Positions 1 through 64,000 of a stretch of DNA of 64,000 nucleotides are shown here, piece after piece (the first letter of the stretch is position 1; every line of letters begins with the position of its first letter). The DNA is from Halobacteriovorax sp. JY17. GTDB lineage: Bacteria > Bdellovibrionota > Bacteriovoracia > Bacteriovoracales > Bacteriovoracaceae. The stretch spans positions 186,001-250,000 of the forward strand of contig NZ_NJER01000003.1 of NCBI RefSeq assembly GCF_002753895.1. Reading direction: 5' to 3'. A program made the translations under genes and the position numbers. Under the pieces are notes generated by a model. That model was not told the DNA's origin. It saw only the letters and a list, made by a program, of their open reading frames with translations, and did no database searches.

Positions 1-2166
1 TAATAATCCTTGATTAACCGGAGCACAAGCAAATCCAAATATTTCAGATGTCGTTAAAATATTTTCAGTATCAGTATCTTCAACCATCTCAGCAAGTTCA
101 ATCATTTCCTTAAGCTGAACGCAGAAGAATGGTTTCTTAAAATCCATCGTATGAAATAAGCGTAAGAACTCAGAAAGCTTAAGACCTGGAAGATTATTAT
201 CATCTAAGGCATTATTCACTTTATTAAAAATATCTAAGTCAGGTCCAACCATGCATTGAGTAGACTGAGCTAAATTTGCAGTAAGCGCATCGTTTATTTC
301 TTTAATACCATTTTCTACTTTTGTTAGTGTTGTTACAAAGCCAGTAGGAAAACGCTTAAATCTTCCCGCACGACCAGCAATTTGCTTGATCTCACTTTGA
401 GAGATTATAAATTCATGACCATCAATAAACTTAGACAGTGTTGAGAAAACAATTCTTCTAATTGGAAGATTCATCCCCATCGAAATTGCATCTGTTGAAA
501 CAATAATATCCGTCTCGCCCTCATCAAATTTACGAGCTTGCTCACGCCTTACTTCAGGACTTAATCGTCCGTAAACAATTGAGACTTTAAACCCAACTTT
601 TTCTAGGTCTCTTTTAAAGCGAAGAGCATTTCTCCTCGAAAAAACAATAAGAGCATCATTCTTCTCAAGCTGACCAACAACGATTGGCTTAGGCTCAACA
701 TTTAGCTCCGTCATTCTGGTGTATTCTTTAACAATTAATTCATCACCACATAAGTCAGCAACTTCTTTTACCATTTCATAAGCTGATGGGTCCCCACAAA
801 CATGAATCTCTGGAGAATAGACATTCACTAGCGCCCTAGTCCACGCCCAGCCTCTTTGCTTATCCGTAATCATTTGAATTTCATCAATTACACAGCAATC
901 GAAAATTTCACCAAAGCGTGCCATTTCAATTGTTGAAGAAAAATGAGTCGCACCTTCGTTTTCAATAACTTCTTCACCTGTAAGTAGAGTTGTTTTGGCA
1001 CCTTTTTCATTTAAAGTATCGTAGAGCTCTCCTGCAAGTAATCTAAGAGGAGCGAGGTAGCAACCCGTCTTTGCCTTACTTAGCGCTTCAACAGCGTGAT
1101 AAGTCTTACCTGAGTTAGTTGGACCCATATGATAAATAATTTTTCTCTTAATTTCTCTAGCATTAGAATGAATCCAGAACTCTCCAAGATAATCATTTAG
1201 GATTTTAGAGGAAACATCTTTCTTTTTTAGAACAACAATCGCTCTGACAAATTTTCTAAATTCTCTTTGAAGATATTTCTTTCCCTTCCACAGATTAGAT
1301 CCTAATTGAGAGAAGAATTTCTCATACTCATGATCTTCAATTAAATCTTCTGAGAACTCGTTATTATTTAACCAGTCACGAAGGTGGGGAATAATATTTC
1401 TCGCATGATCTTTGGCGAGATCACTTGGGTAGTCAAATTTATCACTTAGATTATTTTTGATTTGAGATTCTAACCTATTTAAAGACGATCTCTTTAACTT
1501 ATTTCTCGCCTTAAATAGAGACTTATCTAATTCTTTTTGTAAATTATTATAAAGCTCACCTATTTCTTCAATTGGTAAATTAAGAGAACTTTCAATTTTT
1601 TCAAAAGCTTTCTGAATATTTTCTTGGCAAGATTCAAAGATAAACTCTCGCAGCCTTGTTCTATAATTTGCAATACAACTTAAGCACTGGCAATCAAGAT
1701 CGGAAACTTTAAGAGACAAGCTAAAGCTTTCTAAAATTTTCGTTTGAGACTTAACATGATTACTCTTAACCTTTTGCATCCATTCAAAGAATGCTTTCTG
1801 GTGAAGAGACATGATATTTAGACTAATTCCACCATCTTGACCAAAGTAGTATCTCTCTTGCTCTGGAAACATACAATCATCTAAGAAGATTAGGTCTAGA
1901 ACATTATCTCTTTGAATAAAATCATAGAATGTTGTGTACTCTTTTCCAAAAAGTGGGATTAGTGATGGAAACTCTGAAAAGAATGTGTGGAGAGATATTT
2001 GAACTTCTTTTATGAAGTCTAGAATTATTTCTGCATCTTCAACTGAACGAACATAATCGTCGTCATCACTAAAGCTATTAATTTTTAAGATTGTTTTTCT
2101 TTCTGTCTCTAATAGGTTTTTTACTTCATCAAAATCTACTAAAGAAGGAACCTCAGATTGGGCCAC
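1..2166 (-). CDS. SUV3-like DEAD/DEAH-type RNA helicase, C-terminus beyond window
   Basis: Translating the minus strand from a GTG at 2166 gives an uninterrupted frame of 722 codons that runs off the left edge. A GGAG lies five bases before the GTG. The N-terminal ~340 residues are helical and charged and match nothing I recognise. A helicase core follows: Walker A GPTNSGKT at about residues 348-355, DEIQ near 428, and the motif VI sequence QIAGRAGR near 595. The GPTNSGKT form together with AGRAGR is typical of the SUV3/SUPV3L1 family, which unwinds RNA or RNA/DNA hybrids and in mitochondria partners with an exoribonuclease. A role in RNA turnover is inferred from family only. The gene has its own start 56 nt beyond the neighbouring aminopeptidase stop. 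The C-terminal part is not visible. Confidence 0.85.
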   Translation of the reverse strand, partial: MAQSEVPSLVDFDEVKNLLETERKTILKINSFSDDDDYVRSVEDAEIILDFIKEVQISLHTFFSEFPSLIPLFGKEYTTFYDFIQRDNVLDLIFLDDCMFPEQERYYFGQDGGISLNIMSLHQKAFFEWMQKVKSNHVKSQTKILESFSLSLKVSDLDCQCLSCIANYRTRLREFIFESCQENIQKAFEKIESSLNLPIEEIGELYNNLQKELDKSLFKARNKLKRSSLNRLESQIKNNLSDKFDYPSDLAKDHARNIIPHLRDWLNNNEFSEDLIEDHEYEKFFSQLGSNLWKGKKYLQREFRKFVRAIVVLKKKDVSSKILNDYLGEFWIHSNAREIKRKIIYHMGPTNSGKTYHAVEALSKAKTGCYLAPLRLLAGELYDTLNEKGAKTTLLTGEEVIENEGATHFSSTIEMARFGEIFDCCVIDEIQMITDKQRGWAWTRALVNVYSPEIHVCGDPSAYEMVKEVADLCGDELIVKEYTRMTELNVEPKPIVVGQLEKNDALIVFSRRNALRFKRDLEKVGFKVSIVYGRLSPEVRREQARKFDEGETDIIVSTDAISMGMNLPIRRIVFSTLSKFIDGHEFIISQSEIKQIAGRAGRFKRFPTGFVTTLTKVENGIKEINDALTANLAQSTQCMVGPDLDIFNKVNNALDDNNLPGLKLSEFLRLFHTMDFKKPFFCVQLKEMIELAEMVEDTDTENILTTSEIFGFACAPVNQGLL

Positions 2167-2222
2167 GTATACTCCATATAAAATGTGTTGTGGCCCATCA
2201 TAACTTACAGTATTAAATCAGT

Positions 2223-3410
2223 CTAACGATCAAGCTCTACTGCATAAGAAAGAGCAAGTTTAGCAAACTTTACTGCGTGAAGTGAACCACCTCTTGATTG
2301 TTCTATTGTATCACGAGCAGTATGAATATTGTGATTCATATCATTTTTCTTTGACTCAAAAGGCATTGAAGCTGGATAACCTTCTCCATGCCATGATGCG
2401 TGATCCGAACAACCGTACCCACATCTATCGTATCCCCAACCAACCTCAGGAAGATACTTATCTAGGAGCGTTCCGATAAATTCATTTTGTTGCTGATTAG
2501 TGTAATCAGTCATCATAACGATATCTAGATCTGACCCTTTAAAGTTTGTCATATCTAGTTGAAGAACACCTATAATATTTGCATTTTTTTGCTTCATGCT
2601 TTTAGCAATCGCCTTTGATCCAAGAAGTCCAACTTCCTCTGCTGCATAACCCATGAACTTTATCGTCTTCGTTGGCTTATAAGCTGAACCTGCAAGAACT
2701 CTAATTACTTCTGTTATAGTTGCAATACCTGAAGCATTATCATCTGCCCCAGGAGCCCTAGCTGTTGCTCTTCCCCAGAAACCTGCGATTGAATCTGCAT
2801 GTCCACCAATAATGATCGTTTCATCAGATGATCCATCTATTGTTAAAATAACAGATGGCTGATCCCAACTAGAGTGCTCATAAAGCTCGACTCTCGCATC
2901 ATTTCTATGCGCCACTAAACTTGCCCAACGATCCTTAATCCAATGAACAGCATCAACACCTGATTGTGATTTATAGTAACGATTCTTATAGCTAGATAAT
3001 TTAGTAATTACCTCAGTTATATTCTTCTCACTTACTTGAGCAATTAGGTCTCTAACAGTCTCTTCTTCTGTAATTGAGTAATCTGCAAATGGAGCAGATT
3101 TAGCGAAATTTCTAACCTCTGTCGCATTTAAACTCTCAAGAGCTTCTTCAATGCTATCATGAACCATGAATCCACCACATCTATGGAATTTATCATGCAT
3201 TTCATGACTTAATTCAGCAATAGCGTCTTCATCAATTTCTAAGAGTGAAATCCCTTCAACAGTTTTGATTGTCATAGATTTTTGTGCAAATGACTTATTA
3301 GTAAAGTTCACTGCATCGTTATCAATTGTAATTAATTTCTTACTTGGAGCAGCATTCACCGATGCGCTTAAGAGTAAAGAAAGTGAAATCCATTTCAACG
3401 AATTCTTCAT
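2223..3410 (-). CDS. Secreted M28-family aminopeptidase (Vibrio leucyl aminopeptidase type)
   Basis: This is a 395-residue protein with a Sec signal peptide (cleavage near Ala20), a propeptide-like stretch to about 150, then an M28 zinc peptidase domain. The two-zinc ligands and general base are recognisable: His204 (GGHADS), Asp in GADDNASG (222-227), the Glu pair in AAEEVG (258/259), Asp286 (LDMTN) and His363 (HTARDT). CGYGCSDHASW (330-340) reproduces the disulfide-bearing segment of the Vibrio proteolyticus aminopeptidase. The enzyme should remove N-terminal residues from peptides outside the cytoplasm, consistent with a protein-degrading lifestyle. It stands alone; the next gene upstream is divergent. 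Function is well supported by motifs; substrate preference is inferred. Confidence 0.9.
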   Translation of the reverse strand: MKNSLKWISLSLLLSASVNAAPSKKLITIDNDAVNFTNKSFAQKSMTIKTVEGISLLEIDEDAIAELSHEMHDKFHRCGGFMVHDSIEEALESLNATEVRNFAKSAPFADYSITEEETVRDLIAQVSEKNITEVITKLSSYKNRYYKSQSGVDAVHWIKDRWASLVAHRNDARVELYEHSSWDQPSVILTIDGSSDETIIIGGHADSIAGFWGRATARAPGADDNASGIATITEVIRVLAGSAYKPTKTIKFMGYAAEEVGLLGSKAIAKSMKQKNANIIGVLQLDMTNFKGSDLDIVMMTDYTNQQQNEFIGTLLDKYLPEVGWGYDRCGYGCSDHASWHGEGYPASMPFESKKNDMNHNIHTARDTIEQSRGGSLHAVKFAKLALSYAVELDR

Positions 3411-3574
3411 TGTATATTCTCCTAATTAAAAATCTTCCTGATCTTTTTAATTATTGTAAAGCAGACTTTATTTAAATACTGCAAATAAGTTCTTACAAAA
3501 TAAAACTTTATGGCGATAGGCATATATGTAAGAATAAATACAACTACTTAAGTTAATAGAAATGGAGACTTTTC

Positions 3575-4567
3575 GTGATAAATACTTGGTTAACTGAAAC
3601 CTTTAAAATTAAATATCCTATCATTATGGCGCCTATGTTCCTCGTTTCAAATAATGAAATGCTTATTGAGGCTTCTAAATGTGGAATCATGGGCTGTATT
3701 CCAGCTTTAAACTGGAGAAGTCCAGAGGAGTTTGAAGAAGGTATAAAAGAATTAAAGGAAAAGTGCACAGGACCATTTGGCATAAATCTAATTGTAAATA
3801 AGTCCAATGTTCATCTAAAGAAGCAAATAGAAATTTGTGAAAAATATATTCCAGACTTCATTATCACTTCTCTTGGAAGTCCCGAGGAAGTTATCAAGCG
3901 CTGTGGCTCAAAAGGAACAAAAATCATTTGCGATATTGTAGATCTAGAATATGCAAAGAAAGTTGAGTCTCTTGGAGCTGATGCTGTCATTGCCGTCAAT
4001 TCAGGGGCAGGAGGACACGCTGGGCCAACACCAACTTCTATCCTAATTCCTCTATTAAAAGAAAATTGTTCTATACCAGTGATAAGTGCCGGGGGAATTG
4101 GAACTGGCTCTGCATTATTTTCAACACTAGCACTTGGAGCGGAAGGCGCCTCAATTGGTTCTCCCTTTATTGCTTCTAACGAAAGTGGAGTGACAGAAGA
4201 CTATAAGAAAGCTGCTGTTAAATTTGGTGCAAAGGACATTGTTCTAACTTCGCGTGTTTCAGGAACACCTTGTACTGTTATCAATACTCCTTATGTTCAA
4301 AAAATTGGTACGGAACAAAACTTTGTAGAATCATACCTAAATAAGAATAAGAAATTAAAGAAGTACGCCAAGATGCTTACCTACTACAAGGGAATGAAGG
4401 CCATAGAAAAAGCCGCTTTCTCGGCGACCTATAAAACGGTCTGGTGTGCGGGACCTTCCATTGAATTTTCAAATAAGATTGAGCCAGTGAAAGAAATTGT
4501 GGACAGATTAATATCTCAGTACGAAACTTCAGTGAAAGAGTTTCAAGCAAAGATCGCCCAGAAGTAG
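3575..4567 (+). CDS. Nitronate monooxygenase / NPD-family FMN enzyme
   Basis: This 330-residue TIM-barrel flavoprotein belongs to the 2-nitropropane dioxygenase family. Its hallmarks are an early PIIMAPM segment (15-21), GAGGHAG at 144-150 containing the family's catalytic-type histidine, and the FMN-phosphate loop SAGGIGTG at 171-178. The start is a GTG preceded by GGAG at eight bases. Family members oxidise alkyl nitronates or act as enoyl reductases, so the real substrate is uncertain. The next gene, a saccharopine-dehydrogenase-like enzyme, begins eight bases after the stop, suggesting one transcript, although no shared pathway is obvious. Confidence 0.85.
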   Translation: MINTWLTETFKIKYPIIMAPMFLVSNNEMLIEASKCGIMGCIPALNWRSPEEFEEGIKELKEKCTGPFGINLIVNKSNVHLKKQIEICEKYIPDFIITSLGSPEEVIKRCGSKGTKIICDIVDLEYAKKVESLGADAVIAVNSGAGGHAGPTPTSILIPLLKENCSIPVISAGGIGTGSALFSTLALGAEGASIGSPFIASNESGVTEDYKKAAVKFGAKDIVLTSRVSGTPCTVINTPYVQKIGTEQNFVESYLNKNKKLKKYAKMLTYYKGMKAIEKAAFSATYKTVWCAGPSIEFSNKIEPVKEIVDRLISQYETSVKEFQAKIAQK

Positions 4568-4575
4568 GAAGAGTA

Positions 4576-5622
4576 ATGGCAGCAACGTTTATACTTAGAA
4601 AAGAATATAAGAGCTCAGAAAGAAGAACGCCTCTCACTCCAAGTGATGCAAAGAAGTTAATCGATCAAGGACACGTCGTAAAAGTTGAAGCTTGTCCCGA
4701 TAGAATTTTTAAGAATAAAGATTATATCGATGTTGGTTGTAAACTTATTCCAGAAAATAGCTGGCCCGATGAAGATAGAGATTCATTTATTCTAGGTTTA
4801 AAAGAATTACCAATTGATGACTTTCCTCTCATTCATAGACATATCTACTTTGCTCATATTTATAAAGGGCAACATGGGGCTAAAGAAGTTTTAAAGAGAT
4901 ATAAGGACGGTGGTGGAAAACACTTTGATCTTGAATACCTTGTAGGACCTGATTCTAGAAGAGTCGCCGCTTTTGGAAAGTGGGCCGGATTTATAGGGGC
5001 TGCGATTAGTCTTGATAGGTTCTATCAAAAGCAAACTGGCCATCCATACCCCGCTCTTACTTCTTTTGAAAATGTTGAAGAACTCTTTCAACAAATATCT
5101 GAAAATAAGAAGAAAAGCTCTATTCATCCAAATGCTCTAATCATTGGTGCTCTAGGAAGATGTGGAAATGGAGCAAAAGAAGTCTTCGATAAATTTGAAG
5201 TAGAAACAACACTTTGGGACTACGAAGAAACAAAGAAAGGTGGGCCGTTTCCAGAAATAAGAGTGCATGACATTTTTATTAATTGTGTACTTATGACTAA
5301 GAAAATTCCTCCTTTTGTAACCCGTGAGATGCTAGAAAGAAAGAAGAAGCTTTCTATTATTGGAGATGTAAGTTGTGATCCAACAAGTGATCTCAATCCT
5401 ATTCCTATTTACGATCACATTACGTCTTGGGAAAAACCATTTTTAAATACTTGCGAACTTGAATTATTAGCTGTTGATAACTTGCCATCAATTCTTCCAA
5501 AAGAGAGCTCTACTGATTTTTCAAGTCAGTTAATTAGTCATCTCTTAAATTTATCAACGACTGGTGAAAAAGATTTTGTCTGGAATTCGAGTTTAGATAT
5601 TTTTAAAAAGCACTCACAATAA
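4576..5622 (+). CDS. Saccharopine dehydrogenase, lysine-forming (LYS1-like)
   Basis: This 348-residue protein opens with the AlaDH/PNT-type N-terminal domain signature KEYKSSERRTPLTP (residues 9-22), which in LYS1-type saccharopine dehydrogenase precedes an NAD-binding Rossmann domain. A glycine-rich IIGALGRCGNGA segment (about 188-199) is the likely dinucleotide loop. Length is close to the fungal NAD-dependent enzyme (about 370). The reaction interconverts saccharopine with lysine and 2-oxoglutarate. In a bacterium that probably consumes protein this could serve lysine catabolism as readily as synthesis; no aminoadipate genes are visible nearby. It is the second gene of a two-gene unit that ends at a strong hairpin. 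Confidence 0.8.
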   Translation: MAATFILRKEYKSSERRTPLTPSDAKKLIDQGHVVKVEACPDRIFKNKDYIDVGCKLIPENSWPDEDRDSFILGLKELPIDDFPLIHRHIYFAHIYKGQHGAKEVLKRYKDGGGKHFDLEYLVGPDSRRVAAFGKWAGFIGAAISLDRFYQKQTGHPYPALTSFENVEELFQQISENKKKSSIHPNALIIGALGRCGNGAKEVFDKFEVETTLWDYEETKKGGPFPEIRVHDIFINCVLMTKKIPPFVTREMLERKKKLSIIGDVSCDPTSDLNPIPIYDHITSWEKPFLNTCELELLAVDNLPSILPKESSTDFSSQLISHLLNLSTTGEKDFVWNSSLDIFKKHSQ

Positions 5623-5635
5623 AGCGAGTGCTTTT
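5605..5635. terminator. Bidirectional intrinsic terminator between convergent genes
   Basis: AAAAGCACTC (5606-5615) and GAGTGCTTTT (5626-5635) form a ten-base-pair stem around a ten-base loop that contains the saccharopine dehydrogenase stop codon. Because the stem ends in A/T tracts on both sides it can serve both this gene and the convergent M3 peptidase ending at 5648. Confidence 0.8.
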
Positions 5636-5647
5636 ATTAGAATTTAT

Positions 5648-7678
5648 TTAAATTAATCCGCCTCTTTTCAAAAGAGCGTCAGGCGTTGGCTCTGCACCAC
5701 GAAACTTCTTATAAAGCTCCATCGGATGTTCCGTTCCACCTTTTGATAAGATATTATCTCTAAATTTAGTTGCAATCTCTCTATTGAAAATTCCATTCTC
5801 TTTGAAGTGCTCAAATGCATCAGCATCTAGGACTTCGGCCCACTTATATGAGTAGTACCCTGAAGAGTAACCACCAGCAAAGATATGTCCAAATGAAGTC
5901 GACATCATTGTCCCCTTAACAGAAGGTAGTAAACTTGCAGGAGCCATGGCCTCTTTTTCAAATTTCTCAGGATCTATTACGTTTCCAATATCACCACTAT
6001 GCCAGGCCATATCTAGTAAGCAAAAGCTAATTTGTCTCAGAGTTGCTCTACCTTCGTGGAAAGTTGCACTATTTTTAATTTTTTGAATTAACTCACTTGG
6101 AATCACTTCACCTGTTTCATAGTGCTTAGCAAATAGGTCTAAACATTCTTTCTCGTAGGCCCAATTCTCTAAGATTTGAGAAGGAAGCTCAACGAAATCC
6201 CAAAAAACATTTGTCCCTGAAAGACTTTCATACTTTGTATCAGCAAGCATTCCATGAAGAGCATGACCAAATTCGTGGAATAGAGTTGTTACTTCGTTAA
6301 AAGTTAAAAGAGAAGGCTTCGTCTCTGTTGGTTTAGTAAAGTTACACACAATTGAGATATGTGGTCTCTTCTCTACTCCATCAACATTAGACTGTCCTCT
6401 ATAAGCAGTCATCCAAGCACCATTTCTCTTTCCAGCTCTAGGAAAGAAGTCTGCATAGAATGCAGCAATATGTCTTCCCGATTCATCAAGAACTTCATAA
6501 GTCATTACATCTTTATGGTACTTTTGCATCTCTTCGTTCTTCTTGAAGCTAAGCCCATAGAGCTTACTTGCAACTTGAAAAACTCCATCAACAACATTCT
6601 CTAACTTAAAGTAAGGCTTAAGCATCTCATCATCGATACTATACTTATCTTTCTTTAACTTCTCTGCCCAAAAAGCATAGTCCCAATTCTGTAAGTCAGA
6701 TGGTCCACCATTCTTTACTACATACTCTTGGAGATCTTTCATTTCATTCTTTGCTTGATCTTTAGCTTTTGAAAGAAAATCTTCTAGAAAGTCAGTTACC
6801 GTCTTTGGATTCGCGGCCATTCTCTCTTCAAGAGTAAAGTGCGCATGAGAATCATAACCTAGAAGCTTAGCTCTCTTATGACGAAGCTCTGATAACTTTT
6901 TTATTATTTCCTTATTATCTAATTCATCGCCCTTACAAGACTTTGAACCGTTAGCCATATAGAGCTTCTCTCTTAGCTCTCTCTTCTCCGCATAAGTCAT
7001 AAAAGGGATAAGACTTGGGTAATCAAGAGTTACTGCCCACTTTCCTTCATGTCCTTTTTCTTTCGCTAGAATTGCTGCTGCCTCAATTTCCCCTTCCGGA
7101 AGTCCTGCAAGGTCATCTCTACTTTCAAGAACCATTACGAATTTATTAGTTTCTTTTAAGTTATTATCTCCAAACTTTAAGCCTGAAGTCGAAAGCTCTT
7201 CATCAATTTTTCTTAGTTCTTCTTTTTGCGACTCATTTAACAGAGCACCATTGCGAACAAATGATTTATAATTCTTCTCCAGAAGTTTTAAATCTTCTGC
7301 ATCTAAATCCATTGAATCTTTATTATCCCAAACAGCTTTAACCTTTAGAAATAATTTTTCATCAAGTCCTACATCATTCCCGTAAGCTGTCAGCTTTGGA
7401 GAAAAGTCTTTTGCAATCTCTTGCATTTCATCATTAGTTTCCGCAGATAATAAATTAAAGAAAACTTCAGCTGCTTTATCGATTATTTCACTTGAACCTT
7501 CTAAAGCAAGAATTGTATTTTCAAAAGTTGGCTCATCTTTATTATTTTTAATTTTCTCGATATTTTCTTTACCTACTCTAATCCCCTCTTCTAGGGCCGG
7601 TAGAAAGTGCTCATTTTTAATTTCTTCAAATGGTACTGTTCCAAAAACAGTCTTATATTCATTCAAGATTGGATTCAT
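5648..7678 (-). CDS. dcp: M3-family zinc oligopeptidase, peptidyl-dipeptidase Dcp-like
   Basis: At 676 residues this matches the usual length of Dcp/oligopeptidase A enzymes. The zinc motif HEFGH sits at about residue 468, followed by an SGTN...DFVELPSQ segment and NWAYE, which supplies the third zinc ligand region. SGTN plus DFVE resembles Dcp more than OpdA (which has SGISGVPWDAVE), so peptidyl-dipeptidase is favoured. No signal peptide is seen, so it probably degrades imported or cytosolic peptides. Its start overlaps the stop of the upstream permease gene by four bases (ATGA), indicating translational coupling. The Dcp/OpdA distinction is tentative; membership of M3 is not. Confidence 0.9.
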   Translation of the reverse strand: MNPILNEYKTVFGTVPFEEIKNEHFLPALEEGIRVGKENIEKIKNNKDEPTFENTILALEGSSEIIDKAAEVFFNLLSAETNDEMQEIAKDFSPKLTAYGNDVGLDEKLFLKVKAVWDNKDSMDLDAEDLKLLEKNYKSFVRNGALLNESQKEELRKIDEELSTSGLKFGDNNLKETNKFVMVLESRDDLAGLPEGEIEAAAILAKEKGHEGKWAVTLDYPSLIPFMTYAEKRELREKLYMANGSKSCKGDELDNKEIIKKLSELRHKRAKLLGYDSHAHFTLEERMAANPKTVTDFLEDFLSKAKDQAKNEMKDLQEYVVKNGGPSDLQNWDYAFWAEKLKKDKYSIDDEMLKPYFKLENVVDGVFQVASKLYGLSFKKNEEMQKYHKDVMTYEVLDESGRHIAAFYADFFPRAGKRNGAWMTAYRGQSNVDGVEKRPHISIVCNFTKPTETKPSLLTFNEVTTLFHEFGHALHGMLADTKYESLSGTNVFWDFVELPSQILENWAYEKECLDLFAKHYETGEVIPSELIQKIKNSATFHEGRATLRQISFCLLDMAWHSGDIGNVIDPEKFEKEAMAPASLLPSVKGTMMSTSFGHIFAGGYSSGYYSYKWAEVLDADAFEHFKENGIFNREIATKFRDNILSKGGTEHPMELYKKFRGAEPTPDALLKRGGLI

Positions 7679-8940
7679 AAATACTCCTTATTTTGACTTA
7701 ATACTTTCTCTTGTGTTCTAAACAAAGGAATTAATACAAAAAACCAAGCAATTAGACAAATTCCAAGGCAATATTCTACAAACGTTTCGCTTTGATAGAA
7801 CACGAGAACTAGGGAAATTACACCTTTCGCAAGCCTATACACAAGCATATCAACTACATACTTCGCTCCAAATTTTTGTCTAGCAATAAGTGGAAAATAT
7901 AACATCTCCTTTGCTGCTGCGAACAAAGAGTAGTCAGTTCCTTTAAAGAGAACAAAAGTCAGCATTACAGGAAATAGAGAAGCGGCACCTAAAGTAAAAC
8001 TCAAACTTGAAACTAAGAAGAAAAGTATAGGAATAAAAAAGTGAATAGTTCTATTTTTTACGAGATTAAAGAGAAGTGGAATTATCAATATTTGCATAAA
8101 TAGAGAAATTCCATTTATTGACGAGTAGAGATTTCCTAAATAGGAAACCTTCTCGGCCTTTGTTTGAACAAATCTCTCCAAAAGAATATTGAATTTAAAA
8201 TTCGCAAGATTAATACAAAACTGAGAGAAAATAATAACTAGGGCAATAAGAAAAATATATTTTCTAACTTCTATTATTGAATGCAATGGAGATTCATTCT
8301 TTCTATCATCAATTTTATCAAGTTGATCAAACTTCTTTCCTGTTAACTGAAAACAGAGGCAGCCCACAAGAACAAAGAAAGTTCCAATAAGAGCTATTCC
8401 TTCCGCGCCCCCCATGGAAACTGCGTACTTTGACGTAATCAATCCTCCAAGAATTCCACCAACAGAACCCAATGCTCCCATTGGACCATAGATTGTTTTA
8501 GCTACTTTATAGCTTAAGATAGAATTTATAAATGCGAGTACAGTATGGACCATTAAAACAATATAAACTTCTTTCCAAATATAAAAGACATAAGCAAATA
8601 GATTCGATCCAGTATTAAGAGAATAAAGAGACAGTGAAAATACTAGAGCAGTCACTCCACCTATGGCCCAAAATATTTTATGAATTGAGCTTGTCGCTTG
8701 AAATTTATTAAAGATAGTTACAGTAAAACTCAGAGCAATGATGGAGTAGAACCAAACGTGGGGAGATTTTTTAGCACCATAAATATCAAGAAAGATTGCC
8801 TCTGCAGCACTTCTAATCATTGGGTATGAAAAGAATAAGAAGAACAAAGAGAGACTTCCTAAGATCAGACCTCTTTTCTTATCTAAACTTAATTCAAGTA
8901 GCATCTCTTTTAAATCTTTAAAGTAATTCTTCTCACTCAT
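7675..8940 (-). CDS. Twelve-TM permease resembling ATP/ADP antiporters (TLC/MFS fold)
   Basis: The 421 residues form roughly twelve hydrophobic segments after a short charged N-terminus. The first segment ends YPMIRSAAEAIF...GA, similar to the Y-x-(L/I)LR-x3-(D/E)A-x-F...GA stretch of nucleotide-antiporter-like proteins. Later, KTIYGPMGALGSVGGILGG is reminiscent of the glycine-rich segment of the same superfamily. This suggests an NTP/NDP exchanger-like or related major-facilitator protein, but similarity is judged by eye and a generic MFS transporter is possible. It is the first gene of a two-gene operon, overlapping the M3 peptidase start by four bases, so uptake of prey-derived solutes linked to peptide processing is a reasonable guess. 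Confidence 0.55.
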   Translation of the reverse strand: MSEKNYFKDLKEMLLELSLDKKRGLILGSLSLFFLFFSYPMIRSAAEAIFLDIYGAKKSPHVWFYSIIALSFTVTIFNKFQATSSIHKIFWAIGGVTALVFSLSLYSLNTGSNLFAYVFYIWKEVYIVLMVHTVLAFINSILSYKVAKTIYGPMGALGSVGGILGGLITSKYAVSMGGAEGIALIGTFFVLVGCLCFQLTGKKFDQLDKIDDRKNESPLHSIIEVRKYIFLIALVIIFSQFCINLANFKFNILLERFVQTKAEKVSYLGNLYSSINGISLFMQILIIPLLFNLVKNRTIHFFIPILFFLVSSLSFTLGAASLFPVMLTFVLFKGTDYSLFAAAKEMLYFPLIARQKFGAKYVVDMLVYRLAKGVISLVLVFYQSETFVEYCLGICLIAWFFVLIPLFRTQEKVLSQNKEYL

Positions 8941-9016
8941 AGTTTCTAGCTCTAAATTAAATTATTAACTAGCTAATGATATACGAATGAGTTGCGACAT
9001 GAAACAAAACAATAGA

Positions 9017-9706
9017 TTATTTTAAGATTAAAAAGACGCTGCTCTTTTTAGAGCCAGAAGACTTAGAATAATTAATCCCTTTCGACAAAGAGACACCTGA
9101 ATCTTTACTTGATAAGTCCTGCACGATACTTCCTAGATCCACTCGCTGTCCCTTACTCACTTGAATAGTTGTGATAAGGTTCGTTCTCTTATTTCCTAAG
9201 TTAATATCGACTTCTGTAAATTTCCCTCGAATCTGGCAGGAAATAGTAATCAAAGTATCATTTACAAATAATTGAGCGAGCTTTTGCTCCATTACTCTAA
9301 TCATTGAAACAGATTTCCCCTCATTACTCTTTTGTTTTTCACCAATATGAATCTTGGAGCCAAACTTTATAGACTTTGTATTTTTCTCACTTTCTCTTAG
9401 AGTCTCTATTTCAAATAGACACTCCCTCTTCCTTACAGCAGAATTTCCCATGACCTCAAATTGATAATTCATTGAAAGATACTTTTGGAAGAGCTCTACC
9501 CTGTCTTCGCCCACGCCAACCTCTACACAGTGCCGAGCTCTATTTAGAGTGATAAGATCTTTTTCTAATTTTATTTGATTTAAATAGATTTTAACTCGCT
9601 CTAGAGAGACATTTCTCTTGAAGCAGTATTGTCTTAACTCCATAGCACGCAGACTAATTGATGAGAGAAGAATGAATAGAAGTAAGACTAGATTACTCTT
9701 TTTCAC
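9017..9706 (-). CDS. Exported protein of unknown function downstream of dtxR-like gene
   Basis: I do not recognise this ~229-residue protein. The preferred start is GTG at 9706 (or TTG at 9709), which gives KKSNLVLLLFILLSSISLRA as a clean signal sequence; a GGGGGA lies about ten bases upstream. A longer frame reaches 9757 but would place extra residues before the signal. The body has several cysteines, basic stretches and a beta-rich C-terminal part with a Ser/Lys-rich tail. It overlaps the last 14 bases of the DtxR-family gene, so the two are probably translated together. A possible link to metal homeostasis is contextual only. Confidence 0.6.
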   Translation of the reverse strand: MKKSNLVLLLFILLSSISLRAMELRQYCFKRNVSLERVKIYLNQIKLEKDLITLNRARHCVEVGVGEDRVELFQKYLSMNYQFEVMGNSAVRKRECLFEIETLRESEKNTKSIKFGSKIHIGEKQKSNEGKSVSMIRVMEQKLAQLFVNDTLITISCQIRGKFTEVDINLGNKRTNLITTIQVSKGQRVDLGSIVQDLSSKDSGVSLSKGINYSKSSGSKKSSVFLILK

Positions 9707-10232
9707 CAAGATGTGAGTCCCCCGTCTGACTGGCAAAGAACTTCTCAGCACTATCAAATTCGCAGAAGTCTAAAGATGATTGAAACTTAAATCCAGCAGG
9801 AACCTTTCCACCTTCTTTTTCGATTCTCTCACAAGTACATGCAAGATTCTTCATAAAATCAAAGAACTTCGTCCCTGTTTCAGAACTCATTAAGTGCTCC
9901 ATTAAACAAGAATCTCTTTCAGCAGTCTCTTCGTTTACTCCAACAAAGTCTTTTAGAAAATAGAAGAGTAAAGTTCTAGAAGAAAGAATTCTATGAACTT
10001 CATCGTGACCCTTATCCGTAAGAATGAGAAATTTGCAATCTTCCTCTTCTTCGACAAAACCTTTCTTTTTTAAATTATTAAGTGCCGTTGATACACTTCC
10101 CTTAGTAAGCCCAAGGTCTTTTGCAATATCTGTAACTCTCGCAAAACCTCTACTCTCTTTCAACTTATGAATCGTCAGAAGGTAATGGGCCATCGAGTGT
10201 GATAATTCTATTTCGTGTGTTTTTCCAGTCAT
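9693..10232 (-). CDS. DtxR/MntR-family metal-dependent transcriptional repressor
   Basis: This is a 179-residue DNA-binding regulator. Residues 33-58 form the winged helix-turn-helix (DIAKDLGLTKGSVSTALNNL), followed by a dimerisation domain with the metal-site pattern ERDSCLMEH at 105-113. The ligands C109, E112 and H113 match the C-x2-E-H arrangement of iron-responsive DtxR/IdeR rather than the E-x2-E-H of MntR, so Fe(II) sensing is slightly favoured. No SH3-like third domain is visible given the length. An inverted repeat ATCAA-N6-TTGAT thirteen bases upstream of the start could be its own operator. It overlaps the following exported-protein gene. Confidence 0.85.
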   Translation of the reverse strand: MTGKTHEIELSHSMAHYLLTIHKLKESRGFARVTDIAKDLGLTKGSVSTALNNLKKKGFVEEEEDCKFLILTDKGHDEVHRILSSRTLLFYFLKDFVGVNEETAERDSCLMEHLMSSETGTKFFDFMKNLACTCERIEKEGGKVPAGFKFQSSLDFCEFDSAEKFFASQTGDSHLGEKE

Positions 10233-10244
10233 AATATACCTTGT

Positions 10245-10260
10245 ATCAAACTCTATTGAT
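10245..10260. promoter_or_regulatory. Candidate DtxR-family operator (inverted repeat)
   Basis: ATCAA-ACTCTA-TTGAT is a perfect five-base inverted repeat placed 13 bases before the regulator's ATG, a usual position for autoregulation. DtxR-family sites are interrupted palindromes of similar size, but the sequence does not match a consensus I can name. Confidence 0.35.
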
Positions 10261-10428
10261 GCGAGTCAAACGTCAACTTTTCTTTGCACTTAGGCAAAAC
10301 TATAACACCCTCTCTTCACAATGTTAAGTTATTGATATTAAAGATTTTACTTAAGAGGTGAGATTTTCCCATAGGCCGAATTTTACTACCGTGATAAAAT
10401 GATAAAGTATTGAAATAAGGAAATCACA

Positions 10429-12039
10429 ATGAAGCTAAGGATCTTTTTAAGTTTATTCCTCCTCTTATCCACGGCTGATATTGGTGCCCAGGCAATCATG
10501 GATACTCAATTTGGGCAGAATAATGATCCATCCAACCTCACAGACCAAGACAAAGACCTGTCTGAAAATTTTGTTCATGGTGAAAAAGTTCAACGAATTT
10601 ACGAAGAAGAATGTACTGCAAATAGTGAAACGGAAGATGCTTGTCTTGGAAATAAAGCTGATCCAAAATTCATGAAGATGAAGTCATCCATGGTCAGTGC
10701 TCTCGCCAAAGCCTATGCCATGATTATGGGGACTGCTGGCGGAGACCTAAGTACTACAAAAAGTAGTTGGGCCAAACCAAGTGATGCTGCCAAAACAGCG
10801 GATGACTCTGCAAACCAAACAACAAACAGCAAAGATGAACAGAAAGATTATTGTAAATATATACCTATCGCGACTGAAGCCATTGGAATGTTTAATACCA
10901 CTACTGATCAACAATCTATTAGCAACCTACCTACTAAAGAATCTTCTCAACAAAGGGACTCTTTATTAAAGGCCGCTGCAAATCACGAAAGTCGAGCAAA
11001 AACAGCAAAAATACAAACAACAGGATGGGGGGCAGGAACAGCTTGCTATATAGCAATGATGTCAATGAGTAGTGCCACCTGGGGAAGTACTGGAAACCTA
11101 CTTAAACTTGGCGCTTCAGTTTTATTAACAAAGTTTTACTATGATCAGATTGAGGCACACGAAAAGTATGCTGACAAGACAAAGGCTATCGCAGACAAGC
11201 TTCCAGGTAAGGGTGATTGTAACCCGATTACTGATAAACTATGTTTTTGCACTGAAGAGACTTCTAAGAAAAGACCTGATTACCAACAATACTGTCAGCC
11301 ACAAATGAGCAACAGAGCGATAGCTTATACCTCAGAGAGAATGACTTGTATTAATGAAAATATGAAAGAGGATCCGGCATGCCGTTGTGCTCAAACAGAT
11401 ACATGTGTCGACAAGAAAGTTATGACAACCATCTCAGGCTTTAATGGACAAAGCTTACTTTCATCTCCTTCCATTAGTGACTTTAGCACTCTAGCAAAAG
11501 GGGAGCTAACTTCTAAGAGTTTAACTAACGCCCAAACAAGTTTAAATAATGCTCTAGCAAAACTAAAGGAACTTGATAGCAAAGTTGAACTTGAACCGAA
11601 TACAATATTAAATGCAGCTCAAAAAAATGAAGCGAAGCTCTTAGAGAGTATGGGAATACCTGCAAACCTCGCTCAGAGAGTAGCAACGACAGCGCTTAGC
11701 TCTGAAGCCAAGAAGAATATGGCAAAGTTTAATGGAAGCTTTAATAACACAAGAAGAAACTACTCTAACTCATCAGCAAGAAAGAAGAACAATATTCTAA
11801 CCTTTTCTGGTGGTGATGGAATTAATTCAAACAAGAGAACAGTTGTAAACAAGAAGCCAGACTTTCTTTCAAGATTTGGAAAGAAGAAGACTAAAAAGAA
11901 TAGCCAAGAAGTACTAAAGTTCGCAGAGCAAGCAGAAAAGCAAGCACAGATATCTAAGAATAGTGATAGAAAAATATTTGATATTATTTCAAGAAGATAT
12001 CAAGTTTCAGGCTGGAGAAGACTGGAATATATAAAATAA
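10429..12039 (+). CDS. Large secreted protein of unknown function
   Basis: The 536-residue product starts with a signal peptide (MKLRIFLSLFLLLSTADIGA) and is rich in Ser, Thr, Asn and Lys. A hydrophobic stretch around residues 200-235 (CYIAMMSMSS to LLTKFYYDQ) could be membrane-associated. About a dozen cysteines cluster between 55 and 330 (for example NPITDKLCFC and DPACRCAQTDTC), suggesting disulfides in the periplasm or outside. The C-terminal 150 residues are highly basic, with repeated KK and RR pairs. The following DCC-family gene begins 16 bases after the stop. I recognise no domain. Confidence 0.75.
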   Translation: MKLRIFLSLFLLLSTADIGAQAIMDTQFGQNNDPSNLTDQDKDLSENFVHGEKVQRIYEEECTANSETEDACLGNKADPKFMKMKSSMVSALAKAYAMIMGTAGGDLSTTKSSWAKPSDAAKTADDSANQTTNSKDEQKDYCKYIPIATEAIGMFNTTTDQQSISNLPTKESSQQRDSLLKAAANHESRAKTAKIQTTGWGAGTACYIAMMSMSSATWGSTGNLLKLGASVLLTKFYYDQIEAHEKYADKTKAIADKLPGKGDCNPITDKLCFCTEETSKKRPDYQQYCQPQMSNRAIAYTSERMTCINENMKEDPACRCAQTDTCVDKKVMTTISGFNGQSLLSSPSISDFSTLAKGELTSKSLTNAQTSLNNALAKLKELDSKVELEPNTILNAAQKNEAKLLESMGIPANLAQRVATTALSSEAKKNMAKFNGSFNNTRRNYSNSSARKKNNILTFSGGDGINSNKRTVVNKKPDFLSRFGKKKTKKNSQEVLKFAEQAEKQAQISKNSDRKIFDIISRRYQVSGWRRLEYIK

Positions 12040-12054
12040 TCAAAAGCAGGTGCC

Positions 12055-12450
12055 ATGGAAGTGCAACAATTAAGGGAGAACTTCTCCCCTATTTTAATTT
12101 TTGATGATGAATGCTCACTCTGTCAGAGATTTACTGACTCAGTAAAACGAATGGAGCACACTACTCATATCAATTTTCAGCCATTAAATAATGTTGAATT
12201 ATTTGAGAAATTTCCAATCCTAAACAAAGAAGAATGTGAGAGAGAAGTTCACTTGCTACTCTCTAACTATGAAGTCTTAAAGGGCCCAAAAGTTGTCGAG
12301 TACTTAATCACTCTAAATCCTACTATCAAAAAAATCTCTTGGTTAATTCAGTCTAACGCGGGCCAAAAAGCTTTAGATATTTTCTATAAATCCTCAAATC
12401 TCTACCGCGAGTCATTGCTAAATAGATGCCCAAAATGTAAGAATAAATAG
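12055..12450 (+). CDS. DCC-family (DUF393) thiol-oxidoreductase-like protein
   Basis: The 131-residue protein carries FDDECSLCQRF near residue 17-27, the D-x2-C-x2-C signature that defines the DCC/DUF393 family. Members have a thioredoxin-like core in which the paired cysteines are presumed redox-active, though no reaction is firmly established. A second Cys pair (RCPKCKN) closes the protein. It has no export signal. It sits between a large secreted Cys-rich protein and a polyprenol-phosphate glycosyltransferase, spaced 16 and 26 bases, so the three are probably co-transcribed. Confidence 0.8.
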   Translation: MEVQQLRENFSPILIFDDECSLCQRFTDSVKRMEHTTHINFQPLNNVELFEKFPILNKEECEREVHLLLSNYEVLKGPKVVEYLITLNPTIKKISWLIQSNAGQKALDIFYKSSNLYRESLLNRCPKCKNK

Positions 12451-12476
12451 AACTAATGAACTAGCTGGAGTTTGAA

Positions 12477-13205
12477 TTGTTACCATTTGATAAAACGCTG
12501 ATTATCATTCCAACTTATAATGAAATTGATAATATTGAGAGAATGATTACGACTCTCTTCGAACTTCATAAGGGAGTAAATCTCCTAATTATCGAGGATG
12601 GCTCCCCTGATGGAACAGCTGATGTCGTAAAGAAATTCCAAGAAGTTTATCCAACTCAATTACATATGATTCAAAGAACTGGAAAACTAGGCCTTGGAAC
12701 TGCTTATGTCACTGGCTTCAAATGGGCGTTAGAGAGAGAGTATCAATTTATTTTTGAAATGGATTGTGACTTCTCCCATGATCCAGCTCAGGTCCCAGAT
12801 CTTCTAGAGGCTGCTCAGACTAACGATCTCGTAATTGGGTCAAGATATATTGATGGAATTAGAATTATCAATTGGCCCTTTAGAAGACTACTACTTTCAT
12901 ACTTAGCTTCTATCTACACAAGATTTATCACTAATATTCCAGTTTTTGATACTACTGGTGGTTTTAAGTGCTTTTCAAGAAAAGCTCTTGAGTCTCTTGA
13001 TTTAGAGAATATCATTTCTAAAGGATATATCTTTCAGCTTGAGCTAAATTACAAAGTCTGGGCCAAAGGATTAAAGGTAAAAGAAGTTCCTATTATTTTC
13101 TATGAGAGAAGAGATGGGCAATCTAAGATGGCCGGAGGAATTATTTTCGAAGCTCTATACTCAGTTCTAAGGCTTAGAGTTCACAGAATTCTGGGGAAAC
13201 TTTAG
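12477..13205 (+). CDS. Polyprenol-phosphate mannosyltransferase-like GT2 enzyme
   Basis: This is a 242-residue family 2 glycosyltransferase. IIIPTYNEIDNIE (9-21) and IIEDGSPDGTAD (38-49) form the nucleotide-sugar fold, and MDCDFSHDP near 97-105 is the metal-binding DxD-like motif of dolichol/polyprenol-phosphate mannose synthases. Length fits the single-domain soluble form; no C-terminal membrane pair is seen. It should charge a polyprenyl phosphate with a sugar (probably mannose) on the inner face of the membrane, for glycoprotein or polysaccharide assembly. The start is TTG, with GGAG six bases upstream. Sugar specificity is unproven. Confidence 0.85.
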   Translation: MLPFDKTLIIIPTYNEIDNIERMITTLFELHKGVNLLIIEDGSPDGTADVVKKFQEVYPTQLHMIQRTGKLGLGTAYVTGFKWALEREYQFIFEMDCDFSHDPAQVPDLLEAAQTNDLVIGSRYIDGIRIINWPFRRLLLSYLASIYTRFITNIPVFDTTGGFKCFSRKALESLDLENIISKGYIFQLELNYKVWAKGLKVKEVPIIFYERRDGQSKMAGGIIFEALYSVLRLRVHRILGKL

Positions 13206-13208
13206 AAA

Positions 13209-13240
13209 TAGCCTCTTAGGAAAAAGAGGCTACGCTTTTA
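13209..13240 (+). terminator. Intrinsic terminator after the glycosyltransferase gene
   Basis: TAGCCTCTT (13209-13217) pairs with AAGAGGCTA (13224-13232) around a six-base loop, followed by CGCTTTTAG. It lies just after the stop codon at 13205 and before the convergent metallopeptidase-like gene. Confidence 0.65.
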
Positions 13241-13253
13241 GCATTAAGGTCAA

Positions 13254-14261
13254 TTACAGCCCTTCTATATTTTGAGAATAGACGACATTCACAAGAACTG
13301 GATCAAAGCCCTTCTTTAAAACTTCATCTTTAAACTCAATGATAGAAGGAAAGTTCTTTCCAACAGAAAGATCCCAGAGGTCTTTAAAACTGATACTTAT
13401 ATTTTCATTATCATTATTAAGATCAATTAAATCCCAAAGAAACGAGTAGACTCTCCACTCATTCGTCGGCCCCTTGCATACATCACTTGGAACGTGCTCA
13501 ATTTCAAGAGGAGCACGTCTTGGAACCATATATTCAAACTTTGCCATTGGATCATTTAAATCGACTGAAACCCACGCCGAAAAGAAACTTGCCCAGCCTT
13601 CACTGAGAGCCAGCGCCTTTGAATAACACTCATCAATTCTGTGGCTTCCACCACCACTTCGACCAATTCTTCCGTGAGCATAAATGGCGTGACCGATCTC
13701 ATGTCCTACGACATCCCACTGATAACCTTTCGTCACGTTAACTGTTCCATTATAGTAGTCACCACTTGAAGGAAATTTAATTTTTATTTTTCCATTAATA
13801 AAGTCGTCTCGGTCTATTTCTTTTAATTTTCGAGAAAGCGTTGCCGCCACATTTCTTACTTTAAAATATTCACCACCAACAGAGTCATAATCAAAGATTA
13901 GTTTCTGCCCTTCACTACAATTTCCTTCAACTTCTAATTCAAATTCTTTATTCCAATCCCCTAGAATTTTAAACTTCTCTAAGCTTAAATCTGCAGTGAC
14001 TGAGAAATGATTTCCATTCTCACAATTCGTTCTGGAATCACTTTTAAATGAAAGATTCTGAACGGTTTCTTCAATTCCATTCTTTAGAATAACAGCATTT
14101 ATAGAGACCCCTCTATTTCTAATTGGAAATGAAATTACCGAGTCCGGTGAAATTCTTGTATCAATGAGCTTTTGAAAAGAAGCTTCTGATAGATCCTCTT
14201 CGTGGGTAGTAGAGAATGCATTAAATGAGAAAAGAAAGAGCACGAGAGAAATAAATTTCAT
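13254..14261 (-). CDS. Secreted HExxH-type protein, putative zinc metallopeptidase
   Basis: The start at 14261 is preferred over an upstream ATG at 14306 because it has AAGGA six bases upstream and yields a proper signal peptide (MKFISLVLFLFSFNAFS). The 335-residue product has HEIGH at about 187-191 in a VVGHEIGHAIYAHG context, the zinc-binding helix of gluzincin/metzincin-like peptidases. A downstream acidic region ALSEGWASFFSAW could supply the glutamate third ligand (gluzincin type). The N-terminal ~150 residues look beta-rich. I cannot assign a peptidase family. It is monocistronic between two intergenic gaps. Confidence 0.7.
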   Translation of the reverse strand: MKFISLVLFLFSFNAFSTTHEEDLSEASFQKLIDTRISPDSVISFPIRNRGVSINAVILKNGIEETVQNLSFKSDSRTNCENGNHFSVTADLSLEKFKILGDWNKEFELEVEGNCSEGQKLIFDYDSVGGEYFKVRNVAATLSRKLKEIDRDDFINGKIKIKFPSSGDYYNGTVNVTKGYQWDVVGHEIGHAIYAHGRIGRSGGGSHRIDECYSKALALSEGWASFFSAWVSVDLNDPMAKFEYMVPRRAPLEIEHVPSDVCKGPTNEWRVYSFLWDLIDLNNDNENISISFKDLWDLSVGKNFPSIIEFKDEVLKKGFDPVLVNVVYSQNIEGL

Positions 14262-14351
14262 AGAAAATCCTTTAAATAAGTGAATACCTCCATGGTATCT
14301 TTTCATTTAAAGGCGTGTCATGACACTAGAAATCAAGAGTGAATCACTCAA

Positions 14352-15023
14352 CTAACGGTCAAATGTCTTTCTAGAAAATATTTCTCTATTAAAAGGTATA
14401 AAAGTCATAAGGACAAAGATCCACACGCCACCAAATTCGAGGATTTCTCCTTTCTTACCACCGGCAATGAATTCAGTAATGATGACTAATAAGAGATACG
14501 CCCCAATATGAAAGTACTTAGGAAGAGGTATCGCCATTGAATCAATAATTATTTTAACTTTATCTATCTTCCTATAGAGAAAAGGAAGTATTAGAAAGTA
14601 GAAACCAATGAGAATTCCAAGAATTGTTCCAAAAATAAGTTTATTAATTTTTGTTCCACCAACAATTAAATTATGAAGATTAGTTTCGCCTTGAGAGTTA
14701 TGAGTTAAAAAGAAATCAGATGATTGAATTCCCAAAACCCTCTGCCCCCAAGAAATTTCCTCACCTGCTCCAAAGAAGAACAAACAACCTAAGACAAAAG
14801 TACAAAAGAGAAATAACTTTCCTCTAAATGGACGTAGTATAGAAATTCTATAGAAGCATAGAACACAACCAACAAGAAGTCCTAAGACTGTTAACCATTC
14901 AACAAAACCATCCTCTCTAGCAAAAGTTCCTTCATACCAAGTGAGATCTATATGAGATCCAATAGCACCAGCAAGAGAGACAAGAAGAACAATAACATAA
15001 GCTAATCTTTCCAAACTAAACAT
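14352..15023 (-). CDS. Integral membrane protein with GEEISWGQR motif, unknown function
   Basis: Six hydrophobic segments are visible in 223 residues. Between segments 3 and 4 lies a strongly conserved-looking loop with GAGEEISWGQR (about 86-96) and NSQGETNLHNL (about 109-119), a pairing I associate with uncharacterised bacterial membrane proteins of no assigned function. The acidic and His/Asn content of the loop hints at a metal or substrate site. Its ATG overlaps the rpiB stop by one base (TAATG), so it is translationally coupled to rpiB. Function not assigned. Confidence 0.65.
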   Translation of the reverse strand: MFSLERLAYVIVLLVSLAGAIGSHIDLTWYEGTFAREDGFVEWLTVLGLLVGCVLCFYRISILRPFRGKLFLFCTFVLGCLFFFGAGEEISWGQRVLGIQSSDFFLTHNSQGETNLHNLIVGGTKINKLIFGTILGILIGFYFLILPFLYRKIDKVKIIIDSMAIPLPKYFHIGAYLLLVIITEFIAGGKKGEILEFGGVWIFVLMTFIPFNREIFSRKTFDR

Positions 15024-15463
15024 TAAACATCTTCTCCGATCTCATTAAACATTGCGACTCTCTCTGCGTGGCGACCTTCTTGAAATTCAGCGCTCAGCCA
15101 TATAGCAACTATATTTTTTATTTCATCTATTGTATTTATTCTAGCACCAATGCAAAGAATATTGGCATTATTATGCTCAATAGAAAGCTTTGCATCTAAC
15201 TCGGTTCTACAAAGAGCTGCCCTTGCACCTTTATAGCGATTGGCAACCATTGAGACTCCTATTCCAGAACCACATAGTAGAATTCCTTTTACACCATCAC
15301 GAACAACCCCTTTGGCCAAAGAGCTTGCGTAATCAGGGTAGTCGCAACGAGTATTTTCGAGAGTTCCCACATCATCAATTTGATGACCAAGTTCAATGAG
15401 GTAATTTTTTAGGAGTTCTTTTTCTTCGAATGCTGCGTGATCACAGCCTATGTAGATCTTCAT
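15023..15463 (-). CDS. rpiB: Ribose-5-phosphate isomerase B
   Basis: This 146-residue protein has the RpiB/LacAB fold signatures: GCDHAAFEEK near the N-terminus and ILLCGSGIGVSMVANRYKGARAA (each part typical of the catalytic cysteine loop and phosphate-binding segment). It interconverts ribose-5-phosphate and ribulose-5-phosphate in the non-oxidative pentose phosphate pathway, linking nucleotide sugars with glycolysis. Length is standard. It lies downstream of ahcY, separated by a hairpin, and overlaps the following membrane-protein gene by one base. Confidence 0.93.
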   Translation of the reverse strand: MKIYIGCDHAAFEEKELLKNYLIELGHQIDDVGTLENTRCDYPDYASSLAKGVVRDGVKGILLCGSGIGVSMVANRYKGARAALCRTELDAKLSIEHNNANILCIGARINTIDEIKNIVAIWLSAEFQEGRHAERVAMFNEIGEDV

Positions 15464-15481
15464 ATATTCATCCGTATAATT

Positions 15482-15507
15482 GCCCTTGTGCTACTAAACA
15501 CAAGGGC
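15482..15507 (-). terminator. Strong hairpin between ahcY and rpiB, possible terminator
   Basis: GCCCTTGTG and CACAAGGGC form a perfect nine-base-pair stem around an eight-base loop just after the ahcY stop. The run that follows on the minus strand (AATTATAC) is poor in U, so it may attenuate rather than fully stop transcription into rpiB. Confidence 0.55.
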
Positions 15508-15515
15508 AAAGAAAT

Positions 15516-16811
15516 TTAATATCTGTAGTGATTTGGCTTATAAGGTCCTTCAACAGGAACTGATAAGTAAGCTGCTTGGTCTTTAGAAAGAGTATCAAGT
15601 CTTACACCAATTCTCTCAAGGTGAAGTCTTGCAACTTTTTCATCAAGGTGCTTAGGAAGCATGTAAACTTTGTTCTCATACTTATCTGAATTATCCCAAA
15701 GTTCCATCTGTGCCATAACCTGATTTGTAAACGAGTTAGACATAACAAATGAAGGGTGCCCAGTAGCACAACCAAGATTCACAAGACGACCTTCAGCAAG
15801 AAGAATTAATCTTCTTCCATCTTTACCGATGTACTGATCAACTTGTGGCTTAATATTAATTTTATCGTAGTTGTTATTTAAGTGAGCAACAGCAATTTCA
15901 TTATCGAAGTGACCGATATTTGAAATAATTGCGTTGTCTTTCATCATATCAATATGATTAGCATTGATCACATCATAACAACCTGTAGTTGTAACAAAGA
16001 TATCTCCAAGCTTAGCAGCATCGTTCATTGGCATTACTTCGAAACCTTCCATTGCAGCTTGAAGCGCACAGATTGGATCAATTTCAGTAACGATAACACG
16101 TCCACCAAGACCTTTAAGAGATTGTGCAGAACCTTTACCTACGTCACCGTAACCAGCAACAACACAAACTTTACCAGCGATCATTACGTCAGTTGCTCTC
16201 TTAATACCGTCAACAAGTGACTCTCTACATCCGTAAAGGTTATCAAACTTAGATTTAGTAACTGAGTCATTGATGTTGATAGCAGGCATTTTTAGTGTAC
16301 CTTTTTCAACTCTCTCATATAGTCTATGAACACCTGTAGTTGTTTCTTCTGATAAACCTTTAATTCCTGCAATCATTTCAGGAAATTTATCGTGAACCAT
16401 ATTCGTTAAATCACCACCGTCATCAAGAATCATATTTAATGGAGAACCATCGGCCCACTTAAGAGTCTTCTCGATACACCAGTCAAATTCTTCGTCGCTA
16501 AGACCTTTCCATGCAAATACAGGAATTCCAGCAGCGGCCATAGCAGCAGCAGCGTGATCTTGAGTAGAGAAAATATTACATGAAGACCATCTTACTTCAG
16601 CACCTAGAGCAACTAGAGTTTCCATAAGAACAGCAGTTTGAATTGTCATGTGTAGACAACCAGCAATCTTAGCGCCTTTAAGTGGCTTTGATGCTCCAAA
16701 CTCTTCTCTAAGTGCCATTAGACCTGGCATTTCAGATTCAGCAATTGTGATTTCCTTACGTCCCCAGTCCGCAAGCGTGATATCTTTTACTTTGTAGTCA
16801 GTAAATTCCAT
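15516..16811 (-). CDS. ahcY: S-adenosylhomocysteinase
   Basis: The 431-residue protein is full length for SAH hydrolase. The N-terminal [15 protein letters not shown], the substrate-binding [14 protein letters not shown] and the NAD-binding [16 protein letters not shown] segments are all diagnostic, as is the C-terminal KPNHYRY ending with the NAD-contacting Lys and Tyr. It hydrolyses S-adenosylhomocysteine to adenosine and homocysteine, keeping methyltransferases active. GGAGG precedes the start. Upstream, TTGCTC and TATATT spaced by 18 bases make a plausible promoter. No SAH riboswitch is seen in the leader. Confidence 0.97.
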
Positions 16812-16947
16812 TTAATCCTCCAAGATTTGATGTCTAAAACTCGGATAATATAACACTTAGGGCACCATAGGAGCAAGAAACCTTTACCCAAGTCGTTGAC
16901 CTAAGGCCTTAAAAAAGCTAAAAATCAGCATTATCGGTTAGGACACA

Positions 16948-17904
16948 TTGCAACAAGGACACTTTGTGGGTGATTACACAAAGCTGAGCGCTACAGACGC
17001 TCAGAATATTATCGATTTATACGGACTCGGAAAGATCACAAGCTTGAGCTCTCTTTCTCTTGGAATATCAAATTCTAATTATAAAATTGAGATTGATGGT
17101 AGTGCATACTTACTAAAAGTCTCTAATGACAAAGGCTTTGATCATCTAAAAGAAGAGCAAGAAATTCTCACTCACTTAAGTGAATCAGGGTTTAAGTTCT
17201 CTCTTAGACCATATTCAACAAAGGCCGGCGAGAACGTTTATATTTACGAAGAGTACTTCGGGGTTATTTTTCCATTCATAGAAGGAATTGCGCCAGGGCC
17301 TTGTGATCAAACTTGTTTTGAAATTGGACGAGGATTAGCAACGCTTCACAGTTTAGAATGTGATACTGAAGATATTAGATCACATCACAGTGTTGGCTTT
17401 GGACCACAAGAGATTGTTGAATATACTGAAAGTGAAAAATGCCCAGATGATTTTAAAGAAATTGTTGAGTATATCTTTCCCGATAAATTGGTGAGCTTCA
17501 TGGAACTCCCTCTAGAAAAAGGAATTATTCACGGAGATCTATACTACGACAATACTCTCTTTGATGAAAACCATTTGGCAGTCATCTTAGATTTTGAACA
17601 AGCAGGTGTTGGAGAATACTTATTTGACTTAGGTATTTCAATTTCTGGAACTTGTTTAGAGAAGGGAAGAATTAATTCTTCCTTAATAGATTCATACTTA
17701 AATGGATACGAAGATGTTAGGCCTCTTTCAATTTTTGAAAGAGAGAATTTAGATAAAGCTATAGTTATTGGGTTTCTATCGATCGCTCTATGGAGAATAA
17801 AGCGCTTCAAAGAAGGTAGTCTAAACCCGTTAATGGCAAATAGTTATCAAGAGCTTTTAAGTAAAGCTAAAATATTTTGGGACGACAGGACAAACAATGA
17901 ATGA
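16948..17904 (+). CDS. APH-fold kinase, homoserine kinase (ThrB2)-like
   Basis: This 318-residue protein has the aminoglycoside-phosphotransferase fold. GISNSNYKIE (about 42-51) is the nucleotide-loop region, HGDLYYDNTLF (about 195-205) is the catalytic loop, and ILDFEQAG (about 212-219) is the DFG equivalent. N-terminal and loop sequences resemble homoserine kinase of the Pseudomonas/Agrobacterium type, but choline/ethanolamine or other small-alcohol kinases share the fold. Two possible starts exist, TTG at 16948 and GTG at 16966, each preceded by its own AGGA. The stop overlaps the next gene by eight bases. Confidence 0.7.
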   Translation: MQQGHFVGDYTKLSATDAQNIIDLYGLGKITSLSSLSLGISNSNYKIEIDGSAYLLKVSNDKGFDHLKEEQEILTHLSESGFKFSLRPYSTKAGENVYIYEEYFGVIFPFIEGIAPGPCDQTCFEIGRGLATLHSLECDTEDIRSHHSVGFGPQEIVEYTESEKCPDDFKEIVEYIFPDKLVSFMELPLEKGIIHGDLYYDNTLFDENHLAVILDFEQAGVGEYLFDLGISISGTCLEKGRINSSLIDSYLNGYEDVRPLSIFERENLDKAIVIGFLSIALWRIKRFKEGSLNPLMANSYQELLSKAKIFWDDRTNNE

Positions 17905-19132
17905 TGAAAATACAGCTGAAAAATTAAATTGGTACTTCGCCTCTTGCCCTTCTGGAATTGAAGAGATGCTTCTAGAAGAAGTGAAGAAGTATGACGGTGA
18001 AAGCTTTCAACAATTTACTGGCGGTATTAGATTTAAGGCCAGACAGTGGAATATCATTGAATTAATCATTAACTCCAAGCTCGCGAGTAGAGTTTATCTT
18101 GAAGTTCATCAATATAAATTCTACAAAGATAATGATCATTTCTCTTTAGCAAAAGATAAGTGGTGGCATCACTTATTCTCAGTTAATCAAACTTTTAAAA
18201 TTTCTACTCTCTTTGATAAAGACGCCAATAGATTCTTTAAAAACTCAATGGTGATGTCCCTAAGATTAAAAGATGCTATTGCAGATAGTTTCAGAGAAAA
18301 TGTTGGTACTCGTCCTAGTATTTCAAAGGACTCGCCCGATATTTCATTACTTCAAAGAATCGAAGCTATTGATGGACAAAAAGGCTGGTTTAATAGAATT
18401 TATCTTGATCTATGTGGAGACCCTTTAAGCCACAGAGGTTATAGACCTCATGGTCACGAAGCTCCTTTAAGAGAAAATCTAGCGTCTGCAATCATTCAAT
18501 CGACTGATTGGAATAAAGACGAAGATATTTTCATGGATCCAATGTGTGGATCAGGAACAATTATTATAGAGGCTCTATATCTAGCGGCAAACCTACCGGG
18601 AGCGTGGCTAAAGCTTCACGGACTCGCAAAAAAGAGCCAAATGTTCTCGTTCCAAGATCACCTCTGGTATAAAAGAGAAGATCACCAAGAAAGACTTGAA
18701 GAATATGCAATGGACCTCTTAAAGAAAGGCGAAGATAGTATTAATGAACTTCCTGGAGGACAATTCTTTGGAAGTGATCTCTCATCAAAAGCATTAAGTA
18801 TTTTTCAAAAATCTTTAAAGCTAGCAAACTTTCCAAGTGACTTAGTGGAAATGGATGTTGCTGACGCGCTTACTCTTGAGCCGTACGAAGAAGCTCCTGG
18901 CATTGTTATAACCAACCCTCCTTACGGAGAGAGACTTGGACAAGAAGAAGACCTTCCAAAGTTCTATCACGAGCTAGGGGAAAACTTTAAGGCAAACTAT
19001 AAAGGTTTTAGATGTTTTATACTTACAAGTGATCAGGAATTTAGAAAAGCGATTTCGTTACAGACATCAATGAGGAAGCCATTCTTCAATGGTGGAATCG
19101 AATGTCGTCTTCTAAAGTACGACATTCGTTAA
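17897..19132 (+). CDS. THUMP-domain rRNA (guanine-N2) methyltransferase, RlmL N-half type
   Basis: The 411-residue protein begins with a ferredoxin-like/THUMP module (residues ~10-165, starting YFASCPSGIEEMLLEEV) followed by a Rossmann methyltransferase. DPMCGSGT (about 215-222) binds SAM and NPPYGERLG (about 345-353) is the catalytic N-P-P-Y motif for exocyclic amine methylation. It corresponds to the first half of E. coli RlmKL (m2G2445 of 23S rRNA); the RlmK half is absent, as in many bacteria. It overlaps the upstream kinase gene by eight bases. Confidence 0.88.
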   Translation: MNDENTAEKLNWYFASCPSGIEEMLLEEVKKYDGESFQQFTGGIRFKARQWNIIELIINSKLASRVYLEVHQYKFYKDNDHFSLAKDKWWHHLFSVNQTFKISTLFDKDANRFFKNSMVMSLRLKDAIADSFRENVGTRPSISKDSPDISLLQRIEAIDGQKGWFNRIYLDLCGDPLSHRGYRPHGHEAPLRENLASAIIQSTDWNKDEDIFMDPMCGSGTIIIEALYLAANLPGAWLKLHGLAKKSQMFSFQDHLWYKREDHQERLEEYAMDLLKKGEDSINELPGGQFFGSDLSSKALSIFQKSLKLANFPSDLVEMDVADALTLEPYEEAPGIVITNPPYGERLGQEEDLPKFYHELGENFKANYKGFRCFILTSDQEFRKAISLQTSMRKPFFNGGIECRLLKYDIR

Positions 19133-19136
19133 AAGT

Positions 19137-19961
19137 TTATTCTCCAAATCTATCGACAAGTTTCATCGCTAGATTTGGATTTGAAAATTTCATTAAAGCA
19201 TTCGAGTTTACAACCTTACTGGTATGCTTATCAGATTTTGAAAAGAAGTAAGGGCTGATATCAATATCTTTCAAAAATATTGTGTGCCCTTTACTTGAAA
19301 ATTTTCTTTTAATAAATTCTGAATCAAGAAAGCAAACTTCTCGAATCATAAAGTTTCTTGCAACATAAATGATGACGCAAAAATCACTTAATTCTACTAA
19401 GCTCTTTCTAAGTTTTACACCTTTTGGCGACGAATGATCACCCCAGTGAACTTTCACTTCAACTCTCTTCCCTTCAAGGTAGAAATCAAAACCTCTTTGA
19501 GAAGTCGACTTTCTTTGATGAAGCCCAAAAATACACTTTGAATACCATTCACCAAGTTGAACGGGAAGCTTCTTACCATTTACAAGAATTTGTTGTGCAG
19601 ATAAAACTTGATAGCATTTATTCACTGTTTCAACTGCATCGAAAATTGATTTATTATCTGGAAGTCCAAGAATTGATATATCTTTTCCTTGTCCACGCTT
19701 CAATTTTTTAGAAAATTGTTTTTCAAACCATTTCGTAAAATTATCAAGCTCAAAGAGTTCTAAAGAATCACAAACAAAACCTTGTTTTAAAAGTGATCCA
19801 ACTCCCCCAATTCCCTGAAGCTTCTTTTGAACAAATTTCAAAGGAGCAAAACTTGATGAATTTTCTCCCCTAAGAAAGAACTCACCTTTATCGTAATCAG
19901 AACTTCCATGAGTCTTCTCATTAAATTCCGCTATAATTTTCAATATTTCAGAAGAGTCCAT
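19137..19961 (-). CDS. Putative PD-(D/E)XK nuclease-fold protein
   Basis: I do not recognise this 274-residue protein overall, but its centre fits the PD-(D/E)XK nuclease core: E138 in a helix (GEWYSK), D159 in GFDFYLEG, then E168-V-K170 on the next strand (VEVKVHW), followed by a hydrophobic strand FCVIIYVA. Such folds occur in restriction and repair nucleases. The N-terminal 120 residues are charged and helical. It has no companion methylase or helicase; the convergent neighbour, an rRNA methyltransferase, is a housekeeping enzyme. Catalytic activity is inference from motif spacing only. Confidence 0.6.
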   Translation of the reverse strand: MDSSEILKIIAEFNEKTHGSSDYDKGEFFLRGENSSSFAPLKFVQKKLQGIGGVGSLLKQGFVCDSLELFELDNFTKWFEKQFSKKLKRGQGKDISILGLPDNKSIFDAVETVNKCYQVLSAQQILVNGKKLPVQLGEWYSKCIFGLHQRKSTSQRGFDFYLEGKRVEVKVHWGDHSSPKGVKLRKSLVELSDFCVIIYVARNFMIREVCFLDSEFIKRKFSSKGHTIFLKDIDISPYFFSKSDKHTSKVVNSNALMKFSNPNLAMKLVDRFGE

Positions 19962-20008
19962 ACTGTCCTAATTCATTAAATTCAAAGAAGATAGTAACAC
20001 TAAAACTC

Positions 20009-21727
20009 TTAAAGCTCTAGCTCCATCAAATTGTTTTCAAAATTAAGAACACTATTTCCTATTCCAATATTTTTGACCAATTGATATTGGCAAAAAACTT
20101 TAAAGTCGACTATTTTGGACTGGTAATACTTCTTCTCTTCATCAGAAGCTCCAGCGGCCATTTTCTTCTTCGCCAAGCACGCATGTTCTAAAAGTTGCCA
20201 AGCAACAACAAGATTTCCACAATAATCTAGAAAATCTGTTGCATGAGAAAGTATTCCATTATGATTTTTCTTAGCGGCCATCTCACTAAACTTTCCTAGA
20301 ACCTTTTCAGACATCTCCATCGACTTACCAATCATTGAGTTCTCATGATCAAATTCCTTTGCCTCTTCAGTTTCCATTACCGCTTTGATTTTCTTCCCAA
20401 CTTCAAAGAATGTGTGCGCCTTATCTTTTAGAATTTTTCTTGTCACAAAGTCGATGGCCTGAATGCCATTCGTTCCTTCATAAATACTCGCAATTTTCGT
20501 ATCTCTAATAAATTGTTCGATTCCATACTCTGTACAAAATCCATATCCACCATGAACTTGAACAGCATCAACTGCAACATTAAACCCTTGATCAGAACAA
20601 TAGGCCTTACAAATTGGAGTTAGAAGGGCTATCTCTTTCGCTGCAATCTCGTCTCCTTTCTCTTCTTTATCAAAGAGATTCCCAGTGTAGATTGTTAATG
20701 CTCTCATTCCTCTAGAAAGTGCTCTCATTCTTAAGAGCAGTCTTCTCACATCAGGTAGATTACAAATTTCCGTTCCAAATTGAGTTCTCTCTTTTGCATA
20801 CTGCTCAGTTAACATATAAGCTAGATTTGCTTGAGATTCACCTTGAAGACCACAAAGAAGTCTCGCCTCATTCATCATAATGAACATATTGGCCATTCCT
20901 TCAAACTCTTCTCCGATTAGCTCTCCAACACATTCTCCATTTTCACCAAATGTGAGCTCACATGTTGCAGAAGCATGAATCCCCATCTTCTCTTCAATTT
21001 TAGTGCAAACGACATTATTAGACTTACCAGTTTCAGTATTAAACCTTGGAACAATAAAAAGTGAGAGTCCCTTCGTCCCTTCAGCAGCCCCTGGAGTTTT
21101 TGCTAATACAAGATGAATATTATTCTCATAAAGATCACTCTCTCCAGAAGAGATAAAAATCTTTACTCCATTAATGGCATACTTTCCGTCAGCTACAGGC
21201 TTTGCTGTTGACTTACAGGCACCAACATCAGACCCAGCTCCCGGCTCAGTAAGACACATTGTCCCACCCCATTCGCCAGTCATCATTTTTGATACATAGA
21301 AATCTCTTTGGGCCTGCGTTCCTACTTGATTGATAACATTCATCGCTCCACGAGTAAGACCGTAGTACATAGAAAAAGAAACATTCGCTCCGATAGCAAT
21401 TGAGTTACACGCAATAGAGATCGCATGTGGAGCAGGCATTCCTCCAATTTCCTCCGGATAACCAAGAGCGTACCAACCATTTTCATAGAATTGCTTATGA
21501 GGTCCATGAAAACATGCTGGAACTTTTACATTTCCATCCACCATTTTCACACCCTCTTCATCTCCAATCATTCTCGTTGGAAAGATTTCATTTTCAGTAA
21601 ATTTATTAAATTGTTCGACAATATCTTTTAACTCATCATCACCATAGTCCGGTGCATGTTCACCAACGTTATTAACATCAAATAGGTTAAAATAAATATC
21701 CTGTAGATCTGTTTTGAAAACTGCCAT
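20009..21727 (-). CDS. Acyl-CoA dehydrogenase, long form with C-terminal extension
   Basis: At 572 residues this exceeds the usual ~380 and belongs to the longer acyl-CoA dehydrogenase group. MCLTEPGAGSDVG (about 157-169) is the FAD/substrate loop, YGFCTEYGIEQFIRDTKIASIYEGTNGIQ (in parts, around 395-425) contains the usual catalytic-base region, and the final ~130 residues form the extra helical domain. It carries out the first, FAD-dependent dehydrogenation of fatty acyl-CoA in beta-oxidation. It is monocistronic, with no other fad genes adjacent. Confidence 0.92.
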   Translation of the reverse strand: MAVFKTDLQDIYFNLFDVNNVGEHAPDYGDDELKDIVEQFNKFTENEIFPTRMIGDEEGVKMVDGNVKVPACFHGPHKQFYENGWYALGYPEEIGGMPAPHAISIACNSIAIGANVSFSMYYGLTRGAMNVINQVGTQAQRDFYVSKMMTGEWGGTMCLTEPGAGSDVGACKSTAKPVADGKYAINGVKIFISSGESDLYENNIHLVLAKTPGAAEGTKGLSLFIVPRFNTETGKSNNVVCTKIEEKMGIHASATCELTFGENGECVGELIGEEFEGMANMFIMMNEARLLCGLQGESQANLAYMLTEQYAKERTQFGTEICNLPDVRRLLLRMRALSRGMRALTIYTGNLFDKEEKGDEIAAKEIALLTPICKAYCSDQGFNVAVDAVQVHGGYGFCTEYGIEQFIRDTKIASIYEGTNGIQAIDFVTRKILKDKAHTFFEVGKKIKAVMETEEAKEFDHENSMIGKSMEMSEKVLGKFSEMAAKKNHNGILSHATDFLDYCGNLVVAWQLLEHACLAKKKMAAGASDEEKKYYQSKIVDFKVFCQYQLVKNIGIGNSVLNFENNLMELEL

Positions 21728-21800
21728 AGTAAAGTCCTTTTAAATTAGTTCTAAACTATTATAAGGCCTTTTAAATTTTCATGGCAGGGGGAATTTGAAG

Positions 21801-21828
21801 AAAAAAAAAGGAGAGCAATTTGCTCTCC
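21801..21828 (-). terminator. Intrinsic terminator of the lipoprotein gene
   Basis: On the minus strand GGAGAGCA and TGCTCTCC form an eight-base-pair stem with a three-base loop, followed by nine U residues (21801-21809). It lies ten bases after the stop codon at 21838. Confidence 0.88.
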
Positions 21829-21837
21829 TATAATTTA

Positions 21838-22563
21838 TTAATCTCTGTAAACTGCTACAGGATTGGCAATTATTGGTTTTGTTAAATCTATTACATACCA
21901 ATAGTTGCTATGCTTAAATTTAAAGATTTTCGAGTAACTTGAGTTCGTTGTTGACCCATTGTTAAATCTATCGCTGAGATCTACCCCACTCCCATATGGA
22001 GTTGCTGTAACACCCGACGAAACTGTTTGCCATGAGTATCCGTAATAACTCTGAACCGCTTTCTCTACTCTTGAAGCGTTAGTAATAATACTTAGCATCC
22101 CATCTCTAAGAGATGTAATTGTTCCACCAAATTGGCTATCAGAGTCTGGAGCTGAGTAACTTAATCCATTCGCTGTAAAGTTTCTGATAATTGTTTGTCC
22201 ATCAGACTCTAAGTATCTCCAGTAATAACGATTAATTTCTGATTGATACCCACTTAGTTGTTGTTCAAAACACTCATCTCCCCAACAGAAGTCAAAATCA
22301 AAATCAAAGCCTCCACCAGAGCTTACATTCTTTGGAAAAGAGTAAAGTCCAGAGCTACTCGCTTGCTCAAACATATAGTTTGCAACTTCGTTATAAAATT
22401 CTTGTCTAGTACTCGCACCGTTTCCAGTTCCGTTAGTCACTGTTGAAACAACAGGTGTTGCAATGCTACCAGTATCGGTTGAGTTCTTATCACTACCACA
22501 AGATGTCACGCCAAAGGCGATCATTGCGGCAACCAGTAAATGGAATGCTGTTTTAAATTTCAT
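21838..22563 (-). CDS. Lipoprotein of unknown function
   Basis: The 241-residue product has a lipoprotein signal ending in the lipobox VTSC (Cys22), then a Ser/Thr/Gly-rich linker to about residue 50. The body contains an aromatic segment with FDFDFDFCWGDECFEQQ (about 86-102) whose two cysteines could pair, and a Tyr/Trp-rich C-terminus. Residue +2 after the lipid Cys is Gly, which would not retain it at the inner membrane in the E. coli rule. It stands alone between its own promoter region and a strong terminator. I recognise no domain. Confidence 0.75.
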   Translation of the reverse strand: MKFKTAFHLLVAAMIAFGVTSCGSDKNSTDTGSIATPVVSTVTNGTGNGASTRQEFYNEVANYMFEQASSSGLYSFPKNVSSGGGFDFDFDFCWGDECFEQQLSGYQSEINRYYWRYLESDGQTIIRNFTANGLSYSAPDSDSQFGGTITSLRDGMLSIITNASRVEKAVQSYYGYSWQTVSSGVTATPYGSGVDLSDRFNNGSTTNSSYSKIFKFKHSNYWYVIDLTKPIIANPVAVYRD

Positions 22564-22811
22564 CTCTCACACCTCCGAAAGTGTATTTTCCCTATACGAT
22601 TAAAATTAGTTCACTATTTAATAAGCAAATAGAGTGCCAACTCTTAAAGCCCTGAAACAGGGACTTAGAAAGCTCTAAATAGATAGATTTTTAAACAGTG
22701 ACTAAATTTTAGACACTCTTCCTCACAAAAAGAGTAATTATTAGCCACTTTTTTTGGCCTTACCATCAGGTGTAGTTAGGGTAATATTGAAGAAATTCAT
22801 AGGAGTTAAGT

Positions 22812-24347
22812 TTGAAATCTATCAAAAAATTAAGTGACCGAGCGCTACTTGTTATTCTCGACGGCTACGGATTAAGCGAATCAGATAATAAGAATGCTGT
22901 CCTTCACGCCAATACACCGAATCTAGACTTACTATTTAAGCATTATCCTTTTACTAAAATTGAAGCCGGTGGTGAAAAAGTAGGCCTCCCTAAAGGAGTT
23001 ATTGGTAACTCTGAAGTAGGTCATATGAATCTTGGTGCAGGAAGACCTGTAAGACAAGATCTTGTTAGAATCAATGAGTCTATTGAAAATCATACTTTCA
23101 ACACTCTTCCAAAACTTATCGAATTAAAAGAATCTGCGAGAAAAGCCTCTAAGAGAATTCATATAATGGGCCTTCTCTCTGATGGAGGAGTTCACTCACA
23201 TATAGATCATATAAAAGAAACCATTAAAGCTCTTACAAGTGATGGAGACTTAGAGGTTTTCTTCCATGCTTTTATGGACGGAAGAGACACTGCTCAAGAT
23301 GTCGGTCATAAGTATGTTGAAGAAATGAGTAAAGTTTCAAATTGTACTTTTGCCTCAATGCAAGGTCGCTCAATTGGTATGGATAGAGATAGAAGATGGG
23401 AAAAGATCAAGCTCGCCTATGACACCTTCACAGGACAGGGAAGTATTTCTAAAACATCCCCTATGGATTATTTAAAGTCTGAATATGAAAAAGGTATTTA
23501 TGACGAGTTTATAACCCCGACTCTCTTTGGAGAGACTAGTGCAATGAAAGAAGGAGATAGTCTCTTCTTTATAAACTTTAGACCTGATAGGGCCATTCAA
23601 TTAGCACTAGCTTTTAACGATCCAAAATTCAGTGAATTCAAGAGAGACTTCACTCCAAACTACTTTCTTTGCATGACACCTTATATTCCAGATGAAGTAG
23701 AGCTTCCAATACTCTTCAATAAAGAAAGATTGTCGGGAGTAATGTCGGAATACGTATCAAGTCTTGGTATAAAACAATTTAAAATTGCAGAGACAGAAAA
23801 GTACGCTCATGTAACCTTCTTCTTCAATGGCGGTAAAAAAGAGCCTTTTGAAAATGAAGAACACTTTCTCATCCCTTCGCCTAAAGAAGTTTCGACTTAC
23901 GATCAAAAGCCTGAGATGAGTGCCTACCTCGTGACTGATAAATTGATTGATAAATTAGAAGATAAAGAGACAAAATTCTTTCTCGTAAATTTTGCTAACT
24001 CCGATATGGTTGGACATACAGGAAAGTTTGATGCCGCAGTAAAGGCAGTCGAAGCTCTAGACCTATGTGTAGCGAGGCTTATGAAGAAATGTGAAGAAGA
24101 GAATATTGCACTTCTTCTTACCGCAGATCATGGGAATAGTGATCAAATGATCTACGAAGATGGCTCTCCACACACTTCTCATACAAACTCCCTTGTGCCC
24201 TTCTCTGTATTCCACAAGGAGTTAAAAGATTGTGAGTTTCAAGTAAGTAGTGGTGAACATGCCTTAATGGACGTTTCCCCTACTGTTTTAAATATTTTAG
24301 ATATAGAATGCCCAGACTCATTTACTGGTAAATCAATTTTTAAGTAA
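22812..24347 (+). CDS. gpmI: 2,3-bisphosphoglycerate-independent phosphoglycerate mutase
   Basis: Length (511) and motifs are those of the dimetal iPGM. LVILDGYGLSESDNKNAV opens the phosphatase-like domain, GNSEVGHMNLGAGR (about 65-78) carries the nucleophilic serine, and DGRDTAQ and TADHGNSDQM supply further metal/substrate residues. It interconverts 3- and 2-phosphoglycerate in glycolysis. The start codon is TTG with AGGAG six bases upstream. The pfkA gene begins ten bases after its stop, making a two-gene glycolytic operon. Confidence 0.95.
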   Translation: MKSIKKLSDRALLVILDGYGLSESDNKNAVLHANTPNLDLLFKHYPFTKIEAGGEKVGLPKGVIGNSEVGHMNLGAGRPVRQDLVRINESIENHTFNTLPKLIELKESARKASKRIHIMGLLSDGGVHSHIDHIKETIKALTSDGDLEVFFHAFMDGRDTAQDVGHKYVEEMSKVSNCTFASMQGRSIGMDRDRRWEKIKLAYDTFTGQGSISKTSPMDYLKSEYEKGIYDEFITPTLFGETSAMKEGDSLFFINFRPDRAIQLALAFNDPKFSEFKRDFTPNYFLCMTPYIPDEVELPILFNKERLSGVMSEYVSSLGIKQFKIAETEKYAHVTFFFNGGKKEPFENEEHFLIPSPKEVSTYDQKPEMSAYLVTDKLIDKLEDKETKFFLVNFANSDMVGHTGKFDAAVKAVEALDLCVARLMKKCEEENIALLLTADHGNSDQMIYEDGSPHTSHTNSLVPFSVFHKELKDCEFQVSSGEHALMDVSPTVLNILDIECPDSFTGKSIFK

Positions 24348-24357
24348 GGATAAGATA

Positions 24358-25335
24358 ATGGCAGAAATTAAGAGAATAGGTCTTCTTTGTAGCGGTGGTG
24401 ATAGTCCAGGTATGAATTGCGCAATTAGATCAGTTGTAAGATCAGCAATAAACGCTGGCCTTGAGGTTTATGGAATTCAAAGAGGATTTTCAGGGCTCCT
24501 TGAAGGAAATATAAAGCCATTAGATGTCTCAAGTGTTGGTAATATTATTCAACACGGAGGAACAATTCTTCAAACCTCTAGATGTCCTGAGTTTCATGAA
24601 GCCGATACCAGAAAAGAAGCCGCTCATATTTTAAAGAGAAAGAAAATTGATGCCCTTATAGTCATTGGAGGCAACGGTTCTTTTAATGGTGCCTATGCTC
24701 TCCATACAGAGCACGGAGTTCCAATGGTAGGAATTCCAGGAACGATAGATAATGATATCTCAGGAACTGACTACTCTATCGGTTTTGATACGGCCGTGCA
24801 GACAGCAATCGATGCTGTCGATAAAATTAGAGATACGGCGTCATCTCATGAGAGAACGTTCATTGTCGAAGTGATGGGAAGAAGATCTGCGGCCATTGCT
24901 CTTCATGTAGGAGTTTGCACAGGTGCTGAGAATGTCGTTCTCCCGAGTGAAACCTTAGATGTTGAAGAGATTTCAAATGATATAAAACGTGGAATAAAGC
25001 GGGGAAAGAATTCCTCCATTATTATTGTGGCGGAAGGTGAAAAAGAAGGCCTTAGCCACCGTATTCAAGAGCAATTAAAGAATAACTTCTCTATTGACTC
25101 TCATGTCTGTATTTTAGGTCATATTCAAAGAGGTGGAAATCCTTCTGGGCAAGATCGCTTTATAGCTTCTGGAATGGGTTATCTTGCAATTGAAGAACTA
25201 CTCAAAGGAAATCACTCTTTTGTTACCTCTTACAGAAATGGCCATGTTGTTCCAGCTCCTTTTAATGAATGTCTTGAAAAGAAAACTGAATATCTTCCTC
25301 AGTACATAAATCTAGTTAAGACCCTATCGATTTAA
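24358..25335 (+). CDS. pfkA: 6-phosphofructokinase
   Basis: The 325-residue protein matches the ATP-dependent bacterial enzyme. CSGGDSPGMNCAIRS (10-24) is the nucleotide-binding start, IGGNGSF the ATP loop, and GIPGTIDND (about 122-130) includes the catalytic aspartates. MGRRSA and the GHIQRGGNPSG segment complete the sugar-phosphate site. It phosphorylates fructose-6-phosphate, the committed glycolytic step. In the ATP loop GGNGS takes the place of GGDGS; the GGDGS form is more typical of ATP-specific enzymes and GGNGS/GG-D/N variation is reported among ATP- and PPi-type enzymes, so phosphoryl donor is not certain. Its 3' end overlaps the convergent gene by 20 bases. Confidence 0.93.
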   Translation: MAEIKRIGLLCSGGDSPGMNCAIRSVVRSAINAGLEVYGIQRGFSGLLEGNIKPLDVSSVGNIIQHGGTILQTSRCPEFHEADTRKEAAHILKRKKIDALIVIGGNGSFNGAYALHTEHGVPMVGIPGTIDNDISGTDYSIGFDTAVQTAIDAVDKIRDTASSHERTFIVEVMGRRSAAIALHVGVCTGAENVVLPSETLDVEEISNDIKRGIKRGKNSSIIIVAEGEKEGLSHRIQEQLKNNFSIDSHVCILGHIQRGGNPSGQDRFIASGMGYLAIEELLKGNHSFVTSYRNGHVVPAPFNECLEKKTEYLPQYINLVKTLSI

Positions 25336-25873
25336 TACGGTACTCATCCAGTGGAAGATGAATAATCTCTTCCACTGGCAATCTCATAAGACCTAGACAC
25401 TCAACTTGTCCTTTACTTGTAATTATTTTCCACACTTTTTCACATTTTGAAGAATTAAAATAATCTAGATAGCTACCTTGAATTTTCAATGGACGAATCT
25501 CTCCCTCAAGCGTTATCTCACCTCCGCAAATACAATCACTCAATCTTGAAATCGGTAAGCACTCAGCTAAAGACCAATACAAAATTAAAATAGGTAATTC
25601 TAACCATCTCACTTCTTCTTTTTGAAGACTTCCTCCCACTTCTTCTACACAAATTACATATCTTTTAAGAGGTATTCTCATAGAGGACTTCCTCGTGAGA
25701 TAAATGATCTTCTCTTTCAATATCTTAGAATTACTTGAACCTACTTTTATCTCTAGCCCCGGAATTCCTTTTGTTGCATAAGCAAAGATATTTAAAGTCT
25801 TATAGACATTCTTATTTAGAATTATCCCTTTAATCATTGATTCCATAAACTCCTCCAAATTGGTCAAGCTCAT
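25316..25873 (-). CDS. Detached ComM/YifB-type N-terminal domain protein
   Basis: The 185-residue protein lines up by eye with only the first ~170 residues of ComM/YifB AAA proteins (the Lon-C-like ChlI fold). NIFAYATKGIPGLEIKVGSSNSKILKEK corresponds in parts to the family's GLPGFTIVGLPD-A-KE-R segment, IPLKRYVICVEE to its RITVNLAPA strand, and GGEITLEGEIRPLK to its GELSLDGELRP. The AAA/Mg-chelatase ATPase portion is missing altogether. The family glycine/aspartate loop is changed (VGSSNSK), so this looks like a divergent or repurposed stand-alone domain. It overlaps pfkA convergently. Function unknown. Confidence 0.65.
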   Translation of the reverse strand: MSLTNLEEFMESMIKGIILNKNVYKTLNIFAYATKGIPGLEIKVGSSNSKILKEKIIYLTRKSSMRIPLKRYVICVEEVGGSLQKEEVRWLELPILILYWSLAECLPISRLSDCICGGEITLEGEIRPLKIQGSYLDYFNSSKCEKVWKIITSKGQVECLGLMRLPVEEIIHLPLDEYRIKSIGS

Positions 25874-25983
25874 TGCAATTTTCCAATTAAGTTATAAGGC
25901 TAACTCGTTATTTTTACGATCTAGAAGGGCTATAAAAATTACTTTAACTCACATTCAAGACTCATTTTTTGATAAAAGAGCCT

Positions 25984-26829
25984 ATGAAAAGAATTCTATT
26001 TATCTTCATTATTTCTATTAACCTTCATGCAGGAATTGTAAACTCCGACGATCGTCATGAGATTTCAGACTCTCCTATTGAAATTCAAGATATCTCAAAA
26101 TCAATTGCGGCATTAATTCCAAAATCTAGAGTACAAAAACTAGAAGATGGCCGTTTTAAACTATCTGGACTCAGCTATATTGATGATTTTAATTTCTGCA
26201 AAGATGAAAACTTTGTAAGCACTCAAAGACTAATCGCTAATTGTTCTGCCTCACTCGTTGGAAGAAATAAAATAGCTACTGCTGCCCATTGTATTGATGA
26301 TGAGCAGGGCTATTCTATTAACGACTACTACATTGTCTTCGACTATACATATAATGGTGAAGCAATGGATGAATTAATTTTAGAAAGAAATAGTGTCTAT
26401 GAAATTAAAAGTCTTCTTCAACATACCTTCGACTTTCCAGGCGATAAAGATGTTGCACTCCTTGAATTAAAAGAGAATGTTGAAGGGAGAGCTCCTCTTA
26501 GAATTGCAAAGAATAGAATCAAAGAAGGAAGCGAAATCTTCATGCTTGGTTTTCCGCTAGGACTTCCAATGAAATATCATGACAATGGATTCGTAACCAG
26601 CTCTACTACGAACTTAAAAGGACAGAGCTCTTTTACTCACAATCTTGATACATTTTCAGTAAATTCAGGCTCGTCTATTTTTTCATCAAAAACTAATGAG
26701 ATTATAGGAATTCTTGTTCGTGGAACTGGAATGAATTATGAAATGAAAGATGAAAAGAAGTGTAATACCTGGGGAAGAGGCGATCATCATAGCGGCGAAG
26801 CTAATTATATCGATCTTCTAGATATCTAA
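25984..26829 (+). CDS. Secreted trypsin-like (S1/V8-type) serine protease
   Basis: ATG at 25984 is preferred over TTG at 25969 because it begins a compact signal peptide (MKRILFIFIISINLHA) and has AAGAG just upstream. The ~281-residue product shows the chymotrypsin-fold triad: His in TAAHCID, Asp in DKDVALLEL and Ser in NSGSSI (in place of the usual GDSGSP). The GNSGSP-like form is typical of V8/glutamyl endopeptidase-type enzymes. It likely acts extracellularly or in the periplasm. It converges with the following small gene, overlapping by 12 bases. Confidence 0.88.
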   Translation: MKRILFIFIISINLHAGIVNSDDRHEISDSPIEIQDISKSIAALIPKSRVQKLEDGRFKLSGLSYIDDFNFCKDENFVSTQRLIANCSASLVGRNKIATAAHCIDDEQGYSINDYYIVFDYTYNGEAMDELILERNSVYEIKSLLQHTFDFPGDKDVALLELKENVEGRAPLRIAKNRIKEGSEIFMLGFPLGLPMKYHDNGFVTSSTTNLKGQSSFTHNLDTFSVNSGSSIFSSKTNEIIGILVRGTGMNYEMKDEKKCNTWGRGDHHSGEANYIDLLDI

Positions 26830-27297
26830 CGGTTCATCAGAACTATATATACAAGAAATAGAGTTTTCTAATTTGGAAGAATGGGTCAACTCAAGAGTAT
26901 AAGCGAATGCGTTCTTTAGTTTTAAACAATCATTTTTAATACTACTTGAGCACTTAAAATCTGTATCACACTCGACTTTTAAAATAACAGACTTTGCGTA
27001 TTCACAGACGACATTATTCTTTGAAAGAACATCAACTCTCCCTCTAATAAGACTCTGCCTCTTTGAAGAATTCTTCTTACAAAAATCAAGAATACTCACG
27101 ACTCTTGAAGTGCAATCAATTTTCGTCTGTCCCTTTGCGACTTCAACAAGATTATTCTTTACGCCCATCGCTTTACAAACATCACGAAACGAATACTTCT
27201 CGCTAGAAAGAGAAATGGCCTTGTTCTCTAAAACTTTAGAGAAGCAAGGCCATTGCATAAATAATAAAATTAATAGTGCTAGATAAATTGGTTTCAT
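26818..27297 (-). CDS. Small exported Cys-containing protein, unknown
   Basis: Translation from ATG at 27297 gives a ~159-residue product with a signal peptide (MKPIYLALLILLFMQWPCFS) and about nine cysteines spread through the mature part, consistent with a disulfide-bonded periplasmic protein. It starts seven bases after the glutamate dehydrogenase stop, with no Shine-Dalgarno of its own, so it probably depends on coupling to that gene. It shares its 3' end with the convergent serine protease. No domain recognised; an inhibitor or chaperone of the neighbouring protease is possible but unsupported. Confidence 0.6.
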   Translation of the reverse strand: MKPIYLALLILLFMQWPCFSKVLENKAISLSSEKYSFRDVCKAMGVKNNLVEVAKGQTKIDCTSRVVSILDFCKKNSSKRQSLIRGRVDVLSKNNVVCEYAKSVILKVECDTDFKCSSSIKNDCLKLKNAFAYTLELTHSSKLENSISCIYSSDEPLDI

Positions 27298-27304
27298 CAA
27301 TTTA

Positions 27305-28564
27305 TTAAGCAGGGAAAAGACCTCTAAGTCTCATTGCTCTTTCTAGTCTTGCTAGAGCTGCAATGAAAGCGGCTTTCTTCATATCAGTATTATACTTTGT
27401 TGCAGTTTCGTAAACATTTTCAAATGAATCTTTAAGAATGTCATGAAGCTTACCGTTAATCTGATCAAGGTCCCAGAAAAAGTTTTGAAGTCCTTGTACC
27501 CACTCAAAGTATGAAACGATAACACCACCAGCATTACAAAGAATGTCAGGGATAATGAATCCACCGCGCTTTGTAATAATATCGATTGCTTCTCTTGTTA
27601 AAGGACCGTTGGCACCTTCAGCAACAATTTTAGCTTTAACATTTCCAGCATTCTCTTTGGTGATAACACCATCAATAGCCGCAGGAATAAGAACGTCCAC
27701 ATCAAGTTCTAAAAGTTGAGCATTTGTAATAAGCTCTACACCCTCTAGATCTTTTAAGAATTTTCCTTGTCTTGTCCACTCATAGCATTTTTCAATATCA
27801 AGTCCATCTTTATTGTAAACAGCACCCGATACATCAGAAATTGCTACGATCTTTGCACCTTGCTCAGACAAGTCTTGTGCAGCTGGAACACCAACTTTAC
27901 CAAAACCGTGAATTGCTACTGTTGTATTCTTATCGATAGTCATTCCAAGTTTTTGGTAAGCAAAGTTCACACAATAAGCTACACCTTTACCAGTTGACTC
28001 CGCTCTACCAAGGGAACCACCAATTGTAATTGGCTTACCAGTAACAACACCAGGAACTGTATAACCTTTGATTTGAGAATATGTATCCATGAACCAGGCC
28101 ATCGTCTGTCCATCAGTTCCAATATCTGGAGCAGGAACATCAATAGTTGGTCCAATAATCATATTAATTTCTGTAGCATATCTTCTAGTAAGAGACTGAA
28201 GCTCTTGACGAGATAACTCATTAGGATCAACTTCAATACCACCCTTAGCTCCACCAAGAGGAAGACCAACTAGGGCACACTTAAAAGTCATAAGCATTGC
28301 TAGTGCAGCTGTTTCAGATAAATCAACTCCTGGATGATAACGAATTCCACCCTTACCTGGTCCTAGAGTCATATTGTGTTGAACTCTATAGCCTTGAAAA
28401 GTTCTAACCGATCCATCATCAAGACGAATTGGCACAGCAACTTGAAGTGCTCTCTTAGGATACTTTAGTCTCTCAAGAATATTTCTATCTAGACCCATAA
28501 CATCAGCCGCCTGCTCTAATTGCTCGTAAGCATCTTTAAAAAGTGGGGCATCAAATAAGCTCAT
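27305..28564 (-). CDS. gdhA: Glutamate dehydrogenase
   Basis: This 419-residue Glu/Leu/Phe/Val dehydrogenase has the substrate segment GPGKGGIRYHP, the catalytic lysine region GLPLGGAKGGIEVDP (about 105-119) and a Rossmann loop VAIHGFGKVGVPAA (about 221-234). Length is that of the hexameric GDH II type. It interconverts glutamate and 2-oxoglutarate with ammonia; in an amino-acid consuming organism the catabolic direction is plausible. GGGAG precedes the ATG. Leucine or valine dehydrogenase are shorter (~350-370), which argues for glutamate. Confidence 0.93.
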   Translation of the reverse strand: MSLFDAPLFKDAYEQLEQAADVMGLDRNILERLKYPKRALQVAVPIRLDDGSVRTFQGYRVQHNMTLGPGKGGIRYHPGVDLSETAALAMLMTFKCALVGLPLGGAKGGIEVDPNELSRQELQSLTRRYATEINMIIGPTIDVPAPDIGTDGQTMAWFMDTYSQIKGYTVPGVVTGKPITIGGSLGRAESTGKGVAYCVNFAYQKLGMTIDKNTTVAIHGFGKVGVPAAQDLSEQGAKIVAISDVSGAVYNKDGLDIEKCYEWTRQGKFLKDLEGVELITNAQLLELDVDVLIPAAIDGVITKENAGNVKAKIVAEGANGPLTREAIDIITKRGGFIIPDILCNAGGVIVSYFEWVQGLQNFFWDLDQINGKLHDILKDSFENVYETATKYNTDMKKAAFIAALARLERAMRLRGLFPA

Positions 28565-28682
28565 AACGGCTCCCTTGAATTATTAGTATTTGCAAATTTA
28601 TGTTCCAAATTTACTACTACTTAATACTACTGAATAGCAATTTTTTTAGAATTTTTTGGATTAGAAAGGAGGAGGAAATTGA

Positions 28683-28702
28683 GCTGCGCTTCACTGTGCA
28701 GC
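28683..28702. terminator. Hairpin downstream of the 28715 gene
   Basis: GCTGCGC and GTGCAGC pair (one G-T) around TTCACT. The T-run (28704-28708) follows on the plus strand although both neighbouring genes are on the minus strand, so its use as a terminator is uncertain. Confidence 0.35.
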
Positions 28703-28714
28703 ATTTTTGATCAA

Positions 28715-29557
28715 TTAAAATTCTTTGTTAAATAGAAGCTCAACAGTCTGACCAGTTGAAGCGATATCTCTCTTTTGAGCAGTACTTACTCTTGCAGTGA
28801 TTTCCTCTGTAAGAGGCCTATCTAATCGCATTTCGTACTCATTATGTTTAACGTCATAATCAAAGTTTGCCTTAAGGCCAAGTGCAGCAATATCTTTATT
28901 TACATTTAAATTGATTCTTCCATCTAACTTCACAGAAGTTTCATTATTGATCCAAGGATTCTCAACGAACATTAACGCTTTTCCTTGTAAGACTCTCGCC
29001 TTAAATTTAAACCTTAGGTTTCTAGAAACTTGAACAGCTGTCTGAGGCTTTAGCGCCTTTTGAACTTTTCCAACTCTATGTAGAGTTGAACCTTCTTCAG
29101 CTTGCTTAATTTCGCCAGAAAGTCTCTTATCTAGGTATTTTAAAATATATTTATTAAAGTACTTCTGCCTATCTTCTTGATCTCTTATTTCATATAGACC
29201 TGTTGAGGCCACATTCCAATTTGTTGCATATTCTTCAACTTGTTCCCAGCTATCGTAAGTCTCTCTCATTCCCTTCATTACTCCTGCAGTATCTTCTACG
29301 AGAATATTTTCATACCAAAGAGTGACGTTATTAGGTCTGTCACTTGCTTCAACATCTGGAACAAAATTACTTGGTGCTCTTGTGGCAACTTTCTTATATG
29401 GGTTTAGATTGGATAGCATTTCTGAATTATCTTTAGAAGACTGTCCAAATGCACTATTGATTGAAACAAAGGCGCAAATAAGCATCGTGGCGTTTACCAA
29501 GTTCTTCTGTCTAAAGTTTAGACGCCCTGTTAAATTTTTACATACTCTTCGCTTCAT
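28715..29557 (-). CDS. Exported protein of unknown function, beta-rich C-terminus
   Basis: The 280-residue protein has an extended basic N-terminus and then a hydrophobic signal (about 22-38) ending AFG. The start at 29557 is supported by AGGGA five bases upstream. The C-terminal half (about 165-280) has alternating hydrophobic/polar residues (FKFKARVLQG, INLNVNKDIAALGLKANFDYDV) and ends in Phe (LLFNKEF), as outer-membrane strands often do, but it is short for a complete barrel. I recognise no family. It is monocistronic. Confidence 0.65.
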   Translation of the reverse strand: MKRRVCKNLTGRLNFRQKNLVNATMLICAFVSINSAFGQSSKDNSEMLSNLNPYKKVATRAPSNFVPDVEASDRPNNVTLWYENILVEDTAGVMKGMRETYDSWEQVEEYATNWNVASTGLYEIRDQEDRQKYFNKYILKYLDKRLSGEIKQAEEGSTLHRVGKVQKALKPQTAVQVSRNLRFKFKARVLQGKALMFVENPWINNETSVKLDGRINLNVNKDIAALGLKANFDYDVKHNEYEMRLDRPLTEEITARVSTAQKRDIASTGQTVELLFNKEF

Positions 29558-29790
29558 ACAAGTCCCTATTTTCCGTAGTTTAATGTTTAGCTACTTAAAA
29601 TAGTGCAATAGGCGTACCAAAATTTGAGAAATACTCCATTCCATACGTGAAATTGTATAACCCACTAATTATTCTAACAGATTCAATAAAAATAGCGAGT
29701 CCTTAGTCATAGAGGGAATCCTAGGCCTCACGCAAAGCAATAAAAATGTATTATTTTTTGACGATTAGTATCTAATGTATTGAAAATACA

Positions 29791-29810
29791 AAAAAGGGCC
29801 CTAAGGCCCA
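29791..29810 (-). terminator. Intrinsic terminator of the parAB unit
   Basis: On the minus strand GGGCC-TTAG-GGCCC is followed by six U residues. It lies 18 bases past the ParB stop. Confidence 0.85.
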
Positions 29811-29827
29811 ATTGAAAATAGCGGTGA

Positions 29828-30727
29828 TTACTGGTCAACCATATCCTTAGTTTCTTCAACCAAGGCCTTTAGGATGTCTTTGGTCTTCTTATCTAGCTTT
29901 AAGTCCTTTTGCTTCATATTCATTGCTTTAAGGAACGCGCTAGCAGTGAGACCTTTTGGAAGAGCTGACTTCTTCTTAGTAGAAGTAGATGCAGTAGCTT
30001 TCTTCTTGGTTCCGGCAGCAACAACTCCAGACTTAATTGCTTTCTTAAGTTGTGATCTCTTTGTTATTTCTCCAGCATGAACAAGCTTTGTAAGCTTTGT
30101 CTTCAATAGAGATTTTTCAAGAGCATCTAATTCAAGAAGAACATATTTTTCAATATTGTGGATTTTAGCAGATTCTCTAAGTTTAACTGGCATTCTAGCA
30201 ATCAGTAGAGACCTATGAACTTCAGACTTAGAAATTCCAAGTGCCGCACAGATCTTTCTCTCACTAGCTTTTGTTGCTTTTTGGTAATTTAAAATACCAT
30301 CAGCTTTATCAATATAGTGAAGTGCTTCTCTTGAAGAGTTTTCAGAGAATTGAATCGCCATTAGCTCTTCTTCAGATTTATTATCTAAAATAAAGCATGG
30401 GCACTTCTTCATATTAATGAGGCTCATCGCCCTAAAACGTCTTTCACCACAAATTAATGTGTAACCTTTTTCAGATTTATGAAGAACGAGTGGCTGAATA
30501 AGACCATTAACTTTGATGTTTGCAGAAAGCTCTTTTAATGATGAATCATTAAACTTAGTTCTAACCTGCTCTTTTACAATGATATCTTTAATGAGAATTT
30601 CATCTAACTTAGCGCCACGAAGTAATCTATCGTCAGCTAACTTAATTAAGTCACGATTTAAATTCTCAGAAAGATCGATTGTCTTTCTTTTCTTTTTTGA
30701 AACTCTAGGCGCGAATGACTTTGCCAT
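29828..30727 (-). CDS. parB: ParB-family partition protein
   Basis: Start ATG 30727 gives a ~299-residue protein; a GTG at 30742 has its Shine-Dalgarno only one base away and is less likely. IKVNGLIQPL and CGERRFRAM (about 113-121) are the N-terminal CTP-binding boxes, and SERKICAALGISKSEVHRSLLIARMP contains the parS-reading HTH. The C-terminal 70 residues are Lys/Ala/Thr-rich and low complexity before a short dimerisation-like tail. ParB loads at parS and works with ParA in DNA segregation. It lies 37 bases after parA. No canonical parS was found in the window. Confidence 0.9.
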   Translation of the reverse strand: MAKSFAPRVSKKKRKTIDLSENLNRDLIKLADDRLLRGAKLDEILIKDIIVKEQVRTKFNDSSLKELSANIKVNGLIQPLVLHKSEKGYTLICGERRFRAMSLINMKKCPCFILDNKSEEELMAIQFSENSSREALHYIDKADGILNYQKATKASERKICAALGISKSEVHRSLLIARMPVKLRESAKIHNIEKYVLLELDALEKSLLKTKLTKLVHAGEITKRSQLKKAIKSGVVAAGTKKKATASTSTKKKSALPKGLTASAFLKAMNMKQKDLKLDKKTKDILKALVEETKDMVDQ

Positions 30728-30764
30728 ACGTTGGTACCCCACATCCTTGTGATTTAAAATTTAA

Positions 30765-31538
30765 TTATAGATTAAGCGATTCCCAAAGGGTTGCGTAATC
30801 TTGTTTTCCTCTACTACTATTTCCCATCATAAATACAGGCTTTCTCATTGAGATAGACTCTTGCATTTGAACGAGGTTTCTAATAGGTGGCGTGATATTA
30901 AAAGATTGAGAAAGTTCAACAATCCTTTGTTGCTCAATTTTTCTTCTAGTATCTACCATTGAAGGAATTATAGAAAAATCCAATCCTGGATTTTCAGTTT
31001 CTTTAATAATCTCGAAAGTATCCATCAACTCTTCTAGACCATCAATTGAGTAGTCCTGCGCTTGAGTAGGGATAAGAATTCTATTTGAAGCAACAAGGGC
31101 CATTATGAGTTCATCACCTAACATTGGCGGAGTATCAATAACAACGTAATCATAGTCAGCTTCAACTTCTTGAAGACGAAGTCTTAGAAGTCTTTCTTTT
31201 CTTCCAGCATCTCTTCTAATCTCACCTTCTGATAGAATCAAAAGCTTTGAAAGATTTGCAAGATGTCTACTTGAAGGAACAAGAGTTATATTGTCATAGA
31301 ACTCTCCATCGCCTTCCGCTTTAACCACAACGTCCTCTGCAGGAACATCACCGATTAACCACTCAGGAATTAGAGTTCTTTGAATTTGAACACCGAGAGT
31401 TGAACTTAGGTTAGCTTGAGAATCAAGATCGATTACAAGAACCTTATGGCCTTGGTTCGCCAAATGGCATACCAATTGATAACACTGCATTGTTTTACCA
31501 ACACCGCCTTTATTATTGGCAACTGTGATAACTTCCAT
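30765..31538 (-). CDS. parA: ParA-family partition ATPase
   Basis: The 257-residue protein starts almost directly with the deviant Walker A loop NNKGGVGKT (8-16), with the signature lysine, followed by VIDLDSQAN (Walker A') and VVIDTPPML (Walker B). It lacks an N-terminal HTH, so it is a chromosomal-type (Ib-like/Soj) ParA rather than an autoregulatory P1-type ParA. It forms ATP-dependent dimers on DNA that are released by ParB. parA-parB form a two-gene operon. The genes usually beside chromosomal parAB (gidB/rsmG, mnmG) are not here. Confidence 0.93.
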   Translation of the reverse strand: MEVITVANNKGGVGKTMQCYQLVCHLANQGHKVLVIDLDSQANLSSTLGVQIQRTLIPEWLIGDVPAEDVVVKAEGDGEFYDNITLVPSSRHLANLSKLLILSEGEIRRDAGRKERLLRLRLQEVEADYDYVVIDTPPMLGDELIMALVASNRILIPTQAQDYSIDGLEELMDTFEIIKETENPGLDFSIIPSMVDTRRKIEQQRIVELSQSFNITPPIRNLVQMQESISMRKPVFMMGNSSRGKQDYATLWESLNL

Positions 31539-31554
31539 GAATCACTCCTTAAAT

Positions 31555-31600
31555 ACACTGATATCCGATTCCAGTGTTTTTTAAAGGTCGAAAAAGACCT
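31555..31600. promoter_or_regulatory. Two adjacent inverted repeats upstream of parA
   Basis: ACACTG...CAGTGT (31555-31577, eleven-base gap) and AGGTC-GAAAAA-GACCT (31585-31600) sit within 65 bases of the parA start. Partition operons often have operator or centromere repeats at this place, but neither resembles the standard parS palindrome. Confidence 0.35.
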
Positions 31601-31743
31601 AATATACTAAAATAGTAAAAAATGAGTCACACTTCGTCAAAGAAAGAACACAATTTTTTTTCATAGCTAGACACATAGCACCACGAGACTGGACATTATG
31701 AGAAAAATGAACAATATTTGGGCCATACGAAAGGGAGAAAATA

Positions 31744-32064
31744 ATGATCAAATCAATCAACTCAACTGAGTTAAAAACAATGCTCGATAACAATGAAGAA
31801 CTTGTGCTAATCGATTGCCGTGAGCAAGAGGAATGGGATGAGGGACATATTGAAGGCGCAAAATTTATTCCTCTAAGTAAATTCCCAGAAATATATGCAA
31901 ACGATTTAAAAGATAAAGAAGCAAATATTATTCTTCAATGTAGAAGTGGAAGAAGAAGCTTGAATGCTTGTCAATTTCTTCTAGGTGAAGATTTTGAAAA
32001 TTTAACAAACCTAGAAGACGGAATTCTTGGTTGGCAAAATAACGGTTACGAAACTGTAAAATAA
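31744..32064 (+). CDS. Single-domain rhodanese-like sulfurtransferase
   Basis: The 106-residue protein is one rhodanese domain: LIDCREQEEWDEGHIEGAKFIP holds the fold's first signature (shown in part around 22-40) and LQCRSGRRS (about 63-71) is the active-site loop with catalytic Cys. No signal peptide is seen. Such proteins accept sulfane sulfur as a persulfide. It leads an apparent operon with quinolinate synthase (12-base gap) and a cysteine desulfurase, so a role in sulfur transfer for Fe-S cluster assembly is a sensible inference. Confidence 0.9.
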   Translation: MIKSINSTELKTMLDNNEELVLIDCREQEEWDEGHIEGAKFIPLSKFPEIYANDLKDKEANIILQCRSGRRSLNACQFLLGEDFENLTNLEDGILGWQNNGYETVK

Positions 32065-32075
32065 TTGGAAGAAAA

Positions 32076-33182
32076 ATGCTCAACTTGTTTGAAGAAGATA
32101 ACCAAGACCACTTACCTTTAATTTCTGAAAAAGATCTCTCAGATGCAGAAGTTCTTATAGAGTTAAAAAAAATTAAAGAAGAACTTAAAGACCAAGTTGT
32201 TGTTCTTGGCCATCACTATCAACAAGATGACGTCATTCAATTTGCTGATGTAACCGGAGACTCTCTTAAGCTTGCTCAAGATGCTGAAAAGCTTGATAAG
32301 CCTTATATTATCTTCTGCGGTGTTCACTTCATGGCAGAGACAACTGATATGCTTACGAGCGATGATCAAAAAGTTATTCTTCCAGATCTTCGCGCTGGCT
32401 GCTCAATGGCAGACATGGCCAATAGAGAACAAATCGACAAGGCCTGGGAGTTTATGCAAACTTCTACCTCAGAAAAAATTGTTCCTATTACCTATATCAA
32501 TTGTTCCGCTGCCCTCAAGGCCTTCGTTGGTGCCAATGGTGGAAGTATTTGTACATCTTCAAATGCTAGATCAATAATCGAATGGGCCTTTGAAGAAGGA
32601 CAAAAACTTCTCTTCTTTCCAGATCAGCACCTTGGTAGGAATACATGTGCCGAAATGGGTATCGGTCTTGATGAAATGGTTGTCTACAATCCAAATATGT
32701 TCAACGGTGGACTTACTGCTGAGCAAATTGATAAGGCTAAAGTAATTCTCTGGTACGGATACTGCTCTGTTCATCAAGGCTTCACTGCAGCTCAAGTTGA
32801 AACAATAAGAAAAGAAAAACCAAATACAACAGTCATCGTTCATCCAGAGTGTTCTTATGAAGTAGTTAAAGCTGCTCACGATAATGGATCGACTGCCTAT
32901 ATTATAAATAAAATTAAAGATGCTCCTGCAGGTTCAAGTTTTGCAGTTGGAACAGAAATTAATTTAGTTAATCGTTTGGCGCAACAATTTCCAGACAAAG
33001 AAATCATTTCCTTATCTCCTTACCAATGCCTTTGCACGACAATGTATCGCGTTAGACCTCGCTGGTTACTTGCCAGTTTCAGAGCGATAAAGGAAGATAA
33101 ACCCATAAATATAATTCAAGTTGATAAAGAGACCACAGAGCTTTCACTGAAGGCCCTAAGTAAAATGCTTGAATTAAGTTAA
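32076..33182 (+). CDS. nadA: Quinolinate synthase
   Basis: The 368-residue protein is full length for NadA. GHHYQQDDV (about 44-52) binds substrate, and conserved cysteines appear in AGCSMAD, HPECSYEV and QCLCTTMYR, which match the three positions that ligate the [4Fe-4S] cluster. It condenses iminoaspartate with dihydroxyacetone phosphate to quinolinate in NAD synthesis. No nadB or nadC is in the window. A cysteine desulfurase gene follows 32 bases on, an arrangement recalling the nadA/nifS linkage of Bacillus. Confidence 0.95.
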   Translation: MLNLFEEDNQDHLPLISEKDLSDAEVLIELKKIKEELKDQVVVLGHHYQQDDVIQFADVTGDSLKLAQDAEKLDKPYIIFCGVHFMAETTDMLTSDDQKVILPDLRAGCSMADMANREQIDKAWEFMQTSTSEKIVPITYINCSAALKAFVGANGGSICTSSNARSIIEWAFEEGQKLLFFPDQHLGRNTCAEMGIGLDEMVVYNPNMFNGGLTAEQIDKAKVILWYGYCSVHQGFTAAQVETIRKEKPNTTVIVHPECSYEVVKAAHDNGSTAYIINKIKDAPAGSSFAVGTEINLVNRLAQQFPDKEIISLSPYQCLCTTMYRVRPRWLLASFRAIKEDKPINIIQVDKETTELSLKALSKMLELS

Positions 33183-33214
33183 TTGATACACACGCCATAT
33201 TTTAAGGAAGAAAA

Positions 33215-34375
33215 ATGATTTATGCTGATTACAACGGTAGTGCTCCTATTTGTGAAGACGTTAAAGAATACTTTATAAAGAGACTTCAAGACGGACCTTT
33301 TGCTAACCCAAACTCAATTCATAGACTCGGTACAAAAGTTTTAACAGCAATGGAAAACTCTAGAGCAATTTGCGCCAAAATTCTTGGAGCAAAGTACACG
33401 CAAATTATTTTTAACTCAGGTGCAACGGAAGGTATCACTCAAGTTTTTCACAGTGTACTCGACTCTGCAAAAGAAGATGGTAAGAATTTTGTAATCACTT
33501 CTGGTATTGAGCATTCTGCTGTTATTAACTGTGCAAAATTCTACGAGAATAAAGGTTATACTCACAAAGTTGTTCCAACACTTGGAAACGGAGTGATTGA
33601 TCTCAAGCAACTTAAAGAGTGGATGCAAGAATTTAAGGGACGTATTGCTCTCGTTTCTATCATGGCAGCCAATAATGAAACCGGCGTAATTCAACCTTTT
33701 GAGGAAATCGCAACTCTTTGTACTTCTGACAACGTCCCATTTCTCTGCGACACCACTCAATTTATTGGAAAGTGTGAATTCAATTTTCAAAAATCAAATA
33801 TCGATTATGCTGTTACTTCTGGGCATAAGTTTGGAGCACTCACAGGAACAGGAATGTTACTGGCGAAGCATCCTGCGAAACTGCATCCTCTTGTTATCGG
33901 TGGTGGCCAAGAAAAGGGGATTCGCGGTGGAACTCAAAACTATCTTGGCTATGAAACTCTAGCAGTTGCCCTAAATAGTTTTCAAAATAACGGAGCTGAT
34001 AAGTACATTGCTCTAAAAGAAAAAAAATTAGTCTTTGAAGCAGAAATTAAGAAGCGTTTTCCTCAAGTAGTCATTCTTGGTGAAGAAGCCCCAAGAGTTT
34101 GCTCAACTACTTATATCGCTTACCCAGGAATCCACGGTCAAGCCGTTCAAATAGAACTTGAATCAGCTGATATCTTTGTTACAACTTCTTCGGCCTGCTC
34201 AGATAATGAACCTGTTACTTCAAAAGTACTCCGTGCAATGGGAGTAAATGATGAAGTCGGACGTGGTGTAGTTAGAATAAGTTTAGGACATTGTAGCCCC
34301 CTTGAAAGTTATGACGAAATCCTCGAAGCTTTAACTAATGCATATGAGAAACTCGGGAAAATAAAAAGCTACTAA
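33215..34375 (+). CDS. Cysteine desulfurase, NifS/IscS-like
   Basis: This 386-residue class V aminotransferase-fold PLP enzyme begins MIYADYNGSAP, has the PLP-contacting NSGATEG (about 68-74), the lysine in TSGHKFGAL (about 205-213) and the mobile loop cysteine in TSSACSDNEPV (about 324-334). It removes sulfur from cysteine for Fe-S assembly. Directly following nadA, it may supply the NadA cluster, as shown for the NifS paralogue linked to NAD synthesis in B. subtilis; whether this is the cell's only desulfurase cannot be told. Confidence 0.9.
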   Translation: MIYADYNGSAPICEDVKEYFIKRLQDGPFANPNSIHRLGTKVLTAMENSRAICAKILGAKYTQIIFNSGATEGITQVFHSVLDSAKEDGKNFVITSGIEHSAVINCAKFYENKGYTHKVVPTLGNGVIDLKQLKEWMQEFKGRIALVSIMAANNETGVIQPFEEIATLCTSDNVPFLCDTTQFIGKCEFNFQKSNIDYAVTSGHKFGALTGTGMLLAKHPAKLHPLVIGGGQEKGIRGGTQNYLGYETLAVALNSFQNNGADKYIALKEKKLVFEAEIKKRFPQVVILGEEAPRVCSTTYIAYPGIHGQAVQIELESADIFVTTSSACSDNEPVTSKVLRAMGVNDEVGRGVVRISLGHCSPLESYDEILEALTNAYEKLGKIKSY

Positions 34376-34377
34376 GA

Positions 34378-35454
34378 ATGAAGAAACTAGTCCTATCGAT
34401 CATCACTATTCTTATAATTGGAGCATGTGCTACAAGTAGCATTCCGACTAAGGTATTGAGCGAGCCTGACTGGAAACCTTCTTCAAATAGTGATACTGAA
34501 AAACAAATTACGATTTCATCAATTAATTTCTTTAATAGCTCCCTCGCTCCATTTAATGAGCACTTTGAAGGAATCGGTGAAGTTAAGATAGGTGGAATTC
34601 AACTTCTAAAAACATATTCATCTATTCTAAAGAAAAGACTAGATAATAAAGTTCTACTCTTAAGTACCGGCGAATTAATTAATGAGAACCAAAAAGGCGG
34701 AATTGATCCAATTCTAAAAGAATTTGAAAATATCGGTGTTGACGCCTTTCACTTATCAGAAAAAGAACTAAGAAAACTTCCTATTTCAAAAATTGATAAA
34801 TACGATAATAAATTTATTAATTCAAATATCATAGATCTTAAAAAACAATCACCTCTATCTTCTAAGAATATAGAGAACCACACCATTAAGACAATTGACG
34901 GTGTGAAGATTGGTATAATGGGAATTACGACTTTTAACAATGCCGAAGCGAGAAAACATAAATACCTAAATGGGCTCTACTTTGAAGACCCTATCTATAG
35001 TATTTTGAAAACTCACGACCTCCTAGAAAGAAAAGGTGCCAAGATTTTTATTCTTATGGTCAAAGGCCATAAGAGATGTCCCGATAATAAGTGTGAGTCT
35101 ACAAGAGAAGAGATGGAAAAACTTTTAAAAAGACTACCTCCTAATAAAATTGACCTGATCATTGGGTCTGAGCCAGAACTACTCAATGAGAAAATTAGTG
35201 GTATTCCTTTCATACAAAACTCAGGAGCAGGAAAATTCTTAAGTAGAGTTGATCTCTACTTCGATACAAAGAAAGAGAGAATTAATACTTCTAAAACAAA
35301 AATCCATTCTCCTATAAAGTTATGCTCAGAATTCTTCACAGCAACTAATGACTGCCACATTGAAAATGACTACTACATGAAAGGAAAAATTGAACTCATC
35401 AAAGAAAATAAAGAATATATGACTAAAGCTAAATTTCTAGGGATAGAAATTTAA
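34378..35454 (+). CDS. Lipoprotein resembling a degenerate 5'-nucleotidase/metallophosphatase
   Basis: The 358-residue protein has a lipoprotein signal ending IGAC (Cys17). Its layout follows the metallophosphatase domain of 5'-nucleotidases: ISSINFFNS, GGIQLLKTY, VLLLSTGELI, IGVDAFHLSEKEL, GVKIGIMGITT. The metal ligands are lost: the D-x-H of the first motif is NFF, GD becomes GE, and GNHEFD becomes HLSEKEL. A Cys-containing insert (HKRCPDNKCES) may form a disulfide. It begins two bases after the desulfurase stop. I suggest a non-catalytic, envelope-bound binding protein; this is by-eye reasoning. Confidence 0.6.
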   Translation: MKKLVLSIITILIIGACATSSIPTKVLSEPDWKPSSNSDTEKQITISSINFFNSSLAPFNEHFEGIGEVKIGGIQLLKTYSSILKKRLDNKVLLLSTGELINENQKGGIDPILKEFENIGVDAFHLSEKELRKLPISKIDKYDNKFINSNIIDLKKQSPLSSKNIENHTIKTIDGVKIGIMGITTFNNAEARKHKYLNGLYFEDPIYSILKTHDLLERKGAKIFILMVKGHKRCPDNKCESTREEMEKLLKRLPPNKIDLIIGSEPELLNEKISGIPFIQNSGAGKFLSRVDLYFDTKKERINTSKTKIHSPIKLCSEFFTATNDCHIENDYYMKGKIELIKENKEYMTKAKFLGIEI

Positions 35455-36362
35455 ATACAAATAAGCACACCATCTTCACCACAAATAACTTGTAGATCAT
35501 CTTGGCAAAACCCTGCTGGACTGTCATCAAAGCACAACTCTTGTATATCTTTACCGCTCCAAAGAACTCCCCTAGGACATGCAGGCCTTCCCTTTTCTCC
35601 ACACTTCACAGGAGAACAAGCCTTTGATCCCCCACCAACACAATTATAGTCGACCAAGTACTCCCAACCATAGAGGCAATCTCCACAATTTGAAGAACCA
35701 GTAATTTCGCATCTATCATTCTTCTTTTCACAGAAGTCAATCTCTTCTCTTTCTTTCAAGTCCCAATCACCAAACCAGAGAGATGTCATAAGAGTTTGTC
35801 TATTCGCTTGTGTGATTCGAACACCTTTACTCTGCCTATACGTTCCTGAAGAAGAATACTTTGCAAGGTTTGCTCTTATATAGTCTTTACTTCGAAGCTT
35901 ATTAGGAAGAGTTATGTTCACTATCCTTTCTTTTTCTTTAAAGAGGTAGCTCATAGTTATTCCATAGACTCCATTTCTAACACTCTTACCTTGAATATGA
36001 TCTGTAGAAAACTTTACTTTAAGTTTCTTGATTCCCTCTACTGAAATCAATTCATTCGAGGTTGGAAGAGAAGGACAATCCTGCTCAGAAAGTTTTTCAA
36101 CAATCTGAAGAATACCTTCTTTATTTGTCACTGGAATTTTATAATTTAAACAATAGTGATCAGAAGAAATTAGGTTCTGCCAACTTCCTGCAGGTCTCTC
36201 AATAATATTTCCCGTAGTGAAAGATGAGTTTTCAGAAAAACCACTTTCTAAAGTGAATGCTAATTTTAAATGATTTTCAAATTGAGAAATTAACTCATTA
36301 CTTTTATAAAGCCTATCACAAGAGCAAAGAATTAATAGAGATATGATTAGTATCTTATTCAT
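35451..36362 (-). CDS. Cys-rich lipoprotein of unknown function
   Basis: Lipobox LCSC places the lipid on Cys15 of a 303-residue protein. The middle is beta-rich, and the last ~80 residues contain about sixteen cysteines in short loops (for example GSSNCGDCLYG, GGSKACSPVKCG, PACPRG), typical of a disulfide-knotted extracytoplasmic domain. The start overlaps the upstream SUMF1-fold gene by eight bases and the stop overlaps the convergent nucleotidase-like lipoprotein by four, so it is the second gene of a tight pair. No domain recognised. Confidence 0.7.
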   Translation of the reverse strand: MNKILIISLLILCSCDRLYKSNELISQFENHLKLAFTLESGFSENSSFTTGNIIERPAGSWQNLISSDHYCLNYKIPVTNKEGILQIVEKLSEQDCPSLPTSNELISVEGIKKLKVKFSTDHIQGKSVRNGVYGITMSYLFKEKERIVNITLPNKLRSKDYIRANLAKYSSSGTYRQSKGVRITQANRQTLMTSLWFGDWDLKEREEIDFCEKKNDRCEITGSSNCGDCLYGWEYLVDYNCVGGGSKACSPVKCGEKGRPACPRGVLWSGKDIQELCFDDSPAGFCQDDLQVICGEDGVLICI

Positions 36363-37557
36363 ACGAATTCCTCATACATCTAAAACCTATTTCCAAACTT
36401 CTCCCATCGACACCTTCTGGTCTATCTTTACCCCAGTCAATATTTTTATCAAGGTGTGCTAATCCATCCCAGTAAAGTTTTTCACCAAGTACATGTACAT
36501 CACTTTCTGCGGAAAAATAAAAACTTGATGCCCTTAGGTTTCTTCTGCTTTCCAGTTTATTTGAGTAGGCTTCAAAAGGACCTCCCATCACTTGAAAAAT
36601 TCCGCTCCAACTTGAAGACTTAGTCATATGACTTACAAATGGAGTAACTTCAAAACAATCTCTAGTGTAGGACTTCTCACAATCAAATTTTGATAGAGGG
36701 AGATCTTTATCCTTCTTTAATTTAAATAAGAACGACTCAGAATTTCTTCTTGTCCAAGGATAGTCATATCGAATAAGAGTTCTTCCTGCTCCATCGGAAG
36801 ACCCTGACGGATAAAAGCTTGCGGCCTCAATAACTTGAGCTGAGGCTAACCTCTTTCCTTTGAAAGCGCAGAACTTCTCCATTTCTTCAAGGGAGAGAAA
36901 GGCAGATGGTCTCTCTAAAGGGTACTTCTTTTCAATGCCTAGGCTTAGAGTTTCTATCCACTCATTTACTTCTCTATTAGTAACCAAAAACTTATCAACG
37001 AAAATATTTCTATTAAAATTATCCCAAGTCCAAGAAAATTTTCTCTTAGGAGATTTAAAAGTTTTATATCCATAAGACTTTTGAGGAAGGTAGACATCTC
37101 TACATGTATCCTCTAAATCAATATTAAATTCGTTCTTATTTAACTTTAGAGTTACCCTTGTAGAGAAAATTGCGATTCCTCTCTCTAAAGAGTTTTGTCT
37201 TGAAACTAAAGTATAGAATTTTCCCGTAGAAAATTTCTTTGCTTTAAAGTTTTCATTTCGTCTTAGGTAGCAATTTAAGAAAGTTGAATTGCACTGAGAA
37301 TAGGAAATATCAACATGGTCTTTCAATTTTAAGTCGGGACAATAATTACCAATATCATTCCATTCTTCAGTTGATGCCCCTTCAGACCACTTCTTAGAAA
37401 TTTTCTTAGAAGACTCAATCACCCTATCAATAACTTGAACTTCTTTCTCAAGATTTTTTATAGACTGAACACTACTCCATCTTAGAAAGGCCACTATGAC
37501 ACCAAAAACAACGGAGCACATTACTAGAGTGAAAAGAATGGTCTTTACTTTTTTCAT
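36355..37557 (-). CDS. Membrane-anchored SUMF1/FGE-fold protein, probably non-catalytic
   Basis: ATG at 37557 (AAAAAGG five bases upstream) gives a ~400-residue protein with an N-terminal membrane anchor (MKKVKTILFTLVMCSVVFG) and a short coiled stretch. The C-terminal ~230 residues follow the formylglycine-generating-enzyme fold: FVDKFLVTNREVNEW, FCAFKGKRLASAQVIEAA, and the terminal IGFRCMR. The usual G-N-V-W-E-W segment is replaced by GIFQVMGGPFEA, and the copper-binding cysteine pair is not evident, so a binding or scaffold role is more likely than oxidase activity. It is transcribed with the Cys-rich lipoprotein. Confidence 0.7.
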   Translation of the reverse strand: MKKVKTILFTLVMCSVVFGVIVAFLRWSSVQSIKNLEKEVQVIDRVIESSKKISKKWSEGASTEEWNDIGNYCPDLKLKDHVDISYSQCNSTFLNCYLRRNENFKAKKFSTGKFYTLVSRQNSLERGIAIFSTRVTLKLNKNEFNIDLEDTCRDVYLPQKSYGYKTFKSPKRKFSWTWDNFNRNIFVDKFLVTNREVNEWIETLSLGIEKKYPLERPSAFLSLEEMEKFCAFKGKRLASAQVIEAASFYPSGSSDGAGRTLIRYDYPWTRRNSESFLFKLKKDKDLPLSKFDCEKSYTRDCFEVTPFVSHMTKSSSWSGIFQVMGGPFEAYSNKLESRRNLRASSFYFSAESDVHVLGEKLYWDGLAHLDKNIDWGKDRPEGVDGRSLEIGFRCMRNSYE

Positions 37558-37654
37558 AAAACCTTTTTTACAGGACTTAAATACCATATGGCCTTATAAT
37601 TATATAGAGGCTTTTATAGTAAAGAAAGGTCAGAATTGAATTGATGGGGGACCA

Positions 37655-39847
37655 ATGGATTGGTTAGAAGAAGCAAATCAGAAAGATTCACATAGTGAAG
37701 TTCATTCATTCAAAGATTATATGGATATCTTTGACGAATTTCCAATAAGAGAAACAAGACCTACGTATAAGTATCTTTTAGATATGGTTCAAAGCTATGG
37801 CCAAGACAAAGATGGAAATTATAAAGTTTTTCAATATCAATACCCAGACTCTCCCCCAGTCTACGGACAAAGAAGAACTCAAAAGGCCCTTATTGAAAAC
37901 CTTGAAAACTTTGAAAAAGAAGGCGTAAACAATAAATTCATTCTACTTGTTGGCCCAAATGGTTCATCAAAATCTAGTTTAGTTAGACAATTTATGAAGG
38001 GAGCAGAGTCTTATTCAAAGAAAGATGAAGGAATTCTCTATTCATTTAGCTGGATCTTTCCAATTGATAATTACATCAAAGGAAACCTTGGTTTTTCTTC
38101 TGATAGAACAAATAGAGATTTAAATACCTACGCCTACCTAGAGGACAAAGATATTTCAGCAATTCTAGGCAGTGAATTAAAAGATCATCCACTTCTCTTA
38201 ATTCCTAAAGAATATAGACAAGAAATTTTAAATGAATCTCTTGCTAAAGATCCTAAGCATCTTGAGCTCGTAAAGAAGTCTTACCTCTACAAAAGTGACC
38301 TCTCTAAAAGAAATAGAATGATCTACGATGCCCTTTTGAAAAACTATAAAGGGAAGCATACTGAAGTCCTAAAGCATATTAGAGTTGAAAGAATATTAAT
38401 CTCCAAGAGATACTCCTCAAGTGCTGTTACTATTGAGCCACAACTCCATGTGGATGCAAAACTTCAACAAATAACAATGGATAAGAGGCTCGCAAGCCTT
38501 CCTCCATCACTTCAAAGTTTAAATCTCTTTTCAATGCAGGGAGAAGTGGTCCTGGCCAATAGAGGGATTCTAGAATATTCCGATCTCCTTAAAAGACCTC
38601 TCGACACTTATAAATACTTACTTATGACAATGGAAACCGGAAGTATTAACCTTCAAGGAATTCTCACTCAACTAGATATTTTCTTTGTTGGTACAAGCAA
38701 TGAAATTCATCTTGCCGCATTTAAGCAGCACCCTGACTTTAATTCATTCAAGGGTAGAATTAACTTTGTTCGAGTTCCTTACCTTTTAGACTTTAAAGAT
38801 GAAATGAAGATATATAACGAGCAAGTTGAAGGGCTAAAGAATAATTCAGTCTTTGAGCCTCACGCTCTTGAAGCTTTTTGCCTCTTCGCTATTATGACTC
38901 GATTAAGAGCAAGTCAAACAAAGCACTTTGAGAACTCTAAGCTTGCTAAGATTGCCACAACACTCGATCCACTTGAGAAAGCAAAGTTGTATGCAATAGA
39001 AGAGTTACCAGAGCATTTAGATTCTGAGGACAGACAAATCTTAAAACTTGGAAAGTCTGATATTCAAGCTGAATTTGAAAATGAAAATCTCTACGAAGGA
39101 AAATTTGGAATTTCTCCTAGAGATATGAAAAACATTCTATACAAGATCACTTCTAATCACGAAACTATTACCTTCGTAGAAGTTATCGACTACCTATATA
39201 AGCTTATTCAAAAAAAGAATAATTACGACTTCCTCAACATGACTCCTCAAGGGGACTATCATCATCCTGCGCGCTTCATCGCTCTTATAAAAGATGAGTG
39301 TTTAAATAAATTCGACAGAGAGTTTAGAGAAAGCCTTGGTCTAGTTGATGATAGATCATACGAAGATTACCTAAAGCGCTATATTGAAAATGTTAATGCC
39401 CTTATTAAGGGAGAGAGAATTAAGAATATCATCACAGGAAAGTATGAAGATGCAGATGATTACTTCATTCGAGAGTTTGAGCAGAGTATCAATTTAAAAG
39501 AATCCTCTGACTCATTTAGGTCACATTTGATTTCTAAATTAGGAGCTTGGTTTCTCGATAATCCAGGAAAGAAAATTGTTTATAACGATGTATTCCCAGA
39601 TGTCGTAGAAAGACTGCAAGAATCATTTAGAGTTGAACAAAAGAAAGTCATTCTAGAGATTTCAAAACACTTAGTTTTCTTTGAAAAAGAAATTGCAAGT
39701 ACAGATGATGAAGAGACTAGAACTCCTCTCTCTGAAGAGAATAGAACTCAGATTAAGAAAGTTTTAGAAAATCTAATGAATAATTATAAATATTCACAAA
39801 ATGGAGCACTTGCGCTAATAAAGTTTATAATTAAGGAACGTTATTAA
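37655..39847 (+). CDS. prkA: PrkA-family AAA+ serine protein kinase/protease-like
   Basis: The 730-residue protein has the PrkA layout: an N-terminal segment SFKDYMDIFDEFPIRETRPT, an AAA domain with the P-loop GPNGSSKSS near residue 105, and a C-terminal PrkA-specific domain. Family members (YeaG in E. coli, PrkA in Bacillus) act in stress and stationary-phase regulation, and both kinase and ATP-dependent protease activities have been described. GGGGGA precedes the ATG. It is slightly longer than the ~630-640 typical forms. The usual partners YeaH and SpoVR are not here; a pseudouridine synthase follows at 16 bases. Confidence 0.88.
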   Translation: MDWLEEANQKDSHSEVHSFKDYMDIFDEFPIRETRPTYKYLLDMVQSYGQDKDGNYKVFQYQYPDSPPVYGQRRTQKALIENLENFEKEGVNNKFILLVGPNGSSKSSLVRQFMKGAESYSKKDEGILYSFSWIFPIDNYIKGNLGFSSDRTNRDLNTYAYLEDKDISAILGSELKDHPLLLIPKEYRQEILNESLAKDPKHLELVKKSYLYKSDLSKRNRMIYDALLKNYKGKHTEVLKHIRVERILISKRYSSSAVTIEPQLHVDAKLQQITMDKRLASLPPSLQSLNLFSMQGEVVLANRGILEYSDLLKRPLDTYKYLLMTMETGSINLQGILTQLDIFFVGTSNEIHLAAFKQHPDFNSFKGRINFVRVPYLLDFKDEMKIYNEQVEGLKNNSVFEPHALEAFCLFAIMTRLRASQTKHFENSKLAKIATTLDPLEKAKLYAIEELPEHLDSEDRQILKLGKSDIQAEFENENLYEGKFGISPRDMKNILYKITSNHETITFVEVIDYLYKLIQKKNNYDFLNMTPQGDYHHPARFIALIKDECLNKFDREFRESLGLVDDRSYEDYLKRYIENVNALIKGERIKNIITGKYEDADDYFIREFEQSINLKESSDSFRSHLISKLGAWFLDNPGKKIVYNDVFPDVVERLQESFRVEQKKVILEISKHLVFFEKEIASTDDEETRTPLSEENRTQIKKVLENLMNNYKYSQNGALALIKFIIKERY

Positions 39848-39862
39848 CTTATAGGCCATTAA

Positions 39863-40939
39863 ATGCCCGTTATTGATAAAACATTTGGAAGGGATCAGTA
39901 CACTGCCGTCTATCTTGTAGAAGAAGAACATGACGGTATGAGGCTAGATCAATACCTTCAAACTTATCTCGCAAGTTGGTCTAGGGAACAGGTTAAAAAG
40001 AAGATTCTAGAGGGCGATATTGTTATTAAAGATCGCCCCGGTAAACATCGCCCTTCGACCAAAATTTTCACGAGAGACATCATTACTCTCATCACAAGAA
40101 AAACAGAGCACGAAGACGAGTACTGGAATGGAGAATTATTAGAACTTCAAATGACTCCAGAAGTTCTCTTTGAAGACGATGATCTTATTATCATTTCCAA
40201 ACCTCCCTATATGTCTACTCACCCAACAGGAAAGCATCTCTTTAATTGTGCGACAGTATTCTTTGAATCTCTTTATAAGAAGACTGTTCATTCAATACAT
40301 AGACTAGACCGAGAAACTTCTGGCGCTTTAATGCTGGCGAAGAATCCAAAGTGCGCTCAAGTAATGACAGAGTCTTTTGAAAAAGATCTTGTTAGAAAGT
40401 GCTACTTCTTCATTGCTTACAATAGAGACTGGAATGGTGATTACTCATTTGAAGATAATCACAGACTTGGAGCCAGTGAAGAAGGATTGAAGAGAGTTTA
40501 TATTAATCACTTTCCCACAGAATCTCATGAAGGAAAGAGTGCAAGAACGTTATTTGAAGTTATTCATGTGGAAGGTGATTACGTTCTAGGATTAGCTTTT
40601 CCTATTACGGGAAGACAACATCAAATTAGAGTTCACGCAATGATTAATGGTCTTCCTCTTGTTGGAGATAAACTCTATCTTGGAAACTTTAAAATGTTTC
40701 AAAGATTTAAGGACAATATTGCGACTAAAGAAGATCACGATCTCATGGAGCTTAGTCGTCACGCACTCCATGCAATAGCTCTTAGAGCTCCATATAAAGG
40801 TGAAGAGAAAATATTCTCTTCCAAAATTCCTCTCGATTTACAAGATTGGATTAAAAATAAAATGACGATTAAAATTTCTGATCTTCAATCAAAACTAGAA
40901 AATAAAATTCAAGACTACTTTAATAAGGTCACAAGGTGA
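39863..40939 (+). CDS. RluA-family pseudouridine synthase with S4 domain
   Basis: The 358-residue protein has an N-terminal S4 RNA-binding domain (RLDQYLQTYLASWSREQVKKKI, about 29-50, given in part) and a catalytic domain with HRLDRETSGALML (about 147-159), where the central aspartate is the nucleophile. GRQHQIRVH (about 251-259) is the other family motif. It isomerises uridine in rRNA or tRNA; the precise site (RluC/D/A type) cannot be told. It overlaps the convergent HAD gene by 25 bases. Confidence 0.9.
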   Translation: MPVIDKTFGRDQYTAVYLVEEEHDGMRLDQYLQTYLASWSREQVKKKILEGDIVIKDRPGKHRPSTKIFTRDIITLITRKTEHEDEYWNGELLELQMTPEVLFEDDDLIIISKPPYMSTHPTGKHLFNCATVFFESLYKKTVHSIHRLDRETSGALMLAKNPKCAQVMTESFEKDLVRKCYFFIAYNRDWNGDYSFEDNHRLGASEEGLKRVYINHFPTESHEGKSARTLFEVIHVEGDYVLGLAFPITGRQHQIRVHAMINGLPLVGDKLYLGNFKMFQRFKDNIATKEDHDLMELSRHALHAIALRAPYKGEEKIFSSKIPLDLQDWIKNKMTIKISDLQSKLENKIQDYFNKVTR

Positions 40940-41649
40940 TTATAGACCCCATCTGGGCCATCATTTTCTTCACCTAAGAGAATTGTTTGCGGCTTATACT
41001 CTAGCTTACTTAAAATATCCTTAATACTCGAAACACCAACAGAATTTTGGAAATGGCGAAACATCGACTCATCATTAAGGGAGTCACCAAAGTAGATACA
41101 CTCATCCATTGAGATATTTGGAAGATATTTTTCTGAAAAAACTTTTACAGCATTGTACTTAGAGACATCTCCACTCCAAAAATTCAAATGAACATTGGAA
41201 GTTGAAAAGTTTATTTCTTCTTTCTTTAAAAATCCTTTAACATTTTTCAAAAGATCAATATCTAAGAGAAGATCACTAAGCTCAATTGCTCTATCCGTTA
41301 ATCTTCCATAAGAATCAGCACTTAAGGAAATACTTGAAAATTTCTTAAGTAGTCCCTTGGTCGCTATTTCTAAATTCTTAATATCTTTTCTTGCAATAAA
41401 TGGCTCATCGACTGGGTTGCCATTCTTATCTCTTCGAACCAGCACACCTCCACCCTCAGCAATAACATACTCAAGAGCAGAGAAGTGAGTTATTAGAAAG
41501 TGTGCCCAAGAAAGAGATCTTCCCGTAACTATAATTAAAGGAATGGAATGTGACTTACAAAGACTCAAGATATCAAAGAACCTTGGGGTAAACTCAGTAC
41601 CTTTTGTAAGTGTGCCATCAAAATCAGAAAAAATTATTTTTGGAATCAT
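40915..41649 (-). CDS. HAD-superfamily phosphatase (Cof/MPGP type)
   Basis: The 244-residue protein has all four HAD motifs: FSDFDGTLT (8-16), IVTGRS (about 39-44), a lysine in SKYNAVK (about 163-169) and YFGDSLNDESMF (about 189-200). The C2-type cap and length fit Cof-like or mannosyl-3-phosphoglycerate phosphatase-like enzymes; the substrate is unknown. The gene starts directly next to the terminator of the upstream outer-membrane-like gene; the only purine-rich site (GAGG) lies inside that hairpin, so its expression may depend on terminator read-through. Confidence 0.8.
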   Translation of the reverse strand: MIPKIIFSDFDGTLTKGTEFTPRFFDILSLCKSHSIPLIIVTGRSLSWAHFLITHFSALEYVIAEGGGVLVRRDKNGNPVDEPFIARKDIKNLEIATKGLLKKFSSISLSADSYGRLTDRAIELSDLLLDIDLLKNVKGFLKKEEINFSTSNVHLNFWSGDVSKYNAVKVFSEKYLPNISMDECIYFGDSLNDESMFRHFQNSVGVSSIKDILSKLEYKPQTILLGEENDGPDGVYNHLVTLLK

Positions 41650-41671
41650 AAAAAGGGCCCTCGCTGGGCCC
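41650..41671 (-). terminator. Intrinsic terminator abutting the HAD gene start
   Basis: On the minus strand GGGCCC-AGCGA-GGGCCC is followed by UUUUU and then immediately by the ATG at 41649. It ends the 41680-42294 gene. Confidence 0.85.
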
Positions 41672-41679
41672 AGCTAAAA

Positions 41680-42294
41680 TTACTGTATTGGGTAAGAAAG
41701 ACCAACAAGGATTGAAGTGAAAGAATCTTTCAGTCCAAGTTGAACTTCAGCATTTGCCTGTAAGTGCTTATATTGCTCAAGAGGCACATTTCCATTAATA
41801 CCAAGGTTTGCACTAATAGTTGATTCATAAGTCTTAGAATCGCTATCAAGAGAAAGTCCTACTGGCATTGAAAAGTATGGATAGGCTTCTGTTCCCCAAA
41901 AACTAAACCCTTTTGAAACAGTTGGAGCAAGAGAAAGCTTCGTTCTACTTTCTTCAAATTCCTTTGCCATTTCTAAAGTTGTTTTCACTGAAACTTTTGG
42001 CTGCTGATAGTAGTCAGGAAAAATTTCGTAATCTACACCAGTAAAAAATCTATTCGACATTTCACCACCAGAAATACCAAGTCCCGCATCAAAAATAGCC
42101 TTCTTAGAAAATTTCTGAGTATATCTAACTTGAGCACCAATTCCACCACCAGTTGAAGTAACACCTAGAACTTCAGATGAAATAAGCTTCTTCCCTGTCA
42201 TCATTGGATAAGAAGAAAGTCCTGTCCCTAGGGCCCAAGCATTTGTAGTTAGTAGTGTTGCAGCTGCAATTGAAATGAATTTTATTTTCTTCAT
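41680..42294 (-). CDS. Outer-membrane beta-barrel-like protein
   Basis: ATG at 42294 is favoured (GGAG four bases upstream); an ATG at 42303 is too near its AAGG. The ~204-residue product has a signal peptide (MKKIKFISIAAATLLTTNAWA) and a mature part of alternating polar/aromatic strands separated by Gly/Ser turns (FSKKAIFDAGLGISGG, TTLEMAKEFEESRTKLSLAP, ending ILVGLSYPIQ). An eight-stranded barrel is plausible from the length, though the terminal residue is Gln rather than Phe. Role unknown. Confidence 0.7.
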   Translation of the reverse strand: MKKIKFISIAAATLLTTNAWALGTGLSSYPMMTGKKLISSEVLGVTSTGGGIGAQVRYTQKFSKKAIFDAGLGISGGEMSNRFFTGVDYEIFPDYYQQPKVSVKTTLEMAKEFEESRTKLSLAPTVSKGFSFWGTEAYPYFSMPVGLSLDSDSKTYESTISANLGINGNVPLEQYKHLQANAEVQLGLKDSFTSILVGLSYPIQ

Positions 42295-42419
42295 GTTCTC
42301 CATCCTTGAGAATACTAATTATAGGTAATTGTACTCAAATAGTTTAACGTGGAAACCACTTTCAAGTCAAAATTGACCGTACGCAACAATGTTTTTTTTC
42401 CACGATTTAGACTCTGAGA

Positions 42420-42448
42420 TTGACGACAAGGGATAAAACCACTATAAA
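42420..42448 (+). promoter_or_regulatory. tRNA-His promoter
   Basis: TTGACG (42420-42425) and TATAAA (42443-42448) are spaced by 17 bases and lie 21 bases before the tRNA, a near-consensus sigma-70 promoter. Confidence 0.8.
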
Positions 42449-42469
42449 TATCAACTCAAGATATCAATG

Positions 42470-42545
42470 GTGGCCGTAGTTCAGTTGGTAGAGCGCCAGA
42501 TTGTGATTCTGGTTGTCGTGGGTTCGAGCCCCATCGGCCACCCCA
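42470..42545 (+). tRNA. tRNA-His (anticodon GTG), CCA encoded
   Basis: A complete cloverleaf is visible: acceptor GTGGCCG pairs with CGGCCAC, the anticodon arm CCAGA-TTGTGAT-TCTGG carries GTG at 42503-42505, and the T arm is GTGGGTTCGAGCCCCAT. The histidine-specific G(-1) is encoded at 42469 and pairs with discriminator C73 (42542). CCA is encoded at 42543-42545. Confidence 0.97.
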
Positions 42546-42631
42546 TTTTGTCTTGTTATTCAAATGCTGATCTCTTCGGAGTGAAACATAGCTAGGCCCG
42601 TTCACAACCCGTTCGGGCCTTTTTGTTTCTA
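42538..42631 (+). repeat. tRNA-His 3' flank element, copy A
   Basis: From the tRNA 3' end onward (CCACCCCATT...) this stretch is homologous to 49699-49801. Shared parts include ACCCCATT, TCTTG, a UUCG-capped hairpin (CTC-TTCG-GAG here), the hairpin loop TTCACAACCCGTT and the ending TTTTTGTTTCTA. The copies differ mainly by paired changes in the stems. It is interpreted as the left boundary of an inserted block. Confidence 0.7.
42594..42625 (+). terminator. tRNA-His intrinsic terminator
   Basis: AGGCCCG and CGGGCCT enclose the loop TTCACAACCCGTT and are followed by a run of five T. It sits 49 bases after the tRNA 3' end. Confidence 0.9.
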
Positions 42632-42865
42632 TCGGGAGTAATCGATAGACAGTGGAAAAAGAACCAAATATTCGATTTAGAAATAGCTTAAAGCATTCTT
42701 AAAATCTAAAATTCTTTCATTAGTAATCTAAATGAAAGCATGGTTTTCTTATTCATTATTTTAACAATTAAATATAGTTCACTCCTAAACATTGATAAAA
42801 GTAGAAACATTGCTCTTCCCAAACTCTATACTTTGATAATACTCAAAGAAGTATGAGAATATGCT
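42632..42865. other. Gene-free spacer at the left edge of the accessory block
   Basis: No start-containing frame, tRNA or convincing hairpin is visible in this very AT-rich stretch. It is probably decayed insertion-sequence DNA, because it continues from the broken ISL3 transposase frame to its right. Confidence 0.5.
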
Positions 42866-43357
42866 CTATATTTGGATAAAAACTAAAGAATGTTCATCTA
42901 CTCCAATTGTTGAAGACCATTCGTTTTGCCACTTTTTATTTTCTAACTTTAACTGTTCATAGAAAGCAGTGTAGACAAGCCAAGACGAGCATTGAAGTTG
43001 CTTTGTAACTCTTTTTAAATCCGAGAAGTTTGAAGCGCACCAACGAATGTGAGATCGAAATCGTTGAGTAGTTTTAAATCCTTTTTTTATTCCAGGAATT
43101 GGTTCTCTAAAAACAGATTTACAACTAGGGCACTTGAATCTTCTCTTTTTAATCTTTAAGAAAATAAGCTTATTTCTAATGGGAATATCTTTGATGTGAA
43201 CAAAAACACGATCATGAACTTTATAAGATTTTGTTGCACATTTAGGGCAGACTTCAAATTCGTTAGTTTTATGACATTCAAATTCAATAACGTAATTCTT
43301 AAGGTAAGTTAGGTTTCTACCACGTATAAATTCTTGTAGCCTTTCTACGATTAGTAT
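42866..43357 (-). pseudogene. ISL3-family transposase relic (N-terminal part)
   Basis: Minus-strand translation gives 163 codons without a normal start, closed by TAG at 42868-42866. The product has an ISL3-type zinc finger and flank: CPKC (about 32-35), SYKVHDR, IKDIP, KRRFKCPSCKSVFRE, then an HTH region and TIGVDEHS, where the first catalytic aspartate of ISL3 transposases is expected. Translation stops about seven residues later, so the remaining ~250 residues of the transposase, including the other DDE residues, are absent. An upstream TGA directly precedes the frame. It must be inactive. Confidence 0.75.
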
Positions 43358-43371
43358 TCATGGAGGTTATC

Positions 43372-43749
43372 ATGAATATTGAAGTCATTGAACTAATCGC
43401 AAAAGCAAATAAGATTCTCGCAGTTACTGGCCACGGATCAGGAAAGAAATATCCCAAGACCTTAAAGGATATTGTAATTTCTCTAAGGCTTGATCACAAA
43501 ATTCCCGTTAAAGAAATTGTTAAACATATTCCAATCTCTGGCTACGCTGCAAGAGAATGGCCCAGACTTTCTAAAGAGAAGAAAAGTTTTACTAAAATTG
43601 TCGTTCAAGAAAATTCCCCGAAGATCAATCGAAAGAAAGCTCCGAGAAAAGAGAAGTATTTAGATCAAATTGTCTTTAACCAGAATCTTTTGATAACGCT
43701 GATAATTCTTCAGCTATTTGAGTCCTTAATCTTTCACTTATTCTACTAG
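43372..43749 (+). CDS. Small HTH protein, IS66 TnpA-like, possibly truncated
   Basis: The best start is ATG 43372 with GGAGG five bases upstream; an ATG at 43360 forms part of that site. The ~125-residue product has a predicted HTH (KDIVISLRLDHKIPVKEIVKHIPISGYAAREWPR, in parts) and a basic segment, loosely like small IS66 TnpA proteins. The final ~25 residues (from about 43676) are read antisense through the end of the IS66 transposase gene and are hydrophobic and unlike the rest, suggesting that an older frame was cut by the insertion. Function uncertain. Confidence 0.45.
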   Translation: MNIEVIELIAKANKILAVTGHGSGKKYPKTLKDIVISLRLDHKIPVKEIVKHIPISGYAAREWPRLSKEKKSFTKIVVQENSPKINRKKAPRKEKYLDQIVFNQNLLITLIILQLFESLIFHLFY

Positions 43750-45211
43750 CATACTCAAAAGGGCTTTCAAGCTCTTCTCCTTTAGCTGACCTGTGCGCCA
43801 TTGTATTGATAAAGGATCTAGGGCTTAATCCATTTGATTTACACGACTCAATTACTGAATAAAAGAAAGTTCCAACGTCTGCTCCATTTATTGATTTGAA
43901 ACAGTTGAAGTTCTTTCTTCCCATAACTGGACAGCGCTGTTTTCTCTCAGCCATGTTGTTATCAATAGGAACTGTCTCATCATTGAGAAATAGTTGAAGA
44001 CCTTCTCTTCTATTTTGATAGTAATGAATAGCTTTTCCAAGAGAAGATGTATCGAGAAATTTTCCATCCATAGATTTTATCCAAGAATCAATTTCTTTAA
44101 CTATTGAAGTTAAATTATCTAACCTAACTTCTTTTAAAGAATGAAGGTCATCTGCCATGTGCTCAACTTCGTAGAGCTTATCAATAAGGTCAATCACCAC
44201 TTCTGATCTATCATCGTGATTCATTGCTTCGAAAAACTTTCTTCTAACGTGTGCCCAGCAAAATGCATGACTAATATTCTTATAGTCTTCATCTGAGTCT
44301 AAAAAGTTATATCCTGAGTAGCCATCACTTATAATACAGCCTTTCTCGTAACCTTGGATCATTTCTTTCGCGACTGTTCCAGATCTCGTAGGTTCAAATT
44401 GATAATAAGCTCCTCGAGGATTACTCATTGACCAGATATATCCTTTACTTTTATTTGGATTATAAAAATCAATTGGAGACTCATCAATATGAACCCACTT
44501 TTCAGAGAGGACGTCTTGTCTCATTAATTCGTTCAATGGAAATAGAAGATTATATAAATGCTCTGTCTGGCCATAAAGAGTTTTTACATCAACATTTATT
44601 CCAGCTCTTTTCATTTGTTTGCGCTGACGTTCAAGAGGAAGATGATCTTCAAACTTGTCGCAAGCAACTTGAGTAGCAAGTTGAATCGAGTATTCACCGC
44701 CAGGGGTTAATTTTACACCTCCTGGAGCTGTAATAATTTTATTGCAACACTTACAGGAATATTTCTGCCTCTTGTGCCTTTTGATTATATATTGTCTTTC
44801 AATAACTTCGAATTCGTTTGATTCTTCAAAACAATTATTCATTTCATGGAGTTTATCACCACCACAGCTTGGGCATGATGATTTTTCAATCTTGTAGTCT
44901 ATGATTTCTTCATTGAGATCAATTTCTAATTCTTCAATTTGAGTATTCTTAGATTTATTATGAGGAAGATTTCCCTTTCTCCTCTTTCTCTGATTCTTTG
45001 GTTTGTTAGCCTTCCGCTCTTGCTTAGAATCGAAAACACGTTTTCTTAGGTTCTTTAACTCTTCTTCTAACTTTTGTAATATCTCTTCATCTTTCTCTTT
45101 TAATTTCCTAAGTTCAACAACTTCAAGCTCTTTTGAAAGTAGTTTTTCTTGCATTAACATAAGAGCTTCACGCATAAATTCTTTGTCATTTTCTTTAGTA
45201 AAATCAATCAT
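43676..45211 (-). CDS. tnpC: IS66-family transposase TnpC
   Basis: The 511-residue protein has an N-terminal coiled-coil/basic region, a zinc-binding segment with CPSCGG and CKCCNK, and the DDE domain: HIDESP (about 226-231), IISDGYSGY (about 274-282) and the closing IDNNMAERKQRCPVMGRKN (about 417-435), whose Glu completes the triad. Length is standard for IS66 and the frame is intact, so it may still be active. It is convergent with, and overlaps, the small HTH ORF to its left. Confidence 0.92.
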   Translation of the reverse strand: MIDFTKENDKEFMREALMLMQEKLLSKELEVVELRKLKEKDEEILQKLEEELKNLRKRVFDSKQERKANKPKNQRKRRKGNLPHNKSKNTQIEELEIDLNEEIIDYKIEKSSCPSCGGDKLHEMNNCFEESNEFEVIERQYIIKRHKRQKYSCKCCNKIITAPGGVKLTPGGEYSIQLATQVACDKFEDHLPLERQRKQMKRAGINVDVKTLYGQTEHLYNLLFPLNELMRQDVLSEKWVHIDESPIDFYNPNKSKGYIWSMSNPRGAYYQFEPTRSGTVAKEMIQGYEKGCIISDGYSGYNFLDSDEDYKNISHAFCWAHVRRKFFEAMNHDDRSEVVIDLIDKLYEVEHMADDLHSLKEVRLDNLTSIVKEIDSWIKSMDGKFLDTSSLGKAIHYYQNRREGLQLFLNDETVPIDNNMAERKQRCPVMGRKNFNCFKSINGADVGTFFYSVIESCKSNGLSPRSFINTMAHRSAKGEELESPFEYASRISERLRTQIAEELSALSKDSG

Positions 45212-45254
45212 AGAAGAACTATATTACGGACGAGATGAAAGGCCTAATGTTTTC

Positions 45255-45599
45255 TTATCTTTTTAGTAGTATTTTCTTCCCAGACTTTGAGAGAGGGATC
45301 TGTCCGCCATTGAGAATTAGCATTAACTCATTTGAGTTTATCTCAGTAACTTCTTTGATGTGTTCAAAGGACATGAATCTCCCACGGTCAATCTTCTTGT
45401 GAATTAGCACAAGTCCATTGCCATCAAAGAATAAAGCTTTGCAGGCCTTTCTACTTTTTGCGACGAATAGAAAAAGAGCTCCTGACATTAGCTCCAGATC
45501 GATCTTATGAGTGACGATATAAGCCAAAGTGTTGTGGCCTTTTCTCATGTCGACGTAGTCGTTAAAAATATAAATGGGATATTTGGGGTCGAAAATCAT
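45255..45599 (-). CDS. tnpB: IS66 accessory protein TnpB
   Basis: The 114-residue protein contains the family features DYVDMRKGHNTLAY, GALFLFVAKSRKACKALFFDGNGLVL (in parts) and KKIDRGRF, equivalent to DMRKG...LFvF-R-...K-L-D-G-gl--KRLe-GRF in IS66 TnpB (Orf2). It is required for transposition of IS66-type elements, though its biochemical role is unclear. It lies 43 bases upstream of the transposase gene. Confidence 0.88.
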   Translation of the reverse strand: MIFDPKYPIYIFNDYVDMRKGHNTLAYIVTHKIDLELMSGALFLFVAKSRKACKALFFDGNGLVLIHKKIDRGRFMSFEHIKEVTEINSNELMLILNGGQIPLSKSGKKILLKR

Positions 45600-45631
45600 G
45601 ACTGGATAATAATGTAGGAGATATTATCTGA

Positions 45632-46096
45632 CTATCCGTGGCAGACGCCCAACTTACGACACATGATAGGGAACTGCTTATTCAAATAGGCCAAAGCACT
45701 TCTACACATCTCTAAATTTGAAAATTTAATATTACGGCTTATTTTGGGTGCGAGTTCCTTTTTAGATAGCGGGGTGAAATCCCACAATTCCTCATAAAGC
45801 CCTCTTCCTGAAAGGGCTGAGAGCTTCCCAATTATTTGGATTAGATAGTAGTCTTCCCAATGCTCAAACTTGCTCAGAGGTCTTTCAAGTAATCTAAAGG
45901 GACGGCCACGAGTCTCCTTTCTTTTCTTCTTTGGAGGAAATGAGAATACTCTCTCACAAAGGTTACACTTATAACGCTGTACCTTGTTTCTTCCTCTCCG
46001 ATAAAATCCATTTTTCCTTATGCACTCACTCGATGGCCGTACTCCTTTTGCTCTACAAGTACACTTGCAGTTATCAAATTTCTGTTCACTATCCAT
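45632..46096 (-). CDS. Zinc-ribbon transposase-associated protein in the tnpA position
   Basis: The 154-residue protein is not a usual IS66 TnpA. Its N-terminus has a cysteine array (CKCTCRAKG, SECIRKNGFYRRGRN, QRYKCNLCERVFSF) that resembles the zinc ribbon of InsA/IS1-type and related transposases. A basic GRP linker and a helical C-terminus follow; there is no DDE core. It is the first gene of the IS66-like set. It may be a DNA-binding accessory protein or the N-terminal piece of another transposase. Confidence 0.6.
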   Translation of the reverse strand: MDSEQKFDNCKCTCRAKGVRPSSECIRKNGFYRRGRNKVQRYKCNLCERVFSFPPKKKRKETRGRPFRLLERPLSKFEHWEDYYLIQIIGKLSALSGRGLYEELWDFTPLSKKELAPKISRNIKFSNLEMCRSALAYLNKQFPIMCRKLGVCHG

Positions 46097-46210
46097 ATTA
46101 ATCTCAATTTCCTACCCACTTGAGTTTAATAATCAATAGTAACAACTCATCGAAATAAATGTAATAAACAATAATAGACTACAGAGTGGTGTTGATTAAC
46201 CCAACCCTTT

Positions 46211-46256
46211 GTGCAATCGCTTGCACTAAGACTAAACATACTAAATTAGCTTGCAC
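46211..46256. repeat. Hairpin GTGCAA/TTGCAC with a spaced second TTGCAC
   Basis: GTGCAA (46211-46216) and TTGCAC (46221-46226) form a small perfect hairpin; a second GCTTGCAC-type copy begins exactly 30 bases after the first (46251-46256). It lies between the ApbE stop and the zinc-ribbon gene. Operator or insertion-element end sequence are both possible. Confidence 0.4.
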
Positions 46257-46331
46257 ATTCTTTTAATCATAATAAATACGTTGAGAAGATGAAAAAAGAC
46301 ATAAGACCACTTCAAAGCCCTTAAAATCTAC

Positions 46332-47303
46332 TCACATACCAAAGACTTGGATTGCCTTGCTAGACAAGTGAGTTTTTCCTTTCATGTCTATAACAAACCC
46401 CAATAAATCACGCTCGTTGAGATAATCAATCGCTTTTTTCGATGAATAGTTCATCAATATAGTTGCAGTCGTATCTGATTCAATAGCATTATCAGCAACG
46501 ACTGTTGTTGTAATAAGTTCACTTCGGCTACGGCCACTTTTGGGGTCTAAAATGTGATGGTCGCTATGGCCTTCTCTCGACGAGTTGTAATGAATATAAC
46601 TACCAGATGATGCGACACTCCCTTTTTTAAGTTGCAAAAAGCCAACTGACCTTTCAACACTTTTTGAGAATGGATTTTTTATTCCAATTCTCCAAGGTCT
46701 TGGAGCACAAGAGTGGGAATGAACTCTTATATCGCCTGAGCCATTAACATAAAAATTATGGATGCCTTCTGACTTTAGCAATTCAAATACTTTATCTACG
46801 GCATATCCTTTTCCTATACCGCCTAAGCCTATTTTCATTTTTTTACTTGGCAAAAATATAGAATGTTCCATCTCATTTAATTCTATATTTTTATAATTAA
46901 TATATTTATGGCCTTCCGTTCTTTCTTTAAGAGACAAAGTACGATTTTCTTTTTTTGCTTTTCGCCACAAGTGACCAACACTAGCATAAGTTATGTCAAA
47001 AGCCCCTTTAGATTGTTCTGAAATCTCGATAGACCTCAAAACCAGATTCCATATTTCCTCATCTACAGGAACAGGCCTAATTCCTGAATATTTATTTATC
47101 TCGTTAAAGGGGCTCTCTTTAAAATCTGTAAATTTCGATTCAATCCGCTTTACTTCCTTTTCTGCCTCTTTAAAAATGTTTAAAACCTGACTTTTAGAAT
47201 GATAAGATTGAGGGAAGCACAAAAGCTGAAATTCTCCCCCCATCGCCTTAAACCGATGTCCTAATCGAATACTACTATTTTTTTCAACTATTGAAGCTGT
47301 CAT
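46332..47303 (-). CDS. apbE: ApbE-type FAD:protein FMN transferase
   Basis: The 323-residue protein shows the ApbE motifs: FDITYASVGHLWRKA (about 101-115), GLGGIGKGYAVD (about 159-170), GSGDIRVHS (about 188-196), SVASSGSYIHY, DHHILDPKSG (about 249-258) and the metal-site helix ADNAIESDTTAT (about 272-283). ApbE transfers FMN from FAD to Thr/Ser in exported proteins. Unlike most, this one has no visible signal peptide or lipobox at residues 1-25. Its ATG overlaps the thioredoxin-like stop by one base (TAATG). The likely target is the DUF3570 protein of the same operon. Confidence 0.9.
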   Translation of the reverse strand: MTASIVEKNSSIRLGHRFKAMGGEFQLLCFPQSYHSKSQVLNIFKEAEKEVKRIESKFTDFKESPFNEINKYSGIRPVPVDEEIWNLVLRSIEISEQSKGAFDITYASVGHLWRKAKKENRTLSLKERTEGHKYINYKNIELNEMEHSIFLPSKKMKIGLGGIGKGYAVDKVFELLKSEGIHNFYVNGSGDIRVHSHSCAPRPWRIGIKNPFSKSVERSVGFLQLKKGSVASSGSYIHYNSSREGHSDHHILDPKSGRSRSELITTTVVADNAIESDTTATILMNYSSKKAIDYLNERDLLGFVIDMKGKTHLSSKAIQVFGM

Positions 47304-47746
47304 TAAATCTTCTTAGGAGGACGATTTCCTCTGAATAGAACTTCCATTTTATTGTTTATAAGAATAGTTTTAGGAAGGTCTGTAATATTTAGGCTTTTAG
47401 AAGTTACTCTATCCTTATCTTCTAGGATAAGGTAGCTGAAATTATGCTTCTTCAAAAACCTCTTAATTTTCTTTCTTTTTTCCCCTGCATTCACAGCAAC
47501 AAAAAGAACTCCATTTTTCTCATGCTTTTTCTTTAAACTCTCTAGCTCTTCTAATTCTTGAATGCAAGCCGTACACCATGATGCCCAAAAGTTGATTAAT
47601 ATCTTGTTATACTTTTTTGTCTCTTTCTTGATTTCAAAGGACTCTTTTTTCCCATAGATTGGTAAAGTAAAATTTTTCAATTCTTCAGCCTGAACTCCAA
47701 AAGAGATAAATAAAAGCAGTAAAGAAAATAAGGTTGCCTTAAACAT
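47303..47746 (-). CDS. TlpA/ResA-like exported thioredoxin
   Basis: The 147-residue protein has a Sec signal peptide (MFKATLFSLLLLFISFGVQA) followed by a thioredoxin fold. INFWASWCTACIQELEEL contains the C-x2-C active site (WCTAC, about 56-60), and the cis-proline loop is DLPKT. It should act as a periplasmic thiol-disulfide reductase or oxidase. Flanked by ApbE and the DUF3570/DUF4266 genes in one operon, it may keep the cysteine-bearing tail of the DUF4266 lipoprotein or another partner in the right redox state; that is inference. Confidence 0.88.
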   Translation of the reverse strand: MFKATLFSLLLLFISFGVQAEELKNFTLPIYGKKESFEIKKETKKYNKILINFWASWCTACIQELEELESLKKKHEKNGVLFVAVNAGEKRKKIKRFLKKHNFSYLILEDKDRVTSKSLNITDLPKTILINNKMEVLFRGNRPPKKI

Positions 47747-47754
47747 AAATATTC

Positions 47755-48933
47755 CTAAAACTCGAAGCCAAGAGATGACTGAAAATAAGCATATATTAAG
47801 CCATTTGAACGTTTGTAGCCAGTAACACCATTATTCCAAGTAAAGTCATCTAGCTCCATACCAAAAAGTTTTTTTCCTTCAAAGTTACTAGAGAGATACA
47901 TACTCAACTCATACGAATTAAACTTATCTAAGTCTGAGTCGCTCGTCATAAAATCTTGGCTCGTATTAAAGGAGTCTTGATAATATCGAACCTTATCTTG
48001 AGAATGAAGTCTTATTGAAAATTCCAAAAAATCTTCATCATCATTTATCTCTTTTAAAAATGCCAACCGTACCGTATGAGCGTCGAGCCTCCATTGGTCA
48101 AAGTAATATCTATAAAAAAGGTTCATCGCAAAAGTATCACTAAAGCCGTGTACCCATTTTGATGAAGCGGCATATCTTTTCCGTGAGTCTGGTAATTTTT
48201 CAGACTCACGAATATCAGAAACCAAGACACTGCTAGCAGTAGACTCAAGGTTATCCTTAGCCTGAATATAAGTTAAACCAAATTGAATAATGTCCTTTCT
48301 CGTTAGTATTTGAGAAGCTGTTAGGCTTGCCGCCAAAATCTTCCTAGGCTTAAACTCTGAAATAGTAGCACTGCCAGCAGGGGTTAAATCTTCAAACAGC
48401 CTAACTTCATCTGAATAATATTGAAGACCAAGACCAATAGTGAAGTTGTCTTTAGCCAGAGAACGCTCTACTCCCAAACTGGCATTAAGAGAGCGATAAT
48501 CGTACTCTGAAGAAAAGCCTAAGCCTCCATTGAATGCCCAATCACCTATTTCCTTTCTGGCTCCAACAGTTCCAGAAACTCTGGATTGCCCCTTAATCGG
48601 CTCACCTCCACTTGCACCTGTTAAACCGTCTAATTTTGTGTCAGAAGCCGCAGTCCAAAAATCAAATACAAAGTGAGCATTTATTGCAGTATCTTCTGTA
48701 ATTTGATGTTCAATGAAAAGCATTGGCTCAACGACATTTGCTTCTTCTCTTTTTGAATTATCGAAGACCTGTTCTCCATCGTCACTATTTTGGTGATAAA
48801 GATTAAACAAGAGCTTAAATTTTGTCTGCCCTTTTTCCATCATTTCAGCAAAGACACTTTGAATCGAAGTAATAACTAGAAATAAACTTAGGGCGAGCTT
48901 TTTTAATTTAGTTACATCCACATCCACCACCAA
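47755..48933 (-). CDS. DUF3570-family barrel-like exported protein, candidate flavoprotein
   Basis: The ~390-residue product has a signal peptide ending SVFA (about residue 29) and a mature part of alternating amphipathic strands ending FQSSLGFEF, with terminal Phe, as in outer-membrane barrels. I assign it to DUF3570 by its layout and by the company it keeps. Residues 102-108, DGLTGAS, match the ApbE acceptor pattern D-x2-[S/T]-G-A-[T/S], so Ser108 may carry FMN. The start is ambiguous (TTG 48933 or one of several following GTG codons) and overlaps the end of the DUF4266 gene by up to 26 bases. Confidence 0.75.
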   Translation of the reverse strand: MVVDVDVTKLKKLALSLFLVITSIQSVFAEMMEKGQTKFKLLFNLYHQNSDDGEQVFDNSKREEANVVEPMLFIEHQITEDTAINAHFVFDFWTAASDTKLDGLTGASGGEPIKGQSRVSGTVGARKEIGDWAFNGGLGFSSEYDYRSLNASLGVERSLAKDNFTIGLGLQYYSDEVRLFEDLTPAGSATISEFKPRKILAASLTASQILTRKDIIQFGLTYIQAKDNLESTASSVLVSDIRESEKLPDSRKRYAASSKWVHGFSDTFAMNLFYRYYFDQWRLDAHTVRLAFLKEINDDEDFLEFSIRLHSQDKVRYYQDSFNTSQDFMTSDSDLDKFNSYELSMYLSSNFEGKKLFGMELDDFTWNNGVTGYKRSNGLIYAYFQSSLGFEF

Positions 48934-49111
48934 CTGCGGAACTCCCGCCTACGGCTCCTTCCCTAAAAGAACGAACTTCCTCTTGAAAAACACTTTCCTC
49001 TGGATGAGGGTCTAGTTGCATAATCTTTTTTGATAGAAGGCCTCTATCAATTTGCTCTACATTTGCACAAGAAACGAGAGACAAGAGTAAAATGCCTAAT
49101 AATAATTTCAT
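48908..49111 (-). CDS. DUF4266-type small lipoprotein with GGGCGCN tail
   Basis: The 67-residue product has a lipoprotein signal (lipobox LVSC, Cys15), a short segment with KKIMQLDP and SFREGA, and a glycine/cysteine end, GGGCGCN. This combination (catalogue motif ...S-x-EGA...GGGCGCN) is the DUF4266 pattern. Mature size is only ~53 residues. The two tail cysteines could bind metal, be oxidised, or be modified. It is the first gene of the operon with DUF3570, TlpA and ApbE proteins, 5' of a TATAAT promoter. Confidence 0.75.
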   Translation of the reverse strand: MKLLLGILLLSLVSCANVEQIDRGLLSKKIMQLDPHPEESVFQEEVRSFREGAVGGSSAVGGGCGCN

Positions 49112-49128
49112 ATCATTTCCTTTTCTTT

Positions 49129-49157
49129 ATTATATCAGATAATTAGAATATTTACAT
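49129..49157 (-). promoter_or_regulatory. Promoter of the DUF4266-DUF3570-tlpA-apbE operon
   Basis: On the minus strand an extended -10, TGATATAAT (TATAAT at 49134-49129), lies 18 bases before the DUF4266 ATG at 49111. A weak -35 (ATGTAA) is 17 bases upstream. AAAGGAAA follows as the ribosome site. Confidence 0.6.
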
Positions 49158-49246
49158 TGAGGAAAAAACCACTCTATTCACTAAAAATCATCTTTTATGC
49201 CGGTTACTTATAAAGTTAGATTATATTTCTCAGTTATTTTTCAATT

Positions 49247-49549
49247 CTACTCAACCTTCTTCAGAACTTGATATATAGTCTTCCCATACCAAAGACCTTT
49301 CTTAGTCTTTGTCGGAACTTTAAGAACATTTAATATTTCAGCAATTTTTCGATAGCTATAACCTTTAGCTCTAAACTCTTTCATTTTTTCAATAACCTCT
49401 CGCTCCCTCTTATGTTGAGACACCTCTCTCTTTTCAACTTTTTGACCATACGCAAGACCACGCCTCCTTTTTTGGTTCTTTCCAGCCCCACGAATAGAGA
49501 TTTCGCATTCCTTCAATCTCTTTAAAATAGTCGTTCGGGAGGACGCCAC
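49247..49549 (-). CDS. Recombinase-like HTH protein, 5' end probably lost
   Basis: From GTG 49549 the frame gives 100 residues; GYSYRKIAEILNVLKVPTKTKKGLW (in parts, about 64-88) resembles the 'recombinase' segment near the C-terminus of large serine recombinases (G-x-S-x-R-x-I-A-x2-L-N...P-T...W). The same frame continues upstream without a stop to 49759, and its nearer part encodes a second HTH (LEGLSCAEISRSVASSRTTIL), so the true protein was longer. No conventional start is present in that extension and no catalytic serine domain is seen. Probably a truncated integrase or its accessory. Confidence 0.5.
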   Translation of the reverse strand: MASSRTTILKRLKECEISIRGAGKNQKRRRGLAYGQKVEKREVSQHKREREVIEKMKEFRAKGYSYRKIAEILNVLKVPTKTKKGLWYGKTIYQVLKKVE

Positions 49550-49698
49550 AGACCTCGAAATTTCAGCACAAGAAAGGCCTTCTAAGACATATTTTTGATG
49601 GAGGAACTCTTTGGTTAGGACTTCAGGCTCATGGAAAAAATCAATTATATTAGACAGTTCTGATGGAGGACGATATTCTTGTTTTGTGGAGGTTTGAT

Positions 49699-49801
49699 GA
49701 CCCCATTGATTTTCTTGACTACATTCACGAAAGTGATAATCCCTTCGGGGTGATTCATATTAAGCCTCGTTCACAACCCGTTCGAGGCTTTTTTGTTTCT
49801 A
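49699..49801 (+). repeat. tRNA-His 3' flank element, copy B (no tRNA body)
   Basis: This stretch aligns over its length with 42538-42631, starting at ACCCCATT (the tRNA 3' end equivalent) and ending TTTTTGTTTCTA. The small hairpin is CCC-TTCG-GGG here versus CTC-TTCG-GAG in copy A, and the terminator stem is GCCTCG/CGAGGC versus GGCCCG/CGGGCC around an identical 13-base loop. These are base-pair-preserving changes. No tRNA sequence precedes it. It also functions as the 3' boundary of the P450 gene. Confidence 0.65.
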
Positions 49802-51078
49802 CGGAATTTAATCCAAACAGGAGAACTTGGCGCAAGGGCCACTGCGATCTTGGCCTTTGGTATTTCTTTTGAGAGACATTCAAGTTCATAGTTATTTAAA
49901 AACTTATCTAAAACAATTTGCATAATTGAAAGACCGAGCTGCTCGCCGATACACTTTCTTGGCCCTTTTCCAAAAGGAAAGTAAGCTTTTAGCGTATGTG
50001 GTTTTACATCTTTGAAGCGCTCTGGATTAAATTCATTTGGATTCTTCCAAAATTCTTCCATTCGGTGAACCACATAAGCGGGAACAACCACATTCGTATT
50101 CTTAGGAATTTTTAAATCACCAAGAATTGTGTCACTAGAAGCCTTTCTCGAAAATATAGGAAGAGCTGAGTAAAGCCTAAGCCCTTCGTGAATAATATTT
50201 AAATGATCTGAATCTTTCCAATTACCATGAGTAGCTAAAAGAGTAAAAATCCATCCCAAACTAAATGCTGTTGTCTCATGTCCTGCGATCAGAAGTGTTA
50301 GAAGCTCGTCTTTAATTTCATGCTTAGTTAACTCTCCTCTCTCACCAGCTGCGACAAGTTTAGCTAACACTCCTTCGCTATCTTTGGTTTCAATAAGATC
50401 AAAGATCAGGGTTTCAAGGAAATTATAATGCTTTGAAAATTTCTTATGCTTATATGTTGGAACCCAATATGGAAGTGGAATAAAATCAAAGATTCTATTG
50501 AAGGTGACCTCAGAGCAAAACTCTAGGGCCTCTTTAAAATGACTTACTTGTTCATTCTCTAGTCGAACACCTAGGAATAACTCACACGAAATATCAAAGG
50601 ACATATCTTTAAAGAAGTTGAAGATATCAACTTCACTTTCATCAGATAACTTATTTATATATTCTTCAACGACACTTTCAATTCTTGTAGTGAATTCTTT
50701 AACAGATGGCCTCGTAAATTCTTTAGCAATTAGAGAACGCTTCTTACTCCAATCTTCAAGGTCATTATTGACGGCGAGCCCGCCTCCAATAACAGCACTC
50801 ACTTCTAAGAGCTGATCTCCCTTTATAAAGTCAGAGTGACGTTTAATAAATAACTCTTCAATAAGCTCAGGCCTGTAAATAATAACTGAATTCATAGGCC
50901 AAGGAAAACTCGCATAGTCTCCATAATCTCTTTGCACACTAAGAAAAGAGTCCAAAATATCTCTTTGAAATTTCTTCACGTATGAAAAAAAACTCTTACC
51001 TCTTGGTCCGTGAATATGAGAGAGATCTACTCTTTCAAAAAATGATTTAGAATTTGTGCGCTTATTGATATTTGTCAT
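49771..51078 (-). CDS. Cytochrome P450
   Basis: The 435-residue protein has every P450 landmark: the I-helix oxygen-activation motif AGHETT (about 267-272), ExxR in EGLRLYS (about 297-303), the PERF segment (NPERF) and the heme loop FGKGPRKCIG (about 371-380) with the cysteine thiolate. No N-terminal membrane anchor is evident. The substrate is unknown; no ferredoxin or reductase gene is adjacent. Its last codons and stop lie inside the copy B terminator hairpin, so its C-terminal ~8 residues may have been altered by whatever rearrangement placed that element here. Confidence 0.95.
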   Translation of the reverse strand: MTNINKRTNSKSFFERVDLSHIHGPRGKSFFSYVKKFQRDILDSFLSVQRDYGDYASFPWPMNSVIIYRPELIEELFIKRHSDFIKGDQLLEVSAVIGGGLAVNNDLEDWSKKRSLIAKEFTRPSVKEFTTRIESVVEEYINKLSDESEVDIFNFFKDMSFDISCELFLGVRLENEQVSHFKEALEFCSEVTFNRIFDFIPLPYWVPTYKHKKFSKHYNFLETLIFDLIETKDSEGVLAKLVAAGERGELTKHEIKDELLTLLIAGHETTAFSLGWIFTLLATHGNWKDSDHLNIIHEGLRLYSALPIFSRKASSDTILGDLKIPKNTNVVVPAYVVHRMEEFWKNPNEFNPERFKDVKPHTLKAYFPFGKGPRKCIGEQLGLSIMQIVLDKFLNNYELECLSKEIPKAKIAVALAPSSPVWIKFRRNKKASNGL

Positions 51079-51091
51079 AATTTAATTATAA

Positions 51092-51544
51092 CTAATTTCT
51101 TTCATCTTTAGGAGATTCCATCACAACAAAAGTTGATATTGAGTTCACTTGGGGTAATGTTCCAAGAACATCGGTGTGAAATACTTTATAAGAAACCAAA
51201 TCCGCAGTTTCAACTCTCAGCAAATACTCAAATGCTCCTGTAATATTATGGCACTCACGAACTTCAGGAGATTTCACAATGGCCTTTTCAAAGTTCTCTT
51301 GTGACTTCTTAGTATGCACGGAAAGCCCTACCGAAATATAAGCGACAAAACCAATACCTAAGCGAGAAGTATCAAGGACCGCTCTATAACCTTTAATAAT
51401 TCCACTTCTCTCAAGCTCTTGAACTCTTCTAAGGCAAGCTGATGGAGAAAGTCCTATTCGGCCAGAAAGCTCGGAGTTACTCACTCGCCCATCAATGCTC
51501 AACTCTTGCAATATTCTTTCGTCAATTTCATCTATTTTAGTCAT
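51092..51544 (-). CDS. Lrp/AsnC-family transcriptional regulator
   Basis: Start ATG 51544 gives a standard 150-residue Lrp protein: MTKIDEIDERILQELSIDGR leads into the HTH NSELSGRIGLSPSACLRRVQELE, followed by the RAM ligand-binding domain (YRAVLD...GFVAYISVGL...). A longer frame reaching 51583 adds residues not seen in the family. It is divergent from a LysE-type exporter 73 bases away, the classic layout for amino-acid-responsive control of an exporter. No clear Shine-Dalgarno is visible. Confidence 0.9.
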   Translation of the reverse strand: MTKIDEIDERILQELSIDGRVSNSELSGRIGLSPSACLRRVQELERSGIIKGYRAVLDTSRLGIGFVAYISVGLSVHTKKSQENFEKAIVKSPEVRECHNITGAFEYLLRVETADLVSYKVFHTDVLGTLPQVNSISTFVVMESPKDERN

Positions 51545-51617
51545 ATATTGCAAAAAGTAGCACTTAGGCACATCAAAAAGCAAGATAAAAAAATACGTTC
51601 TCTGCTATATTAATCTC

Positions 51618-52208
51618 ATGAATAATGAAACTCTTAATGCTCTATTCGCCTTTGCCCTCGTATCTTCCATAACTCCAGGGCCTAACAATATAATGCTCAT
51701 GAGTTCTGGAACAAACTTTGGCATAAAGAAATCTATTCCTCACATGCTTGGAGTAAGTATTGGATTTGCTCTAATGATTATTCTTGTTGGGTCGGGCTTA
51801 ATGGAGCTATTTACTCTTTATCCAGTTGCTCAAAAAATTTTAAAGATTGTTAGCATTATTTACTTAGTTTATCTGTCTTACAGAATTGCTACCTCAACTC
51901 CTGTTACAACAAACTCAACAGTGATAAAAAAGCCTTTTTCATTTATTCAAGCAGCTCTCTTTCAATGGGTTAATCCGAAAGCATGGACTATGGCCCTTGC
52001 GGCAATAACTTTATTTTCTCCATCAAATAATTTTCAAGATATTTTAAAGGTCTCCATTGCCTATGGACTTGTAAATCTTCCATCTGTAAGTCTTTGGGTA
52101 GTTCTTGGAAAAGAAATTAGAAAAGTGTTAAGTAGTCAGGCAAAATTAAGATTTTTCAATGCCACAATGGCAAGTTTACTACTAGCCTCTCTTTACTTTA
52201 TTATTTAA
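51618..52208 (+). CDS. LysE/RhtB-family amino-acid exporter
   Basis: The 196-residue inner-membrane protein has about six hydrophobic segments and the N-terminal signature SSITPGPNNIMLMSSGTNFG (about 16-35), which is characteristic of LysE/RhtB transporters. It should export an amino acid or derivative when internal levels are high, as may occur during protein digestion. TATATT ends only six bases before the ATG and no Shine-Dalgarno is present, so the message could be leaderless. The divergent Lrp gene is the likely regulator. Confidence 0.88.
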   Translation: MNNETLNALFAFALVSSITPGPNNIMLMSSGTNFGIKKSIPHMLGVSIGFALMIILVGSGLMELFTLYPVAQKILKIVSIIYLVYLSYRIATSTPVTTNSTVIKKPFSFIQAALFQWVNPKAWTMALAAITLFSPSNNFQDILKVSIAYGLVNLPSVSLWVVLGKEIRKVLSSQAKLRFFNATMASLLLASLYFII

Positions 52209-52229
52209 TCTATTAAAGAATAGATACTC

Positions 52230-53093
52230 TTAAATAGTTCTTAGGTATTTTGCAAGTTTCTTAATCTTAGAATCTTCAATTGTAGCTTCTCTTTTTACTA
52301 TATAAACACTTCTCTTAACGGTCTTCATTTTAGCTGGTAGGTTCTTCTTCGTAAGCTGATATTCATCTTTCACAATTTCATTGTGCAGTTTTGCGACAAA
52401 CTTTGGAAGAAAGACAGCGCAATGCCCCTGCCTTGCGAGAGAGATAGCTGTCTCCATCAAGTCTACTCTAAATTTTATAATTCTCTTGAACTTTTCATCA
52501 GGCCAACTATCAAGTCCCTTAACTCCTGTAGGCGCTCCTTCAATAGGTATTGATGGCGCAGCAAATGGAATATTTAAAATATCAATTCCTTTGAAAGATC
52601 CTTTTTTGACATAAGCATCCATCTCTATTTCTGTAACTTTTAAGTGCTCAATCCCAGGAAAAGGAATAGGCTCATAAGTAATAGCAACATCAATTTCTCT
52701 AGAAAGAAGGGCCCTTTCTAATTTACCTGGAATTAATTCATGAAAGTCTAATTCCATCTCGGAGAATACTGGTTCAAAAACTTTAGCGAAGTATGTTGTG
52801 AACACTTCAAATGAGCCAATTCGTAAAATTTTACTACCGCTTTCATTTTCTTCAGATAATAAGTTCTCAAGACTTGAAATAAACGAGGGGATTTTCTTAG
52901 CAAATTCATGCCCCTTGTCAGTAAAAGAAATCCCTCTTCCCGACTGAGTAAAGAGCTTAAAGTTCAACTCAAACTCGAGTGTAGACATTGATTTTGAAAG
53001 GCCAGAATGAGAGATCCCAAGCAATTCAGACGCTTTTCTTATGTTTCCGGTTTGATAAATTGTAATAAATTGCTTCAGCCTATTGGTTTCCAT
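52230..53093 (-). CDS. LysR-family transcriptional regulator
   Basis: The 287-residue protein begins with the LysR winged HTH (METNRLKQFITIYQTGNIRKASELLGIS in parts, helix-turn-helix about 17-37) and has a periplasmic-binding-like effector domain beginning around residue 90 (ILRIGSFE). It is divergent from the secreted-protein/nitroreductase pair that starts 81 bases away, which it probably controls. Confidence 0.9.
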   Translation of the reverse strand: METNRLKQFITIYQTGNIRKASELLGISHSGLSKSMSTLEFELNFKLFTQSGRGISFTDKGHEFAKKIPSFISSLENLLSEENESGSKILRIGSFEVFTTYFAKVFEPVFSEMELDFHELIPGKLERALLSREIDVAITYEPIPFPGIEHLKVTEIEMDAYVKKGSFKGIDILNIPFAAPSIPIEGAPTGVKGLDSWPDEKFKRIIKFRVDLMETAISLARQGHCAVFLPKFVAKLHNEIVKDEYQLTKKNLPAKMKTVKRSVYIVKREATIEDSKIKKLAKYLRTI

Positions 53094-53174
53094 ATGGAAC
53101 CAATAATTGAATATTAATCACTTTTAGTCAATAAGCCATAGTGATAGTTTCAATATTCATCACAAGGAGGAAAT

Positions 53175-53894
53175 ATGAAGATGACCATTTTAAAGATTGC
53201 TATAATTACGGCCCTTATTCCTGTAAATAGCGTTCACTCTCTAGAAATTGCCAAAAGAGATGGTGCTTCAGACACTTATAAAAGTTGCTCACTTACAGAA
53301 GACAGCAGAACACTATTTTTAAATAGAAATTTAAAAGAAACAACTCACTTAGAAGTCCCCGCAGAAGAAATATTATCTAAAAGTAATAATGCTCTTAATA
53401 ATAGAGGTCCTATTCGCTACAGATGGTTAAGTAATCAGGAAAATTACTTTGTAAATGGAGAAAGATTCTACGCCTTTGGATATGAAACGATCAACAACGA
53501 TTCTACAGCCTCAAAGGAGCTCATCACAATAATTGATGAAGTTTGTGAGAGAGACTTAAGAGAATTTAAAATATTTGGTAACTTTATATTTAATTTAAGA
53601 ATAGGAAGTAAATTATTTAGGGATATTGTTAACATAGATCTTATTAGAGATCCTTTAAATAAATATCCCACTATTCGTGGAAGCTATTCTGTTCCCAGCT
53701 CTTTTACAGCTAAAGTTTTTGATTTGAAGTATGACAGTGGAAGCTTCTCATTTAAAATTAGAGTTCTTGAAGGGGATGATGATTATATAGCCTTATTCAA
53801 GGGAGATTTTACAGACACTAATAACCTAGAAGGTAGAGCGTTCATTCTCCCTGAAGGTAAAGAGCTTGGAAGTTTTAGCGGAGTGAGAAATTAA
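53175..53894 (+). CDS. Exported protein of unknown function
   Basis: The 239-residue product has a signal peptide ending VHS (about residue 23) and a strong AGGAGG site. The mature part is beta-rich, with two cysteines that could pair (KSCSLT and EVCERD). The C-terminal ~80 residues (YPTIRGSYSVPSSF...GDFTDTNNLEG) look like a small beta domain. It starts one gene upstream of a nitroreductase (one-base gap between stop and next ATG), opposite a LysR regulator. No family recognised. Confidence 0.7.
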   Translation: MKMTILKIAIITALIPVNSVHSLEIAKRDGASDTYKSCSLTEDSRTLFLNRNLKETTHLEVPAEEILSKSNNALNNRGPIRYRWLSNQENYFVNGERFYAFGYETINNDSTASKELITIIDEVCERDLREFKIFGNFIFNLRIGSKLFRDIVNIDLIRDPLNKYPTIRGSYSVPSSFTAKVFDLKYDSGSFSFKIRVLEGDDDYIALFKGDFTDTNNLEGRAFILPEGKELGSFSGVRN

Positions 53895-53895
53895 A

Positions 53896-54711
53896 ATGGA
53901 AAATATTTATGAACATATTCTTTCTCATAAATCGATACGAAAGTATAAAGAGAAAGAAGTTTCTGATGAGATCCTAAATAAAGTAATCACAGCGGGAACA
54001 AGGGCCTCCTCTTCTGGTAATATGCAACCATACTCTATTATCATTACTAGAGACAAGAAGCAGAGGAAGAAGCTCTTCCCTCTGCATTTTGAACAAACAA
54101 TGGTTCTCGAAGCCCCTGTACTTCTCACCTTCTGTGCTGACTTTAACAGAATGCGCATTTGGCTTAAACAAAGTGATGCTCCAGAAAACTTTGATAACTT
54201 TATGAGCTTTCTAATCGGAATGATTGATGCAACACTAGCGTCCCAAAATGTTGCTCTGGCGGCCGAGGCAGAAGGACTTGGCATTTGCTATATGGGAACC
54301 ACTCTAGCTTCCAACGGAGAAATTTCAAAAGTATTAGAACTTCCTGAACACGTAGTTCCCGTTGTTGGTTTTTCCCTTGGTTATCCAGACGAAGAAGTCG
54401 CGGCGCGAGACCGACTCCCTCTTGAGGCAATTATACATCGAGAAAAATATCAAAACTATACAGAAGAGAACATACGAGAAATTTACAAGAAAAAAGAAGT
54501 GGATGGAATGAAGAGATACCTATCTCACCCTGATCTTAGGAAACTCATTGAAGAGTCTGATGTTTCAAATCTTGCACAAGTTTATACAAAGATAAAGTAT
54601 ACCAAAGAATCTCACCTTAAATACTCAGCTGATGTCTTAGAATGTTTAAAGAATCAAGGTTTTCTAAATAATATAAAGAGTGAAGATACAACAATCATAC
54701 TCAAGCAGTAG
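53896..54711 (+). CDS. Nitroreductase-family FMN oxidoreductase (NfsA-like)
   Basis: The 271-residue protein begins HKSIRKYKEKEVSDEILNKVI with the family's RSIR-type FMN contact, then TRASSSGNMQPYSIIIT (about 35-51) and a GLGICYMGT segment (about 130-138). Length and sequence fit the NfsA/FRP group of NAD(P)H-dependent flavin/nitro reductases. It follows an exported protein by one base. The last 58 bases overlap the convergent antiporter gene. Confidence 0.88.
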   Translation: MENIYEHILSHKSIRKYKEKEVSDEILNKVITAGTRASSSGNMQPYSIIITRDKKQRKKLFPLHFEQTMVLEAPVLLTFCADFNRMRIWLKQSDAPENFDNFMSFLIGMIDATLASQNVALAAEAEGLGICYMGTTLASNGEISKVLELPEHVVPVVGFSLGYPDEEVAARDRLPLEAIIHREKYQNYTEENIREIYKKKEVDGMKRYLSHPDLRKLIEESDVSNLAQVYTKIKYTKESHLKYSADVLECLKNQGFLNNIKSEDTTIILKQ

Positions 54712-55949
54712 TAGGAATTACTAATGATTTCTATAGGAGTTAGCTTAAAGCTAGCTCCTAACAGTAGTGCCTGGGCCCCGTAAGGAAGAAGTCCTTGTGT
54801 AATACATGAAAAGATATCTAGCAAACTCGCAGACCGCTTTGCGGAAATACTGCCCGCGATTGCCAACTTCTTTGCGATCGGACCGACAACAATAATTGAA
54901 ACAGTATTATTAGCAACACAGAGATTTGTTAACGAGACCAAGAGAGATATACCTAATTGATCGGCAATATACTTATTCCACTTCCCAATTCTCATTGTCG
55001 CTCTTTGAATCCCTCTTGAAATGAACTCAAGCCCTCCACCGACTTTTATAAATTCAGAAAGCCCTCCAATTAATAGAGAAAGTAGAAATATTTCTTGCAT
55101 ACTACTAAAGCCTTTATAAATATCCTTTGTAAATGCTAAGAATGAATAATCACCAAGAAGCCCAATCCCTCCGGCCAAGAAAATTCCCGTAAGAAGAACA
55201 ATAAAAACATTTACTCCTAAAATAGCGAGAATCAATATAGAAAAATAAGGAAGTGCCAGTAAGAGATCAAAAGATTTTACTTCTACAGCCTGTGGGGCTG
55301 GAGTAAGAAAAACTAGTAAGAAAATCGTAATTGCTGCTGTTACTAATGAAATTTTAAAATTTTCTTTGAACTTATCTTTCATATTACAACCCTGCGAGCG
55401 AGTCGCGGCAATTGTTGTATCAGAAATGATAGAGAGATTATCTCCAAACATTGCTCCCGAAAGAACTGCTCCGGCCATAACTGACATATCAATGCCCGTC
55501 TTGCTTGAAACTGCATACGCAATAGGAGCAACTGCTCCAATAGTTCCCATTGAAGTTCCCATTGCAGTAGCAATCACTCCGGATATGATAAAGAAGCCAG
55601 GGAGGAGAAAGCTTGAAGGAATGAGAGAAAGTCCTGCGTTTACCACAGCATCAACACCACCACTTGCACTAGCAACAGTAGAAAAGGCACCTGCAAGTAA
55701 GTAGATTAGACACATTGTTATAATATTTGAATGACCCATTCCTCGAACGAAGGTTTCAACAGATTCATTCATACGCATCTTGCTTAAAAAGAAGGCCAAG
55801 ATGATAGCAGGAATAATCGCTATAGGAGCCGGCACCTGATAAAAAGCATAACTAGTACCAATAGATTCAAAGTAAATTCCACTACCAAGGAAAACTAAAA
55901 CAAATAGTAGAAGTGGTAAAATAGATAATTTTTCAGTCTTTGCATTCAC
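54654..55949 (-). CDS. Na+/H+ antiporter, NhaC-type
   Basis: The 431-residue inner-membrane protein has about eleven hydrophobic segments. GVDAVVNAGLSLIPSS, SGVIATAMGTSMGTIGAVAPIA and SGAMFGDNLSIISDTTIAA (each shown in part) are typical of the NhaC family. It exchanges Na+ for H+, in keeping with a marine or saline habitat. Its C-terminus overlaps the nitroreductase gene by 58 bases, an unusually long convergent overlap. Confidence 0.88.
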   Translation of the reverse strand: MNAKTEKLSILPLLLFVLVFLGSGIYFESIGTSYAFYQVPAPIAIIPAIILAFFLSKMRMNESVETFVRGMGHSNIITMCLIYLLAGAFSTVASASGGVDAVVNAGLSLIPSSFLLPGFFIISGVIATAMGTSMGTIGAVAPIAYAVSSKTGIDMSVMAGAVLSGAMFGDNLSIISDTTIAATRSQGCNMKDKFKENFKISLVTAAITIFLLVFLTPAPQAVEVKSFDLLLALPYFSILILAILGVNVFIVLLTGIFLAGGIGLLGDYSFLAFTKDIYKGFSSMQEIFLLSLLIGGLSEFIKVGGGLEFISRGIQRATMRIGKWNKYIADQLGISLLVSLTNLCVANNTVSIIVVGPIAKKLAIAGSISAKRSASLLDIFSCITQGLLPYGAQALLLGASFKLTPIEIISNSYYCLSMIVVSSLFILFRKP

Positions 55950-55952
55950 TCT

Positions 55953-56507
55953 TTATTTCTCTCTTATAGGCTTCATTAAGTATTTTCTGCTCTTCGCTTT
56001 TTCCATCAACTTATTATAGAAGTCTTCACCTCTAAGCAAGTCTTTCTCTAATATTGATTTATCAAATCTTAAATTATTCAATTCATCGGCAACGTGAAAC
56101 TCAGAGGATATTTTTCTTTCTAATTCTTTTATATCTTTTTCAGTTTCTAGATTCTCTTCTCTCTGTCTAAAAACATCTAGCCCTAATTGGTGAGCAACTT
56201 TAAATCTATCTTCGTCTTTAAAAGAACTACACTGTCCTAGATAAGTGGCCCCTCGTCTCCCCTCATTAAAACCTCCATATCTTGTACAAAAGAGTTTCAA
56301 TCCCTCATTTCGACCAGAGACATACTCTTTATTATCCGGTGCTTCAGTACATTTTAAAGCGTGCTGTAAAAAGTACGTACTTCTCCTTCCTTCTTCACCG
56401 TCCTTCACTCCTTGATCATACCAATTTAAGGACGAGCAATCCTTCTTTGAAACACTAGAACAGGACTGGACGAGTAAAATCATCAGTAAAGATAAATATC
56501 TAAACAT
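55953..56507 (-). CDS. DUF2799-family lipoprotein
   Basis: The 184-residue product has lipobox VQSC (Cys16). Residues ~28-90 show the DUF2799 pattern: LNWYDQGVKDGEEGR, HALKC, YVSGRNEGLKLFC, NEGRRGATYLGQC, with repeated G-x2-G and Cys. The C-terminal 70 residues form a charged coiled-coil-like helix. Function is unknown for the family. It is four bases upstream of the antiporter gene in the same direction. Confidence 0.78.
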   Translation of the reverse strand: MFRYLSLLMILLVQSCSSVSKKDCSSLNWYDQGVKDGEEGRRSTYFLQHALKCTEAPDNKEYVSGRNEGLKLFCTRYGGFNEGRRGATYLGQCSSFKDEDRFKVAHQLGLDVFRQREENLETEKDIKELERKISSEFHVADELNNLRFDKSILEKDLLRGEDFYNKLMEKAKSRKYLMKPIREK

Positions 56508-56564
56508 AGGGTCTCCAAAATTAAGAAATTTAGATACTTATCGGATTATTTCAACAAAACTAAA

Positions 56565-56978
56565 CTAACTCTTTTGAAGTTTATCCTGAAGAGTTTTAAC
56601 GGCTAAATCACTTGTCCAATCATTGCCAAGACACTTAAAGTCCGTGGAATCTGGATCAACATCTAGCCCCGAGAGATAGTCTCTATCACAGACAAAGAAT
56701 TGCTTTCGATAAGGTAGAATAAACTCATCACTTTTTAGAAACTCTAAGGCCTCTTCCTTAGTTGAAAACCACTTCTTCCACTGAGCACTCCACCTTGGAG
56801 GATTTACAAGATCAGCTAACTCATAGGAGTCCTTTAAATCTTTCCAAGAATTATAACCAGCACTCTCAGCGATAATCTTAAATGCTTCTTTAAGGGCTAT
56901 CTCTTCCCCTTTAGACTTCTTCGCTTTTTGTAATAGCTTTGCTTTAATTTTTAATGAATCTACACTGGACTTTGACAT
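56565..56978 (-). CDS. Small cytoplasmic protein with glyoxalase-related N-terminal motif
   Basis: In 137 residues, the N-terminal part LKIKAKLLQKAKKSKGEEIALKEAFKIIAESAGYNSW (in parts, 9-45) matches the short helical motif (…Q-A-K-x-L-R…A-L-E-x-I-A-x-x-x-G-Y-x-x-W) found in glyoxalase-related domain proteins of unknown role. The rest contains WSAQWKKWFSTKEEAL and one or two cysteines. No signal sequence. Monocistronic. Confidence 0.6.
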   Translation of the reverse strand: MSKSSVDSLKIKAKLLQKAKKSKGEEIALKEAFKIIAESAGYNSWKDLKDSYELADLVNPPRWSAQWKKWFSTKEEALEFLKSDEFILPYRKQFFVCDRDYLSGLDVDPDSTDFKCLGNDWTSDLAVKTLQDKLQKS

Positions 56979-57075
56979 TACACTTTCTCCTCTGGTTATT
57001 GTTACCTTGTCCGTTATTGGTAACCAAAAGATTAAATGTAAAAAATTTGAATTGAAGTGAGGTACTCTTTTTAAC

Positions 57076-57125
57076 GGTTAGGCGTCTTCAAAGCCTAAAC
57101 CAACTATAACCTAAACAGATAGTTG
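57076..57125. promoter_or_regulatory. Two nested/adjacent hairpins in an intergenic gap
   Basis: GGTTAGGC/GCCTAAACC (57076-57101) and CAACTAT/ATAGTTG (57101-57125) are neighbouring stems that share a base; the second stem's loop repeats AACCTAAAC of the first stem, so the two could be alternative structures. No U-run follows on either strand. Lies downstream of the DUF1428 gene. Confidence 0.35.
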
Positions 57126-57148
57126 ATTCAAGCCCGAATTTATAACTA

Positions 57149-57523
57149 CTACGAATCAGATTTTTCAAAACTTACAAGGTTCTTAAATCCACCCCACATC
57201 ATTCTCTTTCCGTCGAATGGCATCTCTTCATTTTCCATGTCCAACATTCTCTTATCACTCATAACCTTTTCAAGAACTTCATCTCTGTGCTCTCTTGATT
57301 CGTAAGTAATCCAAGAAAAGACAACTACCTCATCTTTCTCTAAGTTAACACTTTGTGGAAAAGAAGTTTCCTCACCTGATTCCACATCGTCAGAAACACT
57401 TTCAATATATGAAAGAGCTCCATACTCCATCCAAATCTTTCCGGCCTTCTCAGATATTTTTCTGTAGGCTTCTATATTCTTACTTGGAACAGGGGCAACA
57501 AACCCATCAACATAATTTCCCAT
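57149..57523 (-). CDS. DUF1428-family protein
   Basis: The 124-residue protein fits DUF1428 throughout: NYVDGFVAPVPSKN, the SVSDDVESG segment, EVVVFSWITYESREHRDEV and MPFDGKRMMWGGFKNL (each in part). The family has a ferredoxin-like dimeric fold and unknown function. Its ATG overlaps the stop of the beta-lactamase-fold gene by one base (TAATG), so the genes are coupled. Confidence 0.88.
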   Translation of the reverse strand: MGNYVDGFVAPVPSKNIEAYRKISEKAGKIWMEYGALSYIESVSDDVESGEETSFPQSVNLEKDEVVVFSWITYESREHRDEVLEKVMSDKRMLDMENEEMPFDGKRMMWGGFKNLVSFEKSDS

Positions 57524-59094
57524 TACTTCTTTCCTTTCTTATTTAAAAGATATTCTAAACTTCCCTCTGTGACGGAGAAGAAATAGTCTTGATTTAATGC
57601 CTTTTTAGTATTGTTTTGACCAAAGATAAAGCAAAATGATTTATCATTCTTCTCTAGCAGGTAATTCATTGTGATCACTCCAGGCTCACTTCCACCTTTG
57701 TAGCCTGCATATGTTGCTCCATCCTTAGAAACAAAGGGAGTGTTATAAGCAAGAATTTTTCTAACTTCCTCACTCTCTCTCTTATTTAAGACTTCAAATA
57801 AATTACACATTTCATTTGCGCTAGAGAACCATTCAATTTTATCAATATAAAGAGGGTTATTCCCCCATTTTTGAATAGCTTTAATAAATTCCTCATAAGG
57901 TTTATTAGATAAGCTCTTTAACATTTCCAACTTTTCTTCTCGAGAAGATGATTCATACTTCTTCGCATCTGCAGGTTTAAAGAAAGCGCGTGTTCTAAAC
58001 ATTTCCATCGTTGAAAGAAAAGGGGAATTACCACTATGAACAACTCCTAAGCGCTTTAATAATTTCTCAACAACTTCTCTTCCAACAAATTGAAGAAGGT
58101 GGTCTGTTGCCGTATTATCAGAAATCTCTATCATTTTCCTAGCAAAGAAAAATAATGTCCGCTTTTCGCCGGCCTTTAGATTTTGCATTTCCCCAGATGG
58201 AAGAGACTTAAACTCCTCTTTAATCTCTAAGAGATCGTCCCAGCTTGCTTCTCCCTTGGAAATTTTCTCATCTAAGGCGAGGAGGATATAGAGCTTAAAA
58301 GCAGACCCAAGAGCAAAGGGTTGATTTAAATTTCTTGAAATTATCTCTTTTCCACCTAACTCTTTAAATAAGATCTGCGTATCTCCAGGCATATTTTCAA
58401 GTAGCTTCTTTAACTGAGTAGTGCTTTCTATTTTAACTTTTGGAAGATTAACACCCTTATAAAGTAGTCCTATTATTTTATAATTCTTAGGATCTATACT
58501 GATTGTAAATTTAAGATCAGATCTATGCATTGTTATGAAAGTTCCAGAAAACTCATCTATAACACTTAAATCAACGCTCTTACACTCACCGTGCTCTTTT
58601 AAAATATTAGAAAAAATAGACTTAACCGTTTCCTCGGAAACGGCCTCTATGAAAGATTTATCAAAATTCTTCTCATAGTTTAGCTCTGCACCTTTCTTTA
58701 AAGAAGAGCAGACATAATCAACTTTCTCTTCAAGCTTTCTAGAGCTTGTTTCAACATTATCTACCCAAAGGCCTGTAATTTCTTTTTTTCCATTAATAAA
58801 GAGCTTTAATCGAATCATAGCTCTTTCAGACTGAAGATTTACAAAGAAACTCTTATCACTATCTTTTTCAAAGCGAGAGCTTTTGCATTTTCCAAAACGC
58901 TTTCTAAGTCCTTTAAAGAAAGTATTATTTTTTTCAACATCAATAGTTTCTCTAAAGTAGTTCGAGAAATACTTTGAGTATTCCACCTTAGGAAGATCTT
59001 CATTTAAATTTCCACAAAGAAGTGTTGAAATCTCGCTCGAAGCGAAGACCTGAATTCTTAGTAAAACTACTATTAGTAAAATCATGACTTTCAC
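57523..59094 (-). CDS. Exported class A beta-lactamase-fold serine hydrolase with duplicated N-terminal modules
   Basis: The 523-residue protein has a signal peptide ending near Ser19-Ser20, then two similar ~80-residue modules (about 35-112 and 140-215), each ending in an ITGLW/IIGLLY-type strand and containing a GKC/GEC-K-S-pattern, then a beta-lactamase fold: S264-A-F-K267 (SxxK), S325-D-N327 (SDN) and K466-G-G (KTG-like). Class A-like catalytic elements are present, though the K[T/S]G threonine is Gly. It may be a penicillin-binding or other serine hydrolase rather than a true beta-lactamase. It overlaps the YkgJ gene by four bases. Confidence 0.78.
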   Translation of the reverse strand: MKVMILLIVVLLRIQVFASSEISTLLCGNLNEDLPKVEYSKYFSNYFRETIDVEKNNTFFKGLRKRFGKCKSSRFEKDSDKSFFVNLQSERAMIRLKLFINGKKEITGLWVDNVETSSRKLEEKVDYVCSSLKKGAELNYEKNFDKSFIEAVSEETVKSIFSNILKEHGECKSVDLSVIDEFSGTFITMHRSDLKFTISIDPKNYKIIGLLYKGVNLPKVKIESTTQLKKLLENMPGDTQILFKELGGKEIISRNLNQPFALGSAFKLYILLALDEKISKGEASWDDLLEIKEEFKSLPSGEMQNLKAGEKRTLFFFARKMIEISDNTATDHLLQFVGREVVEKLLKRLGVVHSGNSPFLSTMEMFRTRAFFKPADAKKYESSSREEKLEMLKSLSNKPYEEFIKAIQKWGNNPLYIDKIEWFSSANEMCNLFEVLNKRESEEVRKILAYNTPFVSKDGATYAGYKGGSEPGVITMNYLLEKNDKSFCFIFGQNNTKKALNQDYFFSVTEGSLEYLLNKKGKK

Positions 59095-59699
59095 AATTGC
59101 TCCTTCACTGCTTCACTTAGTCTTAATAATGCTACAGGCATAGGAAGCTTATCCCAATCAAGCCCCAGTTCTTTTTTTAAGTATTCATTTGCAACTTCTT
59201 CCATTGCCTCATTTTTTTCTTCTCTTATTTTCAAAGTCTTTAAGTCCGAAGCACAATCGCTTCCCTCGCTCGCACCAGGAGATCTTGCATTAAAACCTAG
59301 GCAACCATAAGGTTTCCATTCTGGCGCGATAGAGCACCCCTTTGGTCCCTTATTATAAAAAGGACACGTATAAGTTCTTCTAAAAGAACTTCCAAATCCT
59401 GTCTGGATTTCATAATCTAGTCTATTATTTCTTACGACTTCTTTAAGTTCTGTAATAAGCTCTTCATTCCATCTGTTTTCATTATTCAAATACAGATAAA
59501 GCTCCAAGGTTTGAATAGCATCTGTTTGCATAGAATTTGATACAAATGTGCAACAAAGCCCTGAGCATGAAAAACAATTTACACCTTCTTTAAGAAGACT
59601 CTTCATATTTTCATTCAGCACGGCTCTCCTCTCTTGAGAGCCTGCAATGTCACCTCTACTTAAGAGGTTATTGTATAATTTTTCTGCTTTTTCATTCAT
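59091..59699 (-). CDS. YkgJ-family cysteine-cluster protein
   Basis: The 202-residue cytoplasmic protein has C42-x2-C45-x3-CC50 (CFSCSGLCC) and later cysteines in CPFYNKGPKGCS and YGCLGF, the arrangement of the YkgJ/zinc- or iron-chelating CxxCxxCC family. Its function is not known; metal or Fe-S binding is inferred. It overlaps the start of the beta-lactamase-fold gene by four bases and forms the first gene of a three-gene operon ending with the DUF1428 gene. Confidence 0.8.
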   Translation of the reverse strand: MNEKAEKLYNNLLSRGDIAGSQERRAVLNENMKSLLKEGVNCFSCSGLCCTFVSNSMQTDAIQTLELYLYLNNENRWNEELITELKEVVRNNRLDYEIQTGFGSSFRRTYTCPFYNKGPKGCSIAPEWKPYGCLGFNARSPGASEGSDCASDLKTLKIREEKNEAMEEVANEYLKKELGLDWDKLPMPVALLRLSEAVKEQL

Positions 59700-59810
59700 G
59701 GGAGAGATTTATCTAAATAATGATGATATGTTAACTATTATCGATCAAAATGAAGATATTATAGAGACCAATAGCTCAATATTATTGAATAGTTACAGGT
59801 AGTTAATTAG

Positions 59811-60053
59811 ATGAGTATAAAAGAAATTGTTTTTAGCATGCTTGCAGTAATGATAATCGTTTTCGCAGTTTTTCCTTTCTATAGAAAGAGAGAAGTGAAG
59901 ACTAATAATTTAGAGGTTAAGTACTTTGATGCTCTCAAAGAAAATGCTTCAAATGTTGATGACCTTGGATTGAAATACTACTTAAATTTAGGAATGAATC
60001 AAGAGAGTGCTTTGAAATCAATTGAAAGCGATAAGGCCCACACCAGAGTGTAG
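59811..60053 (+). CDS. Small membrane-anchored protein, unknown
   Basis: The 80-residue protein has one N-terminal membrane segment (IVFSMLAVMIIVFAVFPFY) and a soluble part with the repeat-like phrases LGLKYYLNLGM and ESALKSIES. No recognisable domain. Its end lies in a hairpin shared with the convergent YceI gene. Confidence 0.6.
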   Translation: MSIKEIVFSMLAVMIIVFAVFPFYRKREVKTNNLEVKYFDALKENASNVDDLGLKYYLNLGMNQESALKSIESDKAHTRV

Positions 60054-60056
60054 GCC
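60035..60056. terminator. Hairpin between the small membrane protein and YceI genes
   Basis: GGCC-C-ACAC and GTGT-A-GGCC pair with one mismatch around CAGA. The T-run after it is weak (GTTTCATTT), but its position after two convergent stops suggests a terminator. Confidence 0.5.
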
Positions 60057-60063
60057 GTTTCAT

Positions 60064-60642
60064 TTATTTCGCGCTTAGCTTTACTGTTAAATTTACATCA
60101 TCATGAATTAGTTTATCTCCAAGATCTTGAAAGAAAGACCCTGATTTGTATTTAATATCATAGTGAGCTCTATTGAACTTAATTTCTGCTGTTGCATTAG
60201 CTGTCTTATCTTTACGCTCTACATTTGCTTTAAACATAATTGGCTTTGTAATCCCTTTAATTGTTAGATCTCCCTCAACATCAAAGTGCCCACCTTTACC
60301 AAGTCTTGCTGACTTAATAACAAGCTTCGCTGTTTTAAATTTAGATGTTGAAAAGAAATCATCACTATTAAGATGATTTACTAATTTCTTATTGTATTCA
60401 GGGTTATCGATATCTTCACAAGTGATACTTGTCATATCAATTACAAATTCTCCTCCAACTAAATCTCCTGATTTAAAATTAAGGCTACCTGACTTAATAG
60501 AAACTTTTCCATTGTGTGCCCCTGTAACTTTTGTAGCTTTCCAGTCAAGCGTTGAAGTTTTTGTATCTACCTTTAAATTTTGATCTGCTGCAAATACAGA
60601 GAATGTACATAGAGCAAGAATTAGAGTCATAATTTTTTTCAT
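60064..60642 (-). CDS. YceI-family exported protein
   Basis: The 192-residue product has a signal peptide (MKKIMTLILALCTFSVFA) and the YceI lipocalin-like fold: DTKTSTLDWKATKVTGAHNG, FVIDMTSITCEDI, HLNSDDFFSTSKF, DLTIKGITKP. Family members bind polyisoprenoids or small hydrophobic ligands in the periplasm. It is monocistronic with a clear AGGAG-type site upstream of the ATG. Specific ligand unknown. Confidence 0.92.
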   Translation of the reverse strand: MKKIMTLILALCTFSVFAADQNLKVDTKTSTLDWKATKVTGAHNGKVSIKSGSLNFKSGDLVGGEFVIDMTSITCEDIDNPEYNKKLVNHLNSDDFFSTSKFKTAKLVIKSARLGKGGHFDVEGDLTIKGITKPIMFKANVERKDKTANATAEIKFNRAHYDIKYKSGSFFQDLGDKLIHDDVNLTVKLSAK

Positions 60643-60799
60643 TTTTTTCTCCTTAAAAAATATTTCAAAATTCTAGATTTATTTTTAATGGAGAACAAGC
60701 CTTTTAGAATAAGTTTGCAAAGACATGACAAAAACCTCAAATAAATAGAAAATTTAAATTTAATTGGTATAATTAGAGTGTTCGTAATATGAGGAACTT

Positions 60800-61435
60800 A
60801 TGCAAACTCTCCTATGTTATTTAGTATTTCTCCTATTAAAAATCGTTAAGCTCACCTACCGATTTGAATATAGAGACGAATATGTAATTAATGACGCAAC
60901 GAAGGGAAGCTCTTACATCCTTGCAATTTGGCATCAGAATATTTTGTCCTCGATCTTGGCCCACACAAATAGAAGATTCTCTATGATTATCAGCCCATCA
61001 AAAGATGGTGAATATGTAGCTAAAGTCTGTGAACTCTTTGGTCATGAACCTATAAGAGGTAGTTCATCCAAAGGTGGAGTTAGGGCGCTTATCAATTCAA
61101 TTCGATCTTTAAAGGCAGGAATCCCTAGTGCTGTCGCTATCGATGGTCCACGGGGCCCTCTCTACAATATAAAACCGGGTGTATTTGAAATGGCCAAAAA
61201 GGCTCAAGTTCCAATTATCCCCATGACAGTAAGTCCTGCAAAATTTTGGACTTTCAATAAGGCCTGGGACAAATTCAGGTTACCGAAGCCATTTACAAAA
61301 ATAATTATTCACTATGGCAAACCAATCTTTATAAGTGAATCAATGACTAAAGAAGATATAGCAACCTATACCAATAAACTTAGCCTTGACCTTGTAAACA
61401 CAGAGGAAAAGTTGTCACCAACTTTGCTTCGATGA
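60800..61435 (+). CDS. DUF374 lysophospholipid acyltransferase-like protein
   Basis: The 211-residue protein starts with a hydrophobic anchor and contains IWHQNILSSIL (about 45-55), SPSKDGEYVAKVCE, RGSSSKGGVRAL, AIDGPRGPLYNIKPG (about 114-128) and VPIIPMTVS, the pattern of the DUF374 group related to lipid A and 1-acylglycerol-phosphate acyltransferases. A role in acylating lipid A precursors or phospholipids at the inner membrane is inferred. GAGGAA precedes the start. It heads a unit with DUF2288 and DUF1499-like genes (24 and 3 base gaps). Confidence 0.85.
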   Translation: MQTLLCYLVFLLLKIVKLTYRFEYRDEYVINDATKGSSYILAIWHQNILSSILAHTNRRFSMIISPSKDGEYVAKVCELFGHEPIRGSSSKGGVRALINSIRSLKAGIPSAVAIDGPRGPLYNIKPGVFEMAKKAQVPIIPMTVSPAKFWTFNKAWDKFRLPKPFTKIIIHYGKPIFISESMTKEDIATYTNKLSLDLVNTEEKLSPTLLR

Positions 61436-61458
61436 CAGTGATGGAGTATTCTTAAAGA

Positions 61459-61752
61459 ATGGAAGATTTAAAAGAAAAATTAAAGACTGAGATTGAAAAA
61501 GCAAAATGGCTTTTACTAGAAGAGCACCACAAAAGAGATGCCTTACTTATTGTTGACCTAGAACTCAATCTAGTCGAAGTAGCAGCATCAGTTGCACTTG
61601 ATGATGTAATGAATGTAAAAGAATGGCTTACAACAGAGAAATTAATTCGACCAACTGAAGAGATGATTCAATCGTGGGAAGAAAATCCTGAACTCGATTT
61701 TAACTTTCTCATTATTCAACCCTATGTGATAGCCCAAGAAATAAAGGAATAA
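61459..61752 (+). CDS. DUF2288-family protein
   Basis: The 97-residue protein matches DUF2288 over its whole length: KLKTEIEKAKWLLLEEH, LDLELNLVEVAASVALDDVMNV (in parts), WLTTEKLIRP and FNFLIIQPYVIAQE. Small helical family of unknown function. It lies between the acyltransferase and the lipoprotein gene. Confidence 0.8.
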   Translation: MEDLKEKLKTEIEKAKWLLLEEHHKRDALLIVDLELNLVEVAASVALDDVMNVKEWLTTEKLIRPTEEMIQSWEENPELDFNFLIIQPYVIAQEIKE

Positions 61753-61754
61753 AA

Positions 61755-62222
61755 ATGAAGAATCTATTACTAATTCTATTAACAGCTACTCTTGTAACTT
61801 CTTGTATAGATACAACAGAACCAATGGGACTTGGGATTTCTGTAAAGAAACTAGGAAAAGTTAGCGGGTTTGCATTAAAAGAATGTTATGAGAAAAATTG
61901 TGTAAATTCACAAAGAGAAATTACTGATGAAAAACAATTTATCGAACCGATTAAAATTGTTGCGACCAAAGATATTGCCTATGAAAAAATAATGAAAATC
62001 ATTCTAAAAGAAGAAGGTATAAACATTGCTAATAGCACTTCAAACTACATAAGAGCGAAACAAGTTCTCTATGGAAAATTAGTCACTGATATTGAATTCT
62101 TCTTTGGTCAAAATAAGAAAGTTCAAATGCGTGCTGAAATGAGAGGCGTTCCATACGACCTAGGAAATAGTCGAAGAGTTCTTGAAAGTATTCGATTTAA
62201 ATTTCATCAAAACGATTATTAG
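61755..62222 (+). CDS. DUF1499-like lipoprotein
   Basis: The 155-residue product has lipobox VTSC (Cys16). FIEPIKIVATKDIAYEKIMKII (in parts), SNYIRAKQ, LVTDIEFFFGQNKKVQMRAEMRG and the closing DLGNSRRVLESIRFKF match the DUF1499 layout. The gene overlaps the convergent carbonic anhydrase-like gene by four bases. Function unknown. Confidence 0.75.
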   Translation: MKNLLLILLTATLVTSCIDTTEPMGLGISVKKLGKVSGFALKECYEKNCVNSQREITDEKQFIEPIKIVATKDIAYEKIMKIILKEEGINIANSTSNYIRAKQVLYGKLVTDIEFFFGQNKKVQMRAEMRGVPYDLGNSRRVLESIRFKFHQNDY

Positions 62223-62752
62223 TCAGCAATTTTTTCGAAGCAGTCACTATCTAAGAACTGCTTCGAATATTTCTCATAGCTCTTAAAATGTTCTCCATAT
62301 AATACTAATTCATCTGCTGTTAATTTTCTTTTTACAACGGCCGGCGAACCTATAATAAAACTTCCAGCGGGATACTTCTTCCCTGGAGGAACAACTGAGC
62401 CTGCCGCAACAAGAGAGTTTTCTCCAATTACTGCTCCATCTAAAATTGTCGCCCCCATTCCAATCAAGCAATTGTCTTCAATCGTACAAGCGTGCAGAAC
62501 AACACTATGACCAACACTAACACCATTTCCAATTATAAGAGGAAGATCCTCCGTCACATGCAACATAGAGAGGTCTTGAATATTGGTAGACTCTCCAATA
62601 TGAATTTCTTGAACGTCGCCACGTACAACAGTTCTAAACCATATACTAGACTTTGCACCAATCCATACCTTTCCAATAATATCAGCGGAAGGTGCGATGA
62701 ATACATCAGTTGCAATTGAAGGAGAGATTGAATCAAATTTATAGATAGCCAT
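62219..62752 (-). CDS. Gamma-carbonic-anhydrase-like hexapeptide-repeat protein
   Basis: ATG 62752 gives a ~177-residue left-handed beta-helix protein (imperfect hexapeptide repeats such as VWIGAKSSIW, IIGNGVSVGHSVVLHACTIEDNCLIG). The three histidines expected to bind Zn are present (SMLHVTE, VGHSVVLH). YrdA/PaaY-type proteins share this fold and may be carbonic anhydrases or carnitine-related. There is no Shine-Dalgarno and a terminator ends ten bases before the ATG, so how this gene is transcribed is unclear. Confidence 0.85.
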   Translation of the reverse strand: MAIYKFDSISPSIATDVFIAPSADIIGKVWIGAKSSIWFRTVVRGDVQEIHIGESTNIQDLSMLHVTEDLPLIIGNGVSVGHSVVLHACTIEDNCLIGMGATILDGAVIGENSLVAAGSVVPPGKKYPAGSFIIGSPAVVKRKLTADELVLYGEHFKSYEKYSKQFLDSDCFEKIAD

Positions 62753-62762
62753 ATTTAAGACC

Positions 62763-62787
62763 AAAAAAAAGCGGCCAATAAGCCGCT
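62763..62787 (-). terminator. Intrinsic terminator of the cytochrome c gene
   Basis: On the minus strand AGCGGC and GCCGCT pair around a short loop, followed by eight U residues. It lies eight bases beyond the cytochrome stop (62795) and directly precedes the carbonic-anhydrase-like ATG. Confidence 0.85.
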
Positions 62788-62794
62788 AAGAGTT

Positions 62795-63292
62795 TTACTT
62801 CTTCTCTCCCCAAGGGAGTTTAGAAATATAGGCAGCAAGATCTTTAAAGTCTTGAGCTTCAAGTTTCTTTAGGTATGGCTCCATCACTTTATTTACTCTA
62901 GCGCCACTTTTCATATCAACTAATTGCTTTTCAATGTACCAATCAAGTTGACCACCGATATGTGGAGCTTTTTGAGACTTCTTTCCTTCACCTCTTTTTC
63001 CGTGGCAAACAACACAAGTCTTATAAACTTCACTTCCATGAACGAGTTGAGGAGTATCAAGAACAACAAGTGGTCCCTCTTCAACAACTTCTTCAACTTC
63101 TTTTACTGGATGTAAAAGGGCCAAGCGTTTTTCTTCTAATTCTTTTAAAGTCTTTAAGTGTTCTGCATAAGCAAGCTCTTGCTTCTTAAGATCAAAAGGT
63201 TCGTTTGAAACTTTTTCAGATTTAAATGTATTTAAATTCGCTGCTACTATAAGAGCAATTAAAACTACGGCGAAAGTCACCAACCTAGTCAT
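62795..63292 (-). CDS. Membrane-anchored class I cytochrome c
   Basis: The 165-residue protein has an N-terminal membrane segment (FAVVLIALIVAANL), a coiled-coil-like charged linker (about 25-75), and a cytochrome c domain with CVVCHGKRG (CxxCH, about 92-100). The distal Met may be M140 in KVMEPYLKKL. The GQLDWYIEKQLVDMKSG segment recalls the cytochrome c4/c5-type fold. It is an exported electron carrier in the periplasm; partners unknown. GGAG lies five bases before the ATG. Confidence 0.88.
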   Translation of the reverse strand: MTRLVTFAVVLIALIVAANLNTFKSEKVSNEPFDLKKQELAYAEHLKTLKELEEKRLALLHPVKEVEEVVEEGPLVVLDTPQLVHGSEVYKTCVVCHGKRGEGKKSQKAPHIGGQLDWYIEKQLVDMKSGARVNKVMEPYLKKLEAQDFKDLAAYISKLPWGEKK

Positions 63293-63382
63293 GTGATCTC
63301 CAGACTTAATTATATTTCAAAATTGGTTTGATAAGTGATGAAAGTATATATTATCACACAACTATTGGCAATTATTACGCGC

Positions 63383-63928
63383 CTAGACGAAGCAATTTTT
63401 CAACGAGTTCTCAAGTTCTTCAAAGCTATCAACAACTGTTATCAATTTCAAATGCTCATCAGAAAGAAAACCTTCTTTATTGATATGCTCAAAATGCCTC
63501 ACAAGATGGTCAAAGAAACCATTGAAGTTTAGTAGGAAACAAGGCTTCTGGTGGTACTTTAGCTGCGCCCAAGTGAGAATTTCACATAATTCATCGAGTG
63601 TTCCAAATCCACCTGGCATGGCGACGAATGCATCTGACCAGTCATACATAATTTGCTTTCTAACATGCATTGAGTCAACAACTTCAAACTTCGTGAGACC
63701 AGAATGGGCCACTTCCCACTCAACTAGAGACTTGGGCATAACTCCCCAAACTTCTCCTCCAGCACCTAGGACTTCGTCGGCCATGGCTCCCATCACTCCA
63801 ATCGAGGCGCCGCCGTAAACAAGCCCTAAATTATTATCCGTTAATGTTGTTCCCATCTTCTGGGCCATAGACTTATAGCCTTCACCCCTTCCAGCACTTG
63901 AACCACAAAATACACATATCTTTTTCAT
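63383..63928 (-). CDS. LOG-family (TIGR00730) nucleoside-monophosphate phosphoribohydrolase-like
   Basis: The 181-residue Rossmann protein begins CVFCGSSAG, has YGGASIGVMGA (about 39-49) and the active-site motif PGGFGTLDE (about 105-113). Such enzymes release the base from cytokinin or purine nucleotides, though bacterial substrates vary; older labels as lysine decarboxylase are erroneous. It begins nine bases after a short partial upstream frame. Confidence 0.88.
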   Translation of the reverse strand: MKKICVFCGSSAGRGEGYKSMAQKMGTTLTDNNLGLVYGGASIGVMGAMADEVLGAGGEVWGVMPKSLVEWEVAHSGLTKFEVVDSMHVRKQIMYDWSDAFVAMPGGFGTLDELCEILTWAQLKYHQKPCFLLNFNGFFDHLVRHFEHINKEGFLSDEHLKLITVVDSFEELENSLKNCFV

Positions 63929-63936
63929 AGAAACCT

Positions 63937-64000
63937 TTAAATTTTTGCCAAGTCTTCTCTTTTTAATTGATGCTCCTTAAGAGATTTTTCAAAGTAAAAG
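63937..64000 (-). CDS. C-terminal fragment of a gene cut by the right window edge
   Basis: A frame of 20 sense codons (…EHQLKREDLAKI then stop at 63939-63937) enters from the right and ends nine bases before the LOG gene. The charged composition and close spacing suggest the end of an upstream operon gene, but it is too short to identify. Confidence 0.35.
   Translation of the reverse strand, partial: FYFEKSLKEHQLKREDLAKI

Follow-up and report, generated by a model that had tools for sequence, protein, structure and literature searches.

What does an FAD:protein FMN transferase (ApbE) without an export signal do in an operon whose other products are exported? We considered this question for a locus in the window (the whole 64,000-nt stretch of DNA analysed here), which belongs to a 3.47-Mb genome of a Halobacteriovorax-like predator. 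The preliminary description interpreted the locus as a flavinylated redox module with cysteines, situated in the outer envelope and encoded on a transferable island. This is also the best reading of our data, given that a homologous DUF3570 protein is an established ApbE substrate (PMC8238504), that the DUF3570 protein of the window carries a DxxTGAS motif, and that ApbE is adjacent to it. Our preferred explanation, to which we assign a probability of about 0.6, is that the operon is a flavin-carrying redox outlet, i.e., a thiol-to-flavin relay ending at an outer-membrane barrel, acquired on an island at tRNA-His. The gene set itself is ordinary; the point worth following is that an ApbE without a signal accompanies an exported barrel.

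Gene content of the operon

The operon is located on the minus strand and contains four genes in the order DUF4266, DUF3570, TlpA-like thioredoxin, and ApbE:

48908..49111, minus strand: DUF4266 small lipoprotein of 67 aa, with a lipobox ending at C15 and a C-terminal GG-CGCN (PF14086, 61 bits)
47755..48933, minus strand: DUF3570, a predicted 16-strand outer-membrane β-barrel with a signal peptide (PF12094, 103 bits)
47303..47746, minus strand: TlpA/ResA-like exported thioredoxin with the active site CTAC (CxxC) (PF08534, 64 bits; PF00578, 60 bits)
46332..47303, minus strand: ApbE FAD:protein FMN transferase without an export signal (PF02424, 209 bits)

Open reading frames and Pfam matches agree with the order and the junctions reported initially: DUF4266 and DUF3570 overlap by 26 bases, DUF3570 and the TlpA-like gene are separated by 8 bases, and the TlpA-like gene and ApbE overlap by 1 base (TAATG). 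The 26-base overlap assumes a TTG start of DUF3570; GTG starts are possible nearby. Since the 3′ end of the DUF4266 frame (GGGCGCN followed by a stop) overlaps the start of DUF3570, the two genes are likely to be translationally coupled. For the TlpA-like protein, ResA-type NCBIfam matches were also obtained, below cut-off. The single TATAAT promoter that had been proposed for the operon found no support. An extended −10 element, TGATATAAT, is located ~20 bases upstream of the DUF4266 ATG; it stands alone and has no entry in the promoter scan, and the 13 promoter-like sites in the region are no clear excess over the 9.3 (SD, 2.9) found in shuffled sequences.

The DUF4266 protein ends exactly in CGCN and thus has the C-terminal CXC of the published clusters. 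The positions invariant in 18 homologues are C15, M31, E39, E51, G55, G56, G62, G63, C64, G65, C66, and N67. Profile matches of DUF4266 to designed armadillo proteins were rejected, since no stretch passed on its own, and a sequence-based PDB search revealed no credible solved relatives of either DUF3570 or DUF4266. None of the four operon proteins was matched by PADLOC; a role in anti-phage defence was therefore rejected.

The operon lies on an island inserted at tRNA-His

The neighborhood of the operon contains the following features:

42470..42545, plus strand: tRNA-His (GTG), the island insertion site (ARAGORN)
42531..42628, plus strand: left copy of the post-tRNA segment with a terminator (repeat family D1, alignment)
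43676..45599, minus strand: IS66-family transposase and TnpB inside the island (PF03050, 231 bits; PF05717, 83 bits)
49247..49549, minus strand: 100-aa recombinase-domain ORF inside the island (PF07508, 27 bits, positions 3–50 of 102 only)
49700..49797, plus strand: right copy of the post-tRNA segment, the right insertion boundary (blastn against locus L166, alignment)

The two copies of the segment (repeat family D1; 63 nt, 78% identical) are 7169 nt apart. G004, which among genomes of the same genus best matches the left flank (80% identical DNA), contains a single copy, which is 92% identical to the right copy in the window, and lacks the ~7.2 kb between the copies. This arrangement is as expected for an insertion at the 3′ end of tRNA-His that carried in a post-tRNA segment of its own. 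Insertion at a tRNA 3′ end, a flanking duplication, and absence from a relative are the hallmarks of a tRNA-targeted island, and the earlier placement of the operon inside an island is thus borne out. A search for an integrase in the island recognized the partial recombinase domain and the IS66 genes alone. The right boundary of the island lies directly at the end of a cytochrome P450 gene (49771-51078), for which the equivalent regions of G004 and of a further genome, G001, showed no match. Different genes directly follow this tRNA-His in the window, G004, and G001 (loci L166 and L167), so this site looks like an insertion hot spot.

The DUF3570 protein of the window is 85% identical to that of G019, which belongs to another genus, and 40–57% identical to the copies in its own genus. 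The opposite holds for S-adenosylhomocysteinase, with 95–96% identity within the genus versus 86% to G019. This discordance supports acquisition of the operon by horizontal transfer, as judged from sequence comparison. At the DNA level, the operon and its G019 counterpart are 72% identical across 2.7 kb. Plasmid carriage of the gene set was considered and rejected, the only cases being Hymenobacter and very large Vibrio replicons.

ApbE is adjacent to most DUF3570/DUF4266 pairs

Clusters of DUF4266, DUF3570, thioredoxin, and ApbE have already been described by Méheust et al. 2021 (PMC8238504), including 316 that lack DsbD, and the idea of a novel gene set was accordingly dropped. To call both DUF families unassigned, as was done at the outset, is likewise incorrect for DUF3570, since the Chlorobium luteolum protein is flavinylated by ApbE at two [S/T]GA[S/T] sites (PMC8238504).

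The 59 related genomes, among them that of the window, contain 11 DUF3570 loci, and DUF4266, TlpA, and ApbE adjoin DUF3570 in all 11, which argues that the neighborhood is not due to chance. In the phylum, the distribution of DUF4266 is patchy (34 of 291 genomes). Elsewhere, the set was found in many marine proteobacteria, and Shewanella sp. ANA-3 has all four genes. A scan of named genomes, combined with the related genomes, yielded 102 distinct DUF3570/DUF4266 loci; the named genomes were picked by the pattern [VA]GGGCGCN and are not a random draw. ApbE is adjacent at 70 loci and absent from 21, while 11 loci are cut by contig ends. The DUF3570/DUF4266 pair thus does not usually occur without ApbE in other genomes, as 70 of 91 scorable loci, across phyla, have it.

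Clusters of DUF3570, DUF4266, and TlpA without ApbE have different recurrent neighbors and apparently represent a second system built on the three shared genes. These neighbors are a lipoprotein-like protein of ~930 aa, a protein with an SH3-like start, and a small predicted barrel (loci L087, L095, L119, L123, L125, L129-L132, and similar).

The flavinylation motif and the predicted fold of DUF3570

The DUF3570 protein of the window contains DGLTGAS and, eleven residues earlier in the same loop, a degenerate DFWTAAS; that only one of the two sites is canonical counts against our preferred explanation. The pattern D..[ST]GA[ST] arises in 0.35% of shuffles of this protein. In aligned Bacteriovoracaceae homologues, the DGLTGAS site is TGAS or SGAS in most proteins; in gammaproteobacteria with ApbE, the site aligned to TAAS is usually TGAS. 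[ST]GA[ST] is present in 61 of 70 DUF3570 proteins with an adjacent ApbE versus 8 of 21 without one (Fisher P = 2e-5, relatedness ignored). ApbE-less proteins usually have TSAS or SSAS at site I, and an exact split of DUF3570 proteins by motif was rejected since five of the ApbE-less ones have SGAS or TGAS.

In three relatives (G002, G004, and G160), TGQS or TGES replaces TGAS while ApbE is kept, which counts against our preferred explanation. The changes in their motif and ApbE may reflect altered specificity or decay. At these loci (L021, L020, and L058, respectively), TGQS/TGES (with TAES) is accompanied by a shorter, divergent ApbE without the HHIxDPxxG stretch. A joint clean loss of the ApbE active site and the motif was rejected since the metal-site Asp and Thr stay in all three genomes; the HHIxDPxxG stretch is partly lost also in some ApbEs paired with an intact TGAS.

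The AF2 model of the window protein has 16 strands (pLDDT 86, pTM 0.82), as does the AlphaFold model of its homologue from Shewanella sp. ANA-3 (pLDDT 85, pTM 0.79). The even strand number (16) and the C-terminal aromatic residue (F) of the predicted structure are those of an outer-membrane barrel, and the structural matches in the PDB are outer-membrane porins and exporters (4y25: Z 21.8, rmsd 3.3, 256 aligned). In both models, the motif is located where strand 3 ends or in the loop that follows. The pLDDT of the motif loop is about 90 in the Shewanella model and <50 in the window model, the latter value counting against our preferred explanation. Since long loops mostly follow odd strands, both termini of the modeled barrel would be periplasmic and the motif loop would face outward. 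The mature window protein has no cysteine, which leaves thiol chemistry to TlpA and DUF4266.

The operon ApbE lacks an export signal

A hydropathy scan showed that the operon ApbE begins almost at its domain, with no N-terminal hydrophobic segment, signal peptide, or lipobox. The conserved elements MGG, HHILDPKSG, and SDTTAT (the metal-site D...T) are all present, and ApbE homologues were found in the PDB. Where the initial view grouped ApbE with exported proteins, it needs amendment, as the operon ApbE appears to be cytosolic.

The same is seen at other loci. Export signals were judged from the hydropathy of the open-frame N-terminus rather than with SignalP. All 70 adjacent ApbEs are signal-less, the maximal 15-residue hydropathy before the domain being 1.11, compared to 2.0–2.5 in four control ApbEs whose N-termini are hydrophobic and to medians of 1.7–2.2 for the three partner genes. 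In ten of the genomes, most of the remaining ApbEs start with a clear hydrophobic segment, and a few lack it. Lack of a signal in ApbE next to partners that have one implies that flavinylation would precede export. The rule is not universal, since the ApbE of a Hymenobacter plasmid cluster (Bacteroidota; L168 3476-4243) has a hydrophobic N-terminus and the C. luteolum ApbE is described as signal-truncated for expression (PMC8238504). The Hymenobacter DUF3570 carries YSSAS, unlike the proteobacterial form.

In the published assay, signal-truncated DUF3570 and signal-truncated ApbE were co-expressed in E. coli (PMC8238504). The reaction is thus independent of export, and DUF3570 that has not been exported can serve as a substrate. 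No mention of an exported target for an ApbE without a signal was found in the available text of Méheust et al. (PMC8238504) or in the available part of a review of ApbE (PMC12052999).

A possible electron route and its alternatives

In the preferred explanation, the signal-less ApbE would attach FMN from FAD to the serine of DxxTGAS in newly made DUF3570 while the latter is still in the cytosol. DUF3570, in which a signal peptide is seen, would be exported by Sec and inserted by the barrel-assembly machinery as the predicted 16-strand barrel, with FMN at the strand 3–4 loop and either facing outward or tucked into the lumen. The TlpA-like thioredoxin would be fed by DsbD encoded elsewhere in the genome, where the single DsbD_TM match is located on another contig (C1:1731606-1732244). 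TlpA may then pass electrons to the C-terminal CGC of DUF4266 or keep it reduced, and the CGC could hand electrons to the DUF3570 flavin; candidate final acceptors include Fe(III), other metals, and oxidants. No transmembrane electron donor adjoins the operon, which counts against this explanation. We are more tentative, at somewhat below even odds, about the full proposal that DUF3570 is flavinylated in the cytosol, that FMN is carried through Sec, and that a barrel with an outward flavin results as the flavin counterpart of porin-cytochrome conduits. If this proposal is true, an outer-membrane barrel holds a flavin, a setting best known for haem conduits, and cytosolic loading also solves the flavin supply to the envelope. 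Loading of a covalent flavin before Sec export by a signal-less ApbE would change the view of how the envelope is supplied with flavin.

Flavinylation could instead take place in the periplasm, either by a lipoprotein ApbE before barrel assembly or by the operon ApbE exported through an unrecognized route. The second ApbE of the window genome is such a lipoprotein and could do the job there; ApbEs are mostly periplasmic and membrane-anchored according to the review (PMC12052999), and the Hymenobacter cluster shows that a DUF3570-associated ApbE may have a hydrophobic N-terminus. However, the lipoprotein ApbE is encoded far from the operon, ~9 kb from the NqrC (DGLSGAT) of the NQR genes that it accompanies (L072, L075; G000:C1:1236746-1237600 and C1:1246075-1246356). 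Moreover, a signal-less ApbE is present in the DUF3570 operon at every non-truncated Bacteriovoracaceae locus and, in the genome of L111 (Thermoanaerobaculia), which may be incomplete, no other ApbE was found. We regard periplasmic flavinylation as improbable. Still less probable, in our estimate, is that the operon ApbE modifies another, cytosolic protein and that DUF3570 of this lineage is unflavinylated, TGAS being a conserved loop element only. Such a target would suit an ApbE without a signal, has a precedent in Klebsiella (PMC12052999), and is consistent with the retention of TSAS/SSAS at the same site in ApbE-less DUF3570 proteins; yet the glycine-bearing motif goes with ApbE adjacency, and C. 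luteolum DUF3570 is a proven substrate (PMC8238504).

An alternative that is compatible with the flavin steps of the preferred explanation and differs from it in purpose is metal handling. The CGCN of DUF4266 would bind copper or iron, TlpA would keep it reduced, and the metal would be reduced by the flavin, at the barrel or within it, to allow its uptake or detoxification. The invariant CGCN at the exact C-terminus of DUF4266, 25 published DUF3570 clusters that contain the iron transporter VIT1 (PMC8238504), and an SCO1/SenC-like gene, identified by eye from sequence, near some loci all point in this direction. Such SCO-like neighbors are, however, found at just 5 of 102 loci, and no metal transporter or metalloprotein gene was recognized beside the window operon; we consider this purpose unlikely, albeit with an appreciable chance of being correct.

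Comparison with known systems

The window operon is a further member of the class described by Méheust et al. (PMC8238504); the preliminary description was essentially right about it, but the class was known already. Shared features are the adjacency of the four families, a DUF3570 protein that is a proven substrate in the published set, a DUF4266 protein ending in CXC, and the DsbD-less form. The window cluster differs from the published ones in having one canonical [S/T]GA[S/T] site and a degenerate TAAS instead of two canonical sites, a thioredoxin of the Redoxin/TlpA type rather than PF13899, a signal-less ApbE, and a location on a tRNA-His island of a Halobacteriovorax-like predator. In contrast to the DsbD-type flavinylation system, it contains no DsbD gene and belongs to the DsbD-less form. 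With NqrC and ApbE of the Na+-translocating NADH:quinone reductase, it shares the D-x-x-[S/T]-G-A-[S/T] motif, to which ApbE attaches FMN in NqrC and which is a putative FMN site in the window protein; NqrC, however, carries an FMN_bind domain and is a subunit in the inner membrane, whereas DUF3570 is a predicted barrel with a Pfam match to DUF3570 only. The ApbE of Klebsiella pneumoniae, which modifies a soluble fumarate reductase, also has no signal peptide, according to the review (PMC12052999). There, both the enzyme and its target are cytosolic, whereas the likely target of the window ApbE is made with a signal peptide and is predicted to fold as an outer-membrane protein.
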